Assembly: GCA_937928165.1 (NCBI GenBank)
Contig: CALFVT010000006.1
Span: 62,001-126,000, forward strand
Origin: an uncultured Caulobacterales bacterium
GTDB taxonomy: Bacteria > Pseudomonadota > Alphaproteobacteria > Caulobacterales > Maricaulaceae
DNA: 64,000 bases
Direction: 5' to 3'
Positions 1-64,000 of this stretch are shown in pieces. The notes beneath the pieces are model-generated. The model was not told the origin of the DNA. It worked only from the letters and a program-made list of their open reading frames with translations, and did no database searches. Both the position numbers and the translations under genes were made by a program. Position 1 is the stretch's first letter; each line of letters starts with the position of its first letter.

Positions 1-432
1 AAAGGGATTGTCCCGATTGAAGAGGCTTTGGCCGCTGCACGGCAAGCCGGACTTGACCTCGTCGAAGTTGCGCCCAACCCCAATGCACCGGTTTGTAAAG
101 TTCTGGACTACGGAAAACTCCGCTTTGAAAATCAAAAGAAAAAAGCCGCGAACCGCAAGAGTCAACGCACGCAAGCGATTAAAGAAATTAAAATGCGCCC
201 CAATATTGATACCCATGATTATCAAGTTAAAACTCGGGCGATGGGCAAGTTTTTTGACCGCGGCGATAAAGTCAAAGTCACAATCCGTTTCCGGGGCCGT
301 GAGATGGCCCATATGGACCGCGGCATGACCTTGTTACAGCGGGTCAAAGAAGATTTCGATGAAGTCGCAAAAGTTGAATTTGAGCCCAAGACCGAAGGCC
401 GTATGATGACCATGGTGCTCGCACCAAAATAA
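1..432 (+). CDS. infC: Translation initiation factor IF-3 (5'-truncated by the window edge)
   Basis: IF-3 binds the 30S subunit, keeps it apart from 50S and proofreads initiator tRNA pairing. The frame is open from base 1 and has no upstream stop, so the gene starts outside the window. The visible 143 residues hold the end of the N-terminal domain ([20 protein letters not shown]), the basic linker ([11 protein letters not shown]) and the whole C-terminal domain ending in MTMVLAPK. About 30 N-terminal residues are missing compared with the usual length of about 175. rpmI and rplT, often directly downstream of infC, lie almost 3 kb away here, with four unrelated genes between. The identification is secure. 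Confidence 0.97.
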
Positions 433-465
433 GCGCCTTCCGCCCATAAACGAAGGGGGATTCGG

Positions 466-1341
466 GTGCATTTAGATAAATATTTAAACACAGATCACCT
501 CCGGCGAAACCGTTGGTGGCACTGGATATTGGGGTTTATATTTATCGTCATCATTTGGTTTGCAGGGGCTATCTTCCTTTATATGCCGCTTATAATGATG
601 GAGTCGAAACTGAGCCCGCAAATGGCTCAGTTTTTTGAATATATTATTTTATTTGCGAATTTCTTACCCATCATTTTCGGCCTTTGGCTTATGACTAAGT
701 TTTGGCATAAAGAGTCGTTTTTAAACATATTTACAGCCAGCCATAAATTTCGCTGGGGCTATCTCTGGCGTGCGGCTTTAATTGTGACCTTAACGAGCCT
801 TATTTTCATAGGGCTTAATTACCTCTTCGTTCCAAGTGATTTTGACGGCTTTCAGCTTAATAATGACCTTTCGCTTTATTGGAAGCTCCTGATTATTACC
901 TTAATCTTCGTCCCGTTTCAGGCGGGGAGCGAGGAGCTGCTTCTGCGGGGTTATTTGAACCGCGCAATAGCACGCTACGTTAAAAATCCATGGATTGTCT
1001 TTTTCATCACCAGCGCAGGTTTTGCCGCCCTTCACGCCGCAAACCCCGAAGCCGCAGGGCAGCTATGGCCTTATCTCACCTTAATTTTTACCTTTGGGTT
1101 TTTCATGTGCGTGCTTTTATATTTTGAAGGCGGACTTGAGAGCGCCATAAGCTTTCATGTTATTAATAATATCTTCGCCTTTAGCCTAACAGGCTACCGC
1201 GACCCTGACCTGCCTGAAAGCGCATTATTCACCGCTGACATTCCCGACATTGCTTGGTCTCAAACATTATGGACAATCGCCACAATGAGCATCACCTGCG
1301 GCCTCATCATTTGGGCTAACCGCAAATGGGGACATGATTAG
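466..1341 (+). CDS. CPBP-family intramembrane glutamic protease
   Basis: Polytopic membrane protein of 291 residues with about eight hydrophobic segments. It carries the CPBP (CAAX protease/bacteriocin-processing, Abi) signature: the EExxxR motif in SEELLLRGYL, an FxxxH-type motif in FAALHAANPE, and HVINN in a later helix. Members cleave prenylated or other membrane substrates, or serve in bacteriocin self-immunity; the substrate here is unknown. The start is GTG, preceded by a good GAAGGGGGA ribosome site. It follows infC by 33 bases, so it may be co-transcribed. Family assignment is firm and the role is open. Confidence 0.88.
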   Translation: MHLDKYLNTDHLRRNRWWHWILGFIFIVIIWFAGAIFLYMPLIMMESKLSPQMAQFFEYIILFANFLPIIFGLWLMTKFWHKESFLNIFTASHKFRWGYLWRAALIVTLTSLIFIGLNYLFVPSDFDGFQLNNDLSLYWKLLIITLIFVPFQAGSEELLLRGYLNRAIARYVKNPWIVFFITSAGFAALHAANPEAAGQLWPYLTLIFTFGFFMCVLLYFEGGLESAISFHVINNIFAFSLTGYRDPDLPESALFTADIPDIAWSQTLWTIATMSITCGLIIWANRKWGHD

Positions 1342-1352
1342 GTGGAAAAGCC

Positions 1353-1508
1353 ATGCAAAAACTAGACGGTTTAATTGGACGGGACATCGGATTCATCATA
1401 TTTCTCATCGTCTTGCATTACGGCACTCACCTTATCGCCGAATTATTGAACGTCACCGATCATCACGTAAAAACTATATACGCTGGGCGCTCCTTTTTCT
1501 TTTCTTAA
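1353..1508 (+). CDS. Possible small membrane protein (51 aa), overlapped by a second open frame
   Basis: An ATG preceded by AGGTGGAA opens a 51-residue frame with a hydrophobic segment (GFIIFLIVLHYGTHLIAEL). A different frame, 1334-1573, encodes 79 residues. Its first half is an unlikely basic stretch, but its second half (WALLFLFLMTGACVRIFWPEL) looks like a real membrane helix. The first frame ends in TAATG, which re-enters the second frame. Two readings fit: one small two-helix membrane gene broken by a frameshift near 1490-1510, or a small gene plus a coupled peptide. No family is recognised. Confidence 0.4.
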   Translation: MQKLDGLIGRDIGFIIFLIVLHYGTHLIAELLNVTDHHVKTIYAGRSFFFS

Positions 1509-1625
1509 TGACCGGCGCCTGCGTTCGAATATTTTGGCCCGAACTCCTCGAAGATAGCGATAAATCCTCTTAACGCTAACACCTTAGATTTGCGCGCCTA
1601 TCATATAGAGACTTATTATATTGAC

Positions 1626-1654
1626 TATAATTAGCAAAACCACTAATTAGCAAA
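1626..1654 (+). promoter_or_regulatory. -10 box and direct repeat, candidate ArsR-family operator
   Basis: A perfect TATAAT (1626-1631) overlaps the first of two 11-bp direct repeats TAATTAGCAAA (1628-1638 and 1644-1654). The second ends one base before the ATG of the ArsR-type regulator. A clear -35 box is not visible. Repeats placed on the -10 and on the start codon suit autorepression by the downstream regulator; that is inferred from position. Confidence 0.5.
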
Positions 1655-1655
1655 T

Positions 1656-1967
1656 ATGCAAAATAATGTTTTCAAAGCGTTGTCTCATCCTGTCAGACGC
1701 GACATTCTGGCGACCTTGCGTAAAGGCCCCTGCCTTGCGGGGGATTTAGCCGCGGAATTTGACGCCGCTTGGCCCACCATCAGCCGTCATTTGTCCGTCC
1801 TCAAGCAGGCCGACCTCATCTCTGCAGACCGAAACGGCACCCAGATTTACTACCGTATTAATACCAGCGTGGTTGAAGACGCCGCAAGCGCCGTCTTGGC
1901 CTTAATCCAACCCGCCGCCGCGCCAAAACTTCGCCCGCAAACCGGATTGCCAAAAGAGGAGACTTAA
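1656..1967 (+). CDS. ArsR/SmtB-family transcriptional repressor (SdpR-like)
   Basis: A 103-residue winged-helix repressor: FKALSHPVRRDILATLRKGP, then the recognition helix region (TISRHLSVLKQADLISADR) and the wing (NGTQIYYRI). I see no metal-binding cysteine cluster of the ELCVCDL kind, so a non-metal signal is likely. Its 3' end is two bases from an SdpI-type gene. That pairing matches Bacillus sdpRI, where the repressor controls itself and the immunity protein. Direct repeats in front of the gene are a plausible operator. Confidence 0.85.
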   Translation: MQNNVFKALSHPVRRDILATLRKGPCLAGDLAAEFDAAWPTISRHLSVLKQADLISADRNGTQIYYRINTSVVEDAASAVLALIQPAAAPKLRPQTGLPKEET

Positions 1968-1969
1968 CC

Positions 1970-2671
1970 GTGGTTAAACTTGGACTACAGGCCACAGCTC
2001 TCACGGCATTGACCATTACCGCTATTATTATTTGGACACTGGGCCAACTCCCCGATAGCGGCACATTTCCTATTCACTGGAACGCCGCCGGAGAGCCAAA
2101 TGGGTTTGCCGATAAAAAAGAGTTTACCTTTATGATGTGGAGCCTTGCAGGCGTAACTGTTTTCTGCGGGTTATTATTTGCAGCCTTGCCCAAAATTGCA
2201 CCGCATAAAACCAATTTAATGAAGTCTTCCAAAGCCTATCTCACGGCGTGGATTGGCCTGCAAATCATAATGACCTTCACTATAATCATCGTCAGCTATA
2301 GCGTCATTAAAGGCATTCAGACTGGCAGCGGAGACGCATTAGACGTGAGCGGGCTAGTTAAAGTCTTGTTTTTCTCAATCTCCATATTTTTCATCATAAT
2401 CGGTAATTACCTGCCTAAAACACGGCCAAATTGGTTTATTGGCATTCGGACACCTTGGAGCCTATCTAGCCAGCAAAGCTGGGAGAAAACTCACCGCCTT
2501 GCGGGTCTTTTATTTGTTATTTTCGGTGCAAGCTTTGCCGGCCTAATATGGCTATTTCCGCTCGAGACCGCTATTTATATGTTTCTTGCGGGCCAAATGA
2601 TTGCGGCCTTTGTGCCAGTGATCGCGTCTTATCAATATTGGAAACATGCCGATGATAAAATTGAGCTTTGA
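1970..2671 (+). CDS. SdpI-family membrane protein (DUF1648 plus SdpI domains)
   Basis: A 233-residue integral membrane protein with six or so hydrophobic segments. The N-terminal third has the DUF1648 pattern (PIHWNAAGEPNGFADK) and the C-terminal part has the SdpI signature (IGIRTPWSLSSQQSWEKTHR). In Bacillus, SdpI gives immunity to the SdpC toxin and relays its presence to the ArsR repressor SdpR. Here the repressor gene lies directly upstream with a two-base gap and a GTG start, but no SdpC-like toxin or SdpAB gene is present. Its partner signal is unknown; it may sense another membrane-active agent. Confidence 0.83.
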   Translation: MVKLGLQATALTALTITAIIIWTLGQLPDSGTFPIHWNAAGEPNGFADKKEFTFMMWSLAGVTVFCGLLFAALPKIAPHKTNLMKSSKAYLTAWIGLQIIMTFTIIIVSYSVIKGIQTGSGDALDVSGLVKVLFFSISIFFIIIGNYLPKTRPNWFIGIRTPWSLSSQQSWEKTHRLAGLLFVIFGASFAGLIWLFPLETAIYMFLAGQMIAAFVPVIASYQYWKHADDKIEL

Positions 2672-2677
2672 CGATAT

Positions 2678-3070
2678 TTAAACCGCTTTTTGACGGGCGG
2701 CCCGCCGGGCAAAATAAAACCCAAGCGCCATCCATATCAGCTCAAACCCAACTTCGTAATAGGTATTTCCTGACCCTGAATCCATGCCGTCCATCATCAG
2801 CCCCAGCAAGCGCCCTAACGCAAAGGCGCCTGTGACAAGCGCTATAACCAAGCAGAGGAAAACCGCTTGATGTGACCGCGCTTTCCACAACATAAGCAGC
2901 CCCATGAGTAAACACACCGCCCAAAGCGCGCGAATATTATGCAGCGCATAAACACCTTAGCTCTGCACATCAAAAAAGCTTAAAAGCCGCTGCGGCAAGA
3001 TAAGGCCCCAAAAACCGTAGAGCGTATAAAACACCCCGTTTATTATATTATAAAACGTCACGCCGCCCAT
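2678..3070 (-). pseudogene. DUF4345 membrane protein interrupted by an in-frame stop
   Basis: Reading the minus strand from the ATG at 3070 gives a DUF4345-like protein: GGVTFYNIINGVFYTLYGFW..., ending ...GFYFARRAARQKAV. A TAA in the same frame at about 2957-2959 splits it after FFDVQS. The frame then continues with GVYALHNIRALWAV, which still looks like normal family sequence, and both halves keep hydrophobic helices. A single base change would restore a protein of about 130 residues. This is either a recent pseudogene, a sequencing error, or a shorter protein restarted at the ATG at 2917. The function of DUF4345 proteins is unknown. Confidence 0.7.
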
Positions 3071-3167
3071 GATATGACCCTTATGCGAATGTCCATTATA
3101 GCACTTATCTATGGCTAACCCTATGACCTTAAATCTGTCAAATCCGAAATCAAGCCGCACTCCCCTC

Positions 3168-3219
3168 TTGCCTTTGATAAAATCCGCGTTATAAGGCGCT
3201 CTTTCCAGTTTACTGGAAA
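3168..3219 (+). promoter_or_regulatory. Probable rpmI-rplT promoter and 5'-UTR hairpin
   Basis: TTGCCT (3168-3173) and TATAAG (3190-3195) are 16 bp apart. Directly after, at 3202-3219, TTTCCAG and CTGGAAA form a 7-bp stem with a 4-base loop. About 90 more untranslated bases precede rpmI. In several bacteria L20 represses this operon by binding its leader; whether this hairpin takes part is a guess. Confidence 0.45.
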
Positions 3220-3307
3220 CGCAGCCGCGTGGGCGAATGGCATGCCTACCGGCTCTAACGCTCGGCCATCTGGATCTTCACCGGAGGCCATATTATAGGA
3301 GACCGAA

Positions 3308-3508
3308 ATGCCAAAAATGAAGACTAAGTCAGGCGCTAAAAAGCGTTTTAAACTGACCGCCAGCGGCAAAGTTAAAGCCGGCCAAGCCGGAAAACGCCAC
3401 GGTATGATCAAGCGTACAAATGACCAAATTCGCAATCTACGCGGCACTCGCGTTTTGAAAGAATGCGACGCCAAAGTCATTCGTAAAAAATATCTACCCA
3501 ACGGTTAA
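3308..3508 (+). CDS. rpmI: 50S ribosomal protein bL35
   Basis: A 66-residue basic ribosomal protein, full length for the family, with the standard opening [20 protein letters not shown] and ending in KKYLPNG. A TAGGAGACCGAA ribosome site precedes it. It is followed 27 bases later by rplT, the usual partner. bL35 sits in the large subunit near the peptide exit and E-site region. Confidence 0.98.
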
Positions 3509-3535
3509 ATCACACCCCAAACATAGGAGACGATT

Positions 3536-3913
3536 ATGTCACGTGTAAAACGCGGTGTGACGAAACACGCACGCCACAAAAAGATTATCGACGCGGCCAA
3601 AGGCTATCGCGGCCGCCGTAAAAATACCTTTCGTATTGCCAATCAGGCGGTCGAAAAAGCAGGCCAATATGCCTATATCGGCCGCAAGCTGAAAAAGCGT
3701 CAATTCCGCGCCCTTTGGATTCAGCGGATTAACGCTGCCGCCCGCCTTCACGGCCTAACCTACAGCCGTTTCATGGACGGCCTGAATAAAGCCGGCATTA
3801 GCCTTGACCGTAAAGTCCTCGCCGATATCGCCGGCAATGAGCCGGATGTATTCGCCGAGCTGGCCGCAACCGCCAAAAAACACGCCTCACAGCCCCATAC
3901 GGTTAAAGCGTAA
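3536..3913 (+). CDS. rplT: 50S ribosomal protein bL20
   Basis: A 125-residue protein beginning [20 protein letters not shown] with the typical basic N-terminal extension that binds 23S rRNA early in 50S assembly. The C-terminal globular part ([20 protein letters not shown]) is standard and includes the region used for autoregulation in other species. It carries a short extra tail ([16 protein letters not shown]), common in alphaproteobacteria. It is followed by a strong terminator. Confidence 0.98.
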
Positions 3914-3937
3914 ATCAAGCCGATTGATTGAATTTAA

Positions 3938-3962
3938 GGCCCGCCTCGCGCGGGCTTTTTTA
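3938..3962 (+). terminator. Rho-independent terminator after rplT
   Basis: GCCCGC (3939-3944) pairs with GCGGGC (3950-3955) over a short loop and is followed by a run of six to seven T. It lies 25 bases after the rplT stop codon. Confidence 0.88.
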
Positions 3963-4000
3963 TGGCTTTGACACCCTGCATAGATGAGCCTATTATCATA

Positions 4001-4063
4001 GGGTCAGGGGTGGAAAGTCGGGCTTCGACCCGTTCGTCAGCGAAGCTCCTGACACATTGACCC
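4001..4063. repeat. REP-like imperfect inverted repeat
   Basis: GGGTCA (4001-4006) is mirrored by TGACCC (4058-4063), and nested inside are GTCAGG (4003-4008) and CCTGAC (4048-4053). Smaller hairpins CGGGCTTCGACCCG and TTCGTCAGCGAA fill the interior. It lies between the rplT terminator and the next gene. It looks like an extragenic palindrome, but no second copy is seen in this window. Confidence 0.5.
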
Positions 4064-4142
4064 TTGGCATATTATCTCTCGCCTCACATCTGCAAAAGCC
4101 CCCCCCCTCTCGTGGGTAGTGCATCAGTTTGAAATCTAGCCT

Positions 4143-4171
4143 TTGAAAACCTGACTTAGTTCCTATATGCT
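4143..4171 (+). promoter_or_regulatory. Probable sigma-70 type promoter of the 59-aa gene
   Basis: TTGAAA (4143-4148) and TATGCT (4166-4171) are separated by exactly 17 bp, and the start codon of the small gene lies 24 bases further on. This supports the small gene being expressed by itself. Confidence 0.5.
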
Positions 4172-4195
4172 AGCGGTAAGCAAAGCGAGGTTAAT

Positions 4196-4375
4196 ATGTC
4201 AGATTGGGCGTTAGTAGAAGATCCCTACACATATATAAATTTAGATAGAGTGAATTATATCCAGTTATCTGGCAGGAGGGCCCTTATCTATTTTGCAGGA
4301 CAGGAGCAGCCATTAGAGATAGCAGAGGAAGCAGTAAGCAAGCTTCTCTCTGGAAAGACTATACATAATGGCTAA
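4196..4375 (+). CDS. Small uncharacterised protein (59 aa)
   Basis: An ATG with GCGAGG five bases upstream opens 59 codons beginning MSDWALVEDPYTYINLDRVN and ending KLLSGKTIHNG. The composition is that of a folded acidic protein, with no signal peptide and no membrane helix. The pattern of alternating strands followed by a helix (QPLEIAEEAVSKLLSG) resembles small beta-beta-alpha orphan proteins. It has its own promoter-like sequence and no operon partner, and is flanked by runs of nine (4099-4107) and eight (4388-4395) C residues. No family is recognised. Confidence 0.7.
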   Translation: MSDWALVEDPYTYINLDRVNYIQLSGRRALIYFAGQEQPLEIAEEAVSKLLSGKTIHNG

Positions 4376-4467
4376 ATCACCCAAACGCCCCCCCCTCTCT
4401 CTCGCGCGGCTGCGCTGGACAAAATCACCCACATATAATAGCCTTTGTCAAGATGAGGGAGAGATAT

Positions 4468-5238
4468 ATGCGGCTTATGATTAAATCACTACAGGCAGGA
4501 TTAATCGGTTTAGGCCTTAATCTGCTCGTAACGCCCGCCGCCAATGCCCATAATCCACAAGACTTCCGGCAGAACCAAGAGCAATCTAATGCGCATAAAA
4601 GCGTCTTTTCCGTCTCTGCTACGGCTGAGGTGACGCAAAACCCCGACCATATTGAAATTATCGCCGCCGTCATATCTCGCGGCAAAGACGCCCAAGATAC
4701 GGGGCAGGATAATGCCCAGAAAATGAGCACGGTTTTTGCCTCCCTCAGTCAACTCGGCATTACAGAAAAAAATATTAAAACGATCAATATCTCCCTTGAA
4801 CCGCGATTTGATTATAGCCAAAAAAGGCGGCCTCGCATTTTGGGCTATGAAGCGGAGAACCGCATTGCCATTACCCATGACAACCCCAAACAAGCCGGAG
4901 ATATTGTCGAGCGATTAATTACGGCAGGGGTTAATGATATTGACGACGTTCGCTTTTATATTAAAGACGCAGAAAGCCTTCAAGATATGGCCACAGACAC
5001 TGCCATTAAGAAAGCCCGCAAAAAAGCCGCGGCCATTGCCGCCAGCGCAGGCGTTAGCCTTGGAAAGCTACACGGCATAAAAATTGATGGTAATAATCAA
5101 AACGGCCAAAATTATGACCAAATCGTTGTGACAGCCTCTCGTAAAAAAGGCGGGGACGACGACAATTATATCCCCCCTATAAGCCACGGCGAGCAAACCA
5201 TCACCGCCCGCGTAACTCTGACTTATGAACTGCCTTAA
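4468..5238 (+). CDS. SIMPL-domain (DUF541) periplasmic protein
   Basis: A 256-residue exported protein. The ATG at 4468 is preferred over one at 4453 because GGGAGAG lies just before it and because it yields a clean signal peptide ending TPAANA. The mature part is a SIMPL/DUF541 domain: VSATAEVTQNPDHIEI near the start, a middle with the characteristic GYEAENRIAI strand, and AIKKARKKAAAIAASAGVSL in the helix. Relatives include oxidative-stress-related periplasmic proteins of E. coli (YggE type) and the human protein SIMPL; the biochemical role is not known. A GNAT gene follows 21 bases later. Confidence 0.88.
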   Translation: MRLMIKSLQAGLIGLGLNLLVTPAANAHNPQDFRQNQEQSNAHKSVFSVSATAEVTQNPDHIEIIAAVISRGKDAQDTGQDNAQKMSTVFASLSQLGITEKNIKTINISLEPRFDYSQKRRPRILGYEAENRIAITHDNPKQAGDIVERLITAGVNDIDDVRFYIKDAESLQDMATDTAIKKARKKAAAIAASAGVSLGKLHGIKIDGNNQNGQNYDQIVVTASRKKGGDDDNYIPPISHGEQTITARVTLTYELP

Positions 5239-5259
5239 TTCCAATATAGTAATATCCTA

Positions 5260-5715
5260 GTGAAAATTATAGAAGACAATCTCACCCATCCGGCGGTACG
5301 GCAACTCCTCGCACTTCATTTACAAGACATGGAGGCTCAATCGCCAAAAGATACAGTCTATGCGCTTGATTTATCAGGTTTAGAAAAGGGAGGAGTTACG
5401 GTCTGGACCTTATGGCAAGATAAGGCACTATGGGGGTGCGGCGCTCTTCATGAATTATCACCAGTACATAGCGAGATTAAATCCATGCGCACCCATCCTG
5501 ATCATTTACGCAAAGGAGCGGCGGCAAGATTACTCACGCATATGATAACCATAGCGCGGCAGCGCAGGTATAAAACTTTATCGCTTGAAACAGGTACCCA
5601 TAAGGGTTTCGCACCGGCCATTACGCTTTATAAAAAATTTGGATTTAAAAGCGGCTCCGCTTTTGCGGGCTATAAAACTAGCCCGCAAAATCAGTTCTTT
5701 CACTTAGAGCTTTAA
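5260..5715 (+). CDS. GNAT-family N-acetyltransferase
   Basis: 151 residues with the GNAT acetyl-CoA loop HPDHLRKGAAARLLTHMI (Q/RxxGxA variant R-K-G-A-A), followed by the C-terminal pattern SLETGTHKGFAPAITLYKKF and FGFKSGSAFAGY. It is close to the PaiA/YsnE-like group that ends in SPxNxFFxLEL, seen here as SPQNQFFHLEL. The GTG start is chosen as the only start giving the full N-terminal strand. The substrate cannot be told from the sequence. It converges on asd. Confidence 0.86.
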   Translation: MKIIEDNLTHPAVRQLLALHLQDMEAQSPKDTVYALDLSGLEKGGVTVWTLWQDKALWGCGALHELSPVHSEIKSMRTHPDHLRKGAAARLLTHMITIARQRRYKTLSLETGTHKGFAPAITLYKKFGFKSGSAFAGYKTSPQNQFFHLEL

Positions 5716-5725
5716 GCGAGGTGCC

Positions 5726-6754
5726 CTAAGCCGCAGCTTTGCCCTTAAAGCCGCGGTTAATGAGCGCTTCGGCGACTTGCACCGCGTTGAGCGCCGCGCC
5801 TTTGCGAAGGTTATCAGAGACCACCCACATGTTGAGGGTATTATCTTGGGTGCTGTCTTCGCGGATGCGCGAGACAAACGTGGCAAATTCGCCCACGCAG
5901 TCTATAGGCGTGATATAGCCGCCGTCCTCGCGCTTATCAATCACCATCAGGCCCGGGGCTTCGCGCAGGATGTCCCGCGCTGCATCGGCGGAGAGCTCAT
6001 TTTCAAATTCAATATTCAGCGCTTCCGCATGGCCAACAAAGGTCGGCACCCGCACGGCGGTCGCGGTAACTTTCACTTTAGGGTCGAGAATTTTCATGGT
6101 CTCGGCCTTCATTTTCCATTCTTCTTTTGTATCGCCGCCGTCCATAAACACGTCGATATGGGGAATGACGTTAAAGGCAATCTGCTTGGGGAAATTATGC
6201 GGCTTCAGCTCATCATTGGAATAAATCCCTTTCGTTTGCAGCCATAGCTCATCCATCTTCGCCTTGCCGCCGCCAGAGACCGATTGATATGTGCTGACAA
6301 CAACCCGCTTAATGCTCGCCGCATCATGGAGCGGCTTTAGGGCCACGACCATTTGAATAGTGGAGCAATTCGGATTGGCAATAATGCCCTTGTTTTTATA
6401 ATCCAAAACCGCATCGGCGTTCACTTCGGGCACAACCAAAGGTACATCCGGGTCCATGCGCCAGACGGAGCTATTATCAATCACAACCGCGCCCGCCGCC
6501 GCAATTTTCGGCGACCATATTTTCGATACATCCCCGCCTGCACTCATGAGGGCAATATCAACTTTTGAAAAATCAAACTGCTCAATATCATGGCATTTAA
6601 GATCACGATCCCCAAAGCTCACCTCGCGGCCAATGGAGCGGCGAGACGCAACGGCGTAAACCTCGTCAATATCAATCTGGCTTTCGGCTAAAATCGTGAG
6701 CATTTCTGTGCCGACATTGCCGGTGGCTCCAACGATTGCAAAACGATATCCCAT
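5726..6754 (-). CDS. asd: Aspartate-semialdehyde dehydrogenase
   Basis: Makes L-aspartate 4-semialdehyde from aspartyl phosphate with NADPH, the branch point to lysine/diaminopimelate and to threonine and methionine. The Rossmann motif is GATGNVGTEML at residues 9-19, and the catalytic cysteine is in NPNCST (C130). Length is 342 residues with the start at 6754: GGAGG sits five bases before that ATG, whereas the ATG at 6766 has no such site and overlaps it. It is transcribed alone, and it complements the AK-HSD fusion and metX-metB elsewhere in the window. Confidence 0.96.
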   Translation of the reverse strand: MGYRFAIVGATGNVGTEMLTILAESQIDIDEVYAVASRRSIGREVSFGDRDLKCHDIEQFDFSKVDIALMSAGGDVSKIWSPKIAAAGAVVIDNSSVWRMDPDVPLVVPEVNADAVLDYKNKGIIANPNCSTIQMVVALKPLHDAASIKRVVVSTYQSVSGGGKAKMDELWLQTKGIYSNDELKPHNFPKQIAFNVIPHIDVFMDGGDTKEEWKMKAETMKILDPKVKVTATAVRVPTFVGHAEALNIEFENELSADAARDILREAPGLMVIDKREDGGYITPIDCVGEFATFVSRIREDSTQDNTLNMWVVSDNLRKGAALNAVQVAEALINRGFKGKAAA

Positions 6755-6917
6755 ATGCGCCTCCATCTGGCGGGGTTAAGCTGTAAAACGAGGCGCGCAA
6801 TAGCCGATAGAACGCCCCGCCGCAAGCGAGAACGTCATCACATCAACGTTAAAGTGGCAAAATTTTCCCGTTCAGATCTTTTATGTTCGCAATCTAGGAA
6901 AATTTTGCCTTAACCTC

Positions 6918-7298
6918 CTATCTCTTTCGTATTCGCCACAAATAAACTCCGGCCAGCAGGGCGATCACCCCGAAGCCGATGATTTCGAGCTGTGAGAACG
7001 GGCCGAGCCACGGGGCGGAGAGCGGCGCGAGGGCCGCCAACCCGCCGCCGCCGTTCATCGCCGCCCAGATCAGGATAAAGACAAAGGCTGTAGCGACTCC
7101 CGCCAATGAAAATACCGCTTTAAAAAAGGCATCATCGGCGCGGGCCGCGGCCTTGCGGCGCTCTGCGGCGCGGTGATAGCGGCGAAAACGGCGGTCTGAG
7201 ACGGTTTCCCCGCGCGGCTCGGGTTTGGGGTCAGGCTTAATATCCAGCTTTACGTGAGCATGGGGCGCCGAATCTTGGCTGTTTTCATCGCTGTCCAT
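6918..7298 (-). CDS. Uncharacterised two-helix membrane protein
   Basis: About 126 residues. A charged, proline-rich N-terminal half (KLDIKPDPKPEPRGE, then RRFRRYHRAAERRKAAARAD) precedes two membrane helices (AVFSLAGVATAFVFILIWAA and EIIGFGVIALLAGVYLWRI), with a basic C-terminus WRIRKR. The start at the ATG at 7298 is preferred to a GTG at 7310 on ribosome-site spacing. No family is recognised and no operon partner is evident. Confidence 0.6.
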   Translation of the reverse strand: MDSDENSQDSAPHAHVKLDIKPDPKPEPRGETVSDRRFRRYHRAAERRKAAARADDAFFKAVFSLAGVATAFVFILIWAAMNGGGGLAALAPLSAPWLGPFSQLEIIGFGVIALLAGVYLWRIRKR

Positions 7299-7377
7299 GG
7301 CGTGTCTCACCCTTAGATTAAATATTTGTGATGTTCTCTACCATAGCCAAATGATTAAAACATGCTAGAATTTGCTT

Positions 7378-7908
7378 ATGAAAACATGGTTATATTTCAT
7401 TTTACTAAGCGTTCTGGCCGTTCAGAGCCATAATGCCGCCGCCCAATCCGGCGTTTTACAAGACAACTCTCAAGATAGCCTTCAAGACAACCCTGCCGCC
7501 ATAGACCCCCAAAACGAAGGCGGATGGAACATCATTCCTGACAATGCCAAACGGCTTAATCAAGAGCAACTGGAACTGGCCTTTTCCGGCGTGACCCACC
7601 GGGGGCAATACCGTTTTCACCGCGAAGCAGTGAGTACATTTGCTTTCACGGAAACCACCCGTAAAGACGGCAGCTTAACTCACCGCCAAGGGCGTGAGAT
7701 TTTAGACGGTATTTGGAACGTCAGCGGAGATCAAATTTGCTATACTTATGAGCGGATATGGACCTATCCCGTCTGTTTCAATATTTATAAAAGCGGCACA
7801 TGTTATTACCATTTACAGCGCTCATCGGATGGGCAGCCAGTTTATGCGGTCACAGCGCGCAGCACACCTTCAAATCAGGAACCAGATTGTGATGCCTATA
7901 TCTCTTAA
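7378..7908 (+). CDS. Secreted protein, first of three tandem paralogues
   Basis: 177 residues with a signal peptide (MKTWLYFILLSVLAVQSHNAAAQ). The mature part shares with the next two genes the pattern LxxAFSGxTxxGxY, then DGS, then GxW, then an ICYxY strand, CFNIYKSGTCYYH and a final ARST...DCDAYIS. Four cysteines in the C-terminal half are conserved across the three, suggesting two disulfides in a beta-rich periplasmic or secreted fold. The stop overlaps the start of the second copy by 17 bases, so the three are translationally coupled. I do not recognise a named family with certainty; small alphaproteobacterial DUF995-like proteins are a possible relation. Confidence 0.72.
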   Translation: MKTWLYFILLSVLAVQSHNAAAQSGVLQDNSQDSLQDNPAAIDPQNEGGWNIIPDNAKRLNQEQLELAFSGVTHRGQYRFHREAVSTFAFTETTRKDGSLTHRQGREILDGIWNVSGDQICYTYERIWTYPVCFNIYKSGTCYYHLQRSSDGQPVYAVTARSTPSNQEPDCDAYIS

Positions 7909-8410
7909 ACCGCGCATATCGACGGCCCTAGCCGCCATAAGATCAGTCAGCGTTTCAATCGGGGCATTCGCCGCCATAGCTTTAACGCCCTCTTTGGCGA
8001 GCGCCCAATCACAAGACAAAGATATTCGCCCTTTTGGACAGCGGGTTTTAGGCGATAAGATAGAAGCGCATTTCTCTGGCAAGACCCATGCAGGGGCTTA
8101 TAATTTTTCCCGCCGCGGAGAGGCCCGAGATTTTTATGTTGAGACCCATAATAAAGACGGTAGCGTTGTCTATACCGAAGGCGGGGAGCGAATTAACGGG
8201 CGCTGGGGCGTGTTTAATGATGTGCTATGTTATTACTACACAGATAATAGTATAAGCGGCGGATGTTTCCGCGTTTACCGCGTCGAGAATTGCTATTATT
8301 TCTACTCGGATAATTTACCAGATAATCCGGCCGAAATTGACGGCGATTTTTGGACGGCCCGGTCTACCCTAAAAGGAGAGCGCCCCAAATGCGAAGCCGC
8401 TATTTCTTAA
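7892..8410 (+). CDS. Secreted protein, second of three tandem paralogues
   Basis: 172 residues from the ATG at 7892, which overlaps the end of the first copy. A longer in-frame extension to 7748 would run through the coding part of the neighbour and lacks a signal peptide. Features: signal peptide ending in ALTPSLASA, then AHFSGKTHAGAYNF, NKDGSVVYTEGG, GRWGVFNDVLCYYY, CFRVYRVENCYYFY, and WTARSTLKGERPKCEAAIS. It is the copy closest to the shared consensus. Its end overlaps the third copy by 22 bases. Confidence 0.74.
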   Translation: MPISLKPRISTALAAIRSVSVSIGAFAAIALTPSLASAQSQDKDIRPFGQRVLGDKIEAHFSGKTHAGAYNFSRRGEARDFYVETHNKDGSVVYTEGGERINGRWGVFNDVLCYYYTDNSISGGCFRVYRVENCYYFYSDNLPDNPAEIDGDFWTARSTLKGERPKCEAAIS

Positions 8411-8877
8411 TCACGCTCTGCGCCGCTATTGGCCCTTACGGCAGCCTCAGCGCGCAAATTGCGCCTACGCCAGAGCCGCACCAGCCCGCCTATAGTTTCA
8501 CCCCCCTAACTGGAGAAACGCTGACCAAAGCCTTTTCTGGCACGACTATGGACGGCATTTATAAAACCCCGCGCCAAAGAAGCGGAACACAAAAATTCAC
8601 GGAACAATTTAACGCAGACGGCAGCACGGAATATATTGAAGGGCCGATAAGTGATAAGGGCCAATGGGCTGTGCGCGGCTCCCTTATCTGTTTTCGCTAT
8701 AGCGGTACTTTATCAGGCAATATAAGCTGTTTTAACGTCTTTAAGGTGGGAACATGCCTTTACAGCTACGCCCCTGAAAATATCGGGCGTGACGGCTATC
8801 CGCTGAATGATAATCTTTGGTCGGCGAAGACGGTTATAAAAGGCGATATATCAAACTGTGAAGATTTCGTGTCTTAA
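8389..8877 (+). CDS. Secreted protein, third of three tandem paralogues
   Basis: 162 residues from the ATG at 8389, preceded by AAGGAGAG. The signal peptide ends in GSLSAQ. The shared core is present: LTKAFSGTTMDGIY, NADGSTEYIEGP, GQWAVRGSLICFRY, CFNVFKVGTCLYSY, and LWSAKTVIKGDISNCEDF. The start lies inside the second copy, so the three reading frames form an overlapping relay. Divergence among the copies is high, which points to an old duplication kept by selection. Confidence 0.74.
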   Translation: MRSRYFLITLCAAIGPYGSLSAQIAPTPEPHQPAYSFTPLTGETLTKAFSGTTMDGIYKTPRQRSGTQKFTEQFNADGSTEYIEGPISDKGQWAVRGSLICFRYSGTLSGNISCFNVFKVGTCLYSYAPENIGRDGYPLNDNLWSAKTVIKGDISNCEDFVS

Positions 8878-8937
8878 GGTTTTATTCAATATAAATCTTA
8901 ACGTGATATTCACCCCTGGGTTGCATTATAAGGTGTT

Positions 8938-10365
8938 ATGAGGTCATGCGCATATATCATTCTAGGCCTTTTCGGCGGTTTGCTGGCCTTTTCCCCGGCG
9001 GCACAGGCCCGCCATATTGAGGCCGGTGAGCTGACAACACTGAACACAAATACCACGCCGCAATTTAATGTCGTCACCTTCCAGCAACCCTTTGACGTGA
9101 TACCCGTCGTCACCGCTCTTTTAACCAGTCAAGACGCGGCCCCCGCAGATTTGCGCATCCGCAATGTCAGCACGACAGGATTTGAGATCATAGCTGCAGA
9201 GCCACCGAGCCTTGACGGCGGACATGGGGCCGAGATTGTGCATTATATTGCTGTCGAGCCCGGCATCACCACCTTGCCTGACGGCACAGTGATCGCGGCG
9301 GGGCTGCATCAAACCACATCGACCCTTACGGGGAGCGGGACGACCGGACCGGATGTTTACGACACGGTTCCATTTGGCGTAACCTTATCGGCCCCTCCTA
9401 GCATTATTGCCAATATTCAAACATTAAATAATGAAGAGAATAATATTCCGGCCACCTTCTCACAGCCCTTTTTATCGGCAGGCATTAATAATGCCACAGC
9501 CTCCACGGTTGATCTCTCCCTTGAACGCTCCGAGACAACAAATTTCGGCAGTGTCACCACGAATGAAACCATTGGCTGGATTGCCTTTCCCAGCGGATCA
9601 AGCGGCAGTCTTAGAGATATCAATGGTCAATCCATTAATTGGGAGGCCCGTTTGACGCCGCTAAATATTCGCGGGATTAGCAATGGCTGCTTCACCAATA
9701 CATTCTCTGCGGCCCCCTTTGCCAATGCCCGTGTTGTCGCCACCAAAGCGACGCGGCGAGGCGGGGACGGGGGCTGGCTACGGCGCTGTAGCTTATCAAA
9801 TACAGCCATTGGCCTACAAGTCGATGAAGATACCACCCTTAATGTAGAGCGCAACCATATTGACGAAAGCGCCTCTATCCTCGCATTTTCCGGAAGTTTT
9901 CACGCCGTGTTAGAGGGCCGGCTTCAAGGCAATAAACAAGTAGAAATGGTCACCAATAGTGAATATTCCTTGCCCGGAAACCGCGTGCTTTACCGCCTCA
10001 GCGCAGAAAACATCGGTAACGGTGCCGTCGATAATGGCAGCGTTATTTTAACCGATAGCTTGCCCCCTGAAATCGCCCTTAGTGTGGCCGATATTGACGG
10101 CGCAGGCTCTGGCCCGGTGCGCTTTATTGACGGCGCACCCCCCAGCGGCCTCAACCTTAATTTCGGCGGCCTCGCCGCCCCTGGGGACGATATAGCCTTT
10201 TCCAATGATAACGCCGCCAGCTTCACCTATACTCCCGTTCCAAACGCCAGCGGAACAGATAGTAATATCACCCATATCCGCATTAGCCCCAGCGGCACAT
10301 TTATCGCCCAAAGCGGGAGTAGCCCCCCCAGCTTTGCCGTCGAATTTGAAGCGGTCATTCAATAG
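8938..10365 (+). CDS. Secreted surface protein with H-type-lectin-like and DUF11-like regions
   Basis: 475 residues with a signal peptide ending in SPAAQA. Residues of about 40-120 read like an H-type lectin domain (VVTFQQPFDVIPVV, then RNVSTTGFEI). The stretch from about 125 to 245 repeats this theme (FSQPFLSAGI, IGWIAFPSG). The C-terminal third, from VEMVTNSEYSLPGNRVLYRL on, is a DUF11-type beta-sandwich repeat (SAENIGNGAVDNGSVILTD) typical of cell-surface proteins. There is no C-terminal anchor or autotransporter barrel, so it may be released or held by another protein. It follows the three secreted paralogues by 60 bases, suggesting a shared envelope role. Domain names are by pattern and moderately sure. 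Confidence 0.6.
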   Translation: MRSCAYIILGLFGGLLAFSPAAQARHIEAGELTTLNTNTTPQFNVVTFQQPFDVIPVVTALLTSQDAAPADLRIRNVSTTGFEIIAAEPPSLDGGHGAEIVHYIAVEPGITTLPDGTVIAAGLHQTTSTLTGSGTTGPDVYDTVPFGVTLSAPPSIIANIQTLNNEENNIPATFSQPFLSAGINNATASTVDLSLERSETTNFGSVTTNETIGWIAFPSGSSGSLRDINGQSINWEARLTPLNIRGISNGCFTNTFSAAPFANARVVATKATRRGGDGGWLRRCSLSNTAIGLQVDEDTTLNVERNHIDESASILAFSGSFHAVLEGRLQGNKQVEMVTNSEYSLPGNRVLYRLSAENIGNGAVDNGSVILTDSLPPEIALSVADIDGAGSGPVRFIDGAPPSGLNLNFGGLAAPGDDIAFSNDNAASFTYTPVPNASGTDSNITHIRISPSGTFIAQSGSSPPSFAVEFEAVIQ

Positions 10366-10394
10366 CCCAGCCCATATTCCCCTTTCCTTTTCCG

Positions 10395-10432
10395 CCCCGC
10401 AAGGCTAGCTCTAGGAGGAGCTAGATGCGGGG
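10395..10432 (+). promoter_or_regulatory. Two-tier hairpin holding the ribosome site of the restriction-modification gene
   Basis: CCCCGCA (10395-10401) pairs with TGCGGGG (10426-10432), and inside it CTAGCTC (10405-10411) pairs with GAGCTAG (10418-10424) over a 6-base loop. The outer 3' arm GCGGGG is also the only Shine-Dalgarno-like run at the right distance from the ATG at 10438. No T run follows, so it is not a plain terminator. Confidence 0.55.
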
Positions 10433-10437
10433 ATGAT

Positions 10438-13245
10438 ATGCGCCTAAACTGGAATGAAATTCGTATTCGTGCCAAAACCTTTTCGGATGAGTGGAAAGAC
10501 GCCCATTATGAAAAGGGGGAGACCCAGTCTTTTTATAATGACTTCTTTGAAGTCTTTGGCGTTCGCCGCCGCCAAGTTGGCCGATATGAAGAAGCGGTCA
10601 AAGACCTGAAAGGCAATTCTCAATTTATTGATTTATTTTGGCCGGGCATGTTAATCGTCGAACAAAAAAGCGCAGGCCGCGACCTTGTCAAAGCCGAGGC
10701 CCAAGCCTTTCGCTATTTCGACATTTTGAAAGAAGATCAACAGCCCCGCTATCTCATGGTTTGCGATTTTCAACATTTTCAGCTCCGTGACCTGTCCGAT
10801 CGCCAAACCCTCGAATTTGACTTGAAAGACTTGCACAAACATGTGCAAAAGTTCGGCTTTATGATTGGTGTCGAGCGGCGCGAATTTAAAGACCAAGACC
10901 CAGTCAATATCAAGGCTTCAGAATTAGTCGGAGAGCTTCACGATGCCCTCGAAGACAGCGGCTTTGAGGGGCGCGACCTTGAAGTCTTTCTGGTGCAGAT
11001 CGTATTTTGCCTGTTTGCCGATGATACGGGCGTGTTCCAGCCCAAAGATATATTCTTACAGTTTTTAGAAAACCGCACAGCCATAGACGGCTCGGACTTA
11101 GGACCAAAACTCGCTCAACTTTTCCAAACCCTTGATACACCGGATTCAAAACGCTCCAAAAACCTCGACGAAGATTTAGCAGCTTTTCCTTATATCAATG
11201 GGCGGCTATTTGAGCGTCACACCCGTATTCCATCATTTGATAGCGTGATGCGCGAAAAGCTGATTACCGCATCACGGTTTGATTGGTCACCCATCTCCCC
11301 CGCTATTTTCGGCGCGCTATTTCAAAGCGTCATGGATAAAGATGAACGTCGCAAAAAAGGTGCCCATTACACCACAGAGAAGAACATCTTAAAACTCATC
11401 GGACCGCTTTTCATGGACAGCCTGCGGGCCGAATTTGAGCGTGCCAAGACTTTGAAACGTGGCCGAACAGCGGCCCTAGAAACGCTGCAGGATCAATTAG
11501 CCGACCTTCGCTTTTTTGACCCCGCCTGCGGATGTGGTAATTTTTTAATCATCGCCTACCGAGAGCTACGCGTCCTTGAGATTGACATCCTAAAAGCCAA
11601 GCTCGGTCGTGGACAGCTTGAGCTTGACGCCAATGTTTTGTCCAAAATTAATGTCGACCAGTTTTACGGCATAGAAATTGGCGAATTTCCTGCCCGCATC
11701 GCCGAGACGGCCATGTGGATGATGGACCACATTATGAACAATGCCCTCTCCCTCGCCTTTGGACAAAACTACGCCCGCATCCCCCTTGATAAAGCGGCCA
11801 ATATTGTCCACGGCGACGCCCTAGAGATGGATTGGGACGACGTCTTACCCGCTCAAGACTGCAATTATATTTTAGGTAATCCCCCGTTTATTGGCGCGAA
11901 ATATCAAAGCATAGAACAAAGGCAACAAGTTCGAGACATCGCCGATTTAGGAAAATCAGGCGGGACGTTGGATTATGTTTGCGCATGGTTTATCAAAGCT
12001 GGCACTTATATAAATGAAGGCGGCAAAGACCCTGCTCATATTGCCTTTGTGTCAACTAATTCTATAACGCAAGGGGAGCAAGTCGCGCAGCTTTGGCCCA
12101 TTTTATTTGAACGCTGTAAGCTGGAAATTTCCTTTGCTCACCGCACGTTTGAGTGGGGCAGTGATGCCCGTGGTAAAGCCCATGTGCATTGCGTGATTAT
12201 CGGCCTATCCCACCGCGTCAACCAACCCGACGTCAAACGCTTGTTTAGTTATGATAGCATCAAAGGAGACCCCGAAGAAACGCAGATGAAATTTATTTCA
12301 CCTTATCTTTTCGATGCTAGCGGGCTTAAAGATAGGCATGTAACAATAATTAACGTTTCAAGCCCGTTGTCCACTGACACTAAACTGTCGATTGGCAGCC
12401 AAATTATTGATAGCGGGATATTTACTTATACTGAAGACAGGCTGATAGCTGACGAAGAAGGACTTATCGCTCTTAAGCCTTATTTAAGGCCGTTAATTGG
12501 GGCACAAGAGCATTTAAAAGGAATACAGCGTTGGGTAATTAGACCTGCAGACGTTCCAATAGCAATACAACGATCATCACCATACCTTAGAACATTAATT
12601 TCAGAAGTCAGAAGTTTTAGATCTGCAAGCAAAAGGAAAAGCACATTATCTGCTGCACAATTTCCAACGCAATTTGCTCTTGAACAAATCCCCAATGCAC
12701 CATTTCTTGTCTTACCTCGCGTAAGCTCAGAGCGAAGGGATTATTTACCTATAGGTTATGAGCAACCCCCAGCAGTTCCAACAGACGCCGTAATTATTGC
12801 ATTAGAAAGTAAGATATATGAGTTTGCCATTATCGGCTCTAGTTTTCATATGGGATGGTTGCGAGCGGTTGGCGGAAAACTCAAGAGTGACTACCGTTAT
12901 TCTGTCGGGGTCGTTTACAACACCTTTCCTTGGCCAGTTTTAGATGACAAGGCCAAAGCGAAATTGACACAAACGGGGGAGGCGATTTTAGAGGCGCGCA
13001 CGGCGTGGCCGGATGCGACCTTGGCGGATCTTTATGACCCCGACACTATGCCCTCCAATTTACGCAAGGCCCATATCGCCAATGACAAGGCGGTTGATCG
13101 GCTTTACCGCAAAGCTCCTTTTGACAGTGAGCGGGAACGAGTTGAACATTTATTCATGCTCTATGAGCAACTCCAAGCTCCATTGGTGGCGGCATCAAAA
13201 CCTAAACCACGAAAGCGCCGCGCCAAGACCATTCAAACGAGCTAA
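10438..13245 (+). CDS. MmeI-type (type IIL/IIG) restriction-modification enzyme
   Basis: A 935-residue single-chain enzyme that should both methylate and cleave DNA. Domain order matches MmeI. The N-terminal PD-ExK nuclease has D65 and E75-x-K77, with the same nine-residue gap as in MmeI. A helical spacer follows, then the N6-adenine methyltransferase with GAHYTTEKN (308-316), FFDPACGCGNFL (359-370) and NPPF (481-484), then a target-recognition region (about 620-820) and a C-terminal helical part. No separate methylase or specificity gene is nearby, as expected for this type. The recognition region uses AGA, ATA and TTA codons and is much richer in A+T than the rest, as if exchanged recently. 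It converges on the DUF4177 gene with a 5-base gap. Confidence 0.92.
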   Translation: MRLNWNEIRIRAKTFSDEWKDAHYEKGETQSFYNDFFEVFGVRRRQVGRYEEAVKDLKGNSQFIDLFWPGMLIVEQKSAGRDLVKAEAQAFRYFDILKEDQQPRYLMVCDFQHFQLRDLSDRQTLEFDLKDLHKHVQKFGFMIGVERREFKDQDPVNIKASELVGELHDALEDSGFEGRDLEVFLVQIVFCLFADDTGVFQPKDIFLQFLENRTAIDGSDLGPKLAQLFQTLDTPDSKRSKNLDEDLAAFPYINGRLFERHTRIPSFDSVMREKLITASRFDWSPISPAIFGALFQSVMDKDERRKKGAHYTTEKNILKLIGPLFMDSLRAEFERAKTLKRGRTAALETLQDQLADLRFFDPACGCGNFLIIAYRELRVLEIDILKAKLGRGQLELDANVLSKINVDQFYGIEIGEFPARIAETAMWMMDHIMNNALSLAFGQNYARIPLDKAANIVHGDALEMDWDDVLPAQDCNYILGNPPFIGAKYQSIEQRQQVRDIADLGKSGGTLDYVCAWFIKAGTYINEGGKDPAHIAFVSTNSITQGEQVAQLWPILFERCKLEISFAHRTFEWGSDARGKAHVHCVIIGLSHRVNQPDVKRLFSYDSIKGDPEETQMKFISPYLFDASGLKDRHVTIINVSSPLSTDTKLSIGSQIIDSGIFTYTEDRLIADEEGLIALKPYLRPLIGAQEHLKGIQRWVIRPADVPIAIQRSSPYLRTLISEVRSFRSASKRKSTLSAAQFPTQFALEQIPNAPFLVLPRVSSERRDYLPIGYEQPPAVPTDAVIIALESKIYEFAIIGSSFHMGWLRAVGGKLKSDYRYSVGVVYNTFPWPVLDDKAKAKLTQTGEAILEARTAWPDATLADLYDPDTMPSNLRKAHIANDKAVDRLYRKAPFDSERERVEHLFMLYEQLQAPLVAASKPKPRKRRAKTIQTS

Positions 13246-13250
13246 GCGCC

Positions 13251-13424
13251 CTATTTCGCCCGTTTGAAAATTGCGCGGTATTTTGTGCTCATGAGCATGA
13301 AACTTACAAGCTCCCATCCGGTTGCGCCGAGTTGGTTCATTTGCTCTTCGATTTGGCGGCTATGCTCCTCGGCGTTACTAAAGGTTCCAAGCTTTAAAAT
13401 AATCACTTTATATTCCCACCTCAT
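13251..13424 (-). CDS. DUF4177-like small protein (57 aa)
   Basis: 57 residues on the minus strand: MRWEYKVIILKLGTFSNAEE at the start, then MNQLGATGWELVSFMLM and a basic end FKRAK. This is the DUF4177 pattern (WEYKVV at the start, LN-LG--GWELV in the middle). The ATG abuts the TAA of the RHH gene with no gap, and GGAG lies six to seven bases upstream inside that gene, so the two are translationally coupled. It is the last gene of the SPFH-RHH operon. The function of the family is unknown. Confidence 0.78.
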   Translation of the reverse strand: MRWEYKVIILKLGTFSNAEEHSRQIEEQMNQLGATGWELVSFMLMSTKYRAIFKRAK

Positions 13425-13628
13425 TTAAGGCTCCTCTGTCTTGTTTTGAGGCGATATTTCCACCGCCTTGGCTTTTGTTTCTTTCAGCCGCCCCGTCTCC
13501 CGCAGGGCGGCGCGCAGCACATATTCGATCTGTGCATTGACGCTGCGCAGTTCATCATCGGACCAACGCTTCATGGCATTTAGTACATCTTCATTAATCC
13601 GAAGGGGGTATGATTTTTTGGACGGCAC
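13425..13628 (-). CDS. Arc-type ribbon-helix-helix DNA-binding protein
   Basis: 67 residues with a ribbon-helix-helix fold: the beta strand KSYPLRINEDV supplies the DNA-reading ribbon, helix A is NAMKRWSDDELRS, and helix B is VNAQIEYVLRAALRE. This is the Arc/Mnt arrangement. The GTG start is preceded by AAAGGAAC. It lies between an SPFH-domain gene (21 bases upstream) and a DUF4177 gene (zero gap). It probably represses its own operon; a pair of TGATATCA boxes 11 bp apart upstream of the SPFH gene is a suitable site. No toxin gene is present, so it is not an obvious antitoxin. Confidence 0.85.
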   Translation of the reverse strand: MPSKKSYPLRINEDVLNAMKRWSDDELRSVNAQIEYVLRAALRETGRLKETKAKAVEISPQNKTEEP

Positions 13629-13649
13629 GTTTGTTCCTTTTGGGGCGCC

Positions 13650-14537
13650 CTAATATAGGGAGCCCGTATTAACCACAGGGGTCGTTGCCTTATCGGAGCA
13701 AAGCACCACAAGCAAGTTAGACACCATGGCCGCTTTGCGCTCCTCGTCAAGTTCGACAATGTTTTTCGCCGATAGGCCCTCAATCGCGTCTTCGACCATG
13801 CCGACCGCGCCTTCGACAATTTTCTTACGGGCGGCAATAATCGCGCCGGCTTGTTGCCGCTGGAGCATGGCGCCTGCAATTTCCGGCGAATAGGCCAGAT
13901 GTGATATCCGCGCTTCAATCACGTGAATACCGGCTTTGGATAGGCGGTCTTGAATCTCGCTGCGGAGACGCTCGGAAATTTCCGCTGGATGAGAGCGTAG
14001 GCTAATCTCGCCGTCTTTATTTTGATCATAAGGATAGCTGCTCGCCATGGCGCGGATCGCCGCTTCGCTTTGGATTTGCACAAAGCTCTCATAGCTATCA
14101 ACATTAAACACGGCTTCGGCCGAATCAGTCACTTCCCAGACTACAATCGCCGCAATTTCAATCGGGGAGCCTTCAAGCTCATTGACCTTAAGCCGCCCGC
14201 TTTCAAAATTGCGCACCCGCAGGGAGACTTTTCTTTTTGAGTAAAACGGATTATTCAGCCGCAATCCCGGCTCTCTGACTGTGCCGATATATTTCCCAAA
14301 CAAGCTCAGGACCGCCGATTGGTTCGGTTCGACCATATAAAGCCCGCCGAGAAATGTCAGCCACACGACGAAGCCCACAAGACCACTTAGTATTAAACTA
14401 ATCACGACCCCCTTCCCCGGGGCCAGTTGAATACCTTTTACGATTGCAAATCCTGCAATCACCAAGACGGCCAACATAAACAGTAAAAACGGAATCCCGC
14501 TCACCGATTTGACTTGTCGTTCTCTTATTTCGCTCAT
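13650..14537 (-). CDS. SPFH/Band 7 (stomatin-like) membrane protein
   Basis: 295 residues. Two N-terminal membrane helices ([19 protein letters not shown] and [20 protein letters not shown]) are followed by the SPFH domain: [20 protein letters not shown], then [19 protein letters not shown], and a coiled helical region with [20 protein letters not shown]. Such proteins oligomerise in the membrane as scaffolds. The ATG at 14537 follows AAGGAG; a TTG 18 bases further up is less likely. It is the first gene of a three-gene operon with an RHH repressor and DUF4177. No NfeD partner is seen. Confidence 0.88.
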
Positions 14538-14560
14538 ATTCAGCTCCTTTTTCAATGTTA

Positions 14561-14597
14561 TGATATCAATATGATATCACACTTGTAAATTACAAGG
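14561..14597 (-). promoter_or_regulatory. Tandem TGATATCA boxes and palindrome upstream of the SPFH operon
   Basis: TGATATCA occurs at 14561-14568 and 14572-14579, 11 bp centre to centre, followed by the 15-bp palindrome CTTGTAAATTACAAG (14583-14597). Ribbon-helix-helix dimers of the Arc type bind adjacent half-sites about 11 bp apart, and such a protein is encoded in the operon. The assignment as its operator is an inference. Confidence 0.55.
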
Positions 14598-14675
14598 GCA
14601 AAGCGTAAAATATTTTTATCTCTCCTCTTGCCCTAACGGCAGGGCAGTTATAGGGACAAGCTTGAGGGACTGATT

Positions 14676-15311
14676 ATGGATATAGAGCTATTTCTATCCG
14701 CCTTAGCGGTATTTTTCGTCATTATTGACCCGCCGGGCTGCGCGCCAGTGTTTGCGACCCTGACCAAGGGCACCTCGCGGCGGCATCAAAATACCATGGC
14801 GTTTAAATCCGTATTAATTGCCAGTATTATTCTTTACGGCTTTGCCTATTTGGGGGAGTTTCTCTTCGGCAAGCTCGGTATTAGTCTTGATGCCCTACGC
14901 ATTGCAGGCGGGATTATGCTGTTTATCATCGGGCTGAATATGGTGTTTGAACGGCGCACGCAAAAACGTAAAGATCGGGCCGAAGACGTTCTGGAAGAGA
15001 TTGAAGATCCGGAAGACATTTCCGTTTTTCCCATGGGCATTCCGATGATTGCCGGGCCAGGCACCATGGGCTCGCTGTTGATTTTAATGTCCGAAGCCCA
15101 AAGCAGCGCCCAAGAACTCGCAATCTTAGCCGCCCTTGGGATTACGCTAATTGTCACCTTTTTATCTTTCCTTATCGCTGGGCCGCTGATGAAACTTATG
15201 GGGGAGAGCTTTACGGATGTGCTCACCCGCGTGCTCGGCGTGCTCCTCGCAACACTCGCCGTTCAATTTGTTATTGACGGGGTGAAAGGCGGGCTACTCG
15301 CAGGGCTTTAG
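14676..15311 (+). CDS. MarC/UPF0056-family integral membrane protein
   Basis: 211 residues with six membrane segments. Family hallmarks are FFVIIDPPGCAPVFATLTKG near the N-terminus, LRIAGGIMLFIIGLNMVFE in the middle and PMGIPMIAGPGTMGSLLIL before the last helices. The cytoplasmic loop is acidic (EEIEDPEDISVFP). E. coli MarC was once linked to multiple antibiotic resistance but its activity is unknown. It is divergent from the SPFH operon and monocistronic. Confidence 0.9.
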   Translation: MDIELFLSALAVFFVIIDPPGCAPVFATLTKGTSRRHQNTMAFKSVLIASIILYGFAYLGEFLFGKLGISLDALRIAGGIMLFIIGLNMVFERRTQKRKDRAEDVLEEIEDPEDISVFPMGIPMIAGPGTMGSLLILMSEAQSSAQELAILAALGITLIVTFLSFLIAGPLMKLMGESFTDVLTRVLGVLLATLAVQFVIDGVKGGLLAGL

Positions 15312-15406
15312 AGGCCAGATAAATACGCCAAGGTAAATACATCACGAAAATTTATATCGCTAAAGATCGCAAACTCTGTAAGCTTTATGCTCACCAAGGA
15401 GCGGTT

Positions 15407-16342
15407 ATGCGCAGTTTACTCTTTTGCCTCTTATACGCGGGCGTCATAGGCCCCGCAGGCGTCGTTGTCCCCGCCGCCGCACAGGGCCAAGAAGCCATAG
15501 ATAACACACTCATGATAGACGCGCGAAACGGCCCGCCCATTGTACCTATCACCATAGGTGATGATACTTATGAGTTTCTTGTTGATCCATCTTTTAGCGA
15601 TAACGGCATTATAAACGCACAACTGGCGAAGCAGCATAAAATTACGAATGTTAATTTTCTTGGCCTTAAAGCTGATCTTGAAGGTAAAAAATTAAAAACA
15701 AAAGCAGGCGGCATAGATATAAAGATCGGGGATATACTTAAAGACAAAAACAAGCTTTTCTTTTGGTTTGAGCAAGACGCCTTCCCACCTTATGACGGCA
15801 TCATCGGCGGCGGGTCTTTTAAAAAATTCGATAAGGTTATCTTTTTACTGGGCGATAGCGCCACGCCGCAGAAAATTTTCTCCGCCACGCTTCGGTCAAA
15901 AAAAGACTGGTTTATTACAACGCCCCTAGGGGCCGATAAAAGGCTACAGGCTTGGTCGCGCTTCAGCCTGCATTACGATTACACCCATAGTAATCTTTTA
16001 TTGACTCAAAGCTTGAAAGACAGAGGTAAAATCACTCAAGGCCAGATCGTCTATAATATGACCAAAGTTTTTTCTACGCCGGCAAAGCTCTTGGATGGCC
16101 GCTTGATAGATCCCGTCAGTTTACTACGGGGAGATTTCACTCATCTCAAACTGCAAGTCCCTGAGAGCAGCTTAGTCGCAAGCGAGAAAGACGATATTAC
16201 CGTCAAAGCTACACACAAAAAACGCAGTGCCAAAGAACCCCCACAAATTTACTTAGGCCGAGATTACTTTGAAGGCTGCACATCCTTAGAATTTATCCCT
16301 GCAGAAAAGCAGGTGAATTTATATTGTGATGATGCGGGTTAA
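15407..16342 (+). CDS. Secreted protein, possibly a degenerate retropepsin-like fold
   Basis: 311 residues with a signal peptide ending in VVPAAA. The region PPIVPITIGDDTYEFLVDPS, followed by FSDNGIIN, has the layout of a retroviral-type aspartyl protease strand, but the catalytic D-T/S-G is replaced by D-P-S. The second hallmark region PPYDGIIGGGSFKKFDKVIF echoes the D-G-I-I-G loop. A catalytically dead relative is therefore likely if the assignment is right. The remainder is lysine-rich and not recognised, and two cysteines lie near the C-terminus. No operon partner is evident. Confidence 0.55.
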   Translation: MRSLLFCLLYAGVIGPAGVVVPAAAQGQEAIDNTLMIDARNGPPIVPITIGDDTYEFLVDPSFSDNGIINAQLAKQHKITNVNFLGLKADLEGKKLKTKAGGIDIKIGDILKDKNKLFFWFEQDAFPPYDGIIGGGSFKKFDKVIFLLGDSATPQKIFSATLRSKKDWFITTPLGADKRLQAWSRFSLHYDYTHSNLLLTQSLKDRGKITQGQIVYNMTKVFSTPAKLLDGRLIDPVSLLRGDFTHLKLQVPESSLVASEKDDITVKATHKKRSAKEPPQIYLGRDYFEGCTSLEFIPAEKQVNLYCDDAG

Positions 16343-16409
16343 GCGGCCTCAACTTCATCTTTGTGAAATCCCGCTTGTTTTTAAGGCCGTTACCCGATAA
16401 GCCGCAATT

Positions 16410-17015
16410 ATGAAAGGCCGCCTCGCATTTTTGGATAAATGGTATGAAGATACCAAAGCCGCCGCGCGCCATAAGCGCGCCTTTCCTATTCTTTGCGGCC
16501 TGTCCTTTGCGGAGAGTTCTTTCTTTCCTATTCCCGTTGATCTTATGCTCATCCCCATGGTGCAAGCGAGCCCCCATAAATGGTGGCGGCTGGCATTATG
16601 GTCGAGCTTTTTCTCCGTACTTGGGGGCATATTTGGTTATTTTATCGGCCTAATGTTTTTTGAAACCCTCGCCGCCCCTTTGCTAGATATGCTCGGCAAA
16701 ACCGAAAGCATGGAGACATTCCGCGAGAGCATTAACAAACACGGCGGACTTTGGGTATTTGGCGCAGGTTTTACGCCGTTTCCCTATAAGGTCATGACGA
16801 TTATGAGCGGCGCTGTCCCCATAAGTTTTGGCGTATTTGTCGCCGCCAGCGCCCTCTCGCGCACCCTGCGTTACCTTGCGGTTGCGGGCATCGTCCGCGC
16901 CTTTGGGCAGCAAGCGGAGAAATGGATGAAAGACCATTTTGCGATCTTTACCACCCTAAGCTTTGCCGCCCTTATCGCGCTTTACCTCGCTTATAAACAT
17001 GTCTTCGGCCATTAG
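16410..17015 (+). CDS. YqaA/DedA-superfamily (VTT domain) membrane protein
   Basis: 201 residues with four to five membrane segments. It has the VTT-type re-entrant motif (AESSFFPIPVDLMLIPMV), then GGIFGYFIGLMFFE and the paired motif GFTPFPYKVMTIMSG. YqaA-like and DedA proteins are linked to lipid-carrier or phospholipid flipping, though this branch is little studied. Its last four bases overlap the end of murI, which is convergent. Confidence 0.85.
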   Translation: MKGRLAFLDKWYEDTKAAARHKRAFPILCGLSFAESSFFPIPVDLMLIPMVQASPHKWWRLALWSSFFSVLGGIFGYFIGLMFFETLAAPLLDMLGKTESMETFRESINKHGGLWVFGAGFTPFPYKVMTIMSGAVPISFGVFVAASALSRTLRYLAVAGIVRAFGQQAEKWMKDHFAIFTTLSFAALIALYLAYKHVFGH

Positions 17016-17812
17016 CCCGCTAAAGAGATCAGCTTTGAAAAGCCGTAGGTTTTAAAAACGTCTTGCCGCATAGCGGATATATCTGTGCCTGTCGTGAAGG
17101 CGAGTTGGTCCGCGCGCTCACGGGTCATTTCTTGCGGCGGGAGCGCCTTGTCCACCGTAACCGCTTCCACCCGCCGGGCAATAGCTTCACCGGAATCGAC
17201 CCAATGAACAGCATTCCCTGCCGCCGCAGATAGCTCATCTTTTAATAGCGGAAAATGGGTACAGGCCAGCACGATGTGATCTATCGGCGGGCTTTGATTG
17301 AGGAAGGGTTTAACGGTAGCGGCCATGATATTTCTATCAGGCGTCTGCCCTTTTAATTTTGCCTCTGCCTGCGCCACAAGGGCGACGGAGCCTTCAAGGC
17401 TCACGCGGCATCCTGCGGCATGGTCTTGGATTAATTGATCCACATAGGCGCGCTTCACTGTGCCCGGCGTACCTAAGACGCCGATATGGCCTGTTTGGCT
17501 TCCCTTAGCGGCTGGTTTCACCGCCGGCACGACGCCGATCACAGGTATATCAAGCGCGGCGCGCACCGCCGGCAAAGCCGTCGTCGAGGCCGTATTACAG
17601 GCCAGTACAATAAAATCACTACCGAGCATATGAGACAGGCTCCATAGCAGGCCCGGCAAGCGGGCCTGTAGGGCCGCCGCGCTTTTATTGCCGTAAGGGC
17701 GAAAGGCGTCATCTGCGGCATAATCAAGCTTTAGCTCCGGCAAGCGCGCGCGAATATCCTGCGTCACAGATAACCCGCCCACACCAGAATCAAATATTAA
17801 GCCGCGAACCAT
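17012..17812 (-). CDS. murI: Glutamate racemase
   Basis: Converts L- to D-glutamate for peptidoglycan. 266 residues with GLIFDSGVGGLSV at the N-terminus, the first catalytic cysteine in VLACNTAST (C72) and the second in VLACTHFPLL (C184). The GTP-GTVKR loop (GVLGTPGTVKRAY) is also present. The length is normal. It stands alone, divergent from the GT39 gene. Confidence 0.95.
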   Translation of the reverse strand: MVRGLIFDSGVGGLSVTQDIRARLPELKLDYAADDAFRPYGNKSAAALQARLPGLLWSLSHMLGSDFIVLACNTASTTALPAVRAALDIPVIGVVPAVKPAAKGSQTGHIGVLGTPGTVKRAYVDQLIQDHAAGCRVSLEGSVALVAQAEAKLKGQTPDRNIMAATVKPFLNQSPPIDHIVLACTHFPLLKDELSAAAGNAVHWVDSGEAIARRVEAVTVDKALPPQEMTRERADQLAFTTGTDISAMRQDVFKTYGFSKLISLAG

Positions 17813-17901
17813 GTCCCTAACCCGAGTCGTTTTTTCATCAGTGACATAATCTGTAAGGGAAATTAAGTTTATTTTACGGTTTAAATTGGCCAGAAGGCCT
17901 T

Positions 17902-19398
17902 ATGAATTTACCTGATTCACATTTTGCCCCTGATTGGACGCGCCGCGCAGTGACGTTTATTCTCGCCATAAGCGCGCTTCGCCTTGGCCTAATGATAATC
18001 TCGCCGCTTAATTTACATGGAGATGAGGCGCAATATTGGGCTTGGGCGCAAGACTTAGACTGGGGTTATTTCACCAAACCCCCGATGATTGCTTGGGTGA
18101 TTGCAGCCACAACATCTGTATTTGGAGATAGTGAATGGGCGGTGCGGCTCTCCTCCCCGCTGCTGCACCCGCTAACCGCCTATGTTATATTTCGTACGGC
18201 GCGCATGATATATGATGCGCGCACAGGGTTTTGGGCCGCCATAATTTACCTGCTTATGCCCGCCGTTTGGCTGTCCTCCGGCATTGTCAGTACGGATGTG
18301 CCGCTACTGTTATGCTGGGCGGTGGCTTTGAACGGCTGGCTACATATGCGCCGCAGCCCCCATTGGGGATATGGCCTGCAAATGGGGGCTGCGATTGGCT
18401 TTGGGCTGTTGTCTAAATATGCCATGCTGTTTTTCCTGCCCGCTTTGGCCGCCGCTATGATGTGGGATAAAGACACCCGTAGCGCTTTAATGTCCCGGCG
18501 AGGCTTGCTCGTGCTTGTAACCACTGCAATAATTATCACGCCGAATACTCTGTGGAATATCCAAAATGATTTCGCCACCGTCAATCATACCGCCGCCAAT
18601 GCAAATTGGGGCGGCGTGCCGTTTCACCCCTTAGAGTTTTTAGAATTTATAAGCTCGCAATTCGCTGTCTTTGGGCCGGTGAGTTTTATCCTCCTGCTCG
18701 CGGCCCTTTGGGCCGCGCTTAAAGGCCGCCTCACGCCGCCGTCGGTCATGATCGCGGCCTTCGTCTTAAGTCCGCTGCTGATCATTAGTTTTGAAGCGCT
18801 AGTCTCTCGCGCCAATGCAAATTGGGCCGTCACCGCCTATGTGACCGGATCGATTTTATCGGCCCATTACCTCATGAGGGCTTGGGACATATGGCAGCAG
18901 AAATTTATTATCGGAACCAGCGTCGTCACCGCCGCTTGTCTTGGAATTATCTTGCTCGTGATAATTCCTGGCGCAGCAGACCACGCGGGGCTATCCAATA
19001 GCCTCAAGCGGATGCGCGGCTGGCCAGAGACCCGCGCGCTTATTACTGCGCAATATAAAGACGGTCATGACGGGCATATCTTTAGCCATATTATGACTGA
19101 TAACCGCCGGGTATTTTTCGGTCTAAATTATTACGGGCTGAACGATATAGCGCCGCTCACCATGTGGCGCTATAAAGCTACGCCGCAAAACCAAGCGGAG
19201 CTTAAACATGCCCTAGAGGACGGCGCAGACGGCCCGGTTTTAATTATCGCTTATTTTGATACATATGAGCCGGAACTGCGTGAGGATTTTGCGCGTCTCG
19301 AACCGCTTACGCCGATAGCTCTGGAGCTTGGCGGCGGGAAACGCCGCCAATATAAAGTCTGGGCGGGATATCATTATACCCGCACTCAGACACGTTAG
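17902..19398 (+). CDS. GT39/ArnT-like polyprenyl-phosphate glycosyltransferase
   Basis: 498 residues with about ten membrane segments. The first periplasmic loop carries the catalytic acidic motif of the PMT/ArnT superfamily (LHGDEAQYWAWAQDLDWGYF, then TKPPMIAWVI). A soluble C-terminal part ends in GGGKRRQYKVWAGYHYTRTQ. Such enzymes move a sugar from a polyprenyl-phosphate donor to lipid A, protein or other acceptors; the donor cannot be told. The start has AGAAGG nearby. The stop codon lies inside the first unit of a 17-bp tandem repeat, so the C-terminal residues depend on repeat phase. Confidence 0.85.
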   Translation: MNLPDSHFAPDWTRRAVTFILAISALRLGLMIISPLNLHGDEAQYWAWAQDLDWGYFTKPPMIAWVIAATTSVFGDSEWAVRLSSPLLHPLTAYVIFRTARMIYDARTGFWAAIIYLLMPAVWLSSGIVSTDVPLLLCWAVALNGWLHMRRSPHWGYGLQMGAAIGFGLLSKYAMLFFLPALAAAMMWDKDTRSALMSRRGLLVLVTTAIIITPNTLWNIQNDFATVNHTAANANWGGVPFHPLEFLEFISSQFAVFGPVSFILLLAALWAALKGRLTPPSVMIAAFVLSPLLIISFEALVSRANANWAVTAYVTGSILSAHYLMRAWDIWQQKFIIGTSVVTAACLGIILLVIIPGAADHAGLSNSLKRMRGWPETRALITAQYKDGHDGHIFSHIMTDNRRVFFGLNYYGLNDIAPLTMWRYKATPQNQAELKHALEDGADGPVLIIAYFDTYEPELREDFARLEPLTPIALELGGGKRRQYKVWAGYHYTRTQTR

Positions 19399-19466
19399 TT
19401 TGTAAGACACGTTAATTTGTAAGGCACGTTAATTTGTAAGACACGTTAGTTTGTAAGGCACGTTAG
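19388..19466. repeat. 17-bp tandem repeat, about 4.6 units
   Basis: Units AGACACGTTAGTTTGTA at 19388, 19405, 19422 and 19439, with a partial unit from 19456, differ only at two A/G positions. The first unit holds the stop codon of the GT39 gene, and the array fills the gap to the convergent msrA. A unit length not divisible by three means that copy change could alter the reading frame if it moved the stop. Confidence 0.92.
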
Positions 19467-19481
19467 CTGATCAAACGCGGT

Positions 19482-20204
19482 TTATTTACCGCTGCCGTAG
19501 GTTTTTGTCTCTTTGGCCTTTTTATCACCGGAACCATAACCAGCCGTTTTCTCTGCACCCCAAAGCTGCTGAACGCGGGCATCGCGGCGGCAGCCTGTGC
19601 GGTAGCGCTTATATTGCACCGGGTTTTTCTTGTAATAATCTTGGTGATACTCCTCTGCGAGGAAAAACGTACTGGCGGGCAGGATTTCCGTCACAATCGG
19701 GCCATCAAACGGCTTGGATACGGCAATATCATTTTTGGATTTCCGCGCCGTGGCAATTTGCTCTTCATTGGCAAACACCGCCGTGCGGTAACTAGAGCCT
19801 TTGTCACAAAATTGCCCATTCGGGTCAGTGGGGTCGATATGACGCCAAAAATAATCTAGCAATCCATTATAATCAATAACGCTAGAATCATAAGTCACTT
19901 TGACCGCTTCATAATGGCCGGTTTCCGTATAACTTACTTTTTTATAATCGGGATTATCCGTACGGCCACCCGTATAACCAGAGACTACATCGACGACGCC
20001 GCCGAGTTTTTCAAAATCAGATTCGATACACCAAAAACAGCCGCCCGCAAAAAGCGCTGTTTTAAGGTTTTCGGGTTTAACCGCTGCCGCCGTTTTTACG
20101 GCGCTCGTTTGGGCCGAAGCTTCTGGAACTTTCGGCGTTGATGTTGAAGGCGCGCAAGCCGCAAAAGCCAGCCCGGCCCCTAAGATAAAGATAAGATTTT
20201 TCAT
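19482..20204 (-). CDS. msrA: Peptide methionine sulfoxide reductase MsrA, predicted lipoprotein
   Basis: Repairs methionine-S-sulfoxide in proteins. 240 residues. The N-terminus MKNLIFILGAGLAFAAC is a lipoprotein signal with lipobox C17, placing the enzyme in the periplasm or outer membrane. The active site is AGGCFWCIE (nucleophile C56), followed by GYTGGRTDNPDY, HYEAVKV and the EEYHQDYYKKNP tail. An Ala/Lys-rich linker of about 30 residues separates the anchor from the domain. A C-terminal cysteine (RTGCRRD) may act as the resolving residue. ATG 20204 is preferred to a GTG two codons upstream. Confidence 0.92.
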   Translation of the reverse strand: MKNLIFILGAGLAFAACAPSTSTPKVPEASAQTSAVKTAAAVKPENLKTALFAGGCFWCIESDFEKLGGVVDVVSGYTGGRTDNPDYKKVSYTETGHYEAVKVTYDSSVIDYNGLLDYFWRHIDPTDPNGQFCDKGSSYRTAVFANEEQIATARKSKNDIAVSKPFDGPIVTEILPASTFFLAEEYHQDYYKKNPVQYKRYRTGCRRDARVQQLWGAEKTAGYGSGDKKAKETKTYGSGK

Positions 20205-20265
20205 AGCCACCGCTTAGCCGCCGCCGCTTTCACTGTCCCGTCACAATTTCGCGATAAATCAGTGC

Positions 20266-21690
20266 TTAACCTGCGCTGCGGCTGTGTTTATAGGCCTGTA
20301 AAGCCCGCTCCCGCGCGGTTTTATGATCGACAATCGGCTTCGGATAGTTCTCCCCAAGACGAACCCCCGCCTGCGCGAGAACATGTTTCGGCGCTTCCCA
20401 CGGACGGTTGAGATATTTCTTTGGCAAAGCCGCGAGCTCTGGCACCCATTTGCGAACATACTCACCCTTAGGGTCAAATTTCTCGCCCTGAGTAAAAGGA
20501 TTGAAAATCCGAAAATAAGGCGCAGCATCTGCCCCGCTGCCCGCAACCCATTGCCAGCTTGCGGCGTTACTTGCCGGGTCGGCGTCCACAAGACAATCAT
20601 GAAACCATTGCTCCCCGCGCCGCCAATCAATAAGCAAATGTTTAATCAAGAAACTCGCCGTCACCATACGCACCCGGTTATGCTGCCAGCCCGTGGCCCA
20701 TAATTGCCGCATCCCCGCATCGACAAAAGGATAACCCGTTTGCCCGCTTTGCCACGCCGTCAAAGCGGCTTCGTCGTCTTCCCACGCAAAGCGGTTAAAA
20801 TCAGACTTGAAGTTTTGCCGCGCTAAATCCGGGTTATGATAAAGCAGCACATATGAAAATTCTCGCCAGCCGATTTCCGATAAGAATTTTCCTGCCGCCT
20901 CCATTTTATCTTGGCAGGCCTGCCAAATCTGCCGCGGGGAAATCTCACCAAAAGCCAAATGCGGCGAGAGATGCGAGGTGCCGCTAGGTTTGTCCGGGCG
21001 GTTCCGATCATCCGCATAAGTCTCAAGCCCTGCTTCCAAGAACGCGGCCAAAGCCTTATGCGCTCCGGCAGGCCCTATATCCCAATGAGGCCGTAATTTC
21101 GCGCCCCAATCGGGCGATTTGGGCAAGAGGTTCAGCCCCTCCAAATTCAGGTTGCCTAAATCAGCCTTAAACCCCATAATCTTCTGCGGTACATCCAGCG
21201 GCGGCGGTACATTTATCCCCGCTCGCACAGCCCGCCAATAGGGGGTAAAAACTTTATAATACCCACCAGTTTTAGTTTGAACCTCCCACGGCTCAGTGAG
21301 TAAATTCGCTTTAAAGCTCTCCGCCTTAAGGCCCCGCGCTTTAAGGCGCGCCATAATGGATTTATCACGGGCAATGCCGCCGCCGCAATAACGGCGGTTC
21401 CACACCACATGATCTGCACCCGTTTGCGCGGTTAGTTCATCTAAAACCTGCGCCGCAAATCCGCGTTTTATGACCAAGCCGCCGCCTATCGCATCAAGGC
21501 TTTGCGTGAGGTTTTCAAGGCTATAATGGAGCCACCATTTTGACGCCGCACCCAAAGCTCGCGCTTTGTCGGTCTCGTCGATATAAAGCGCAATCACAGG
21601 CTTACCGCTTTCAGCGGCGCGGGTGAGAGCCGGATTATCAGCCAGCCTAAGGTCGCGGCGAAACCAGACAATAATAGGGGATAATGACAT
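20266..21690 (-). CDS. phrB: Deoxyribodipyrimidine photolyase
   Basis: Light-driven repair of cyclobutane pyrimidine dimers. 474 residues. N-terminal antenna-binding alpha/beta domain (VWFRRDLRLADNPAL) and C-terminal FAD domain with SHLSPHLAFGEISPRQIW, WREFSYVLLYH, and the FAD/DNA signature NAASWQWVAGSGADAAPYFR, then IFNPFTQGEKFDPKGEYVR. Spacing and length suit class I CPD photolyase rather than cryptochrome DASH. It sits between msrA and the AK-HSD gene on the same strand, 48 bases after the latter. Confidence 0.93.
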   Translation of the reverse strand: MSLSPIIVWFRRDLRLADNPALTRAAESGKPVIALYIDETDKARALGAASKWWLHYSLENLTQSLDAIGGGLVIKRGFAAQVLDELTAQTGADHVVWNRRYCGGGIARDKSIMARLKARGLKAESFKANLLTEPWEVQTKTGGYYKVFTPYWRAVRAGINVPPPLDVPQKIMGFKADLGNLNLEGLNLLPKSPDWGAKLRPHWDIGPAGAHKALAAFLEAGLETYADDRNRPDKPSGTSHLSPHLAFGEISPRQIWQACQDKMEAAGKFLSEIGWREFSYVLLYHNPDLARQNFKSDFNRFAWEDDEAALTAWQSGQTGYPFVDAGMRQLWATGWQHNRVRMVTASFLIKHLLIDWRRGEQWFHDCLVDADPASNAASWQWVAGSGADAAPYFRIFNPFTQGEKFDPKGEYVRKWVPELAALPKKYLNRPWEAPKHVLAQAGVRLGENYPKPIVDHKTARERALQAYKHSRSAG

Positions 21691-21738
21691 GAAAGGCTCC
21701 TTACCTTTTATATACGGGCAAGGCGGGGAAATGTTCGG

Positions 21739-23421
21739 TTAATTGAAGATATATCCGGCAGAAATGTCATAAAGATCCGCCATCACCGCCTCGGCCGTGG
21801 GCCAGCGCCCTGCGCCTTTGCCACGAATGCGGTATTGATCCCCATCCTTAAAGGTAAATACCGCATGGGCTTCTTCCCCTTCCGCTTGGGCGATGAAGTT
21901 ATCCAATGACACATCTTTCAAACTTAAGCCCGTCGATAGGCCGCTTTTATCTACCGCGCATGTGGCGATACGTTTCATCGCCCCTTTGGGCTTATCTTTA
22001 AGGGCGAAGTTTTCAATACTATCGCGGGGGATATCATCCAGTTCAATCTCTTCCCCAAAGCCTAAAAGCGCCAAAAGCCGTATCTTCGCCGCCGCATCCG
22101 CTCCGCCTACATCGGCGCTCGGGTCGGCTTCGGCAAAGCCTTTATCTTGGGCATCTTTTAGAGCCTGTTCATAGCTCCGCCCTTTGGTAATCTCTCCGAG
22201 CATATAATTGGTTGTCCCGTTAAGCAGCGCCTCTATACGGGTAATCCGCCCGCGCTCACGAAGGCACATTTCAAGGATTGGCATGCCGCCGCCCGCCGCG
22301 CTTGAAAATAAAAGCTGCACATTATGCTGTGCCGCTAAATTAATTAAGTTCTGCCCTCCGGCGGCAATGGCTTGCTTATTCGCACTAATGATATGAATAC
22401 CCTTTGCAAGCGCGCGGCGGCAATAATCCAAAGCCGGGTCAATGGGGCCGGAGACATCAATAAAAACATCTGGCTTGTCTGCTAACACGTCTTCAAACTC
22501 TGTTGTTAGCAAATCTTTTGGATAGCCCTGGCCGATATATTTTTCTGGGTTGCGCACCATGATTTTAACAATCTCAAAACGCTCTGCATTCGCGGCAATA
22601 CGGCGGTGCACTCCGCCGCCAACGACTCCAAGCCCCATCATAGCAATGCGGAGCTTTTTAGGTTGCGGTTTTGGACTCGTAACAGGTCCTTTATCTCCAA
22701 CACGGGTGAACACAGGAATGCCCGGGGTGCCCACACGGAATGGCAGTTTATGGGCCGCGGCGAAATCAAGTGCTTTAGGCGCAATCAACGGCCCCGCCAG
22801 TTTTTTTGCATCGTCCCATGTCAACTCCCCATAGCGCTTTGCATTGCCTTTATTGGGATCATGAGCTTTAGGATCGCGGGAATAAATACCGTCCACATCC
22901 TTTAGCAATATCGCTTCAGCGCCCAAACGATGCGCCACATAAAGGGCGGATAAATCCGCGCCGCCATTGCCTAAAAGGGCCGGGCGGTCATTCTCCCCAA
23001 TGGCCACATAGCCGGGCATGACGACAATATCATGGTCTTTTAAATCTTTTTCAATCTGGGCCACATTCATAGACACAAGCTCAGCGTCCATATGTGGGCC
23101 GCTGGCTTTTAGGCCCAAATCACGCGCTTGGCGAACAAAGGCCGGCGCGCCGATACGCTCTAAGGCCAGGGCGAGCCGCGCTGCTGAGCGCCGCTCCCCA
23201 AGCTGTATTAATTCCGCCAAGTTTTTCGCTATCCCGTCCGGCCCAATGCGGCGCGCCTCGGCCATAAGCACATCGGTTTGATCGCCCTGCGCCGAGGTCA
23301 CGGCAACAACATTTTGCCCTTGGCGGTAATGACGGTAAATTTCAGACGCGGCCTGCGTATAGTCATCAAGCGAGCGTAGAACGCTATGGCCGAAATTTAA
23401 AACAATGACTGGTACAGGCAT
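21739..23421 (-). CDS. Aspartokinase-like/homoserine dehydrogenase fusion without ACT domains
   Basis: 560 residues. The C-terminal part from about residue 255 is a complete homoserine dehydrogenase: NAD(P) motif GLGVVGGG (263-270), IISANKQ, and the DPSADVGGADAAAKIRLLAL catalytic segment. The N-terminal 250 residues fold like an amino-acid kinase (GNGGADLSALYVAHRLGAEA at about 151, LLKDVDGIYSRDP). However, the aspartokinase signature KFGGTSV is replaced by NFGHSV (9-14), so the catalytic lysine is gone and the loop is one residue shorter. ThrA/MetL proteins have regulatory ACT domains between and after these parts; none is present here, so direct Thr feedback is unlikely. The kinase half may be inactive or altered. 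A divergent promoter with a palindrome precedes it. Confidence 0.85.
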   Translation of the reverse strand: MPVPVIVLNFGHSVLRSLDDYTQAASEIYRHYRQGQNVVAVTSAQGDQTDVLMAEARRIGPDGIAKNLAELIQLGERRSAARLALALERIGAPAFVRQARDLGLKASGPHMDAELVSMNVAQIEKDLKDHDIVVMPGYVAIGENDRPALLGNGGADLSALYVAHRLGAEAILLKDVDGIYSRDPKAHDPNKGNAKRYGELTWDDAKKLAGPLIAPKALDFAAAHKLPFRVGTPGIPVFTRVGDKGPVTSPKPQPKKLRIAMMGLGVVGGGVHRRIAANAERFEIVKIMVRNPEKYIGQGYPKDLLTTEFEDVLADKPDVFIDVSGPIDPALDYCRRALAKGIHIISANKQAIAAGGQNLINLAAQHNVQLLFSSAAGGGMPILEMCLRERGRITRIEALLNGTTNYMLGEITKGRSYEQALKDAQDKGFAEADPSADVGGADAAAKIRLLALLGFGEEIELDDIPRDSIENFALKDKPKGAMKRIATCAVDKSGLSTGLSLKDVSLDNFIAQAEGEEAHAVFTFKDGDQYRIRGKGAGRWPTAEAVMADLYDISAGYIFN

Positions 23422-23473
23422 GAAACCCTCTATTCTTAAAGCCGCATCGGCCTAGGCGGCCTGTATATCTGCG

Positions 23474-23504
23474 CCTGATCTATCAGGCCGCACGGGGCTG
23501 TCAA
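23474..23504 (-). promoter_or_regulatory. Promoter with overlapping palindrome upstream of the AK-HSD gene
   Basis: Read on the minus strand, a perfect TTGACA (23499-23504) lies 16 bp before TAGATC (23477-23482). The latter is the centre of the palindrome CCTGATAGATCAGG (23474-23487). A repressor bound there would block RNA polymerase; no candidate regulator is identified. Confidence 0.55.
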
Positions 23505-23586
23505 TCACCCTTTTGTGTTCACTGCGTCGCCGCGCCGCACTGGTCAAAACACAGCACGGCGCATATACGCGCCCAAGGAGACGGCG

Positions 23587-23976
23587 ATGAAAAAACGGAC
23601 AGCCATGATGCGGGGCTTTAAAGGCCGCTGCCCAAAATGCAATCAAGGGCCTTTATTTCGGGCCTATCTTAAACCTGTCACCCATTGCGCCCATTGCGAG
23701 ATGGAATGGTCCGAGGTTCGCGCCGATGACGGCCCCGCTTGGGCAACCATGCTGATAGTTGGACATTTACTCGCGCCGTTTTTTCATTTTGTTATTTTTA
23801 ATGATAGCCTGCCCGATTGGGCTCCCGGTGTTATTTTAGGCACAGCAGCAATTATATTATCGCTTATCTTCCTGCCCCGTATGAAGGGATTATTTATGGG
23901 GCTTATATGGATTACTGGCGCGCCGACAAGTACATCTGATATGAGCGCCACAACGGATTTACCCCTGAGTAAATAA
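23587..23976 (+). CDS. DUF983 membrane protein with a zinc ribbon
   Basis: 129 residues from the ATG at 23587, chosen for its AAGGAG site. A zinc-ribbon-like N-terminus (GRCPKCNQGPLF, then HCAHCEMEW) is followed by two membrane helices (WATMLIVGHLLAPFFHFVI and APGVILGTAAIILSLIFLP). DUF983 proteins are common in alphaproteobacteria, often near cytochrome oxidase assembly genes, but not here. The function is unknown. Confidence 0.85.
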   Translation: MKKRTAMMRGFKGRCPKCNQGPLFRAYLKPVTHCAHCEMEWSEVRADDGPAWATMLIVGHLLAPFFHFVIFNDSLPDWAPGVILGTAAIILSLIFLPRMKGLFMGLIWITGAPTSTSDMSATTDLPLSK

Positions 23977-24032
23977 TAATTACATCCTTATAAATCCTCT
24001 TGACGCAAAGCGAGCAGACGCGCATAGGCAGA

Positions 24033-24149
24033 GCATTCATCAAGACCGACCGAGAGACAGGCTCTATGACGTCGGGGCAACCTTGTGAGGGCGAAAGTCC
24101 GGGACGGTTGGTGCCAAATCCTGCGCAGATTTGCGGAAGATGACGATGC
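24033..24149 (+). ncRNA. SAM riboswitch of the SAM-I (S-box) clan
   Basis: The closing stem P1 is GCAT-TCATC (24033-24041) with GATGA-CG-ATGC (24139-24149). The core has the S-box landmarks in order: TCATCAAGA, the P2 arms CCGAC...GTCGG, GGGGCAACC, GGTTGGTGCCAAATCC and GGAAGATGA. It lies 72 bases before metX. No T run follows, so transcription termination is not evident. The metX ribosome site GGAG (24210-24213) sits between two GGCC runs that can pair, which fits translational control. The aptamer type is by consensus recall; the variant class (SAM-I, SAM-IV or SAM-I/IV) is not settled. Confidence 0.85.
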
Positions 24150-24221
24150 GGCTTTAACCTGCCTAACCCTCCCTTCCCGCGCAAGATAGCGCCAAGCCCG
24201 GCCAAATATGGAGCGGCCTTT

Positions 24222-25184
24222 ATGAACGACATTGAGATTAACTGCGGTGATACCCCGCTAGAGCGGGGCGGCATATTACGCGGTGATAAAATTCGCGGGC
24301 GCTGGGCGGGAAACCCCAACGGGCCGGCTCTTATGGTACTCGGCGGTATATCTGCTGACCGCTTTGTCGCGGACGGCGGGCGCACAGGCCGAGGTTGGTG
24401 GGGGAATTTAGTACATAAAGACGGGCCGATTGATTTAAATAGATTCAAAGTCATTGGTTATGACTTCGCGCCTAATTTGGACGCGCAGTGCGATCTTTGC
24501 CCCGTTACAACCCGCGATCAAGCGGGGCGCCTCGCCAAACTCTTAGACGCCTTAGATATTGACGCACTCGACGGGTTTATTGGCTCATCTTACGGCGGTA
24601 TGTGCGGGCTGGCCTTGACGCAGCACTATCCGGGCCGGGTCAAAAACCTCTGCATCATTAGCGCTGCCCATCGCCCTTATCCCATCGGAGTGGCATGGCG
24701 CGGCATACAGCGCCGCATTGTCCGTCTTGCTCTTGCGGCCGGAACGCCCGAAGCAGGCCTAAAACTCGCGCGGGAGCTGGCCATGACAACCTACCGCACC
24801 CCCAAGGAATTTGCCCACCGTTTTGCTCTCAACGAAACGGCGCAAAATCCGTCCCATTTTGATATTTGTGACTACCTCGGATCGCGCGGGGATGCCTTCG
24901 CTAGTGCCGCAGACGCCAAACGGTTTTTAGTCATGTCCGAGTCCATTGATCTTCACCGCATCACCCCCGAGGCCATTACAATTCCCGCCCTTGTAATGAC
25001 CGCGATTTCTGACCAGATTGCGCCGTTGCCTGATATGCGCGAGCTGTGTGATCGCCTCGGCGGGCCGTCGGAGCTCTTTACCTTTACCTCGCTTTATGGG
25101 CATGATGCGTTTTTAAAAGAATATGATGCCATGAGGCCACGGCTCAGCGCATTTTGCCAAAGGCTATTGACAAAGGCGGTTTAA
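24222..25184 (+). CDS. metX: Homoserine O-acyltransferase, MetX family (probably succinyl-type)
   Basis: An alpha/beta-hydrolase-fold acyltransferase that activates homoserine for methionine synthesis. 320 residues. The catalytic triad is visible as S123 in the elbow GSSYGGMCG, D264 in TAISDQIAPLP and H294 in LYGHDAF. The GxSYG elbow and short length resemble the group of MetX proteins that use succinyl-CoA. The adjacent MetB, which normally takes O-succinylhomoserine, agrees. Donor specificity is an inference. The SAM riboswitch just upstream implies repression by SAM. metB starts one base after the stop triplet region. Confidence 0.88.
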   Translation: MNDIEINCGDTPLERGGILRGDKIRGRWAGNPNGPALMVLGGISADRFVADGGRTGRGWWGNLVHKDGPIDLNRFKVIGYDFAPNLDAQCDLCPVTTRDQAGRLAKLLDALDIDALDGFIGSSYGGMCGLALTQHYPGRVKNLCIISAAHRPYPIGVAWRGIQRRIVRLALAAGTPEAGLKLARELAMTTYRTPKEFAHRFALNETAQNPSHFDICDYLGSRGDAFASAADAKRFLVMSESIDLHRITPEAITIPALVMTAISDQIAPLPDMRELCDRLGGPSELFTFTSLYGHDAFLKEYDAMRPRLSAFCQRLLTKAV

Positions 25185-25186
25185 TT

Positions 25187-26344
25187 ATGAGCAAAAAACC
25201 CAATATTCAAACCCAAATCATACAGGCGGACATCGGCGCAGACCCGGCCTACGGCGCGGTTGCCCCGCCGCTTTATACAAGCTCAACTTATCTTTGGCCA
25301 AGCACGTCTGAGAAAGGGCCTTATGATTATGGCCGAAGCAACAACCCTAACCGCGACGGGCTTGCGCGGGCTTTGGCTGCCCTTGAAGGCGGAGCGCAGG
25401 CCGTCATAACCTCATCAGGCATGAGCGCCGTTGATTTATGCCTGAACCTAATCAAAGCCGATGATCTTATTATCGCGCCCCATGATTGCTACGGCGGAAC
25501 CTACCGCCTACTCGATCACCGCGCCCGACAAGGCCGCATCCGTGTCAAATTTATCGACCAATCAGATGACGCTGCCTTAAAGGTAGCTCTGGCGGAAAAA
25601 CCCGCCATGGTCTTAATCGAGACTCCGTCTAATCCGCTCATGCGGCTTGTGGATATTGCGGCCATCGCCCGCGCGGCCAAAGCCGTCGGCGCGATTGTCG
25701 CGGCGGATAACACCTTCCTCTCCCCTGCGCGCCAAAAGCCGCTAGAGCTGGGCTGCGATCTGGTCATTCATTCAACGACAAAATACCTTAACGGGCATAG
25801 TGATGTGGTCGGCGGAGCCGTAATTGCCATAGATAAAACCCACGGGGAGGCGCTAGACTGGTGGGCAAATTGCACCGGCGTCACCGCGAGCCCCTTTGAT
25901 GCGTGGCAGACCCTGCGCGGGCTTCGGACATTAAATATCCGCATGGATGCCCAAGAAGCCAATGCTCTGGCGATTGCGCAATATCTTCAAAGCCATAACG
26001 CCGTCACCCGAATTTACTATCCGGGACTTAAAAATGATCCGGGCTATACGCTGATGCAAGCGCAGCAATCCGGGCCCGGAGCTATGCTATCCTTTGAAGC
26101 CTCAACTCCGCAGCAAGCCGCGAAGATTATGGAGGGCGTGAAAATCTTTCGCCTCGCCGCCTCTTTAGGGGGCGTTGAAAGCCTAATCTGCCAGCCTTCG
26201 ACCATGACCCACCGGGGCATGGCAGACACCGCCCGGCTTAAGGCCGGAATCACCGACAACCTCATCCGCCTTTCCGTAGGGCTGGAGGCACAAACGGACT
26301 TGATAAATGATTTATCGCAGGCTTTACCCAGTTTAAAGGGATAA
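25187..26344 (+). CDS. metB: Cystathionine gamma-synthase (MetB-type Cys/Met PLP enzyme)
   Basis: Joins activated homoserine to cysteine to give cystathionine. 385 residues. The PLP lysine is K199 in HSTTKYLNGHSDVVGG. The region ASLGGVESLICQPSTMTHRG is closest to MetB, and the NPNRDGLARALAALEGG segment is standard for the family. A cystathionine beta-lyase or O-acylhomoserine sulfhydrylase role cannot be excluded by motif alone. The ATG at 25187 is preferred to an in-frame ATG at 25154 that lies inside metX; AAAGGCGG precedes it. It is co-transcribed with metX under the SAM riboswitch. Confidence 0.87.
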   Translation: MSKKPNIQTQIIQADIGADPAYGAVAPPLYTSSTYLWPSTSEKGPYDYGRSNNPNRDGLARALAALEGGAQAVITSSGMSAVDLCLNLIKADDLIIAPHDCYGGTYRLLDHRARQGRIRVKFIDQSDDAALKVALAEKPAMVLIETPSNPLMRLVDIAAIARAAKAVGAIVAADNTFLSPARQKPLELGCDLVIHSTTKYLNGHSDVVGGAVIAIDKTHGEALDWWANCTGVTASPFDAWQTLRGLRTLNIRMDAQEANALAIAQYLQSHNAVTRIYYPGLKNDPGYTLMQAQQSGPGAMLSFEASTPQQAAKIMEGVKIFRLAASLGGVESLICQPSTMTHRGMADTARLKAGITDNLIRLSVGLEAQTDLINDLSQALPSLKG

Positions 26345-26456
26345 CTTGGGTATAATTTACTACAACAGGCTCTTTTTTATTTAATAAAGGGAAATTTTTT
26401 GCTTGTTCTTGAGTGAGATTTAAGCTTTAAAGGCAGCGAATAAGAGGTTTCATTTT

Positions 26457-26555
26457 ATGGCACGTCCTGCCGATATGATTAGACGCAATGAACTCGCAGC
26501 TAAAGCTGTGATTATTCTTGTGGACGGTCTACTACTCATTCAAATGGGTCGTTAA
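26457..26555 (+). CDS. ilvL: Branched-chain amino acid leader peptide (32 aa)
   Basis: An ATG preceded by AGAGG opens 32 codons: MARPADMIRRNELAAKAVII then LVDGLLLIQMGR. Residues 18-22 (V-I-I-L-V) and 25-28 (L-L-L-I) are runs of the very amino acids made by the operon, and two of the Leu codons are CTA. It lies between metB and ilvD and is followed at once by alternative hairpins. The E. coli ilvL peptide has the same logic. The symbol is used by analogy of function, not by sequence identity. Confidence 0.85.
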   Translation: MARPADMIRRNELAAKAVIILVDGLLLIQMGR

Positions 26556-26622
26556 AGCGGGATGTAAATAAATATTACGAATGATTATCACCCCGCTCTT
26601 CGCAAGATTAGCGGGTTTTTTT
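26534..26622 (+). promoter_or_regulatory. Transcription attenuator of the ilv-leu cluster
   Basis: Three mutually exclusive pairings are visible. ACTCATT with AATGGGT (26534-26549) overlaps the last leader codons. The antiterminator is AGCGGG (26556-26561) with CCCGCT (26592-26597). The terminator is the same CCCGCT with AGCGGG (26610-26615), followed by seven T (26616-26622). A ribosome stalled on Ile/Val/Leu codons would favour the antiterminator; one that finishes the leader would favour the terminator. ilvD starts 35 bases later. Confidence 0.85.
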
Positions 26623-26657
26623 ATGGCTAGACAGTCATAAAAGAGAAAGGACATTTC

Positions 26658-28331
26658 ATGAGCTCAAAACGCTCAGACGCGATTATTAAAGGCCCTTCCC
26701 GCGCCCCGGCGCGGGCGATGCTGCGCGCCGCTGGCCTAAATGATGAGAATTTCAACGGCCCGCTGATCGCCGTATTTAATACATGGACCAATATGGGGCC
26801 ATGTAATATGGATTTAGATAAGCTCGCTGTTCCCGTGCGGGCAGGCATACGCGCCGCAGGGGGCACACCGATAGATTTTAATTCCATCGCCGTATCAGAC
26901 GGCATTACAATGGGCAGTGAAGGCATGCGCGCGAGCTTGATATCCCGCGACGTTATAACGGATTCCATTGAGCTTGCCGTCAAAGGCCACAGCCTTGACG
27001 GGGTGATTATTTTGGTTGCTTGCGATAAAACAATCCCGGCTGCGGCCATGGCTTTAGCGCGGATGAATGTACCCGGCGTCGTGGTTTACGGGGGCTCTAT
27101 CATGCCCGGCCAGCACAAAGGCAAAGACCTGTCTGTGCAAGATGTGTTCGAAGCTGTTGGCGCTTGTGCGGCTGGCATTATCGACGCGGCCGAACTCACT
27201 GAGATTGAAAAAGCCGCTTGCCCCGGCGCAGGGGCGTGCGGAGGGCAATTTACCGCCAATTCCATGGCCATGGCCATGACCTTTTTAGGGCTCTCGCCCA
27301 TGGGGCTCAATGATATTCCCGCCGTTGATGCGGGTAAAAATGACGCCGCCTTTAAAGCGGGAGAGCTTGTAGTCGACTGCGTGAAAGAAAACCGCTTGCC
27401 GCGAGATATGATCACCAAAGCGGCTTTGATGAATGCGGCCACGGCGCTTTCGGCAACGGCGGCTTCGACCAATGCGATATTGCATTTGCTCGCGATTGCC
27501 AGCGAAGCGGGAGTTAAAGACTTTGATATTGACGCCTTTGACGCGGTTTCCCGCAGCACGCCTGTCATTGGCGATTTAAAACCTGGCGGACGATATATGG
27601 CCTATGATCTTTACAAGGCCGGCGGCTCTGCTCTTGTTGGCCGCCGCCTCCTTGAGGCCGGATGGATAGACAATAGCCCCACCGTCACAGGTCGGTCTTT
27701 ATTTGAAGAAGTCATGAACGCCCCCGAAACAAAAGGCCAAGATGTCATCCGCCCATGGGAGGCCCCTGTCAAATCACGCGGGGGTTACGGCATACTCTAC
27801 GGCGATCTCGCCCCTGAAGGCTGCGTGGTCAAACTCGCGGGGCATGGGGATTTATTCTTCGAAGGCACAGCCCGCGTGTTTGATAGTGAAGAAGCCTGTT
27901 TCGAAGTCGTACAGAAAAACGGCATCCAAAAAGGTGATGTGGTGATTATTCGCAATGAAGGCCCAGCAGGCGGCCCTGGCATGCGCGAAATGTTAGGGGT
28001 GACCGCTGCCCTTGTCGGGCAAGACCTTGCCGATCATGTGGCGCTCATTACAGACGGGCGGTTCTCCGGCGCGTCCTACGGTTTTGTTATCGGCCATGTT
28101 GCCCCAGAAGCGGCGCGCGGCGGGCCGATTGCCCTTGTGCAAGACGGGGATAAAATTACTATCGACGTGGAAGCCCGCACCATTAATGTTGACTTTGATA
28201 TTGCCGCACGCGCCAAAAATTGGACACCGCCCAAACCTCGCTACCCGAGCGGCGCTTATGCTAAATTTGCCAAACTTGTTGGCAGCGCCTCAAAAGGCGC
28301 TGTCACCTCATTCCCATTTGACCAAGACTAA
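26658..28331 (+). CDS. ilvD: Dihydroxy-acid dehydratase
   Basis: Dehydrates 2,3-dihydroxy-3-methyl-butanoate or -pentanoate to the keto acids of Val and Ile. 557 residues with iron-sulfur ligands C49 (NMGPCN), C122 (ACDKTIPA) and C194 (CPGAGACGG), and the C-terminal signature [20 protein letters not shown]. The cluster type (2Fe-2S or 4Fe-4S) is not evident. It is the first structural gene after the attenuator, with ilvC 9 bases behind it. Confidence 0.96.
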
Positions 28332-29366
<1,035 letters not shown>

Positions 29367-29410
29367 AAAGTTACATTGTAAAGTGCTCTCATCACACTCA
29401 TATGCCCTTA

Positions 29411-29501
29411 CCCTAAGGCCGCCGCAAAGCAGCGGGAACTCCAAAGGCCGCTTTGTGCATGATCCTTCGAGACGCGGCTCCGCCGCTCTTCAGGATGAGG
29501 G
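29411..29501. repeat. 91-bp REP-like palindromic element, copy 1
   Basis: Runs from CCCTAAGGCCGCCGCAAAGC to CTTCAGGATGAGGG with GATCCTTCGAGACGCGGCTC in the middle. A second copy of the same length stands at 31522-31612 in the next intergenic space of the operon. The CCTTCGAGACGCGG...CAGGATGAGG core is a widespread alphaproteobacterial extragenic palindrome. Confidence 0.85.
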
Positions 29502-29552
29502 AGTTGGGGGTTGCGGTAAAACTGAGCAAACTAAATTGTTTAATAATCCGCT

Positions 29553-29619
29553 CATTCCAGCGAAAGCTGGAATCCAGTCCAGACATAAATCCGCTTGGAC
29601 CCCAAATCAAGTTTGGGGT
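29553..29619. repeat. REP-like element with two hairpins, copy 1
   Basis: CATTCCAGCGAAAGCTGGAA makes one hairpin and CCCCAAATCAAGTTTGGGG another, about 30 bases apart. A partial copy is at 31667-31699 and a full variant at 33858-33922, all between genes of this one cluster. The first hairpin is the familiar alphaproteobacterial extragenic palindrome family. Confidence 0.82.
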
Positions 29620-29650
29620 GAGCGGGGTTTAACAACAAGGACACATAACC

Positions 29651-29766
29651 AAGAGGCGAGGAGCGCCGTAGGCGCGACAGGGAAACATCAAGAGGCGAGG
29701 AGCGCCGTAGGCGTGACCGGGATACATCAAGAGGCGAGGAGCGCGTAAGCGCGACAGGGAAATATA
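29651..29766. repeat. Three-unit 39-bp hairpin repeat array ending at the ilvB start
   Basis: Units begin at 29651, 29690 and 29729 (39, 39 and 38 bp). Each reads AAGAGGCGAGG, then a variable hairpin (GCGCCGTAGGCGC in unit 1, GCGCGTAAGCGC in unit 3), then GACAGGGAAA or a close form. The last unit ends at the base before the ilvB ATG, so its GACAGGGA serves as the ribosome site. A related array precedes ilvN. Confidence 0.93.
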
Positions 29767-31491
29767 ATGACCACAGCGAAGCAATTCGATAAACAGCAAA
29801 CGGAAATTCTTGAAAACCGTGAGCCCAAGTCTGGCTCGCAGCTTTTGCTTGAATCCATTGCGGTGCAGGGCGTGGATATGATTTTCGGCTATCCGGGCGG
29901 GGCGATTATGCCGGTCTATGATGTGCTGCCGAAGTATCCCAAGCTGCGCCATATTCTCTGCCGTCATGAGCAAGGCTGCGGCATGGCGGCGATTGGCTAT
30001 GCCCGCGCCACAGGGCGGACAGGCACGGCTTTTGCCACCTCTGGCCCCGGCGCAACCAACCTCGTCACTGCCATTGCCGATGCCTATCTTGATAGTGTCC
30101 CCGTGGTTTTTGTCACCGGGCAAGTGCCGTCAAATTTGATGGGAACTGACGCCTTTCAAGAGGTGGATATTTTCGGCATTACCCTGCCGATTGTTAAACA
30201 TAGCTATATTGTGCGCGACCCCGCCGATATTCCCGGCATGATCGCGGAGGCTTATTTTATCGCCGCAGAAGGCCGGCCCGGCCCTGTGCTCATTGACCTG
30301 CCCAAAGACGTGGCCAATGCCGTGACGACCCAAAGACACCGCTGGCGGCCCTATCCTAAGGTCAAGCCTGAAATGGGGCAAAGCGCGGATATTGCCGCCG
30401 CCGAAGACCTCATCCGCGCCGCCAAAAAACCACTATTTTATATTGGCGGCGGGATTGCCCAAGGGGACGGCGTCGAGGAACTGCGCGCCCTTGTGGAGCG
30501 AACCGAAATTCCCGTGGTTTCCACCTTAAAAGGCCTTGGGTCTTTGCCGTCCGATCATCCGCATTACCTCGGTATGCTCGGGATGCACGGACTAAAGGCG
30601 GCCAATTATGCGGTGCAGGAATGTGATCTTTTAATTGTCGCCGGCGCGCGCTTTGATGACCGCGCGACAGGCAAGCTTGATACCTTTGCGCCGCTCGCCA
30701 AAGTCATTCACATGGATATTGACGTGGCCGAAATTAATAAACTGCGGCGAGTCAATGTCGGGCTTGACGGGAGCCTGAAGAAAAACCTTGCCGCGCTTAA
30801 TCCCGGCAAAACGAAATGTGATGACTGGCGCGAGCTATGTTATGATCGCCGCGCGGAATATGAGTGGGATTATACGGGGGCGCAGGCCAAGGCCGCCCCT
30901 GGCATTTACGCGCCCAAGCTATTGCATGACCTCTCTCGCCGCGCAGATAAAAGTGCGGTGATCACCTGTGATGTCGGGCAGCACCAAATGTGGGTGGCCC
31001 AGCATTGCTATTTCGATAATCCAAAAGATCACATCACCAGCGGCGGCCTCGGCACCATGGGTTTTGGCCTGCCCGCAGGACTTGGGGCCAAGCTCGGTAC
31101 GCCGGAGCGTACGGTCATTACAGTTTCGGGCGACGGCTCCATCATGATGAATATCCAAGAGCTTGCGACCCTGAACCGCTACGGCATTGCACTTAAAATC
31201 GTGCTGCTGGATAACTCCGTGCTCGGCATGGTACGCCAGTGGCAGGAAGTGTTTTTTGATAAAAACTATTCCGAAACGACGTTAGATGATAACCCCGATT
31301 TCGCCCTTGTCGCCAAAGCCTTTCAAATCGACGCCTTTAGCGTCAATACCGCCGATGAAATGGATGCGGGCATTGACCGCTTGCTCAATACCAACGGACC
31401 TGTGCTCATGCATGTCAAAATTGACCCCAATGAAAATGTCTGGCCCCTCGTCCCTCCTGGCCGCAGCAATGCGGATATGATGGAGCGGTAG
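29767..31491 (+). CDS. ilvB: Acetolactate synthase large subunit (IlvG-like)
   Basis: ThDP/FAD enzyme making acetolactate or acetohydroxybutyrate from pyruvate. 574 residues. Landmarks are FGYPGGAIMPVYD, LCRHEQGCGMAAIGYARATG with the ThDP glutamate, ATSGPGATNLVT, the FAD region, and the ThDP diphosphate motif GDGSIMMNIQELATL, then LGMVRQWQEVFF. The wording of the N-terminal motifs is nearest to E. coli IlvG (AHAS II), and the short regulatory partner agrees. Its ribosome site comes from the third unit of the upstream repeat array. Confidence 0.95.
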   Translation: MTTAKQFDKQQTEILENREPKSGSQLLLESIAVQGVDMIFGYPGGAIMPVYDVLPKYPKLRHILCRHEQGCGMAAIGYARATGRTGTAFATSGPGATNLVTAIADAYLDSVPVVFVTGQVPSNLMGTDAFQEVDIFGITLPIVKHSYIVRDPADIPGMIAEAYFIAAEGRPGPVLIDLPKDVANAVTTQRHRWRPYPKVKPEMGQSADIAAAEDLIRAAKKPLFYIGGGIAQGDGVEELRALVERTEIPVVSTLKGLGSLPSDHPHYLGMLGMHGLKAANYAVQECDLLIVAGARFDDRATGKLDTFAPLAKVIHMDIDVAEINKLRRVNVGLDGSLKKNLAALNPGKTKCDDWRELCYDRRAEYEWDYTGAQAKAAPGIYAPKLLHDLSRRADKSAVITCDVGQHQMWVAQHCYFDNPKDHITSGGLGTMGFGLPAGLGAKLGTPERTVITVSGDGSIMMNIQELATLNRYGIALKIVLLDNSVLGMVRQWQEVFFDKNYSETTLDDNPDFALVAKAFQIDAFSVNTADEMDAGIDRLLNTNGPVLMHVKIDPNENVWPLVPPGRSNADMMER

Positions 31492-31521
31492 GCGTGTTTC
31501 CAATAATGTTATACCCCCTCA

Positions 31522-31612
31522 CCCTGAGGCCGCCGCAAAGCGGTGGGGACTCGAAGGCTGGCTTCATGCATAATCCTTCGAGACGCGGCAACGCCGCTCC
31601 TCAGGATGAGGG
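31522..31612. repeat. 91-bp REP-like palindromic element, copy 2
   Basis: Same structure and length as the element at 29411-29501: CCCTGAGGCCGCCGCAAAGC at one end, TAATCCTTCGAGACGCGGCA in the middle, CTCAGGATGAGGG at the other end. It differs by scattered substitutions, several of them compensatory in the stem (GGCTGG...CCTTCGAG arms). It lies between ilvB and ilvN. Confidence 0.86.
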
Positions 31613-31666
31613 ATATTGGGGCTTCCGAAAAATTATAGCGTCGGAATCATTTAATTATCGCCCGCT

Positions 31667-31699
31667 CATTCTAGCGAAAGCTGGAATCCAGAATAGGGA
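31667..31699. repeat. REP-like hairpin, partial copy 2
   Basis: CATTCTAGCGAAAGCTGGAA followed by TCCAGAATAGGGAT. It matches the first hairpin of the element at 29553 but lacks the CCCCAAATCAAGTTTGGGG half. It adjoins the second 39-41 bp repeat array. Confidence 0.78.
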
Positions 31700-31707
31700 T
31701 AAATAAC

Positions 31708-31828
31708 AAGAGGCGAGGAGGTGCATTAGCACCGACCGAGAATACATCAAGAGGCGAGGAGCGCCGAAGGCGCGACAGGGATAAATAACAAGAGGCGAAG
31801 AGCGCCAAAGGCACGACAGGGATAAACA
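31708..31828. repeat. Three-unit 39-41 bp hairpin repeat array ending at the ilvN start
   Basis: Units begin at 31708, 31749 and 31790 (41, 41 and 39 bp). They keep AAGAGGCGAGG and GACAGGGATAAA but vary the hairpin: GGTGCATTAGCACC, GCGCCGAAGGCGC, GCGCCAAAGGCAC. The stem is preserved by paired changes in the first two. The last unit stops at the base before the ilvN ATG and supplies its ribosome site, exactly as in front of ilvB. Confidence 0.93.
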
Positions 31829-32131
31829 ATGACCGAACTTCAACGCGATAAAACATTCGAGCCATCGGGCGTTCAGGGCAAGCTCAAGATCGTACTTCAT
31901 GACGTCTCGGGCACGCTTATCCGCGCACTCGGCACCATAGAGCGGCGGGGTTATGATTACCGAGATGTGCATTGCACACAGCGGGTCGACGGCGATTTTG
32001 ATTTGCTTGTCCATATTGAAGATACGGGCGGGCCGAATGATTTATCCACGCTATGCCTTCAGCTAGAGCGGCTTTATAATGTCGTGAGCGCCGAGCGCGT
32101 AGGCCGCCGCCACCGCGCGGAACATGCATGA
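31829..32131 (+). CDS. Acetolactate synthase small subunit, short ACT-only form (IlvM-like)
   Basis: 100 residues: one ACT-type domain (KLKIVLHDVSGTLIRALGTI, ERRGYDYRDVHCTQ, then LCLQLERLYNVVSAERV) and a basic tail RRHRAEH. Usual alphaproteobacterial IlvN/IlvH proteins are about 160-185 residues with a second C-terminal domain; this one is near the size of E. coli IlvM (87). IlvM activates its catalytic subunit without strong valine inhibition, so weak feedback is expected here, but that is inferred. Being next to an IlvG-like large subunit supports the assignment. Confidence 0.83.
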   Translation: MTELQRDKTFEPSGVQGKLKIVLHDVSGTLIRALGTIERRGYDYRDVHCTQRVDGDFDLLVHIEDTGGPNDLSTLCLQLERLYNVVSAERVGRRHRAEHA

Positions 32132-32172
32132 GCGAAGCTCGTGCCGAGGATTTGAGGCGGTCGGCCCGCCGA

Positions 32173-32195
32173 GGAATTGATTGATAATCAATTCC
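32173..32195. repeat. Perfect 10-bp inverted repeat between ilvN and leuA
   Basis: GGAATTGATT (32173-32182), a GAT loop, and AATCAATTCC (32186-32195). No T run follows on either strand, so it is not a standard terminator. It could be a protein-binding site or an mRNA processing hairpin within the operon, whose spacer here is 152 bases. Confidence 0.7.
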
Positions 32196-32283
32196 AGCCG
32201 AAAAAGGTTCATAGAACCGCGCCGAGGGTGGAGCCAAATTAAAGAATAGACTTCAGCTTCCACCGGAATAAACGGAAATTAAA

Positions 32284-33831
32284 ATGATTGATTACGTACG
32301 AATCTTTGACACCACTTTGCGGGACGGCGAGCAGGCCCCCGGCTTTTCTATGACCGCGGGGCAGAAACTGCGTATGGCAGAGAAAATCGCGGCCATGGGC
32401 GCGGATATTATTGAGGCCGGATTTGCCGCCGCCTCCCCCGGTGATTTTGACGCCATTCAAGGCATTGCCGCCCATATTGACGGGCCTGTGATTTGCTCTC
32501 TCTCGCGGGCCACATCCGGCGATATTCATGCCTCTGGTAAGGCCATTGCCCCGGCCAAGCGGCAGCGCATTCATACCTTTATTGCCACCTCCCCCCTGCA
32601 CCGGGAATATAAATTAAAGATGAGCAAAAACGAGATTCTTGACCGCGCCGTCGCTGCCGTCAAGCTCGCCCTCGAATACACGGATGATGTGGAGTTTTCT
32701 GCCGAAGATGCCATCCGCACAGAGCGGGAATACCTTAAAGACGTGTTTGAAGCGGTGATCGAAGTCGGCGCGACGACGATTAATGTGCCTGATACGGTGG
32801 GTTATACCACCCCCGAAGAAATACAGGATTTATTTGAATATCTCTCCAGCATTAAAGGCGCAGATAAGGTGATCCTCTCCACCCATTGTCATAATGATTT
32901 AGGCTTGGCCGTCGCCAATTCCCTTGCCGCCCTACGGGGCGGGGCGCGGCAGATTGAAGGGGCGCTGAACGGTATTGGCGAGCGCGCCGGAAATTCCGCC
33001 ATTGAAGAAATCATCATGGCGCTGAAAACACGGCAGGATTTCTTTAACGTCAAAATGAATAATATTGCCACCGATCAAATCTATAGCGCGTCAAAGCTGT
33101 TATCAGCCATTACGGGTAATCCCGTACAGCGCAATAAGGCGATTGTTGGGAAAAATGCTTTTGCCCATGAAAGCGGCATTCACCAACACGGAATTTTAGC
33201 CAACCGCGAGACTTATGAAATCATGAAGCCTGAAGATATCGGTATCTCTGAGGAAAACATTATCTTGGGCAAACATTCGGGCCGCGCCGCGCTGAACTCT
33301 CGCGCGGAAAAACTCGGCTTTACCCTTGCCGATAATCAGCTCCAATCAGTCTTTGTAGAATTTAAAAAACTCGCTGATGAAAAGCGCGAAGTTTTTGACG
33401 GCGATCTTGAAGCCCTCATCTTAGGCCAAGCCGTCGGCGCGGGCGGGCCGTGGACATTACAAAGCCTCTATGTCGCCGCGGGTTCCGATGCGGGGCGGCA
33501 ACCCGAAGCCACTGTGCGCCTCATCCATGAAGACGGGCGCGAAGAAACCGCCGTCAAGACCGCCGCCGGGCCGATCAACGCCGCCTTCATGGCCATATCT
33601 GCCGCTGCGGGCCTGCCCCTAAAGCTAGAGCATTTCTCCGCCCAATCGGTAACGGGCGGGAAGGACGCGATGGCCGAGTCGACTGTGCGCGTCAGTACGG
33701 AATTTGAAACCTATCAAGGCTTTGGCACAAGCACGGATACGATCTTGGCGGGGGCAAAGGCCTATCTGGATGTGATTAATCGCATAGAGCGCCGCGCTGT
33801 CCGCCAAGCCTCCATCGCGGCGCAGCATTAA
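32284..33831 (+). CDS. leuA: 2-isopropylmalate synthase
   Basis: First committed step of leucine synthesis, condensing acetyl-CoA with 2-ketoisovalerate. 515 residues. The TIM-barrel start VRIFDTTLRDGEQAPGFSM and the metal-binding HCHNDLGLAVANSLAAL are intact, as is the GNSAIEEIIMAL region. The C-terminal LeuA dimer/allosteric domain is present (from about residue 385: GPWTLQSLYVAAGSDAG), so leucine inhibition is likely. It is closest in layout to LeuA type I rather than to homocitrate or citramalate synthase. Confidence 0.95.
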   Translation: MIDYVRIFDTTLRDGEQAPGFSMTAGQKLRMAEKIAAMGADIIEAGFAAASPGDFDAIQGIAAHIDGPVICSLSRATSGDIHASGKAIAPAKRQRIHTFIATSPLHREYKLKMSKNEILDRAVAAVKLALEYTDDVEFSAEDAIRTEREYLKDVFEAVIEVGATTINVPDTVGYTTPEEIQDLFEYLSSIKGADKVILSTHCHNDLGLAVANSLAALRGGARQIEGALNGIGERAGNSAIEEIIMALKTRQDFFNVKMNNIATDQIYSASKLLSAITGNPVQRNKAIVGKNAFAHESGIHQHGILANRETYEIMKPEDIGISEENIILGKHSGRAALNSRAEKLGFTLADNQLQSVFVEFKKLADEKREVFDGDLEALILGQAVGAGGPWTLQSLYVAAGSDAGRQPEATVRLIHEDGREETAVKTAAGPINAAFMAISAAAGLPLKLEHFSAQSVTGGKDAMAESTVRVSTEFETYQGFGTSTDTILAGAKAYLDVINRIERRAVRQASIAAQH

Positions 33832-33857
33832 TGCGTAGAGCGTTCATCATATCCGCA

Positions 33858-33922
33858 CATCCCAGCACAAGCTGGGATCCAGACCAAGGCTCAATCACTG
33901 AGCCCCCCAATCAAGTTTGGGG
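33858..33922. repeat. REP-like element with two hairpins, copy 3
   Basis: CATCCCAGCACAAGCTGGGAT and CCCAATCAAGTTTGGGG enclose AGACCAAGGCTCAATCACTG. It is the same two-part element as at 29553-29619. Here both stems have changed with pairing kept (TCCAGC/GCTGGA becomes TCCCAGC/GCTGGGA). It lies between leuA and the small membrane gene. Confidence 0.82.
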
Positions 33923-34000
33923 CAAATGAAACGTTTAATCTTCTCCAAAATATCACGACTAAAATCACGATATTAAAAACAACAGAAGCGAGCATTAATT

Positions 34001-34420
34001 ATGACAAAGTACTTTAAATACCTCAGAGTTTTTACCGCCACTCTTTTAATAATAACGGTGGTTATAAGATTTATATCCATGCTCGGCTTTAAAGGGTTTG
34101 ATGGCCCGTTAGCCCATTATTTTAATTACACCTTTGAATTAAATAAAATTTCCCTCGCAAGTTTATTAGCCCTCATTTTATTTATTGATTTTGAAATAAA
34201 ATTTAACTCAGTAACAAAAGTAATCATGCGGTGTCTCAGTGCGCTCGCTATTATTTTAACCATAATTGGATTCGCAGGCTTAACGCGGCAGTTATTATAC
34301 TCTGGCTGGGACATAATTTATTTTCAGTTTTATTTATTTCAGCTTGCTTATCTCTTAGTCGCGGTTCTTATTTTCACTAAGACATCTCATGCCGCCTTGC
34401 CAAAGGACGATCATGCCTAA
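34001..34420 (+). CDS. Uncharacterised four-helix membrane protein inside the leu operon
   Basis: 139 residues with four hydrophobic helices (FTATLLIITVVIRFISMLG; ISLASLLALILFIDF; CLSALAIILTIIGFAGL; FQFYLFQLAYLLVAVLIF). The DNA is strikingly AT-rich beside its neighbours (TTA, ATA and ATT codons dominate), suggesting a recent arrival. Its stop lies 8 bases inside leuC, whose ATG is within its last codons, so leuC translation is now coupled to it. No family is recognised; transport of a branched-chain intermediate is only a guess. Confidence 0.68.
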   Translation: MTKYFKYLRVFTATLLIITVVIRFISMLGFKGFDGPLAHYFNYTFELNKISLASLLALILFIDFEIKFNSVTKVIMRCLSALAIILTIIGFAGLTRQLLYSGWDIIYFQFYLFQLAYLLVAVLIFTKTSHAALPKDDHA

Positions 34421-35801
34421 AACCCTTTTCGATAAAGTTTGGGCGCGCCATATTGTGACGCCGGAAACGGCAACCCATCCGGCTGTGTTTTATATTGACC
34501 TCCATCTCATTCATGAGGTCACGAGCCCGCAGGCCTTCACCGCCCTCAAGGAGCGCAGCCTGACCGTGCGCCGTCCTGACAGAACCCTTGCGACCATTGA
34601 CCATTCAACGCCGACAAAAATAAACTCGGACGGCAGCCGCCCTTATGTCACCGCGCAGGCGGAGCGGCAGGTTCAGACCCTACTCGGTAACACACGCGCC
34701 CACGGCATTGAGACCCATGGTTGGGAGAGTGAAAACAGAGGCATTGTTCACGTCATGGGGCCAGAGCTTGGCGCGACCCAGCCGGGCATGAGCATTGTTT
34801 GCGGGGATAGCCATACCTCTACCCACGGGGCCTTTGGGGCGATTGCTTTTGGGATTGGCACCACCCAAGTCGGGCATGTGCTGGCCACCCAAACTATTCT
34901 GATGCGTAAACCCAAAACCATGGCCATTCATGTCAATGGAGAGCTGGGCGCGGGCATTACCCCCAAAGATGTCATCTTGCATATCATCGCCGAGATTGGC
35001 GTCGGCGGCGGCACGGGCTATGCGCTGGAATACCGGGGGAATGTATTCGAGGACATGAGCATGGATGGCCGCATGACCGTGTGTAATATGTCCATCGAGG
35101 CGGGCGCGCGCTGCGGCATGATTGCGCCGGATGAGGTCACATTTAATTATATAAAGGGCCGCAAATTTGCCCCCAAAGACTACGCCGCCGCCTGTGAAGA
35201 CTGGCGCTCATTACGCACTGATAACGGCGCTGTTTTTGATAAAGAGGTGCGTATCAAAGCCGAGGACATAAAACCTATGGTCACTTACGGCACCCACCCC
35301 GGTATGGGCATAGCGATTGATAATTTCATTCCCAAGGCGGGCACAAAAGCCGACCAAGCCGCCCTTGATTACATGCGCCTTAGCAGCGGAGCCGCCATTG
35401 CGGGAACCCGCGCAGATAAAGTCTTTATTGGCTCTTGCACCAATAGCCGCCTTGATGATTTACGCGCCGCCGCTGCGCTTTTAAAAGGGCAAACAGTCAC
35501 GATCGAAACCATCATTGTCCCCGGCTCTGCCTTAATAAAGGCACAAGCCGAAGCAGAAGGGCTGGACGCTATTTTCACCGCCGCCGGGGCGCAGTGGCGT
35601 GAAGCCGGATGCTCCATGTGCTTAGGCATGAACGGCGACATTGGCACGCCGGGGGATTTAGTGGTTTCCACATCCAACCGCAACTTTATGGGCCGTCAAG
35701 GCCCGGGCGTGCGCACAGTGCTCGCCTCCCCCGAAACAGCTGCGGCCTCTGCGATTACAGGGGTCATTACCGATCCCCGTAAAATAGGAGAGGCCGCATG
35801 A
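34413..35801 (+). CDS. leuC: 3-isopropylmalate dehydratase large subunit
   Basis: Aconitase-family large subunit for isomerising 2- to 3-isopropylmalate. 462 residues. The 4Fe-4S ligands are C342 (GSCTNSRL), C400 and C403 (CSMCLGMN). HIVTPETATHPAVFYIDLHL near the start and VCGDSHTSTHGAFGAIAFGIG are standard. The ATG at 34413, with AGGA before it, is preferred to a start 24 bases upstream. The gene overlaps the preceding one by 8 bases and leuD by 4 (ATGA). Confidence 0.96.
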   Translation: MPKTLFDKVWARHIVTPETATHPAVFYIDLHLIHEVTSPQAFTALKERSLTVRRPDRTLATIDHSTPTKINSDGSRPYVTAQAERQVQTLLGNTRAHGIETHGWESENRGIVHVMGPELGATQPGMSIVCGDSHTSTHGAFGAIAFGIGTTQVGHVLATQTILMRKPKTMAIHVNGELGAGITPKDVILHIIAEIGVGGGTGYALEYRGNVFEDMSMDGRMTVCNMSIEAGARCGMIAPDEVTFNYIKGRKFAPKDYAAACEDWRSLRTDNGAVFDKEVRIKAEDIKPMVTYGTHPGMGIAIDNFIPKAGTKADQAALDYMRLSSGAAIAGTRADKVFIGSCTNSRLDDLRAAAALLKGQTVTIETIIVPGSALIKAQAEAEGLDAIFTAAGAQWREAGCSMCLGMNGDIGTPGDLVVSTSNRNFMGRQGPGVRTVLASPETAAASAITGVITDPRKIGEAA

Positions 35802-36379
35802 GCTTCAAACCCTTAACAATTATCACGTCCAAAACACTCGTGTTACAGGCAGCCAATATTGACACCGACCAAATCATGCCCGCTAAGTTTTTATCCATGA
35901 CCACTAAGGCCGGGCTTGGGGAGCATGTTTTTGCCAATTTACGTTACGGCCCCGATGGAGAGCTCACTGATCACACGCTGAATAGTGAGGCGGGAAAGGC
36001 GTGCGAAATTCTCGTGGCGGGGCATAATTTTGGTTGCGGCTCATCGCGCGAACATGCCCCGTGGGGCCTCACCGATTACGGCTTTCGCGTGGTCATATCC
36101 TCAGAGATCGCCGATATTTTTCGCAGCAATTCTTTGAAAAACGGCCTGTTGCCGATTGTCATCGAAAAAAGCGCGCATCAATGGCTATTGGATCATCCGG
36201 GTGAAGAAGTTACCGTTGACCTGAAAACGTGCGAACTGCGCCTGCCTAAAAATGGCGGCAGTTATAAATTTAGCGTCGATAGCTTTTCCCGCCACTGCCT
36301 CATGGAAGGGCTAGATGAAATGGGTTACCTCCTTGGGCAAGACGCAGCGATTACAGAATTTGAGGCGCGTCATGGCTGA
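35798..36379 (+). CDS. leuD: 3-isopropylmalate dehydratase small subunit
   Basis: 193 residues, full length. It has ANIDTDQIMPAKFL and the swivelling-domain signature GHNFGCGSSREHAPWGL, and forms the active isomerase with LeuC. The start overlaps the leuC stop (ATGA), and its own stop overlaps the leuB start by 8 bases, so the three are tightly coupled. Confidence 0.97.
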   Translation: MSFKPLTIITSKTLVLQAANIDTDQIMPAKFLSMTTKAGLGEHVFANLRYGPDGELTDHTLNSEAGKACEILVAGHNFGCGSSREHAPWGLTDYGFRVVISSEIADIFRSNSLKNGLLPIVIEKSAHQWLLDHPGEEVTVDLKTCELRLPKNGGSYKFSVDSFSRHCLMEGLDEMGYLLGQDAAITEFEARHG

Positions 36380-37424
36380 TATTCATTTCACTTACCTGCC
36401 CGGTGACGGTATCGGGCCGGAGGTCGGGGCAGCAGCAATTCACGTCCTTAAAGCGATGGCTGAAAAATTTGGCCATAGCCTTAAGATAGAAAAGCATCTC
36501 ATTGGCGGCGCGGCGATTGATGCGGGGCTTAAACCTTTGCCCGATGAGACATTCACAAGCTGCGCGCGGACAGAGGCAATTTTGCTCGGCGCTGTGGGCG
36601 GGCCAAAATGGGATCATTTGACAGGCGCAGAGCGGCCAGAACTTGGCTCGCTTTTGCCGCTTCGCAAACGGCTTAATCTTTATGCCAATATTCGCCCCTG
36701 CGCCCCCCATCCGGCGCTTATTGACCGCGCCCCCCTTAAACGTGAGCGCCTTGAAGGGACTGACTTTATCGTTATGCGCGAGCTGACTGGCGGGATTTAT
36801 TTCGGCGATAAGGGCCGCGATAATATAGGCGCATATGATGAGTGCCGCTATAGCGAAGCGGAAGTGCGCCGCATTGCTGTTAAGGCGTTTGACCTTGCGC
36901 GCGGGCGCAAGAAGAAAGTCACCAGCGTTGATAAATCCAATGTGCTAGAGACCTCCCGCCTTTGGCGCGAAACCGTTAATGACGTTGCCCGCAGCTACCC
37001 CGATGTGGAGCTAGAGCATTTACTTGTCGATGCTATGACCATGCATATGCTCACCCGCGCGCAGGATTTTGATATCATCCTCACAGAGAACATGTTTGGC
37101 GATATCCTCACCGATGAAGCCTCTGTTTTGGCCGGCTCTATGGGCGTCGTGCCGTCAGCCTCCATCTCCGATGGACGCATGGGCCTTTACGAGCCGATAC
37201 ATGGCAGCGCGCCGGATATTACGGGGCAAGACAAGGCCAACCCGATCGCCATGATCCTCTCCGCCGCATGGATGCTGCGCCTGTCCTTTGGCCTAAACGC
37301 CGAAGCCGCCGCTATCGAATCCGCCGTAGACGCAGCCCTGACAGGGGGGCATTGCACCGCCGATATTGGCGGAACCCTCGGCACGCAGGCAACTGGGCAA
37401 TGGATTGCAGATCATGTCGGTTAG
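36372..37424 (+). CDS. leuB: 3-isopropylmalate dehydrogenase
   Basis: NAD-dependent oxidative decarboxylation of 3-isopropylmalate. 350 residues from the ATG at 36372, which gives the standard opening ADIHFTYLPGDGIGPEVG. An upstream in-frame ATG inside leuD is not used by homologues. Other motifs are LLGAVGGPKWD, RELTGGIYFGDKG, and the metal/NAD segment NMFGDILTDEASVLAGSMG, then PIHGSAPDI. Its last 11 bases overlap ilvA. Confidence 0.96.
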   Translation: MADIHFTYLPGDGIGPEVGAAAIHVLKAMAEKFGHSLKIEKHLIGGAAIDAGLKPLPDETFTSCARTEAILLGAVGGPKWDHLTGAERPELGSLLPLRKRLNLYANIRPCAPHPALIDRAPLKRERLEGTDFIVMRELTGGIYFGDKGRDNIGAYDECRYSEAEVRRIAVKAFDLARGRKKKVTSVDKSNVLETSRLWRETVNDVARSYPDVELEHLLVDAMTMHMLTRAQDFDIILTENMFGDILTDEASVLAGSMGVVPSASISDGRMGLYEPIHGSAPDITGQDKANPIAMILSAAWMLRLSFGLNAEAAAIESAVDAALTGGHCTADIGGTLGTQATGQWIADHVG

Positions 37425-38946
37425 GCCGCTCAATATTGACCTCAAAGAGCTTGTTCGGCGGATTGACCGCGCAGTGATTTACGACCTCGCCAAGGAAACA
37501 CCCTGTGAGCTTGCGGCGTCCATCAGCACAGATAAACACCATATTTGGCTCAAGCGAGAAGACCTCCAAGATGTGTTCTCCTTTAAAATTCGCGGAGCCG
37601 CCAACCGTATGGCAAGCCTAAGCCAAGCGCAGCTCGACGCGGGCGTTTGCGCGGCCAGCGCCGGAAATCACGCCCAAGGCATCGCCGCCTCGGCCCGTCA
37701 CTACGGGGCCAAAGCGGTGATTTTCATGCCTGTCACCACCCCGCCGATTAAGGTCAATGCAGTGCAAAGCTTTGGCGTGCAAACCCGTCTTATTGGGGAT
37801 AGTTATGACGCCGCCTGCGCGGCGGCCCTTGACTACGCACAGAAAACCGGCGCGGTTTTCATCCACCCTTTTGACGAGATTGACGTCATTGCTGGGCAAG
37901 GCACAGTGGGTAAGGAAATCCTTAAGACCACTCCCAACCCCGCCGCCATTTATGTCTGTACCGGCGGCGGCGGGCTTGTCTCTGGCATTGGCAGCTATGT
38001 TAAAGCCAAAGCTCCAGCGTGCCAAATCATCGCCTGTGAAGCCGCCGGCGCGCCGACCTTAGAGCGCGCCCTCGCCGCGGGCCAGCCCATCTCATTAAAG
38101 ACCATTGACGGTTTTGCCGACGGTACAGCGGTGCGCCGCATTGGTGATCTCACCTTTGATATTGCCCGCCGGGTCGTTGACCGCTCCCGCCTTGTTACTA
38201 ACGACGAAATTTCAGCGGCTGTACGGCAAATTTTTCAGCTTACCCGCACCATTGTCGAGCCCGCTGGCGCTTTGGCATTGGCCGCCTGCCTTAAAGATAT
38301 TCAAGACGGCAGCGCCCCCGAAGGCGACCTTATCGTGACCCTGTCGGGGGCCAATGTTAATTTTGACCGAATTGGCCATATTGTCGAGCGAGCAGAACTT
38401 GGCGCGGGCGGGGAAATGCTTTTTGCCGCGAGTCTGCCTGAAAAACCCGGTGCCTTTCTTAATTTCATCACCGCCATCGGCAGCCGCGCGATTACCGAAT
38501 TTAATTATCGTTACCGCGATAACGCCCGCGCCCATGTACTTGTCGGCGTAAAGCTACGGGCAGCGACTGAAAAATCCGCCGTATTTAGCGATATGAACGC
38601 CGCCGGACTTGATGTTTTTGATCTCTCCCATGACCGGCTCTCCAAACGCCACCTTCGCCATATGGTCGGCGGACGGGGCAGCGCCGATATTCCCGAAGTA
38701 ATTTATAGTTTTGAATTTCCCGAACGCCCCGGCGCGCTCTCGGATTTTCTGCGGGCGCTGAATAACCGCTGGAATATCTCCCTCTTTCATTACCGTAACC
38801 ATGGGGCGTCAACGGGGCATGTGCTTTGCGGGTTTCAAACCCCCAAAGGGGATGTCGCCGCCCTTGAAGCCAGTCTATCGCAAACTCAATACCCTATGAG
38901 ACGCGAAACCGATAACATGGCCTATGAAGCCTTTTTGCGCGGCTAG
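37414..38946 (+). CDS. ilvA: Threonine dehydratase, biosynthetic form with two ACT-like regions
   Basis: PLP-dependent deamination of threonine to 2-ketobutyrate, the entry to isoleucine. 510 residues. The PLP lysine is K58 in FSFKIRGAANRM; the phosphate loop is AGNHAQG and the glycine loop is CTGGGGLVSG. Two C-terminal ACT-like repeats are visible (LPEKPGAFLNFITAIGSRAI and FPERPGALSDFLRALNNRWN), so isoleucine control is expected. The start at 37414 overlaps the end of leuB; an upstream in-frame ATG is unlikely. Its position at the end of a leu operon is unusual and links all three branched-chain acids to one transcript. Confidence 0.94.
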   Translation: MSVRPLNIDLKELVRRIDRAVIYDLAKETPCELAASISTDKHHIWLKREDLQDVFSFKIRGAANRMASLSQAQLDAGVCAASAGNHAQGIAASARHYGAKAVIFMPVTTPPIKVNAVQSFGVQTRLIGDSYDAACAAALDYAQKTGAVFIHPFDEIDVIAGQGTVGKEILKTTPNPAAIYVCTGGGGLVSGIGSYVKAKAPACQIIACEAAGAPTLERALAAGQPISLKTIDGFADGTAVRRIGDLTFDIARRVVDRSRLVTNDEISAAVRQIFQLTRTIVEPAGALALAACLKDIQDGSAPEGDLIVTLSGANVNFDRIGHIVERAELGAGGEMLFAASLPEKPGAFLNFITAIGSRAITEFNYRYRDNARAHVLVGVKLRAATEKSAVFSDMNAAGLDVFDLSHDRLSKRHLRHMVGGRGSADIPEVIYSFEFPERPGALSDFLRALNNRWNISLFHYRNHGASTGHVLCGFQTPKGDVAALEASLSQTQYPMRRETDNMAYEAFLRG

Positions 38947-38968
38947 CCGCCGAAAACTTCACGGCGGC
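38946..38968 (+). terminator. GC-rich hairpin at the end of the ilv-leu cluster
   Basis: GCCGCCG (38946-38952) pairs with CGGCGGC (38962-38968) over nine bases, starting at the last base of the ilvA stop codon. No T run follows, so it may protect the 3' end or act with Rho rather than terminate alone. Confidence 0.55.
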
Positions 38969-39021
38969 CTAACGAGACTGTAACTTGCTCTTATTTTAAA
39001 GCTCCTTCACTAAATCTTATA

Positions 39022-39912
39022 ATGATAAGGGCGGTAACATATGAAGCGCATAAAGCGCCGTTTGATAATTTTGCCGTTGCGGCAATGGGGGCCGCCCTGC
39101 TGCATATCTGTCTGCTTTGGAGCTTGTCCTATGTCCCCACATCACCTTTGCCGCCCATTATAACGCCTTCCATCCGCGTTGATATTATTCAGCAGACCCC
39201 AGTTATTAAGCCGACCCCGCCTGAACTTATCCCGTCTGAGCCTTTACCCCCTGATAGCGAAGTTGAAACGCCGCCCGTAGAAACGCCGCCTATTGAAACG
39301 GCACCAATCAGACCAATCGCCCCCACGCCGCAGCCAAGTCCAACCCCCGCGCCTACGCCTGCGCCGCGCCAAAACGCCCCCCCGCAAAACACGCCGCCCG
39401 CCGTAGTTCCTAATATTATCGCTGGGCCGCAGATAGAGACGGATGACAACACAGATGACGTCTCTGTTTACGTTCCCTCTCGCTGGGCCTTGGAACCCGC
39501 TTTATCAAAAGACCGCCTAACAGGTATTTTCGGCGACGGCTTTGAGAATGATATCAGTTGCATTCGCTCCTTATCAGAAGATTGTACCGCTTTGCGCAAA
39601 GAGGTGTTTTCAGAATATCAACTCACCGAACAAGACTTGATCTGGACGGAAAGCTTTGCCCATAGCGGGCTGACCAATCCCGCGCTTCACGGGCTAAGCG
39701 AGTATAATATACGCAAGCGGCTTGGCGTGCCCATTGCCGGGGATAATGCTTTCGTCATATTGCCCGGCATTGCCATTGACGGGAATTTCTGGGACACACT
39801 TCATGGGGTGAATAAAAAATGCCCCGTCGTGAGAGGCATAAGGCGCTGCCCGCCGTTAAAACCCAAAGCCGATGATAAACGCTTTCATATCCCCAAAAAA
39901 GAAACGCCCTAA
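39022..39912 (+). CDS. TonB-like N-terminal anchor with Pro-rich linker and unassigned C-terminal region
   Basis: 296 residues. An N-terminal membrane helix (FAVAAMGAALLHICLLWSLSY) is followed by about 85 proline-rich residues (ETPPVETPPIETAPIRPIAP and PQPSPTPAPTPAPRQNAPPQ), as in energy transducers. Unlike TonB, the C-terminal domain (from about 150) shows no YP-P-A-----G pattern. Instead it has four cysteines (ISCIRSLSEDCTAL and KKCPVVRGIRRCPP) and basic tail residues. It probably spans the periplasm and contacts an unknown partner. The start has no clear alternative. Confidence 0.6.
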   Translation: MIRAVTYEAHKAPFDNFAVAAMGAALLHICLLWSLSYVPTSPLPPIITPSIRVDIIQQTPVIKPTPPELIPSEPLPPDSEVETPPVETPPIETAPIRPIAPTPQPSPTPAPTPAPRQNAPPQNTPPAVVPNIIAGPQIETDDNTDDVSVYVPSRWALEPALSKDRLTGIFGDGFENDISCIRSLSEDCTALRKEVFSEYQLTEQDLIWTESFAHSGLTNPALHGLSEYNIRKRLGVPIAGDNAFVILPGIAIDGNFWDTLHGVNKKCPVVRGIRRCPPLKPKADDKRFHIPKKETP

Positions 39913-40250
39913 CATCATGCAGGCGAAACTCCCGCTTGGCCTTATGACAGCAAAGCGTGAGGATAAAACGGACGATCACGAAGCGGACGCGCCGCAGGAT
40001 ACCTAATTTATATAGTTTCGCGGCGCATTCACTTCGCGAATGACATATTTTTGCGCAGTCCGGGACCGGAATGGATCTATCCGCTCTGACCAAAGTACGG
40101 CCCTACAGCCAATAGGCGTTACCCCGTTGCGTTTAGAGCTATGCCAGCGCTTTTACAGAAAACCAACGTACGCTTGCCTGTCCCAAAAAGCGGTAGAGTG
40201 AATATACACCCAATCCCTTGCCCGTGGATATATCTTGGAGATATTTTACC
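39913..40250. other. Intergenic stretch with no recognised gene
   Basis: About 340 bases between the Pro-rich protein and the rplS terminator. A 29-codon open frame begins at 39917 (MQAKLPLGLMTAKREDKTDD and nine more residues). It lies five bases after the preceding stop but has a weak ribosome site, so it is not called. Small hairpins are seen around TTCGCGAA. No tRNA, promoter or repeat could be supported. Confidence 0.5.
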
Positions 40251-40253
40251 CAT

Positions 40254-40283
40254 AAAAAAACCCGCCTTCAAAAAGGCGGGTTT
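40254..40283 (-). terminator. Rho-independent terminator of the rimM-trmD-rplS operon
   Basis: CCCGCCTT (40261-40268) and AAGGCGGG (40273-40280) form an 8-bp stem. On the minus strand it is followed by seven T (A run at 40254-40260). It lies about 25 bases after the rplS stop. Confidence 0.93.
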
Positions 40284-40305
40284 GAAATCTGTAATGTCGG
40301 CGTGT

Positions 40306-40698
40306 TTATTTCTTTGTGCGCTGCACAATGCCGCGGCCTGTTGTTCGCTCTGAAATACGGGCTGATTTACCGCGGCGATCACGAAGATAATAAAGCTTGG
40401 CGCGGCGAACCTTACCTTTACGCTTAATTTCAATCGCTTCAACAAGCGGGGAGTAAACCGGGAATACCCGCTCAACACCTTCGCCGTAAGAAATCTTACG
40501 CACGGTGAAGCTCTCATTTAGGCCTGTACCAGAACGCGCAATACAGACCCCTTCAAAGGCCTGAAGACGTGTGCGCGTGCCTTCGGTAATCCGAACCTGC
40601 ACCACAAGCGTATCGCCCGCAGAAAAGTCAGGAATGGTTTTACCCGCTTCGAGGAGGCGAGCTTCTTCTTTTTTATTTAGTTTCTCAATCACGTTCAT
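40306..40698 (-). CDS. rplS: 50S ribosomal protein bL19
   Basis: 130 residues beginning [20 protein letters not shown] with [20 protein letters not shown] and the [20 protein letters not shown] core. It helps form the intersubunit bridges. It is the last gene of the rimM-trmD-rplS group, and its first 14 bases overlap the end of trmD. Confidence 0.98.
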
Positions 40699-41449
40699 GA
40701 TCGGTCTCCTTTTTCGCGGATCTGCTCTTTTCCCAAAGATCAGGGCGCCGCGCCTTGGTTATCTCTTCACTTTGCGCCTGTTTCCACGCTGCAATAGCTT
40801 TGTGGTTCCCAGACAATAAAACGGGCGGAATATCCCGGCCGTCCCATTTTGCCGGCTTTGTATAGAGTGGGTACTCTAATAGGCCGTTTTCAAAACTTTC
40901 CTCAACCGTGCTCTCATGACTGCCAAGAACACCCGGTAAAAGCCGAACGCAGGCCTCTATGAGGGCTTGCGCCGCCGCTTCACCGCCTGCGAGAACAAAG
41001 TCGCCAAGGGATATCTCTTCGATGTCCCGCGCCTCTATGACCCGCTGGTCAAGCCCCTCAAACCGTCCACAAAACACAATAAGTCCCGATCCCGCAGCAA
41101 GCTCCCGAACACGTTTTTGCGTCAGAGGCGCCCCGCGAGGGGACAAATATATCAAAGGCCGGCCATCCTGAGAGGATAGCGTACTGTCGATCGCTTTTGC
41201 GGCCACATCAGGTTTAATCACCATGCCGGGGCCGCCGCCCGCGGGCGGGCCATCTACAGTGCGGTGCTTATTAGCGGAAAAATCACGGATGTCTATAGTT
41301 TCTAGGGCCCAAAGGTGATTCTTTTTTGCACTTCCAATCACGGACACGTCCAAAACCCCCGGAAAAGCCTCTGGAAACAAGGTTAAGACGCTTACCGTCC
41401 ATGGTTTAGGGTCTTTTTCAGACCCTTTATCAGCCAGCTTATCACTCAT
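40685..41449 (-). CDS. trmD: tRNA (guanine-N1)-methyltransferase
   Basis: Methylates G37 next to the anticodon and so prevents frameshifting. 254 residues with the SPOUT-family trefoil-knot motifs: [29 protein letters not shown] and the SAM pocket [14 protein letters not shown]. The N-terminus has [13 protein letters not shown]. The C-terminal tRNA-binding helices end in [18 protein letters not shown]. The gene overlaps rplS and follows rimM by 46 bases. Confidence 0.97.
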
Positions 41450-41495
41450 GCGGCGCGTTTACCCCCTCAGGTCCATAAGGTAAAGATGGTAAAAA

Positions 41496-42065
41496 CTAAC
41501 CGCCGGCTCCATCAAGGCCATCATCCTTATCAGCGCCGCCGTCTTCATCCTCGCGGCGAGCCGCACCGGCGATTTGCGGGATAATAATCACCCGCCCCGC
41601 CTTAATATCTACTTTCGGCACGGCCGCCTTGGTGAAAGGATGGTAATAGCTCGCCCCATCTTTGGGCATAATTTCAATCATGTCTCCAGCGCCAAATTCA
41701 TGTACCGCGATAATCTTACCCGCATTTTGCCCCGCTTGGGTTTTCACACTTAGGCCGATGAGGTCACGGTAGTAAAATTCATCTTCTTCTGGCGGCGGTA
41801 AATTAGCGGCGGGGACATAAAGCTTGGTGGATTTAAGGGCTTCCGCCTGCTCCCGCGTGGTGACATTAGCGGCCCTAATAGCGATCATTTTTCCGGCAAA
41901 ATGCCAAGACTGCACCGTAAAAATTACCGCCCCATGTTCATTCATCAGCGGGCCATAGCCGAGGCAATCTTCAGGAATTTCTGTGAAAGGTTTTAATTTC
42001 ACCTCACCCTTTACGCCAAAAGCGCCTGCGATAGCGGCCACACAAATCATGTCTTTGTTCGTCAT
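41496..42065 (-). CDS. rimM: Ribosome maturation factor RimM
   Basis: 30S assembly factor that binds uS19. 189 residues. The N-terminal RimM domain has VAAIAGAFGVKGEVKLKPFT, and the PRC-barrel domain has DEFYYRDLIGLSV, GKIIAVHEFGAGDMIEI and IIPQIAGA. The acidic glycine-rich tail (EDEDGGADKDDGLDGAGG) is longer than average. First gene of the operon, divergent from the secreted protein at 42158. Confidence 0.96.
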   Translation of the reverse strand: MTNKDMICVAAIAGAFGVKGEVKLKPFTEIPEDCLGYGPLMNEHGAVIFTVQSWHFAGKMIAIRAANVTTREQAEALKSTKLYVPAANLPPPEEDEFYYRDLIGLSVKTQAGQNAGKIIAVHEFGAGDMIEIMPKDGASYYHPFTKAAVPKVDIKAGRVIIIPQIAGAARREDEDGGADKDDGLDGAGG

Positions 42066-42157
42066 ATGGCGCGTTATGTCATTCTGATTATATTCATCTG
42101 GCTTATCCTATAGAAAGCCTATGTTAAAGTCACGGCTCTTTTAAAGGAGGCCTTTCC

Positions 42158-42625
42158 ATGCGTATATTCACATTTTTCTTGCCCCTTGCGCTTCTTTCGG
42201 TGCCAATCACAGCCAATGCCGCACCGCAAACAAAAACTCTGGAGGAGGTTTTATCCAAATCCACTGGTCAAGACGGGCTGAGTTTAAAAGATAAACTCCC
42301 AAGCGCGGCACAAATGGACGCAATTATTGAGCAATTACCGGATTTCAATCACATGCTCGACGGCTTTATGGAAATTGCTCAGGACGAGAAAATCCGCGAC
42401 CAGATCATTGAGAGCGCCGATCATATGAAAAGCGAGCTTGAAACATCCGGCGCGCTTGAATTGCGCGAAAACGGTTTGCCCGATTTCAACGCGGGCATAG
42501 AGGTGATGCTACGGTCTATGTCCGATGAAAAAGGCCTTGGCGGTCTTTTGGACGCTATGGAATTTGCCGGGGATGATATTAAGACCCTTATGAAAGAATC
42601 TTTAGACAAGGCCAATAAGCCCTAA
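42158..42625 (+). CDS. Secreted small helical protein of unknown function
   Basis: 155 residues with a signal peptide ending in ITANAA and a strong AAAGGAGG ribosome site. The mature protein is acidic and almost all helix (LPSAAQMDAIIEQLPDFNHM, DQIIESADHMKSELE). It has no cysteines and no repeat. It could be a periplasmic chaperone-like or scaffolding protein, but no family is recognised. Divergent from rimM, 92 bases away. Confidence 0.7.
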   Translation: MRIFTFFLPLALLSVPITANAAPQTKTLEEVLSKSTGQDGLSLKDKLPSAAQMDAIIEQLPDFNHMLDGFMEIAQDEKIRDQIIESADHMKSELETSGALELRENGLPDFNAGIEVMLRSMSDEKGLGGLLDAMEFAGDDIKTLMKESLDKANKP

Positions 42626-42790
42626 TTCTTTATCACAAGCTTTCCATTTCATGACGCCTTGTTGTCAGCGCCATTAAATTTTGCTCATAAAGGGCAAGCT
42701 GTCCGCTGTTTAACTTGTGATTATGCGACGCCGCCTCTCTCCTAAGCTCATACGCTAACAAGCGCTTTGTATGTAATAAAGGAGAGAGAC

Positions 42791-43420
42791 ATGCATAACG
42801 GATTACGTTTAACCCTCACCGCGCCGCTTGCGGCTTTAATGACAGCGGGATTATTTATCGGCATGAAAGTGCTAATATCCGGGGATTTTAAAGCGCAGAC
42901 AAAACTCGCGGCTACGCAGTTTGAGATTAATCCCGTCGCCGAAGATATTATCATTGATGACGGCCGCGTAAAACTTGCGGTGTATGAAAAAGTTGAAACC
43001 CCGCCGCCCCCGCCCATCATTGACCGCACCGCCGCCGTCTTGCCGACCGAACCTATTACCCACCCCCTTAAAGATGTGCCAGCGTTTGATCCGTTTACCT
43101 TAGATATAAAAGGGGCTGAGTTTACGATATCTGATACGGATGCAACGCCTGTCTTGCGGGTTGCCGCGAATATGCCGCCCCGCGCGCAGCGCTCAGGACA
43201 TTGCACAGTCATATTTGACGTCAGCCCCCAAGGTGAGCCTTATAATATCAAAACGCCGTTTTGTTCTGAGCCGATGTTTGAGCGCCCCACCCTCAAAGCC
43301 GTGGCGAAATGGAAATATCGCCCCAAAATCCAAGACGGCCAAGCGGTGGCGCGCACAGGCGTAAAAAATCAAATGAGCTTTAACCTCACGGATGAGCGGG
43401 GCCAAATTATACCAGAATAA
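42791..43420 (+). CDS. TonB-family protein with anchor, short Pro-rich linker and TonB_C-like domain
   Basis: 209 residues from the ATG at 42791, where AAAGGAGAG precedes it; an ATG 24 bases upstream is less suitable. The N-terminal helix (LTAPLAALMTAGLFIGMKVL) is followed by a VETPPPPPIIDRTA linker and a C-terminal TonB-like domain with GHCTVIFDVSPQGEPYNIKT, FERPTLKAVAKWKYRPKIQD and a final KNQMSFNLTDERGQIIP. Two cysteines (GHCTV, PFCSE) recur in the next two genes. Presumably anchored in the inner membrane; the receptor partner is unknown. Confidence 0.78.
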   Translation: MHNGLRLTLTAPLAALMTAGLFIGMKVLISGDFKAQTKLAATQFEINPVAEDIIIDDGRVKLAVYEKVETPPPPPIIDRTAAVLPTEPITHPLKDVPAFDPFTLDIKGAEFTISDTDATPVLRVAANMPPRAQRSGHCTVIFDVSPQGEPYNIKTPFCSEPMFERPTLKAVAKWKYRPKIQDGQAVARTGVKNQMSFNLTDERGQIIPE

Positions 43421-43496
43421 AATGCCGCGCACCATGGCCTAGATATGCGGGCTACTTTATGATAGCCCTTATATAAATCTTTAGGGGGATATATAT

Positions 43497-44018
43497 ATGG
43501 CGCGCATGTTCAATATCATTTTAGGAGCAAGCTTGGCCCTCGCCCTCGCCGCCGCGCCGAGCGCTTTAGCCGGTGATAACGCCTATGACCAAGACGCAGA
43601 ACTGATAAAAAGCGCATCGCCCGTTATGCCAAGCGCCGCAGAGGCGAGCGGCTATTGCTGCGTGAAATTTAATGTTCTAACGAGCGGCCAAACGGCGAAT
43701 GTCCGCCATAGCTATTGCACCAATCATTTATTTGCCAAATCCGCGGAAAATGCCGTGTCCCAATGGCTCTATAATCCTGCCAAGGCCAAGGGTGCCGCCG
43801 TTATGCGGCGCGGTATGAGCACTCAAATCACTTTTGTCCTCGCCGAAAGCAATGGTACAATCATTCCTGGCCGTACAGGATTTATGCGGGCGCTGATTGC
43901 TCCCAAAGATATCCCCCCGCCGCCCGATATTAAAGGGCCAGAAGACTATGAAGCCTTTAGAGCTTGGCAAGACACATATTACGACATAGATAAACCCTGC
44001 GGCGATTTCACCAGTTAA
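43497..44018 (+). CDS. Exported TonB_C-like protein without anchor or linker (paralogue 2)
   Basis: 173 residues: a signal peptide ending in PSALAG followed directly by a TonB_C-like domain (ASGYCCVKFNVLTSGQTANV, SYCTNHLFAKSAENAVSQWL, then YNPAKAKGAAVMRRG). A C-terminal extension with PKDIPPPPDIKGPEDYEAFR ends in DKPCGDFTS. It lacks the transmembrane anchor and Pro-rich spacer of a TonB protein, so it cannot by itself reach ExbBD. It shares about half its residues by eye with the next gene, 13 bases downstream. Confidence 0.76.
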   Translation: MARMFNIILGASLALALAAAPSALAGDNAYDQDAELIKSASPVMPSAAEASGYCCVKFNVLTSGQTANVRHSYCTNHLFAKSAENAVSQWLYNPAKAKGAAVMRRGMSTQITFVLAESNGTIIPGRTGFMRALIAPKDIPPPPDIKGPEDYEAFRAWQDTYYDIDKPCGDFTS

Positions 44019-44031
44019 GGACTTATCTTAC

Positions 44032-44556
44032 ATGCAAAAAACAAGACAGATTATAACGCTTATTACCCTGACTACGGCCTTGATGGGGGGCTATACCGCC
44101 CAAGCCGATGACAACACGGTCTATGACGAAGATGCGGAAATGCTAACTCCAAGCCCGCCCATCATGCCTGCAAACGCAGAGGGCAGCGGATATTGTTGTA
44201 TGATGTTTGATCTTACCGCGCAGGGGACGCCAATAAATATTAAATCCGCCTATTGCACAAACCCTATTTTTTCCAAAGCTTCCAAAACAGCTTTATCCAA
44301 ATGGGTATATTCACCCGCCAAATTAAACGGAAGCGCCGTACCGCGCCGCAATATGAGTGAAGTCCTCAGTTTTCGTCTCTTTGACTTTGATAGGAACACT
44401 ATTCCTGGACGTACAGGCTATTATAAAGCCCTAACTTTACCCAAAGATAGGCCGCCTCCACCTGAAGTTAAAGGGCCAGAAGATTATAAAACATATCGTA
44501 AATGGTTAGGTACATATTTCGATATAACAACGCCCTGCGGTGAATTTATCACATAA
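44032..44556 (+). CDS. Exported TonB_C-like protein without anchor or linker (paralogue 3)
   Basis: 174 residues, a sister of the preceding gene: the signal peptide ends in GYTAQA, the domain has GSGYCCMMFDLTAQGTPINI, AYCTNPIFSKASKTALSKW and VYSPAKLNGSAVPRRN, and the tail has PPPPEVKGPEDYKTYRKWLG and CGEFIT. The cysteine pattern YCC...YCTN...PCG is shared with paralogue 2. The last 16 bases of the gene form part of a 41-bp repeat found again 1,164 bases downstream, together with its terminator. Confidence 0.76.
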   Translation: MQKTRQIITLITLTTALMGGYTAQADDNTVYDEDAEMLTPSPPIMPANAEGSGYCCMMFDLTAQGTPINIKSAYCTNPIFSKASKTALSKWVYSPAKLNGSAVPRRNMSEVLSFRLFDFDRNTIPGRTGYYKALTLPKDRPPPPEVKGPEDYKTYRKWLGTYFDITTPCGEFIT

Positions 44557-44581
44557 AAAAACCGCCCTATAAGAGCGGTTT
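44541..44581. repeat. 41-bp perfect direct repeat, copy 1, containing a terminator
   Basis: Begins TGAATTTATCACATAA (the last codons and stop of the TonB_C-like gene), then a run of A and the hairpin ACCGC...GCGGT with T residues after it. An identical 41-base copy is at 45705-45745. The stem acts as a terminator in both directions: T run on the plus strand, A run before it. Confidence 0.95.
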
Positions 44582-44600
44582 TAAATGCCGCGATGTTAAG

Positions 44601-45578
44601 TTAAAATTTTCTAGCATTTGGCTCACAGGCCAAACTTATTCCCCCATCAGGATAAATAAAAATGGGGGGATTGTATCGAGACAATGGCGAGGGCGTAAAG
44701 ACATCGTCTTTCCAGCCACCACTCCGCTTTGATGGGTCTAAACTTACAAAGTTAATAAAAACTCTACCGTCTTCTAATTCAAATATTTGACTCACTTCGC
44801 TGGGTAAAACTCGGTGCAGATAGCGCTCTACACCGTTTTTTGTCTCAACCAATCTCAATATTGACGCCCCGCCAGCCAGATGATGCGGCCCATCAATCAG
44901 CCAATATTCACCCTCCTTATCAGAGGCCATAATATAGCGGTTATTCCCATAACTTATTGTGATAGGTTTATCTGGGGCCACATTCGGCGCATAAGACAAC
45001 CCAACGCCGCGGAGTTTATAATACCCACCCGTGATTGTGCCATATTTCATCGGGACTTTAAATCTATATTGAGGCCTTTTACCGTGGCCTTTAGCCTCTT
45101 GCTCAGCTTTGAGTTCAAAGTCTGGCCGTTTAGATATGATCGGCGGCGCACAATATTCCATAGATTCATTGATTTGGTCTGCTGCCGGACCTTTATAGCC
45201 ATCAAGGGTTTGGCCAAAATGAAACATTGGCGGGATTCTATCTCCGTCAAAGCCTGACAGGACAAGCAGGGCACTCGCGCGAACATATGTAAAAGGGTGG
45301 GTTTCAGAGAGGTGCTGCAAGCTCGCACGGATGTTAATATCCTGTCGTAATGAATCATTTTGTAAAATAACATCGAACACCTTAAAAATTTCTAACTCAG
45401 AAAACCAAGGTAAAGTATTACCTTTCACTTTCAAAGCTGGTGAATTCTCATTAGGGCCATCTTCTAATATTTCTAAAATTTTAGACTTATCAACATCCTC
45501 AGAGCTTTCCTGCGCAGACGTCATTTGAAACCCTGACGCCAAAAACACGATGGTAAAAAAATAAACAATAAGTTTCAT
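44601..45578 (-). CDS. Exported protein of unknown function
   Basis: 325 residues from the ATG at 45578, chosen because it gives a signal peptide (KLIVYFFTIVFLASGFQMTS); the frame stays open further upstream without a better start. The mature part is acidic at its start (ESSEDVDKSKILEILEDGPN), then has a predicted helical stretch and a beta-rich C-terminal half (YKLRGVGLSYAPNVAPDKPI, then YLHRVLPSEVSQIFELEDGR). No family is recognised. It reads against its plus-strand neighbours and is bracketed by the 41-bp direct repeats, as if inserted between the TonB_C-like genes and metK. Confidence 0.62.
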   Translation of the reverse strand: MKLIVYFFTIVFLASGFQMTSAQESSEDVDKSKILEILEDGPNENSPALKVKGNTLPWFSELEIFKVFDVILQNDSLRQDINIRASLQHLSETHPFTYVRASALLVLSGFDGDRIPPMFHFGQTLDGYKGPAADQINESMEYCAPPIISKRPDFELKAEQEAKGHGKRPQYRFKVPMKYGTITGGYYKLRGVGLSYAPNVAPDKPITISYGNNRYIMASDKEGEYWLIDGPHHLAGGASILRLVETKNGVERYLHRVLPSEVSQIFELEDGRVFINFVSLDPSKRSGGWKDDVFTPSPLSRYNPPIFIYPDGGISLACEPNARKF

Positions 45579-45704
45579 AGTCACGGCTTTTGGATAAGCG
45601 CTCAGCCACGTAGCTTTGGCGCGTTTCATGGAGCTGCTTAATACCCTAGTTATACGCCGCCATATAGTCCACACATAATGACCGCCCCTTCAGAAGATCT
45701 ACGA

Positions 45705-45745
45705 TGAATTTATCACATAAAAAAACCGCCCTATAAGAGCGGTTT
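45705..45745. repeat. 41-bp perfect direct repeat, copy 2, serving as the metK terminator
   Basis: Identical to 44541-44581, including a 16-base piece that encodes the C-terminus of the TonB_C-like protein, although no such gene is here. On the minus strand the stem CCGC/GCGG is followed by seven T, 23 bases after the metK stop, so it terminates metK. Confidence 0.95.
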
Positions 45746-45768
45746 GAAAATTTTATTCTGCGTTTAAA

Positions 45769-46959
45769 TTAAACCGCTTTTTTCAACGCCTCGACAAGGC
45801 CGAGACCTTCCCAGCTAAAGCCGCCGTCACTATCGGGCGTGCGGCCAAAATGGCCATAGGCGGCTGTGCGGGCATAGATCGGCTTGTTCAGGTCAAGATG
45901 AGTACGAATGCCGCGCGGGGTGAGGCTCATGAGGCTTGGTAAGACTTGCTCTAAGCGCTCCGCCAGCGCCGCATGTTTAGAATCAAGCTCGACATAAATA
46001 GAGGTCGGCTCGGCCACGCCAATAGCATAGGAGAGCTGAATATTTGCCCAATCGACCAGACCCGAGGCCACAATATTTTTCGCAAGATAACGCGACGCAT
46101 AAGCGGCCGAGCGGTCAACCTTTGTCGGATCTTTCCCAGAGAACGCGCCGCCGCCGTGGGGCGCCATGCCGCCGTAAGTATCAACAATAATTTTACGTCC
46201 CGTCAGGCCTGCATCCCCATCAGGGCCGCCAATGACAAATTTACCAGTTGGATTAATGTGAAAAACCGTTTCATCGGTAATCCATCCATCGGGCATAACC
46301 TCTGTGATATAAGGCTTAACGATATCAGCAATATCCGCAGAGCTTAGCCCGTCTTTATGCTGGGTGGATAAAACAATCGCAGATGCGCCCACAGGCCGAC
46401 CGTTTTCATAACGGACTGACACTTGGGATTTTGCATCTGGCTCTAGGTTTGGCTCTGTGCCGTTTTTACGAACCTCGGCAAGGCGCTCCAGAATTTTATG
46501 AGAGTAATAAATCGGGGCCGGCATAAGGTCCGGCGTATCTCGGCAGGCATAGCCAAACATAATACCCTGATCACCAGCGCCTTCTTCAGTATGAAGCCCT
46601 GTACCTTCATCAACGCCGGCGGCAATATCAACAGATTGCGCATGTAGCAGCACATCAACATCGGCATTGGCATGGTGAAAGCCAGATTGCTCATAGCCGA
46701 TATCTTTAATCGCCGCGCGGGCTACGGCTTCGATTTCATCTTTTGAAACATCTTGTCCGCGGGTTTCTCCGGCTATCACGACTTTATTAGTTGTCGTTAG
46801 GGTCTCGGCAGCCACGCGCACATCCCAAGGGGACATACCGGCGGCGACAGATTTACGAAAATACAGATCAACAATTTCATCGGAGATCCGGTCAGAGACT
46901 TTATCCGGATGACCTTCGGAGACGGATTCAGATGTAAAATAATAAGTTTGACGTGCCAT
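45769..46959 (-). CDS. metK: S-adenosylmethionine synthetase
   Basis: Makes SAM from methionine and ATP. 396 residues. Motifs: [33 protein letters not shown]-type loop ([17 protein letters not shown]), [20 protein letters not shown] and [20 protein letters not shown]. The ATG at 46959 follows AAAAGGAG; a GTG nine bases upstream overlaps that site. It lies downstream of ahcY but is separated from it by a terminator. I found no SAM riboswitch in its short leader. Confidence 0.97.
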
Positions 46960-47043
46960 GTCTTGCACTCCTTTTAAGTTTTAAGGCTCTTTTTCACGAA
47001 GGTGATTTGGGCTTTTTATTATTATGAGAGGCTTGGTTTAAAG

Positions 47044-47070
47044 AATAAAAGGCGGCCCAATATGGCCGCC
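47044..47070 (-). terminator. Rho-independent terminator after ahcY
   Basis: On the minus strand GGCGGCC pairs with GGCCGCC (47064-47070 with 47051-47057), followed by TTTTATTCTTT. It begins 11 bases after the ahcY stop and separates ahcY from metK. Confidence 0.88.
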
Positions 47071-47080
47071 CAATTATGGA

Positions 47081-48490
47081 TTAATAACGGTAATGCTCAG
47101 GCTTATAAGGGCCGTCTTGGGACACGCCGATATAGTCCGCTTGCTCCTTACTCATTTCCGTCAGTTTCACGCCGATTTTTTCAAGGTGCAAACGCGCGAC
47201 TTTCTCGTCCAAATGTTTCGGCAGCATATAGACTTTGTTTTCATATTGACGCGCTGATAATTTGCTATCTTCCCAAAGCTCAATCTGGGCCAAGACTTGG
47301 TTGGTGAAAGAGGCCGACATCACAAAAGATGGATGGCCCGTTGCATTACCCAAGTTCAAAAGACGCCCTTGAGACAGGAGAATCATACGATTGCCGCTTG
47401 GGAAGGTAATCATATCCACTTGGTCTTTGATATTTGTCCATTGTAGATTTTGCAAAGCCGCGACTTGGATTTCATTATCAAAGTGACCAATATTACCAAC
47501 AATCGCCATATCTTTCATGGCGCGCATATGTTCAATGCGGATGACGTCTTTATTACCCGTTGTCGTAACAAAAATATCCGCATCGGCGACAGTGTCTTCG
47601 AGGGTGGTGACTTCAAAGCCGTCCATAGCCGCCTGTAGGGCGCAAATTGGGTCAATTTCTGTGACCTTCACCCGCGCACCCGCGCCGCGTAAAGAGGCCG
47701 CAGAGCCTTTGCCCACATCGCCGTAACCCAAAACAACGGCGGTTTTACCAGCCATCATCGTATCGGTCGCGCGGCGAATCCCGTCAACAAGGCTCTCTTT
47801 ACAGCCATATTTATTATCAAACTTCGACTTGGTCACGCTATCATTGACATTGATCGCCGGGAATGGAAGCTGTCCTTTTTCAACAAGCTCATAAAGGCGG
47901 TGAACGCCCGTTGTTGTTTCTTCAGATACGCCGACAATCTGCTCACGCATTTTTGTGAACCAACCCGGGCTGGCGGCCATACGTTTTTTGATTTGGGCAA
48001 AAATCGCGGCCTCTTCTTCGGAGCCGGGCTCACCTTCGATCAGCTCAGGTTCGCCGTTTTCAACCCGCGCGCCTAAAAGAATATAAAGAGTCGCGTCACC
48101 GCCGTCATCCAAAATAATATTCGGGCCATCTTCAAAAAGGAATGATTTATCAAGATAATCCCAATGCTCTTCAAGGCTTTGGCCTTTAACCGCAAAAACA
48201 GGAACGCCCGCCTGTGCAATCGCCGCCGCCGCATGGTCTTGAGTGGAGTAAATATTACAAGACGCCCAGCGCACATCCGCCCCAAGTGCCGTGAGAGTTT
48301 CAATTAAAACCGCTGTTTGAATCGTCATATGAAGCGAGCCAACAATTCGCGCCCCGGCCAATGGTTTGGCCGCGCCAAATTCTTCGCGAAGAGACATAAG
48401 TCCCGGCATTTCAGTTTCAGCAATATCTAGCTCTTTGCGGCCAAACTCAGCCAAAGCAATATCTTTTACAACATAATCATTCGCGCTCAT
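47081..48490 (-). CDS. ahcY: Adenosylhomocysteinase
   Basis: NAD-dependent hydrolysis of S-adenosylhomocysteine to homocysteine and adenosine, regenerating the methyl cycle with MetK. 469 residues. Motifs: [33 protein letters not shown], the NAD motif [20 protein letters not shown] and the C-terminal [11 protein letters not shown] with the lysine and tyrosine that bind NAD. The length including the insertion near residues 150-190 is usual for alphaproteobacteria. Confidence 0.97.
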
Positions 48491-48765
48491 GAGAGATCCT
48501 TTTAGGTCTATCCGGGCCTATTTCAGCAGCCCATAATTATAAATTTTAAAGCCGCTCATAAACCGGCGCGCCCAAACACCGCACATAGTTTACCCTGCCG
48601 CTTATTTTTAACTTGCCCCTAAAGGGCAGCGCAACATAAGTCAATAAAGATATAAGAATTTTTTTATATTCTATATGTAATTTTATATTTACGCTTTTAA
48701 TACCACTTTAATTCATGTTCATCCTAAGCCACCCGATCTCCGCCGCAGGAAAACGACGCCGATGA
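48491..48765. other. Intergenic region between ahcY and a glycosyltransferase
   Basis: 275 bases of which the middle (48640-48715) is very rich in A+T. A short hairpin TGCCC...GGGCA lies at 48614-48628 in what would be the ahcY leader. A TTGACT on the minus strand at about 48639-48644 suggests a promoter, but no convincing -10 box fits it. I compared the leader by eye with SAH, SAM-II and SAM/SAH riboswitch consensus features and found no match. Confidence 0.45.
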
Positions 48766-49851
48766 TTGAATTTTGCGGGAAATAGGGTAAGGGGAGGTAA
48801 AACAAAGGGGCTTCTTATTCGTTCAGACCCAAACATAAGCGTTATTATCGTCAATTATAATGCCGGGGCATGGCTCCAGCGCTGTGTTGACAGTGTAGCG
48901 GCGCAAACTATGAGGCGGTTTGAATGCCTTATTGTCGATAATGCGTCTGAAGACGGCTCTATTCAGGCGCTTAAATTACCCGATGAGCGGTTTCGCATCA
49001 TCGCTTTGACAGAAAATAAAGGTTTTGCCGGCGGCAATAATCACGCCGCCCACGAAGCCAAAGGACAATGGCTTGCCCTTTTAAACCCCGATGCTTTCGC
49101 GCAGCCAAATTGGCTCGCGGCGATGATGGACGCCACCACCCGCCTACCAGGTACGGTCATGGTCGGCTGTTTGCAACGCATGGCCCTTGAGCCGGGCGTG
49201 CTGGATGGGGCGGGAGATTTTTATCATTTTAGCGGGCTTGCGTGGCGGGCCAAGTTCGGCTGGCCAGATGACGGCAATATTGAAGACTATGAAGCTTTTG
49301 GCCCCTGCGGCGCGGCGGCGCTTTACCGAGCGGATTTATTTCACAAGATCGGCGGATTTGATGAAAGCTTTTTTTGCTACCACGAAGATGTAGACCTTGC
49401 TTTTCGCCTGCGTCTTATTGGCGGGCGCTGCGTGCAGGCCGCAGACGCCGTTATCGATCATGTCAGCTCAGGCATTACGGGCCGCTCCTCCCCCTTTGCG
49501 GTTTATCACGGCACACGCAACCGCATTTGGACCTTTTTCAAAAATATGCCGCTGCTGCTATTGATTATTTTAACCCCGTTTCATATCGCCCTCAGCCTCT
49601 TTTTATTCTCATGGTCATCCGTCCGCGCCAAGCGGTTTAAACCCACGCTCAAAGGTATGTGGGATGGTTATGCTGGCCTGCCGAAAGCCCTAAAAGCGCG
49701 GAAAACCATACAGCCCCTTCGGATAATCTCCCTGTGGGCTCTGCTGAAAAGCTTTGCGTGGTCGCCCCTATCCGTGCGAAAACGCGGCCTTCCACATGTA
49801 AAACCCCTTCGCCCGCTTAAGCCAAGGCGTGAGGTTGAAAGTACCTTATGA
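48766..49851 (+). CDS. Family 2 glycosyltransferase
   Basis: About 350 residues. The GT-A domain opens with ISVIIVNYNAGAWLQRCVDS, then LIVDNASEDGSIQAL, GFAGGNNHAA, the metal site in LLNPDAF and a late CYHEDVDLAFRLRLIGGRC signature, as in rhamnosyltransferase-like enzymes. A single helix (LLLIILTPFHIALSLFLFSW) near the C-terminus may anchor it. The true start is unclear: the TTG at 48766 has a poor ribosome site, while a strong GGGGAGG at 48791-48797 is not followed by a standard start codon. It overlaps kdsD by 4 bases. Confidence 0.85.
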   Translation: MNFAGNRVRGGKTKGLLIRSDPNISVIIVNYNAGAWLQRCVDSVAAQTMRRFECLIVDNASEDGSIQALKLPDERFRIIALTENKGFAGGNNHAAHEAKGQWLALLNPDAFAQPNWLAAMMDATTRLPGTVMVGCLQRMALEPGVLDGAGDFYHFSGLAWRAKFGWPDDGNIEDYEAFGPCGAAALYRADLFHKIGGFDESFFCYHEDVDLAFRLRLIGGRCVQAADAVIDHVSSGITGRSSPFAVYHGTRNRIWTFFKNMPLLLLIILTPFHIALSLFLFSWSSVRAKRFKPTLKGMWDGYAGLPKALKARKTIQPLRIISLWALLKSFAWSPLSVRKRGLPHVKPLRPLKPRREVESTL

Positions 49852-50807
49852 CTGCGATTCAAATTGCCCGCCGGGTTATCGAAACAGAAATCAAAGGGCT
49901 TGAAGCCCTCGCGGCCTCTTTATCTCAAGACTTCGAGCATGCCGTGGCCCAGCTACAAAGCCTGAAAGGACGAGTCATCCTAACAGGGGTTGGCAAGAGC
50001 GGTCATGTGGCGCGAAAAATTGCAGCAACCCTCGCCTCGACGGGAACGCCTGCCATATATATACACCCGACCGAGGCTAGCCACGGGGATATGGGCATGA
50101 TTACCCAAGACGATGCGGTGATTGCCTTATCGCGATCTGGGGAAACGCGGGAGCTGAGCGATATGCTCGCCTTTAGCCAAAGGTTTAACATCCCCCTCAT
50201 TGCTATCACTGCAGACCCTGCCAGTACCTTGGCCAAGGCCGCGCATCACTGTTTAATCCTGCCCCCTGCACCGGAAGCTTGCGCGGAAACCCAAGCGCCA
50301 ACCACCTCGACGACCCTGCAAATGGCCCTAGGAGATAGTCTCGCCGTGGCCCTGCTCGAGGGTAAAGGCTTTACGGCGCGTGATTTTAAAACCTTTCATC
50401 CCGGCGGAAAGCTCGGCGCATCACTTCTGACGGTGGATGATATCATGCATAGCGGGGAGGCTTTGCCCTTATTGGATCATAACGCTTCCGCTGCCGACGC
50501 CATAAATATCATGAGCGAAAAAGGCTTTGGCTGCGCTGGAATTTGCCAAGATGGCCGCTTAATTGGCATAATAACCGACGGAGATCTGCGCCGTCATTTA
50601 ATTCACCATGATAATATTACGCATAAATCCGCCGCTAATATCATGACAGCATCGCCAAAAACGGCCCGCTCTGGTGAGCTTGCCGCGGCAGCCCTAAGGC
50701 GTATGACCGCCAGTGATGTTCAAATCCTGCAAATGTTTGTCCTCAAAGGCGAAAGACCCATCGGCATTGTTCATATGCATGATTTTTTAAAGGCCGGGCT
50801 TGCCTAA
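49848..50807 (+). CDS. kdsD: Arabinose-5-phosphate isomerase (KdsD/KpsF family)
   Basis: Converts ribulose-5-P to arabinose-5-P for KDO synthesis. 319 residues. The SIS domain has GVGKSGHVARKIAATLASTG, THPTEA-type HPTEASHGDMG and ALSRSGET. Then come HPGGKLGASLL and two CBS domains (VDDIMHSGEALPLL and IMTASPKTARSGELAAAALR). The ATG overlaps the stop of the GT2 gene (ATGA). Confidence 0.94.
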   Translation: MTAIQIARRVIETEIKGLEALAASLSQDFEHAVAQLQSLKGRVILTGVGKSGHVARKIAATLASTGTPAIYIHPTEASHGDMGMITQDDAVIALSRSGETRELSDMLAFSQRFNIPLIAITADPASTLAKAAHHCLILPPAPEACAETQAPTTSTTLQMALGDSLAVALLEGKGFTARDFKTFHPGGKLGASLLTVDDIMHSGEALPLLDHNASAADAINIMSEKGFGCAGICQDGRLIGIITDGDLRRHLIHHDNITHKSAANIMTASPKTARSGELAAAALRRMTASDVQILQMFVLKGERPIGIVHMHDFLKAGLA

Positions 50808-50874
50808 ATTTCTATCTCTAGCTTTGTTAAGACCCCCTTATTAAATTAGGTGTAATTAGGGTTTTAATAAAATT

Positions 50875-52407
50875 GTGGACCCCATTATGACCTTGAAACC
50901 CAAAGCCGCTATAAAGCCGAACACCCTTGAATTTGAAACGCGCGCCCTGATTAAACCCACTGGATTTCGGGAATATGACGCCCGTTGGTGGTTTGGCCTC
51001 CCTGGACACGAGCTTGACCCAGACCTTAATCTTTACGGGGTGCAAACTCTCGGTGAAGCCCTTGGCACGCTTATTCATGAACGCGGCATTGCCCCGAAAA
51101 TTGCTGTGGGTCATGATTTTCGCCATTATTCCTTATCCATAAAACAAGCCCTTATATTAGGCCTGATGAACACAGGTGTTCAGGTGATTGATATTGGCCT
51201 GGCCCTCTCACCAATGGCTTATTTTGCGCAGTTTGCCCTAGATTGTCCCTGCGTGGCTATGGTCACAGCAAGCCATAATAGTAATGGCTGGACAGGGGTA
51301 AAAATGGGCATAGAGCCGCCTTTAACCTTTGGACCAGATGAAATGTCCCGCCTGAAAGAGATTGCGCTAAAGGGACAAGCGACCCCCCGCAGCGGCGGCG
51401 GCTATCAATATGTCGACGGGGTGCGCGAGCTTTATATTGATGATCTATGCAAAGGGGTGCGCCTTAAAAATAAAATCAAAGCCGTTGTCGCCTGCGGAAA
51501 CGGCACAGCGGGCGCTTTTGCGCCGGATGCTTTGCAAAAGATCGGCGTAGACGTGATTCCAATTAATTGCAATTTGGATTACACATTCCCCGCCTATAAT
51601 CCCAATCCTGAAGACATGAAAATGCTTCATGCCATGCGCGATGCGGCGCTAGAACACGGGGCAGATGTCGCCCTTGGCTTTGACGGGGACGGGGACCGCT
51701 GCGGGGTGGTCGATAATGAAGGAGAGGAAATTTTTGCCGATAAAGTCGGGGTGATGCTCGCCCGTGACTTATCCGCCATTTACCCCAATGCCCAGTTTGT
51801 CGCCGATGTGAAATCCACCGGATTATTTGCCACTGACCCTGTTTTAATCGCCAATGGAGCGAAAACAGATTACTGGAAAACCGGCCATAGCTATATCAAA
51901 CGCCGCAGCAAAGAGCTTAATGCCCTTGTTGGATTTGAAAAATCTGGCCATTATTTCTTTAATAATCCCATTGGACGCGGCTATGATGACGGGATTGTCT
52001 CGGCCATTGCGATTTTACAAATGCTTGACCGCAACCCCGGCAAGACCATGGCTGACCTTCGCCGTGCCCTGCCGAAAACATGGGGCAGCCCAACCATGAG
52101 CCCCTATTGTTCTGATGAGGAAAAATACGGCGTGATTGACCGTATTGTCAAAGATTACCAAACCCGCACCGCCAAGGGCGAGACAATTTGCGGGCAAAAT
52201 GTCAGCGAGCTTGTGACCGTCAACGGCATCCGAATTATCCTAGAAGACGGCACATGGGGGCTTGTCCGCGCCAGTTCTAATACGCCCAATCTTGTCGTGG
52301 TTGTCGAAAGCCCTACATCAGAACAAGCCAAGATAGCCATGTTTCGTGATATTGAGAGACGCCTAGCAGATTACCCTGAAATCGGTGAGTTTGACCAAAA
52401 GATATAA
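50875..52407 (+). CDS. Phosphomannomutase/phosphoglucomutase
   Basis: Alpha-D-phosphohexomutase of 510 residues, interconverting hexose 1- and 6-phosphates. The active serine is S133 in VTASHNSNGW, the metal loop is GFDGDGDRCGV, the sugar loop is GFEKSGHYFF and the phosphate loop is VRASSNTPNL. It can feed GDP-mannose or, with GalU, UDP-glucose. The GTG at 50875 and the ATG at 50887 are both possible starts with weak ribosome sites. Phosphoglucosamine mutase (GlmM) is less likely on motif wording. Confidence 0.92.
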   Translation: MDPIMTLKPKAAIKPNTLEFETRALIKPTGFREYDARWWFGLPGHELDPDLNLYGVQTLGEALGTLIHERGIAPKIAVGHDFRHYSLSIKQALILGLMNTGVQVIDIGLALSPMAYFAQFALDCPCVAMVTASHNSNGWTGVKMGIEPPLTFGPDEMSRLKEIALKGQATPRSGGGYQYVDGVRELYIDDLCKGVRLKNKIKAVVACGNGTAGAFAPDALQKIGVDVIPINCNLDYTFPAYNPNPEDMKMLHAMRDAALEHGADVALGFDGDGDRCGVVDNEGEEIFADKVGVMLARDLSAIYPNAQFVADVKSTGLFATDPVLIANGAKTDYWKTGHSYIKRRSKELNALVGFEKSGHYFFNNPIGRGYDDGIVSAIAILQMLDRNPGKTMADLRRALPKTWGSPTMSPYCSDEEKYGVIDRIVKDYQTRTAKGETICGQNVSELVTVNGIRIILEDGTWGLVRASSNTPNLVVVVESPTSEQAKIAMFRDIERRLADYPEIGEFDQKI

Positions 52408-52528
52408 CCGTAAAAATTCTATTTAAAATGAGTTCATACCCAGCCTAATTCGTATATATGTTTATAATTCATGGAGATAGAGACGAAATTTGATTGATAA
52501 GCCTTCAAACAATCAATAAGACATTGTC

Positions 52529-54262
52529 ATGTTTGATAAAATCACACGCCGACATCTTTTAAGCGCGACAACCGCCGCAGGCCTTGCAGCAGCCTGTTCA
52601 GGGCCGGATAACGGCGAACATTTATCCGCCCGCACTCAAACCCAAAGCGGCGTTTTCAAATCCGGCATTGCGGCAGGTGATCCGCGCATGGATTCCCTTG
52701 TGATATGGACCCATATCTCCCCGGTTGATATGCGCCAAAGCGCAGTCCCTGTGCAGTGGAGCCTATCTTTAAACTCCGATATGAGCGAACCTGTCATCAC
52801 CCAAAGCGGCCAAGCCAGACAGGCTAATGACTGGACCTTTAAGGCCGTGCCGACAGGGCTAACCCCGGGCCAAACCTATTATTACCAATTCACATCGGAA
52901 GGGGGAATATCCCCTATCGGGCAGGCCCGCACTCTGCCAGACGGAGATATTGAGCAGATCCGTCTTGCGGTCGTCTCTTGCGCGAATTGGCAGCAAGGGT
53001 TTTTCAACGTTTATGATCATATTTCCCGCCAAGATGGCTTTGACGCGCTAATCCATTTGGGGGATTATTTTTATGAATATGGCACAGATCAAGCCAATGC
53101 CGCTATGGAAAAGGCCGGACGTCTACATCAACCACCTCATGAAGTTTTAACTCTAGAAGATTACCGCATTCGCCATGCGCAATATCGTTCTGACCCCAAC
53201 CTACAGGCGCTCACTGCCAAAACGGCGCTAATCCCGATTTGGGATGACCATGAGAGCAGTAATGATAGCTGGACGGGCGGGGCGGAGAACCATCAAGAGG
53301 GCGAAGGCACATGGCAGGACCGCAAACAGGCCGCGCTTCGGGCTTATTTTGAATGGATGCCTGTGCGCCCCCCCAAAGAAGGCCGCCCGGCAGCAGCCTT
53401 TTACCGAGATTATAAATGGGGCAACTTATTGCGCCTTGTGGTCTGGGAGACCCGCCTATTTGCGCGCGGTGAGCCAGTTCTTATCGAAGACCATGCTGAG
53501 CTGTTACAGCAAGAGGGCGGCAAAAAGCGTTTTACGGACAAGATTTTAAACGATCCAGCTCGTGATATGCTCGGCCAAATCCAACAAGACTATGTGGTGA
53601 GCGCCCTTAAGTCCTCAAAAGACCAAGGGGAAAACTGGCGCATGATTGCCAATCAAGTTGTCTTAGGCAAGCTAACAACCCCTGACCTTGCCCCTTATGT
53701 TAGCGAGGAGATCATCGCCAATATCGAAAAACAATGGCCGCCAATTCGCCAAATTGTATCTTTGTCAAAATACCGCCTGCCCGTCTACCCGGATAGCTGG
53801 GACGGTTATCCAACCGCCCGCGAGAGCCTTTATTCCGCCCTTGATGACGCAGGGGTCAATGATCTGCTTGTTGTCACTGGAGACGCTCATGAATATTGGG
53901 CTAATATGCTGACCAAAGATGATGGCACAGCTATGGGGGTTGAGCTGGGGACGAGTTCCGTATCCTCTGAGACTTTAAAGAGCTTTATGGGTGATGGGGT
54001 CAAAGATTACGCCCTGCTGATTACGCGCTCCAACCCCGATGTGCGTTATTATAATGCGGAAACCTGCGGCTATATAGATTTAACCCTCACCGCACAAAAA
54101 GGCCGTGCCCGCTTTATCGCCATTGACCGCACCGACAGCACAGATTACGCCGCCTTTGAAGCTGCCGCTTTTGATATTCGCAAAAATAATAATAGCCTTA
54201 AATTTGATAATCCAAAAGGCCTTGATGTGAAACAAAGACTTCTCTTTAACGGACTTGGCTAA
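52529..54262 (+). CDS. PhoD-family alkaline phosphatase, Tat-exported lipoprotein
   Basis: 577 residues. The N-terminus has a twin-arginine motif (TRRHLLSATTAAGLAAAC) ending in a lipobox cysteine, so it is exported folded and lipidated. Then comes the PhoD N-terminal beta domain (GVFKSGIAAGDPRMDSLVIW) and the metallophosphatase domain with LGDYFYEYG, IPIWDDHESSNDSWTGGAEN, YVVSALKSSKDQGENWRMIA, and VVTGDAHEYWANML. It releases phosphate from diesters and monoesters when phosphate is scarce. No pho box was identified with confidence. Confidence 0.92.
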   Translation: MFDKITRRHLLSATTAAGLAAACSGPDNGEHLSARTQTQSGVFKSGIAAGDPRMDSLVIWTHISPVDMRQSAVPVQWSLSLNSDMSEPVITQSGQARQANDWTFKAVPTGLTPGQTYYYQFTSEGGISPIGQARTLPDGDIEQIRLAVVSCANWQQGFFNVYDHISRQDGFDALIHLGDYFYEYGTDQANAAMEKAGRLHQPPHEVLTLEDYRIRHAQYRSDPNLQALTAKTALIPIWDDHESSNDSWTGGAENHQEGEGTWQDRKQAALRAYFEWMPVRPPKEGRPAAAFYRDYKWGNLLRLVVWETRLFARGEPVLIEDHAELLQQEGGKKRFTDKILNDPARDMLGQIQQDYVVSALKSSKDQGENWRMIANQVVLGKLTTPDLAPYVSEEIIANIEKQWPPIRQIVSLSKYRLPVYPDSWDGYPTARESLYSALDDAGVNDLLVVTGDAHEYWANMLTKDDGTAMGVELGTSSVSSETLKSFMGDGVKDYALLITRSNPDVRYYNAETCGYIDLTLTAQKGRARFIAIDRTDSTDYAAFEAAAFDIRKNNNSLKFDNPKGLDVKQRLLFNGLG

Positions 54263-54271
54263 GGCCACCCC

Positions 54272-55225
54272 TTAGTCCAGTAATTTGGCAGGCAGCCCCG
54301 GCTCCCCAATACGCTTTGGATGAGCGGCCATATAGGCACGTTTTATATCCTCGCTGGTTTGCCGCGAGCCGTCATGGGAATAGCCCGGCGGGGCCGCCGC
54401 ATATTTAAGCCGCACCCATAGCCCAGCTTTATAACGCCGGCTTAACATGTCTTTGAAAACCGCCGCCCATTCAGCAAAGGCAATTTTAACGGGGTTATAT
54501 GTTCCGATCGGGCTCACAACGCCGTAATCCATCGGCAGGCTTGAATCTTCGGGTACAAAACTACCGAATATTTTATCCCAAATAATAAAAATCCCTGCAT
54601 AATTGGCATCAAGATATTTGGGATGTACGGCATGATGAACCCGGTGATGGCTGGGGGTATTGAACACCGCCTCAAACCATCTGGGCATCTTGCTGATTAA
54701 TTCCGTATGTATCCAATATTGATAAAGCAAATTCAGGCTGGCGGCAAAGCCGATTAAAAGCGGATGAAACCCAAGCAGCACAAGCGGAATGGACAGGACC
54801 GCATAGCCGGTAAAATGGCTAATCCACGGCTGGCGGAGGGCGGTTGTCAGGTTATAATGCTGCGAGGAGTGATGCACCACATGAGCCGCCCAAAACCAGC
54901 GAATCCGGTGAGACGCCCTATGTTTCCAATAATAAACAAAATCCTGCGCGGTTAAGGCCAATATCATAACGGGTAATGAGATGCCTAAATCAAACAAACG
55001 GTAAGGCCACGCCGCCATGAGCAAAGACAGACTTATAAAGCCAAACATAAGGTCAGTCGCCAGATTGCCGCTCCCCATCGCAAGGGAAGCCGCAGTGTCT
55101 TTAATGTTCATATGCCGCCCGGGAAGCCGCCGCCGCGCGATCTCCCATTCAAGAATAAGGGTCAGGAGAAAAACCGGTACCGCATAGATTAAAATAGGCG
55201 GAAATTGTAAAGACACATCATTCAT
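54272..55225 (-). CDS. Sterol desaturase/fatty acid hydroxylase family membrane protein
   Basis: 317 residues from the ATG at 55225; a longer frame to 55468 would run into the ugd promoter region and looks non-coding. Four to five membrane segments surround the di-iron histidine clusters: HRASHRIRWFWAAHVVHHSS and THSHHRVHH-type motif (TPSHHRVHHAVHPKYLDANY). These enzymes hydroxylate or desaturate sterols, carotenoids, or lipid A and ornithine lipid fatty acids; the substrate is unknown. Convergent with phoD and divergent from ugd. Confidence 0.86.
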   Translation of the reverse strand: MNDVSLQFPPILIYAVPVFLLTLILEWEIARRRLPGRHMNIKDTAASLAMGSGNLATDLMFGFISLSLLMAAWPYRLFDLGISLPVMILALTAQDFVYYWKHRASHRIRWFWAAHVVHHSSQHYNLTTALRQPWISHFTGYAVLSIPLVLLGFHPLLIGFAASLNLLYQYWIHTELISKMPRWFEAVFNTPSHHRVHHAVHPKYLDANYAGIFIIWDKIFGSFVPEDSSLPMDYGVVSPIGTYNPVKIAFAEWAAVFKDMLSRRYKAGLWVRLKYAAAPPGYSHDGSRQTSEDIKRAYMAAHPKRIGEPGLPAKLLD

Positions 55226-55357
55226 AAAGGCTCTATGCCATATAACGGGGCCGAAGGGCGTAAAAAGGTGAAAATAATCACACCCAATGACGGTTTCTTC
55301 TTTATTCGTGCTGCGCGCACATATAAAGCTCTGTTTCGAAATTAAGGGTGTAAAATT

Positions 55358-56665
55358 ATGCGCGTCGTTATGGTTGGGACCGGATATGTGGGGCTCGTCT
55401 CCGGGGTCTGTTTTGCAGATTTTGGGCATGACGTGACTTGCGTGGATAAAGACCCGGAGAAAATACAAACCCTAGAGGCCGGAGGCGTGCCCATATATGA
55501 ACCGGGGCTGCAAGATTTAATCTCAAAAAACGTGGCATCGGGGCGGTTAAAATTTAGCACAGACCTCAAATCGGCCATGGAAAATGTGGACGCCGTGTTT
55601 ATCGCGGTTGGGACGCCGTCTCGGCGCGGGGATGGTTTTGCTGATTTGTCCTATGTCTATGCCGCCGCCGAAGAAATTGCCGCCCACATCAAAGACTTCA
55701 CCGTGATCGTAACGAAATCTACAGTCCCCGTTGGGACAGGCGATGAAGTAGAAAACATATTAGCGAAACATTGCAGCACGGATAAATTCGCCGTGGTCTC
55801 TAATCCAGAGTTCCTACGCGAAGGGGCGGCAATTAATGATTTCAAACGCCCTGACCGGGTTGTGGTCGGCACAGAAGACCCTCAGGCGCAGGCGCTTATG
55901 CGGGATTTATATCGCCCGCTTTACCTCAATGAAACGCCGATTGTTTTTACAAAGCGGCGCACATCTGAGCTGATTAAATATGCAGCCAATGCATTTTTGG
56001 CGACAAAAATTACCTTTATCAATGAAATGGCAGACCTTTGCGAAGCGGTGGGGGCGAATGTGCAAGAGGTCGCCCGCGGTATTGGCCTTGATAAACGTAT
56101 TGGTAATAAATTCTTACATGCGGGGCCAGGTTATGGGGGCTCATGCTTTCCGAAAGACACCCTCGCACTTGTACGCACCGCCCAAGAGGCGGATGTCGAG
56201 CTCTCCATTGTCGATTCGGTGATTACCGCCAATAATATGCGCAAAATCAATATGGCGCGAAAAATCGAAACGGCTATGGACGGAGATTTATCGGGTAAAA
56301 CAATCGCCGTCCTCGGCCTTGCCTTTAAACCCAATACGGATGATATGCGTGATGCTCCGAGCTTGACGATTATTCCCTATCTACAAGAGCGCGGCGCGCT
56401 TGTCCGCGCCTATGACCCGGAAGCCATGGACGAGGCCCGGCATCTGCTGAGCGGCATTGATTACACCCAAGGGGCTTATGAATGTATTGACGGCGCAGAT
56501 ATTGCAGTCATCATTACGGAATGGGACCAATTTCGCGCCCTTGATCTAACCCGAGTGAAAAAGAGCCTAAATCGCCCAAAATTGGTTGATTTACGTAATA
56601 TATATCGGACTGACCACATGAAACAACTTGGCTTTGATTATCACAGCATTGGGCGCCGTTCATAA
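55358..56665 (+). CDS. ugd: UDP-glucose 6-dehydrogenase
   Basis: Oxidises UDP-glucose twice to UDP-glucuronate with NAD. 435 residues. The NAD motif is VGTGYVGLVSGVCFADFGHD, the sugar segment is EFLREGAAINDFKRPDRVVV, and the catalytic cysteine is C263 in GYGGSCFPKDT. The C-terminal domain has AFKPNTDDMRDAPSL. It opens a plus-strand group with glmS and galU. Confidence 0.96.
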   Translation: MRVVMVGTGYVGLVSGVCFADFGHDVTCVDKDPEKIQTLEAGGVPIYEPGLQDLISKNVASGRLKFSTDLKSAMENVDAVFIAVGTPSRRGDGFADLSYVYAAAEEIAAHIKDFTVIVTKSTVPVGTGDEVENILAKHCSTDKFAVVSNPEFLREGAAINDFKRPDRVVVGTEDPQAQALMRDLYRPLYLNETPIVFTKRRTSELIKYAANAFLATKITFINEMADLCEAVGANVQEVARGIGLDKRIGNKFLHAGPGYGGSCFPKDTLALVRTAQEADVELSIVDSVITANNMRKINMARKIETAMDGDLSGKTIAVLGLAFKPNTDDMRDAPSLTIIPYLQERGALVRAYDPEAMDEARHLLSGIDYTQGAYECIDGADIAVIITEWDQFRALDLTRVKKSLNRPKLVDLRNIYRTDHMKQLGFDYHSIGRRS

Positions 56666-56733
56666 TCTATCCATCACAAGTTTATATTATACAGACTATG
56701 TGTAAGTTTTGCAGACAAATTTAGGGGTAACAT

Positions 56734-58551
56734 ATGTGCGGAATTATTGGCATTATCGGCACGAGTGAGGTCACAGAGCGGCTAGTTGACGGGCTTAAAC
56801 GGCTTGAATATCGCGGCTATGATAGCTCTGGCATTGCCGTGCTGAAAGGTGGCGTTTTAAACCGTGCCCGCGCAGAAGGTAAGATCAAAGCTCTTGAAGC
56901 ACGGCTCGCCGAAAAACATGTGGACGGCTCGATTGGCATTGCCCACACCCGCTGGGCAACCCACGGCGTGCCCAATAAAACCAATGCCCATCCCCATATT
57001 TCCGGCCGCGCCGCCGTGGTACATAATGGCATTATCGAAAACTTTATCGAATTACGCGAGGCGCTGTCAAAAACACGCAAATTCGAAACCGAAACCGACA
57101 CAGAAGTTATCGCCCATCTTGTTGATGACGCTTTAAATGCCGGGCTCAGCCCCATTGACGCCTTTAGTCAATCTTTGAAAAAACTGCGCGGCGCTTATGC
57201 CCTTAGCCTGATTATAGATGGCCAAGACGACACTATGTTTATCGCCCGTTCGGGCTCACCGCTCGCCATTGGTCTTGGCGAGGGCGAAACCTATGCGGGA
57301 TCGGACGCCATGGCCCTTGCCCAGCTTTCAAACCGCCTGATTTATCTCGAAGAAGGGGATTGGGCGGTTTTAACCAAAGATAGCTATCATATTTTCGATG
57401 AAAATGATGTCCCAGCCGAGCGGCCTATCTCTATTATTTCCGGCGGGCCGGCTATGGCGGAAAAGGGCAATTACCGCCATTTTATGCTGAAAGAAATTTA
57501 TGAGCAGCCCGAAACCATTGGCCGCACATTAAGCAATTATATCGACGAGTTCCGCGTCAAAGCCGACCTGCCTGATGCCCTAAGCTTCTCCCATATTGAC
57601 CGGATCATCATTGTTGCCTGCGGCACGGCATCCTATGCCGCTATGGTGGCCAAATATTGGTTTGAGCAATATGCAGGCCTTGCTGTGGACATCGATATCG
57701 CCTCGGAGTTTCGCTACCGCAAACCCGTGCTGATGAAAAACTCATTGTTTATCGCCGTCTCTCAATCTGGAGAAACCGCAGATACTTTAGCCGCCCTACG
57801 TTATTGCAAACAGGCGGGCATTAAAACTGCCGCCCTAGTGAACGTCATGACATCGACCATGGCCCGGGAAGCCGATATTGCCTTGCCCATTAACGCTGGC
57901 CCTGAAATCGGCGTCGCCTCAACCAAAGCCTTCACCTCCCAGCTCACCGCCCTAGCCGCCCTAACATTAGCCGCAGGCCGCGCGCGTAAAACATTGAATG
58001 CAGATATGGAAACGGAGCTAGCCCAAGCCCTTATTCAAACCCCGCGTCTTGTCTCAGAGGCTTTAAAGCTTGATCCCAAAATAGAGGCGATGTCCGATGA
58101 TTTATCCAAACATAGCAGCGCATTTTATCTTGGGCGCGGCCCCCACGTACCCATTGCCTTTGAAGGCGCATTAAAACTGAAAGAAATTTCTTATATCCAC
58201 GCCGAAGGCTATGCCGCCGGAGAGCTTAAACATGGCCCTATTGCCCTTATCGAGGACGGCACACCCGTGATTGTAATTGCGCCAATGGATGAACTGTTTG
58301 AGAAAACAATTTCAAACCTGCAAGAAGTGGCCTCACGAGGGGCCCATATTTTACTTATTACCGATAAAGAGGGCGCGGCTTTCGCAGAAGCTTTTGCCCA
58401 TGAGCTCTTAATCCTGCCAACAAGTCATGCCTTCACCGCACCGATCATCATGAGCATTGCCATGCAGCTTTTGGCTTACCATGCAGCGGTTCACCTCGGT
58501 ACGGATGTAGATCAACCGCGTAATTTAGCGAAGTCTGTTACGGTCGAATAG
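56734..58551 (+). CDS. glmS: Glutamine-fructose-6-phosphate aminotransferase (isomerising)
   Basis: Makes glucosamine-6-phosphate, the entry to UDP-GlcNAc for peptidoglycan and LPS. 605 residues. Cys2 after the initiator Met is the glutaminase nucleophile (MCGIIGIIG), with RLEYRGYDSSGIAV and HTRWATHG. Two SIS domains follow (VACGTASYAAMVAKYW, SQSGETADTLAALR) and the end is NLAKSVTVE. No glmS ribozyme is expected or seen in the 68-base leader. Confidence 0.97.
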   Translation: MCGIIGIIGTSEVTERLVDGLKRLEYRGYDSSGIAVLKGGVLNRARAEGKIKALEARLAEKHVDGSIGIAHTRWATHGVPNKTNAHPHISGRAAVVHNGIIENFIELREALSKTRKFETETDTEVIAHLVDDALNAGLSPIDAFSQSLKKLRGAYALSLIIDGQDDTMFIARSGSPLAIGLGEGETYAGSDAMALAQLSNRLIYLEEGDWAVLTKDSYHIFDENDVPAERPISIISGGPAMAEKGNYRHFMLKEIYEQPETIGRTLSNYIDEFRVKADLPDALSFSHIDRIIIVACGTASYAAMVAKYWFEQYAGLAVDIDIASEFRYRKPVLMKNSLFIAVSQSGETADTLAALRYCKQAGIKTAALVNVMTSTMAREADIALPINAGPEIGVASTKAFTSQLTALAALTLAAGRARKTLNADMETELAQALIQTPRLVSEALKLDPKIEAMSDDLSKHSSAFYLGRGPHVPIAFEGALKLKEISYIHAEGYAAGELKHGPIALIEDGTPVIVIAPMDELFEKTISNLQEVASRGAHILLITDKEGAAFAEAFAHELLILPTSHAFTAPIIMSIAMQLLAYHAAVHLGTDVDQPRNLAKSVTVE

Positions 58552-58587
58552 TCATAAATTACTAATCTTTTTATGGTTTAAAGCTTT

Positions 58588-59475
58588 ATGAGAAAAATTC
58601 GTAAAGCTGTTATGCCCGTCGCAGGTTTGGGGACACGTGTTCTTCCGGCGACAAAATCCATTCCTAAAGAAATGATGCCCGTGGTTGACCGCCCGGCCAT
58701 TCAATATGTTGTTGATGAGGCCCGCGCCGCCGGTATTGAACATATCGTCTTTGTCACGGGCCGCAATAAAGGTGCCATTGAAGATTATTTTGACCGCGCC
58801 TATGAGCTTGAAGTCACCCTTCGAGATAAAAAGAAACATGATCTTTTGGCCAAGATCACCTCTGAAGTTCCGGTTGCTGGTTCCACAAGTTTTGTGCGCC
58901 AACAAGTGCCTCTAGGACTTGGTCATGCCATTTGGTGTGCGCGAGACGTTATTGGCGATGAACCTTTCGCGATTTTATTACCCGATGTTCTGGTCAAAAG
59001 CCAAACAAGCTGCCTCGCGCAAATGGTTGGGGCTTATGAAAGAGTTGGCGGGAATATTATTGCCGTCGACGCCGTCCCCATGGAGCGCGTCTCATCATAC
59101 GGCGTAATTGCACCCAAATCCCGTGAAGGCAAGCTCATCGAAATGGCCGGAATGGTTGAAAAACCTGCGCAAGCAGACGCACCGTCAAACCTTAAAATCA
59201 CAGGCCGTTATATCTTGCAGCCTGAAATATGGGGACTCCTCGCCGATCAAGCCGCCGGGGCCGGGGGCGAAATACAGCTCACGGACGCGATGGCGCGGTT
59301 GATGGAGAGCCAAAGCTTTCACGCCCTCGAATATGACGGGGATGATTATGATTGCGGGTCAAAAATAGGCTATTTTGAAGCCAATTTGGCTTATGCTATT
59401 GACCATAAAGAGATTGGCGGCGAAGCGCGGGCTTTATTGGAAAAATGGTGTCAAGACGTGGATAAATCCGCATAA
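58588..59475 (+). CDS. galU: UTP-glucose-1-phosphate uridylyltransferase
   Basis: Forms UDP-glucose from glucose-1-P and UTP. 295 residues. Nucleotide motif MPVAGLGTRVLPATKSIPKE, then the MMPVVDRPAIQYVVDEARAA and QQVPLGLGHAIWCARDVIG segments, and VEKP for sugar binding. It is 36 bases after glmS and near ugd, so the product can be passed straight to UDP-glucuronate. Its 3' end overlaps the convergent epimerase gene by 25 bases. Confidence 0.96.
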   Translation: MRKIRKAVMPVAGLGTRVLPATKSIPKEMMPVVDRPAIQYVVDEARAAGIEHIVFVTGRNKGAIEDYFDRAYELEVTLRDKKKHDLLAKITSEVPVAGSTSFVRQQVPLGLGHAIWCARDVIGDEPFAILLPDVLVKSQTSCLAQMVGAYERVGGNIIAVDAVPMERVSSYGVIAPKSREGKLIEMAGMVEKPAQADAPSNLKITGRYILQPEIWGLLADQAAGAGGEIQLTDAMARLMESQSFHALEYDGDDYDCGSKIGYFEANLAYAIDHKEIGGEARALLEKWCQDVDKSA

Positions 59476-60434
59476 TCTCTATACCAAGCTGCGCAGTTTT
59501 TGATCCCTTGCGCCAAAGGCGTGCGCGGATTAAATCCAAAATCGCGTTGGGCTTTATCAATATTGGCAAAAGTCCGGCTGACATCTCCGGGCTGTTTTGG
59601 GGCAATATTAACTTTCGCCGCCTTGCCGCAGGCCTGCTCTATCGCGCCGACCAGATCATAAAGCCGCATGGGTGATGAATTTCCAAGATTATAAATCTCA
59701 TGGGCACGGCCATTTTGAGGCGCGGGCGGGCAAGATAAAACTTGCTCAAACACAGATGTAATATCATCAATATAGGTAAAATCTCGCTGCATTTCATCCG
59801 GCGCATAGAGGGTCATAGGTTCTCCGCGCAGCACTTTATCAATAAAAATATAATAGGCCATATCCGGGCGGCCAAGCGGGCCGTAAACCGTAAAAAACCG
59901 CAAGCCTGTTTGCGCAATCCCGTAAAGCCGCGCATAGCTTTCTGCGAGCATTTCTCCGCTTATTTTCGTCGCCGCATATAAAGATGCAGGTGCGCGCACC
60001 TCATCACTTTCACGGAAATCCCCTCCGTCCCGATCCCCGTAAACAGAGCTAGAGGAGGCATAAACAACATGTTTAATCCCGTCCATATGGCGGGCGAGCT
60101 CGAGTATATTCAAATGGGCTGTGATATTGCTCGCTATATAGCTGCGCGGAGCCTCAAGACTATAGCGGACTCCGGCTTGGGCGGCCAAGTGAAAAATATG
60201 GGTGATGCCCTTCCCGGCGGCGGCGGCATTAAGGGCGGTGTGATCTGTCAACTCAAGCTGATGAAAGCGAAAACCATCAATGTCTTGCAAGCCTATAAGG
60301 CGGGCGCGTTTCAAGGCAGGGTCGTAATAATCATTTAAATTATCAATACCAATAACTTGGTACCCCGCCGCCAAAAGGGTACGTGCTGCGTGATAACCGA
60401 TAAATCCGGCGCATCCTGTTAAGAGAATTATCAT
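59451..60434 (-). CDS. NAD-dependent epimerase, UDP-glucuronate 4-epimerase-like
   Basis: Short-chain dehydrogenase of 327 residues. NAD motif TGCAGFIGYHAARTLL, then the GIDNLNDYYDPALKRARL wording typical of UDP-glucuronate 4-epimerases, catalytic SSSVYG with YAATKISGE (Y-x-x-x-K), and RFFTVYGPLGRPDM. With galU and ugd nearby it would give UDP-galacturonate for polysaccharide or lipid A. UDP-glucose 4-epimerase is the less likely alternative. Confidence 0.88.
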   Translation of the reverse strand: MIILLTGCAGFIGYHAARTLLAAGYQVIGIDNLNDYYDPALKRARLIGLQDIDGFRFHQLELTDHTALNAAAAGKGITHIFHLAAQAGVRYSLEAPRSYIASNITAHLNILELARHMDGIKHVVYASSSSVYGDRDGGDFRESDEVRAPASLYAATKISGEMLAESYARLYGIAQTGLRFFTVYGPLGRPDMAYYIFIDKVLRGEPMTLYAPDEMQRDFTYIDDITSVFEQVLSCPPAPQNGRAHEIYNLGNSSPMRLYDLVGAIEQACGKAAKVNIAPKQPGDVSRTFANIDKAQRDFGFNPRTPLAQGIKNCAAWYRDYADLSTS

Positions 60435-60501
60435 GAGCTTGGTTTAAGCTATTTAGAAAGGGGCGCAAGTCCCGCCGACAGGAATTGAATATTAAACGCT
60501 T

Positions 60502-61620
60502 ATGAGCCGCCATTTTTTAAACCATTACGAAGATTACGCCGCATGGATATCGCGCAGCCTCGCCTTATGGGACCTATGCGGGCGCGATATTCATAATGGT
60601 TGTTATGAGCATTTATCAAAAAACGGCGAGGCGGATATATCTGCTATTCGCCGCCACCGTGTTCAGGCACGACAAGTATTTAGCTATGCCAGCGGGTATA
60701 AGTATGGCTGGTATGACGGGCTGAAAGCGGCAGAATCTATCTTTGAATTTATGTGCCTCCAAGGCTGGACGGGGCATTATTTTATTCACAAAATGGACGG
60801 GGATTATAAGATCACCGATGAGCACTGTGATCTTTATGACCATGCGTTTTACCTCTTGGCCGCTGCGAGTCTTTATGACGTCACGGGCAAAGCAGTTTAT
60901 GCCGCATGGATAGAAACCATCATCACGGCCATTGACGCCATACGCCGCAGTAACGGCGGCTGGGCGGAGGATAATATCGGCACAGCTTACCGGCGGCAAA
61001 ACCCGCATATGCATTTGTTTGAAGTGCATTTATTTTTATATGAAACCACAAAACATGCACGGTTTTTAACCCGCGCCAATGAAAGCTTAGCCCTGTTTAA
61101 AGCTCATTTCTTTGATGCCAAACATAATAGGGTCAATGAGTTTTTTAACAGCGACTGGAGCGGGCCCATCCCTGCGCCGGGCGGTTCACCTCTCGCCTTT
61201 GAGCCGGGTCATGCAGCGGAGTGGGTTTGGTTACTCGGCTGGTATGACCGTTTAACCGGGCAGAGCCACAAAGATATTCGCCATAATATTTTCGACAATT
61301 TAGCGCGGCAATTCGGCCCTTACCTGCCTGATAGCGTAGACAGTGCAGGGCGCCCGCTGAATAGCGGCGCGCGGCGGCTTTGGGGGCAGACCGAATGGAT
61401 TAAAGCCCATATCGCCCTACACCAAGACGGCTATAGCCCGGCCCGTGATATGTTGCCTTATTTGCTCGATCATTTCATGACCGATTACCTCACGCCCAGC
61501 GGATTATGGTGTGATCAGTTTAATCATAAAGGCGGGGATATCGCACAGACCATACCCACTAGCACGCAATATCATATTATCGCTATGATCGCTGAATTAA
61601 ATAGAATAGCCCGCACTTAA
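60502..61620 (+). CDS. AGE-family sugar epimerase/isomerase
   Basis: 372 residues forming an (alpha/alpha)6 barrel of the N-acylglucosamine 2-epimerase/mannose isomerase family. It has RRHRVQARQVFSYASGYKYG, DLYDHAFYLLAAASLYDVTG, NPHMHLFEVHLFLYETTKHA (catalytic His) and ARRLWGQTEWIKAHIA. Family members work on ManNAc/GlcNAc, mannose/fructose or mannose-6-P. Its setting among nucleotide-sugar genes favours a hexose role. The stop overlaps the convergent gene by 4 bases. Confidence 0.88.
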   Translation: MSRHFLNHYEDYAAWISRSLALWDLCGRDIHNGCYEHLSKNGEADISAIRRHRVQARQVFSYASGYKYGWYDGLKAAESIFEFMCLQGWTGHYFIHKMDGDYKITDEHCDLYDHAFYLLAAASLYDVTGKAVYAAWIETIITAIDAIRRSNGGWAEDNIGTAYRRQNPHMHLFEVHLFLYETTKHARFLTRANESLALFKAHFFDAKHNRVNEFFNSDWSGPIPAPGGSPLAFEPGHAAEWVWLLGWYDRLTGQSHKDIRHNIFDNLARQFGPYLPDSVDSAGRPLNSGARRLWGQTEWIKAHIALHQDGYSPARDMLPYLLDHFMTDYLTPSGLWCDQFNHKGGDIAQTIPTSTQYHIIAMIAELNRIART

Positions 61621-62180
61621 GGCGCAATTTCAACCTTAAGCGAGCTGACATTCATGCTCCGCCCCAACCCGTCAAGATCAGGCCATATGCCCGCATAATC
61701 ACCGCCAACATCGCCTTTAGGGACAGTTTTTTTAAAGCGCAATACATAATCTTGGTAATCCGCCGTCAAGCTATAACCCTTCCAGCCTGAACTATTCGCC
61801 CCAATAGAGAAATAGCCCATTTGAAACCCTGAGCTTGGAGTATTATCCCCGGCCCGCGCCCGCACAGTCATAATAAGCTCTTGGCCTTCAAAAGCTTTTT
61901 CATAGGCCGGGCCAAGACGAACAGAAATTCCCGCCGATGGCGGCGCGGTTTTCTTATTAATATGAGAGGTTAAAACCGCCGTCAGGCCGCCGCTTTGCAC
62001 GTCATTCGTCACAAGCCGTTCGAGGCGTTCGGGAATTTGTAAATATTGTAAATCTTCCCCGCTGAGCACAAAGCCGTCCGATGGATTAAACACGCCGTTA
62101 TCTTGTTTAAAAGACAAAGCATAGGCAATCATCACGCCGACAACCAAAGCGCATAAAGGGTAAAAGAGATAGTCTTTCAT
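61617..62180 (-). CDS. Membrane-anchored periplasmic protein of unknown function
   Basis: 187 residues. One N-terminal helix (LFYPLCALVVGVMIAYALSF) is followed by a beta-rich domain with a jelly-roll feel (GISVRLGPAYEKAFEGQELI, YSLTADYQDYVLRFKKTVPK, DYAGIWPDLDGLGRSMNVSS), like carbohydrate-binding modules. No family is named with confidence. It lies 55 bases downstream of the Hsp70-like gene on the same strand and may be co-transcribed with it. Confidence 0.6.
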   Translation of the reverse strand: MKDYLFYPLCALVVGVMIAYALSFKQDNGVFNPSDGFVLSGEDLQYLQIPERLERLVTNDVQSGGLTAVLTSHINKKTAPPSAGISVRLGPAYEKAFEGQELIMTVRARAGDNTPSSGFQMGYFSIGANSSGWKGYSLTADYQDYVLRFKKTVPKGDVGGDYAGIWPDLDGLGRSMNVSSLKVEIAP

Positions 62181-62235
62181 AAGCCCCCTATGCCTTTTTT
62201 TAGCCTATTTGACGAGAGGTTATTTGTGAAAACCT

Positions 62236-64000
62236 TTAAATCAAAAATAAACGCGCGCGGCTATCAGCCCGCTCGGATAGGGCGCGTTCAAGCATATTTG
62301 ACAACTCTGTCGTAAATTGGCTTTGCGCCGCCTCGTCCCACGCGCTCGCGACTGCACGAATCAAGGCCGGACGCTGTTTTTTAATCGCTTTGCGAATTCG
62401 GCCATTGGTCATAATTTGGCGCATAGGCACGGGCAGGTTTGCACGCCTAAATTTCCCTTCAAGGCCTTTTTTACCCGCGACAAACATGCCCCCTGCCATG
62501 GCTGCGCCGATCACAAAACCGATCGGATTGGCCAAAAGCGGCGCAAGTAGATTAGCCTTTGCCAATAACACCCCCGCCAGAACCGTGGACAGGGTTGTCC
62601 CCATAAGCGCCGTATCGCTTTCAAGGCTCGCGACCTGCGGCGCTTTAAGCGATAAGCCTTCAAGATGGCGGCTAACATGGGGGCTATCATCCAGTGACAA
62701 CACCATAGCCGGCAGGCCGTGGGCGCGGCAGAGCGGGTCTGTATCAGTTTCAATTTTGCGCTGCAGCTCTGTGAACCATTGGGTGATAATCGGTTTTAAC
62801 AACTCTTGAGACTCAGTGCTAGCTAGCCATGTTTTCACATTGTCTTTCAGCTGATCTTCAACCTCTGACAGGCGGGCAATATCGCCGCGCCGCCAGCTTT
62901 GAAAAGCGGGCAGAATACAGCTATCTGATAGGCCATCGACCAATGCGGGGGCCAAACGCAGGCCAAGTTCTATACTGGCTGTGCGGGCCTTTTTGTAAAT
63001 TGGGCCGCTATCCGAGAGCAAATGATGGACGGCCGATTGAAAATTTTGATGTAGGGTTTCAAACCGCCCCAGCCAAGCAAGGCCACGGGCAATAGCAAAC
63101 TCTGGCTCCGCGCCGCGTATAATCCGCGCCTTTGGAAAAGCTGTCTCACAGGCTGGCAAAACAAGCGGTAAGCGCGACGCTCCACCCGTGAGTAGCACGG
63201 TTTCCGGCGCGCGCCCACCTAATTGCTCTATGGTTTCGTGCAAGGCATAATCAAAGGCCGATCGCCAGCTATAGCCGTTTAGCGCGTCTTGCGGCGCCTT
63301 TAAAATGGCTTCAGCGTCTTCTGCAGTGAGGCTAATTTCAAACAAAGCGCCGCCGCCAACAGGCAGGCGTTTAATCATTTCCACCCGATGACCTTCGCCG
63401 TTAAAAAAAGCTTCTTTCACTTGGCGGCACCAATATTCCATAATCGGGCGGTAATGGGGATAGGCTTTAATTAAATCGTCAATCCGGTCTTTGTGGTCTT
63501 GCCGCGCCATATTGAGATCAAAAATCTGCCCGTCCAACAGGCCTGAGCCTAAGACATTATGGCCGACATCCTCAGCGTTCATATCATGGCAATAGGTAAA
63601 ATCCGTTGTCGATGAACCAATATCAATAATTAAAACCGTTTTGCGTGCCGCATCAAGGCTAACATAGCCTTGCTCAAGGGCGGTCATTAACGCGGCCCGG
63701 CTCTCGGCAATAATGCGTACCTCCTTAAGGCCTGCCGCCTTAAATATATCCCTATAGGCAGCGCGGTCATCAACGTCCCAGCCCGACGGGCAGCCAATTA
63801 AAAACTGGCTTATTGCGCCGCCTTCAATACGGCCTTGTTTTTCAAGATGCGCAAACAGGCTTTGGGTAAAAAGCTGGGTCGGCGTTGAGACCTGCTCCAC
63901 ATCAAGCCCGCGGTGTTTAAATTTCACCCACACATCGCAATCGCCGCCAGTTTGAGCGCGGCCCGCTTGGGCCAAAGCCGCAAGATTAAGCGCATCCGCC
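62236..64000 (-). CDS. Hsp70-like protein with C-terminal membrane-active region (5' end outside the window)
   Basis: At least 588 residues; the frame stays open to the right edge, so the first ATP-binding loop is missing. Visible actin-fold motifs are LIIDIGSSTTDFTYC (phosphate 2) and VLLTGGASRLPLVLPACETA (adenosine), with AKARIIRGAEPEFAIARGLA-type ending of the ATPase. In place of a normal peptide-binding domain there are helices and a glycine-rich hydrophobic stretch (LAPLLANPIGFVIGAAMAGG), then a basic end. It is probably a membrane-associated Hsp70 relative rather than DnaK. The function is unknown. Confidence 0.8.
   Translation of the reverse strand, partial: ADALNLAALAQAGRAQTGGDCDVWVKFKHRGLDVEQVSTPTQLFTQSLFAHLEKQGRIEGGAISQFLIGCPSGWDVDDRAAYRDIFKAAGLKEVRIIAESRAALMTALEQGYVSLDAARKTVLIIDIGSSTTDFTYCHDMNAEDVGHNVLGSGLLDGQIFDLNMARQDHKDRIDDLIKAYPHYRPIMEYWCRQVKEAFFNGEGHRVEMIKRLPVGGGALFEISLTAEDAEAILKAPQDALNGYSWRSAFDYALHETIEQLGGRAPETVLLTGGASRLPLVLPACETAFPKARIIRGAEPEFAIARGLAWLGRFETLHQNFQSAVHHLLSDSGPIYKKARTASIELGLRLAPALVDGLSDSCILPAFQSWRRGDIARLSEVEDQLKDNVKTWLASTESQELLKPIITQWFTELQRKIETDTDPLCRAHGLPAMVLSLDDSPHVSRHLEGLSLKAPQVASLESDTALMGTTLSTVLAGVLLAKANLLAPLLANPIGFVIGAAMAGGMFVAGKKGLEGKFRRANLPVPMRQIMTNGRIRKAIKKQRPALIRAVASAWDEAAQSQFTTELSNMLERALSERADSRARLFLI

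Follow-up and report, generated by a model that had tools for sequence, protein, structure and literature searches.

The ilv-leu cluster and its upstream region

The window, i.e. the whole stretch of 64,000 nucleotides analysed here, comes from a genome of the Robiginitomaculum/Hellea kind as judged by IlvD similarity, which is not an independent taxonomic assignment. The initial annotation described a leader followed by a ten-gene ilv-leu cluster including ilvA and leuABCD, and NCBIfam and Pfam confirmed the ten genes 3' of the leader in the order ilvD-ilvC-ilvG-ilvM-leuA-orf-leuC-leuD-leuB-ilvA:

26658..28331, + strand: ilvD, dihydroxy-acid dehydratase (NCBIfam/Pfam)
28341..29366, + strand: ilvC, ketol-acid reductoisomerase (NCBIfam/Pfam)
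29767..31491, + strand: ilvG, acetolactate synthase large subunit (NCBIfam/Pfam; the sole one found in the assembly)
31829..32131, + strand: ilvM-like small subunit with ACT_5 (NCBIfam/Pfam)
32284..33831, + strand: leuA, 2-isopropylmalate synthase (NCBIfam/Pfam)
34001..34420, + strand: orf between leuA and leuC, 139-aa protein containing hydrophobic stretches, without family match
34389..35801, + strand: leuC (NCBIfam/Pfam)
35798..36379, + strand: leuD (NCBIfam/Pfam)
36315..37424, + strand: leuB (NCBIfam/Pfam)
37366..38946, + strand: ilvA, threonine dehydratase with regulatory C-terminal domain (NCBIfam/Pfam)

The 139-aa protein has a relative at the same place (37%) only in locus L114. Since a single acetolactate synthase-type catalytic gene is present in the assembly (completeness about 96%), and it lies inside this cluster, the leader probably sets the flux to Ile, Val and Leu. 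Both the ilvC-ilvG gap and the ilvG-ilvM gap hold repeats that are present elsewhere in the genome; tandem 39-41 bp repeats (CAAGAGGCGAGGAGCGCC...) with repeat DNA at their flanks lie at 29650-29762 and 31695-31826, and partial copies occur at about 15 other genome places.

Upstream of the leader lie metX and metB, the latter ending at 26344, about 110 nt 5' of the leader. A SAM-I (S-box) riboswitch (Rfam, 70.8 bits) was identified at 24034-24146 on the + strand, upstream of metX-metB, and SAM-I riboswitches also precede metX in two further loci (L117:103-225 and L115:567-690). No terminator-like site is listed by the scan for the metB-leader interval, and thus the SAM riboswitch and the ilv element could act in series.

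A leader frame rich in branched-chain codons

Re-reading of the sequence placed the leader frame, the three hairpin arms and the T tail exactly, to the base, where the initial annotation had put them. The features at the 5' side of the element are the following:

26347..26356, + strand: likely -10 region TGGGTATAAT of the leader promoter, right behind the metB stop (sequence reading; weak)
26442..26447, + strand: Shine-Dalgarno-like AAGAGG, 5' of the leader frame
26457..26555, + strand: ilvL leader peptide, 32 sense codons MARPADMIRRNELAAKAVIILVDGLLLIQMGR plus TAA (ILV-rich frames are also found in all readable close relatives)

This leader peptide, of a kind that gene callers miss, starts at the ATG at 26457-26459 and stops at the TAA at 26553-26555. 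It thus represents a short translatable frame with consecutive codons for the pathway products, preceded by a Shine-Dalgarno-like site and containing two runs, Val-Ile-Ile-Leu-Val (VIILV) at 26508-26522 and Leu-Leu-Leu-Ile (LLLI) at 26529-26540; altogether Ile, Val or Leu account for 11 of its 32 residues. In 24 close leaders such codons make up 37% of the total, as compared with 21% in the ilvD genes of the same loci. An emphasis on rare codons was also considered and set aside, the share of CTA among Leu codons rising only mildly, from 7% in the genes of the cluster and the met genes to 12% in the close leaders.

The window leader contains an earlier in-frame TAA, after which AGC GGG ATG TAA continues in the same frame (26553-26567), and its stop therefore lies four codons upstream of that of most relatives. 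In most close relatives the segment designated below as strand 2 falls within the last codons (Ser-Gly-Ile/Phe/Met/Thr-stop), and one other leader (L046) has an early stop resembling that of the window. A ribosome at the earlier stop of the window would still cover strand 2.

No good -35 box was found for the leader promoter, and the candidate -10 region is absent from the list of the consensus scan, so transcription could also come from metX-metB.

An intrinsic terminator and a competing hairpin

The 3' side of the element consists of three short arms and a T tail, to which a possible fourth arm inside the leader can be added:

26463..26470, + strand: possible strand 1 CGTCCTGC, which could pair with 26557-26564 of strand 2 (a weak candidate in the window, without family-wide conservation)
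26556..26561, + strand: strand 2, AGCGGG, antiterminator 5' arm abutting the stop codon (sequence)
26592..26597, + strand: strand 3, CCCGCT, common to antiterminator and terminator (sequence, folding)
26610..26615, + strand: strand 4, AGCGGG, terminator 3' arm (sequence, folding)
26616..26622, + strand: seven-T tail of the intrinsic terminator (sequence, terminator scan)

As expected for an attenuator, an intrinsic terminator (26592-26622) lies between the leader and the first structural gene. Its hairpin folds with -13.2 kcal/mol (z -2.55), and the alternative hairpin at 26556-26597, which shares strand 3 with it, with -9.8 kcal/mol (z -2.51). Strand 2 starts 15 nt past the Ile codon that ends the LLLI run, the corresponding distance from the last codon of the ILV cluster in relatives having a median of 8 nt (5-95%: -1 to 14). 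With a commonly used ribosome footprint size, this geometry would leave strand 2 free when the ribosome sits on the control codons and covered when it sits at the stop. The pairing of strands 2 and 3 in the window is borderline when taken alone (shuffle p 0.06); the case for attenuation rests on the family.

The initial annotation saw here the full classic layout of attenuation, which proved slightly too strong: the terminator (3:4) and the antiterminator (2:3) stand, whereas the protector hairpin (1:2) is not supported in the family. Strand 1:2 pairing reaches a codon-shuffle p of 0.04 in the window and is possible in a few relatives, e.g. Algimonas (L040, L043); a search in all 58 family members detected by the procedure described below returned p values of 0.05 or less in only 7, with no conserved strand 1.

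A riboswitch or a T-box sensing the amino acid or the tRNA directly could use the same terminator, and precedents are at hand in the SAM riboswitch upstream of metX and in the T-box that regulates ilv-leu in Bacillus subtilis (PMC6123439). Nonetheless, the region 26340-26700 gave no T-box or riboswitch match even at the permissive threshold, only chance-level ones, and the conserved part of the element is an ILV coding run with short arms instead of an aptamer, which makes direct sensing extremely improbable. Rfam searches at gathering and permissive thresholds likewise assigned no family to the window leader, Leu_leader, Thr_leader and Trp_leader included, and Thr_leader appeared below cut-off in three relatives.

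Distribution among relatives

The element was sought with a detector that demands an intrinsic terminator, a segment upstream of it that can pair with the terminator 5' arm, and a short ILV frame, in which a stretch of seven residues includes at least five Ile/Val/Leu and whose end lies close to the pairing segment. It fires at 58 of 102 distinct ilvD loci, always within 460 bases upstream of ilvD; its off-target matches in the background, which consisted of 668 kb of ilvD loci, were none on the sense strand and two on the antisense strand. Visual inspection or slightly relaxed rules added seven further elements, and the one of L117 (the same locus as L009) was missed by the detector and is visible by eye. 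Within the IlvD clade of the window (29 members in the tree), the element is present in 27 of the 27 loci with readable upstream DNA, the contigs of the other two ending 50-56 nt upstream of ilvD, so that no clade member is known without it. The relatives thus keep both the peptide and the alternative pairings, as the initial annotation demanded of its own proposal, and this conservation across relatives supports its reading of the element as a putative ribosome-mediated attenuator.

Named alphaproteobacterial carriers are Hellea, Algimonas, Robiginitomaculum, Maricaulis, Marinicaulis, Parvularcula, Aquisalinus, Citromicrobium and Novosphingopyxis, and gammaproteobacterial carriers are Wenzhouxiangellaceae, Arenimonas and Chiayiivirga. 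In some genomes of the same family (G004, G006, G012, G016, G021, G023 and G035), no acetolactate synthase gave a close match, and ilvD matches were either distant or absent; branched-chain synthesis may have been lost or replaced in them. In one locus (L123, genome G017) a small extra frame, at about 1900-2290 in operon orientation, appears to separate the attenuator terminator from ilvD.

Paired changes of the arms

For the pairing test, terminators were picked without regard to strand 2, and the zone 18-75 bases upstream was scored against strand 3. The own zones averaged 19.8 versus 13.4 for shuffled zones, and the own strand 3 also outscored strands 3 swapped from loci with different arms (17.0; Wilcoxon p 2.6e-8, uncorrected for relatedness). 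Moreover, this zone pairs with strand 3 better than the zone farther upstream does.

The antiterminator arm of the window is shared with its terminator, and the predicted arms of both structures change together between lineages, Gammaproteobacteria included, differing arms recurring in separate lineages. The clearest single case of strand 2/3 pairing is that of Wenzhouxiangellaceae, where strand 2 GGTAGCGGG pairs with strand 3 CCCGCTACC while strand 4 is GGAGCGGGG; the extra A of this strand 3 (CCCCGCTACC) is unpaired in the terminator and finds a matching T in strand 2. In Arenimonas GGTGCGGG is paired with CCCGCACC (also given as GGTGCGGG with CCCCGCACC), and three relatives from the order combine GGGAGC with GCTCCC. 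A covariance model built from 44 elements did not yield any consensus pairs, probably owing to competition between two exclusive structures, and was dropped as a search model.

These changes bear on the possibility that the leader is translated and regulatory and acts mainly through Rho or translation-transcription coupling, the T-tailed hairpin being secondary. The modest antiterminator of the window and the lack of conservation of strand 1 would fit such a view. On the other hand, in the listed relatives the leader is followed by a GC-rich, T-tailed hairpin, whose 5' arm is common to the antiterminator and co-varies with strand 2; we therefore regard a mainly Rho- or coupling-based control as highly unlikely.

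Association with the operon head

Ten close genomes share the arrangement attenuator-ilvD-ilvC-ilvG-ilvM-leuA-(orf)-leuC-leuD-leuB-ilvA, the orf being confined to L114, and most of them carry metX-metB upstream. In five genomes the ilvD gene, kilobases off and on the opposite strand, lacks the element, which is found directly before ilvC; in the close genome of L125 ilvD is likewise outside the cluster, the element precedes ilvC and metB is still upstream. The presence of the element before ilvC where ilvD has left indicates that it tracks the operon head, a move that would be expected of a controller of the operon and not of ilvD alone.

The hairpin could also be no more than the terminator of metX-metB, with the small frame arising by chance or encoding an unrelated small protein. 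The short metB-leader distance with no other listed terminator-like site would be compatible with this, as would the fact that metX-metB precede the element in most close relatives too. However, a plain terminator requires neither the peptide nor strand 2, and loci without an upstream metB match (L116, L120, L121, L122 and L124) retain the ILV-rich frame as well as strand 2, as do those where the element precedes ilvC. A simple metX-metB terminator is thus a very improbable explanation.

With regard to the extent of control, the scan listed no terminator-like site on the + strand in the gaps 29367-29766 and 31492-31828. The kept gene order and these gaps suggest that all ten genes are likely under one sensor, for which we infer their co-transcription; internal promoters may exist within the cluster.

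Discussion

We are highly confident that the element is a ribosome-mediated transcription attenuator, a view based on the parts observed at the locus, their conservation, the paired changes of the arms and the association with the operon head, from which we infer translation of the leader, stalling and control of termination. RNA polymerase would start upstream of 26457 and a ribosome would translate the leader. When charged Ile, Val and Leu tRNAs are plentiful, this ribosome would reach the stop at 26553 with its front covering strand 2, leaving strand 3 to pair with strand 4, so that the terminator would form and transcription would end near 26622. A ribosome stalled in VIILV or LLLI would instead have its front halted just short of strand 2, and the freed strand 2 would pair with strand 3, preventing the terminator and letting the polymerase enter ilvD and the rest of the cluster. 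Where it can form, the strand 1:2 hairpin would favour termination if the leader is untranslated.

The element offers a clean switch of branched-chain amino acid synthesis, accessible to testing, in marine relatives of Hellea and Robiginitomaculum among the Alphaproteobacteria, and the more than 60 similar attenuators constitute a set for studying how these switches follow the rearrangements of their operons. It is tempting to speculate, with about even chances of being right, that they form an uncatalogued family of ilv attenuators in which strands 2, 3 and 4 co-vary and strand 1 is not fixed. Such a family would span Robiginitomaculaceae, Maricaulaceae, Parvularculaceae, some sphingomonads and Wenzhouxiangellaceae/Lysobacteraceae, would stay at the head of the ilv(D)CGM-leu operon even where ilvD has moved away and, in the window genome, would control practically the entire branched-chain pathway through a single leader.

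The mechanism has been known since the 1980s, and attenuation is documented at ilvGMEDA, ilvBN and leuABCD of E. coli and at ilvBN of Caulobacter (PMC6123439, PMC4117421); the attenuator of the window is a well-conserved new example. The ilvB-II, ilvB-OMG and ilvB motifs also have upstream frames rich in branched-chain codons, ilvB-II with a terminator stem (PMC10272879), but the lineage and gene context of the window are different. The E. coli ilvGMEDA leader has 32 aa with 15 branched-chain residues (PMC6123439), and the window resembles it in its 32-codon ILV-rich leader, its terminator/antiterminator switch and an operon with ilvGM, ilvD and ilvA; unlike in E. coli, the gene order differs, ilvC and the leu genes are joined and no family-wide protector hairpin was found. 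In the Caulobacter crescentus ilvBN (ilvIH) attenuator (Tarleton, Malakooti and Ely 1994, as described in PMC4117421), the leader carries tandem Ile and Val codons, and both this system and ours combine an alphaproteobacterial ilv leader with an intrinsic terminator dependent on ribosome pausing. When compared by description, the Caulobacter leader precedes ilvBN, whereas that of the window heads ilvDCGM-leuACDB-ilvA with an ilvGM-type synthase. Finally, proteobacterial amino-acid attenuators were compiled by Vitreschak et al. 2004 (cited in PMC6123439), and by layout the window element belongs to the same class.
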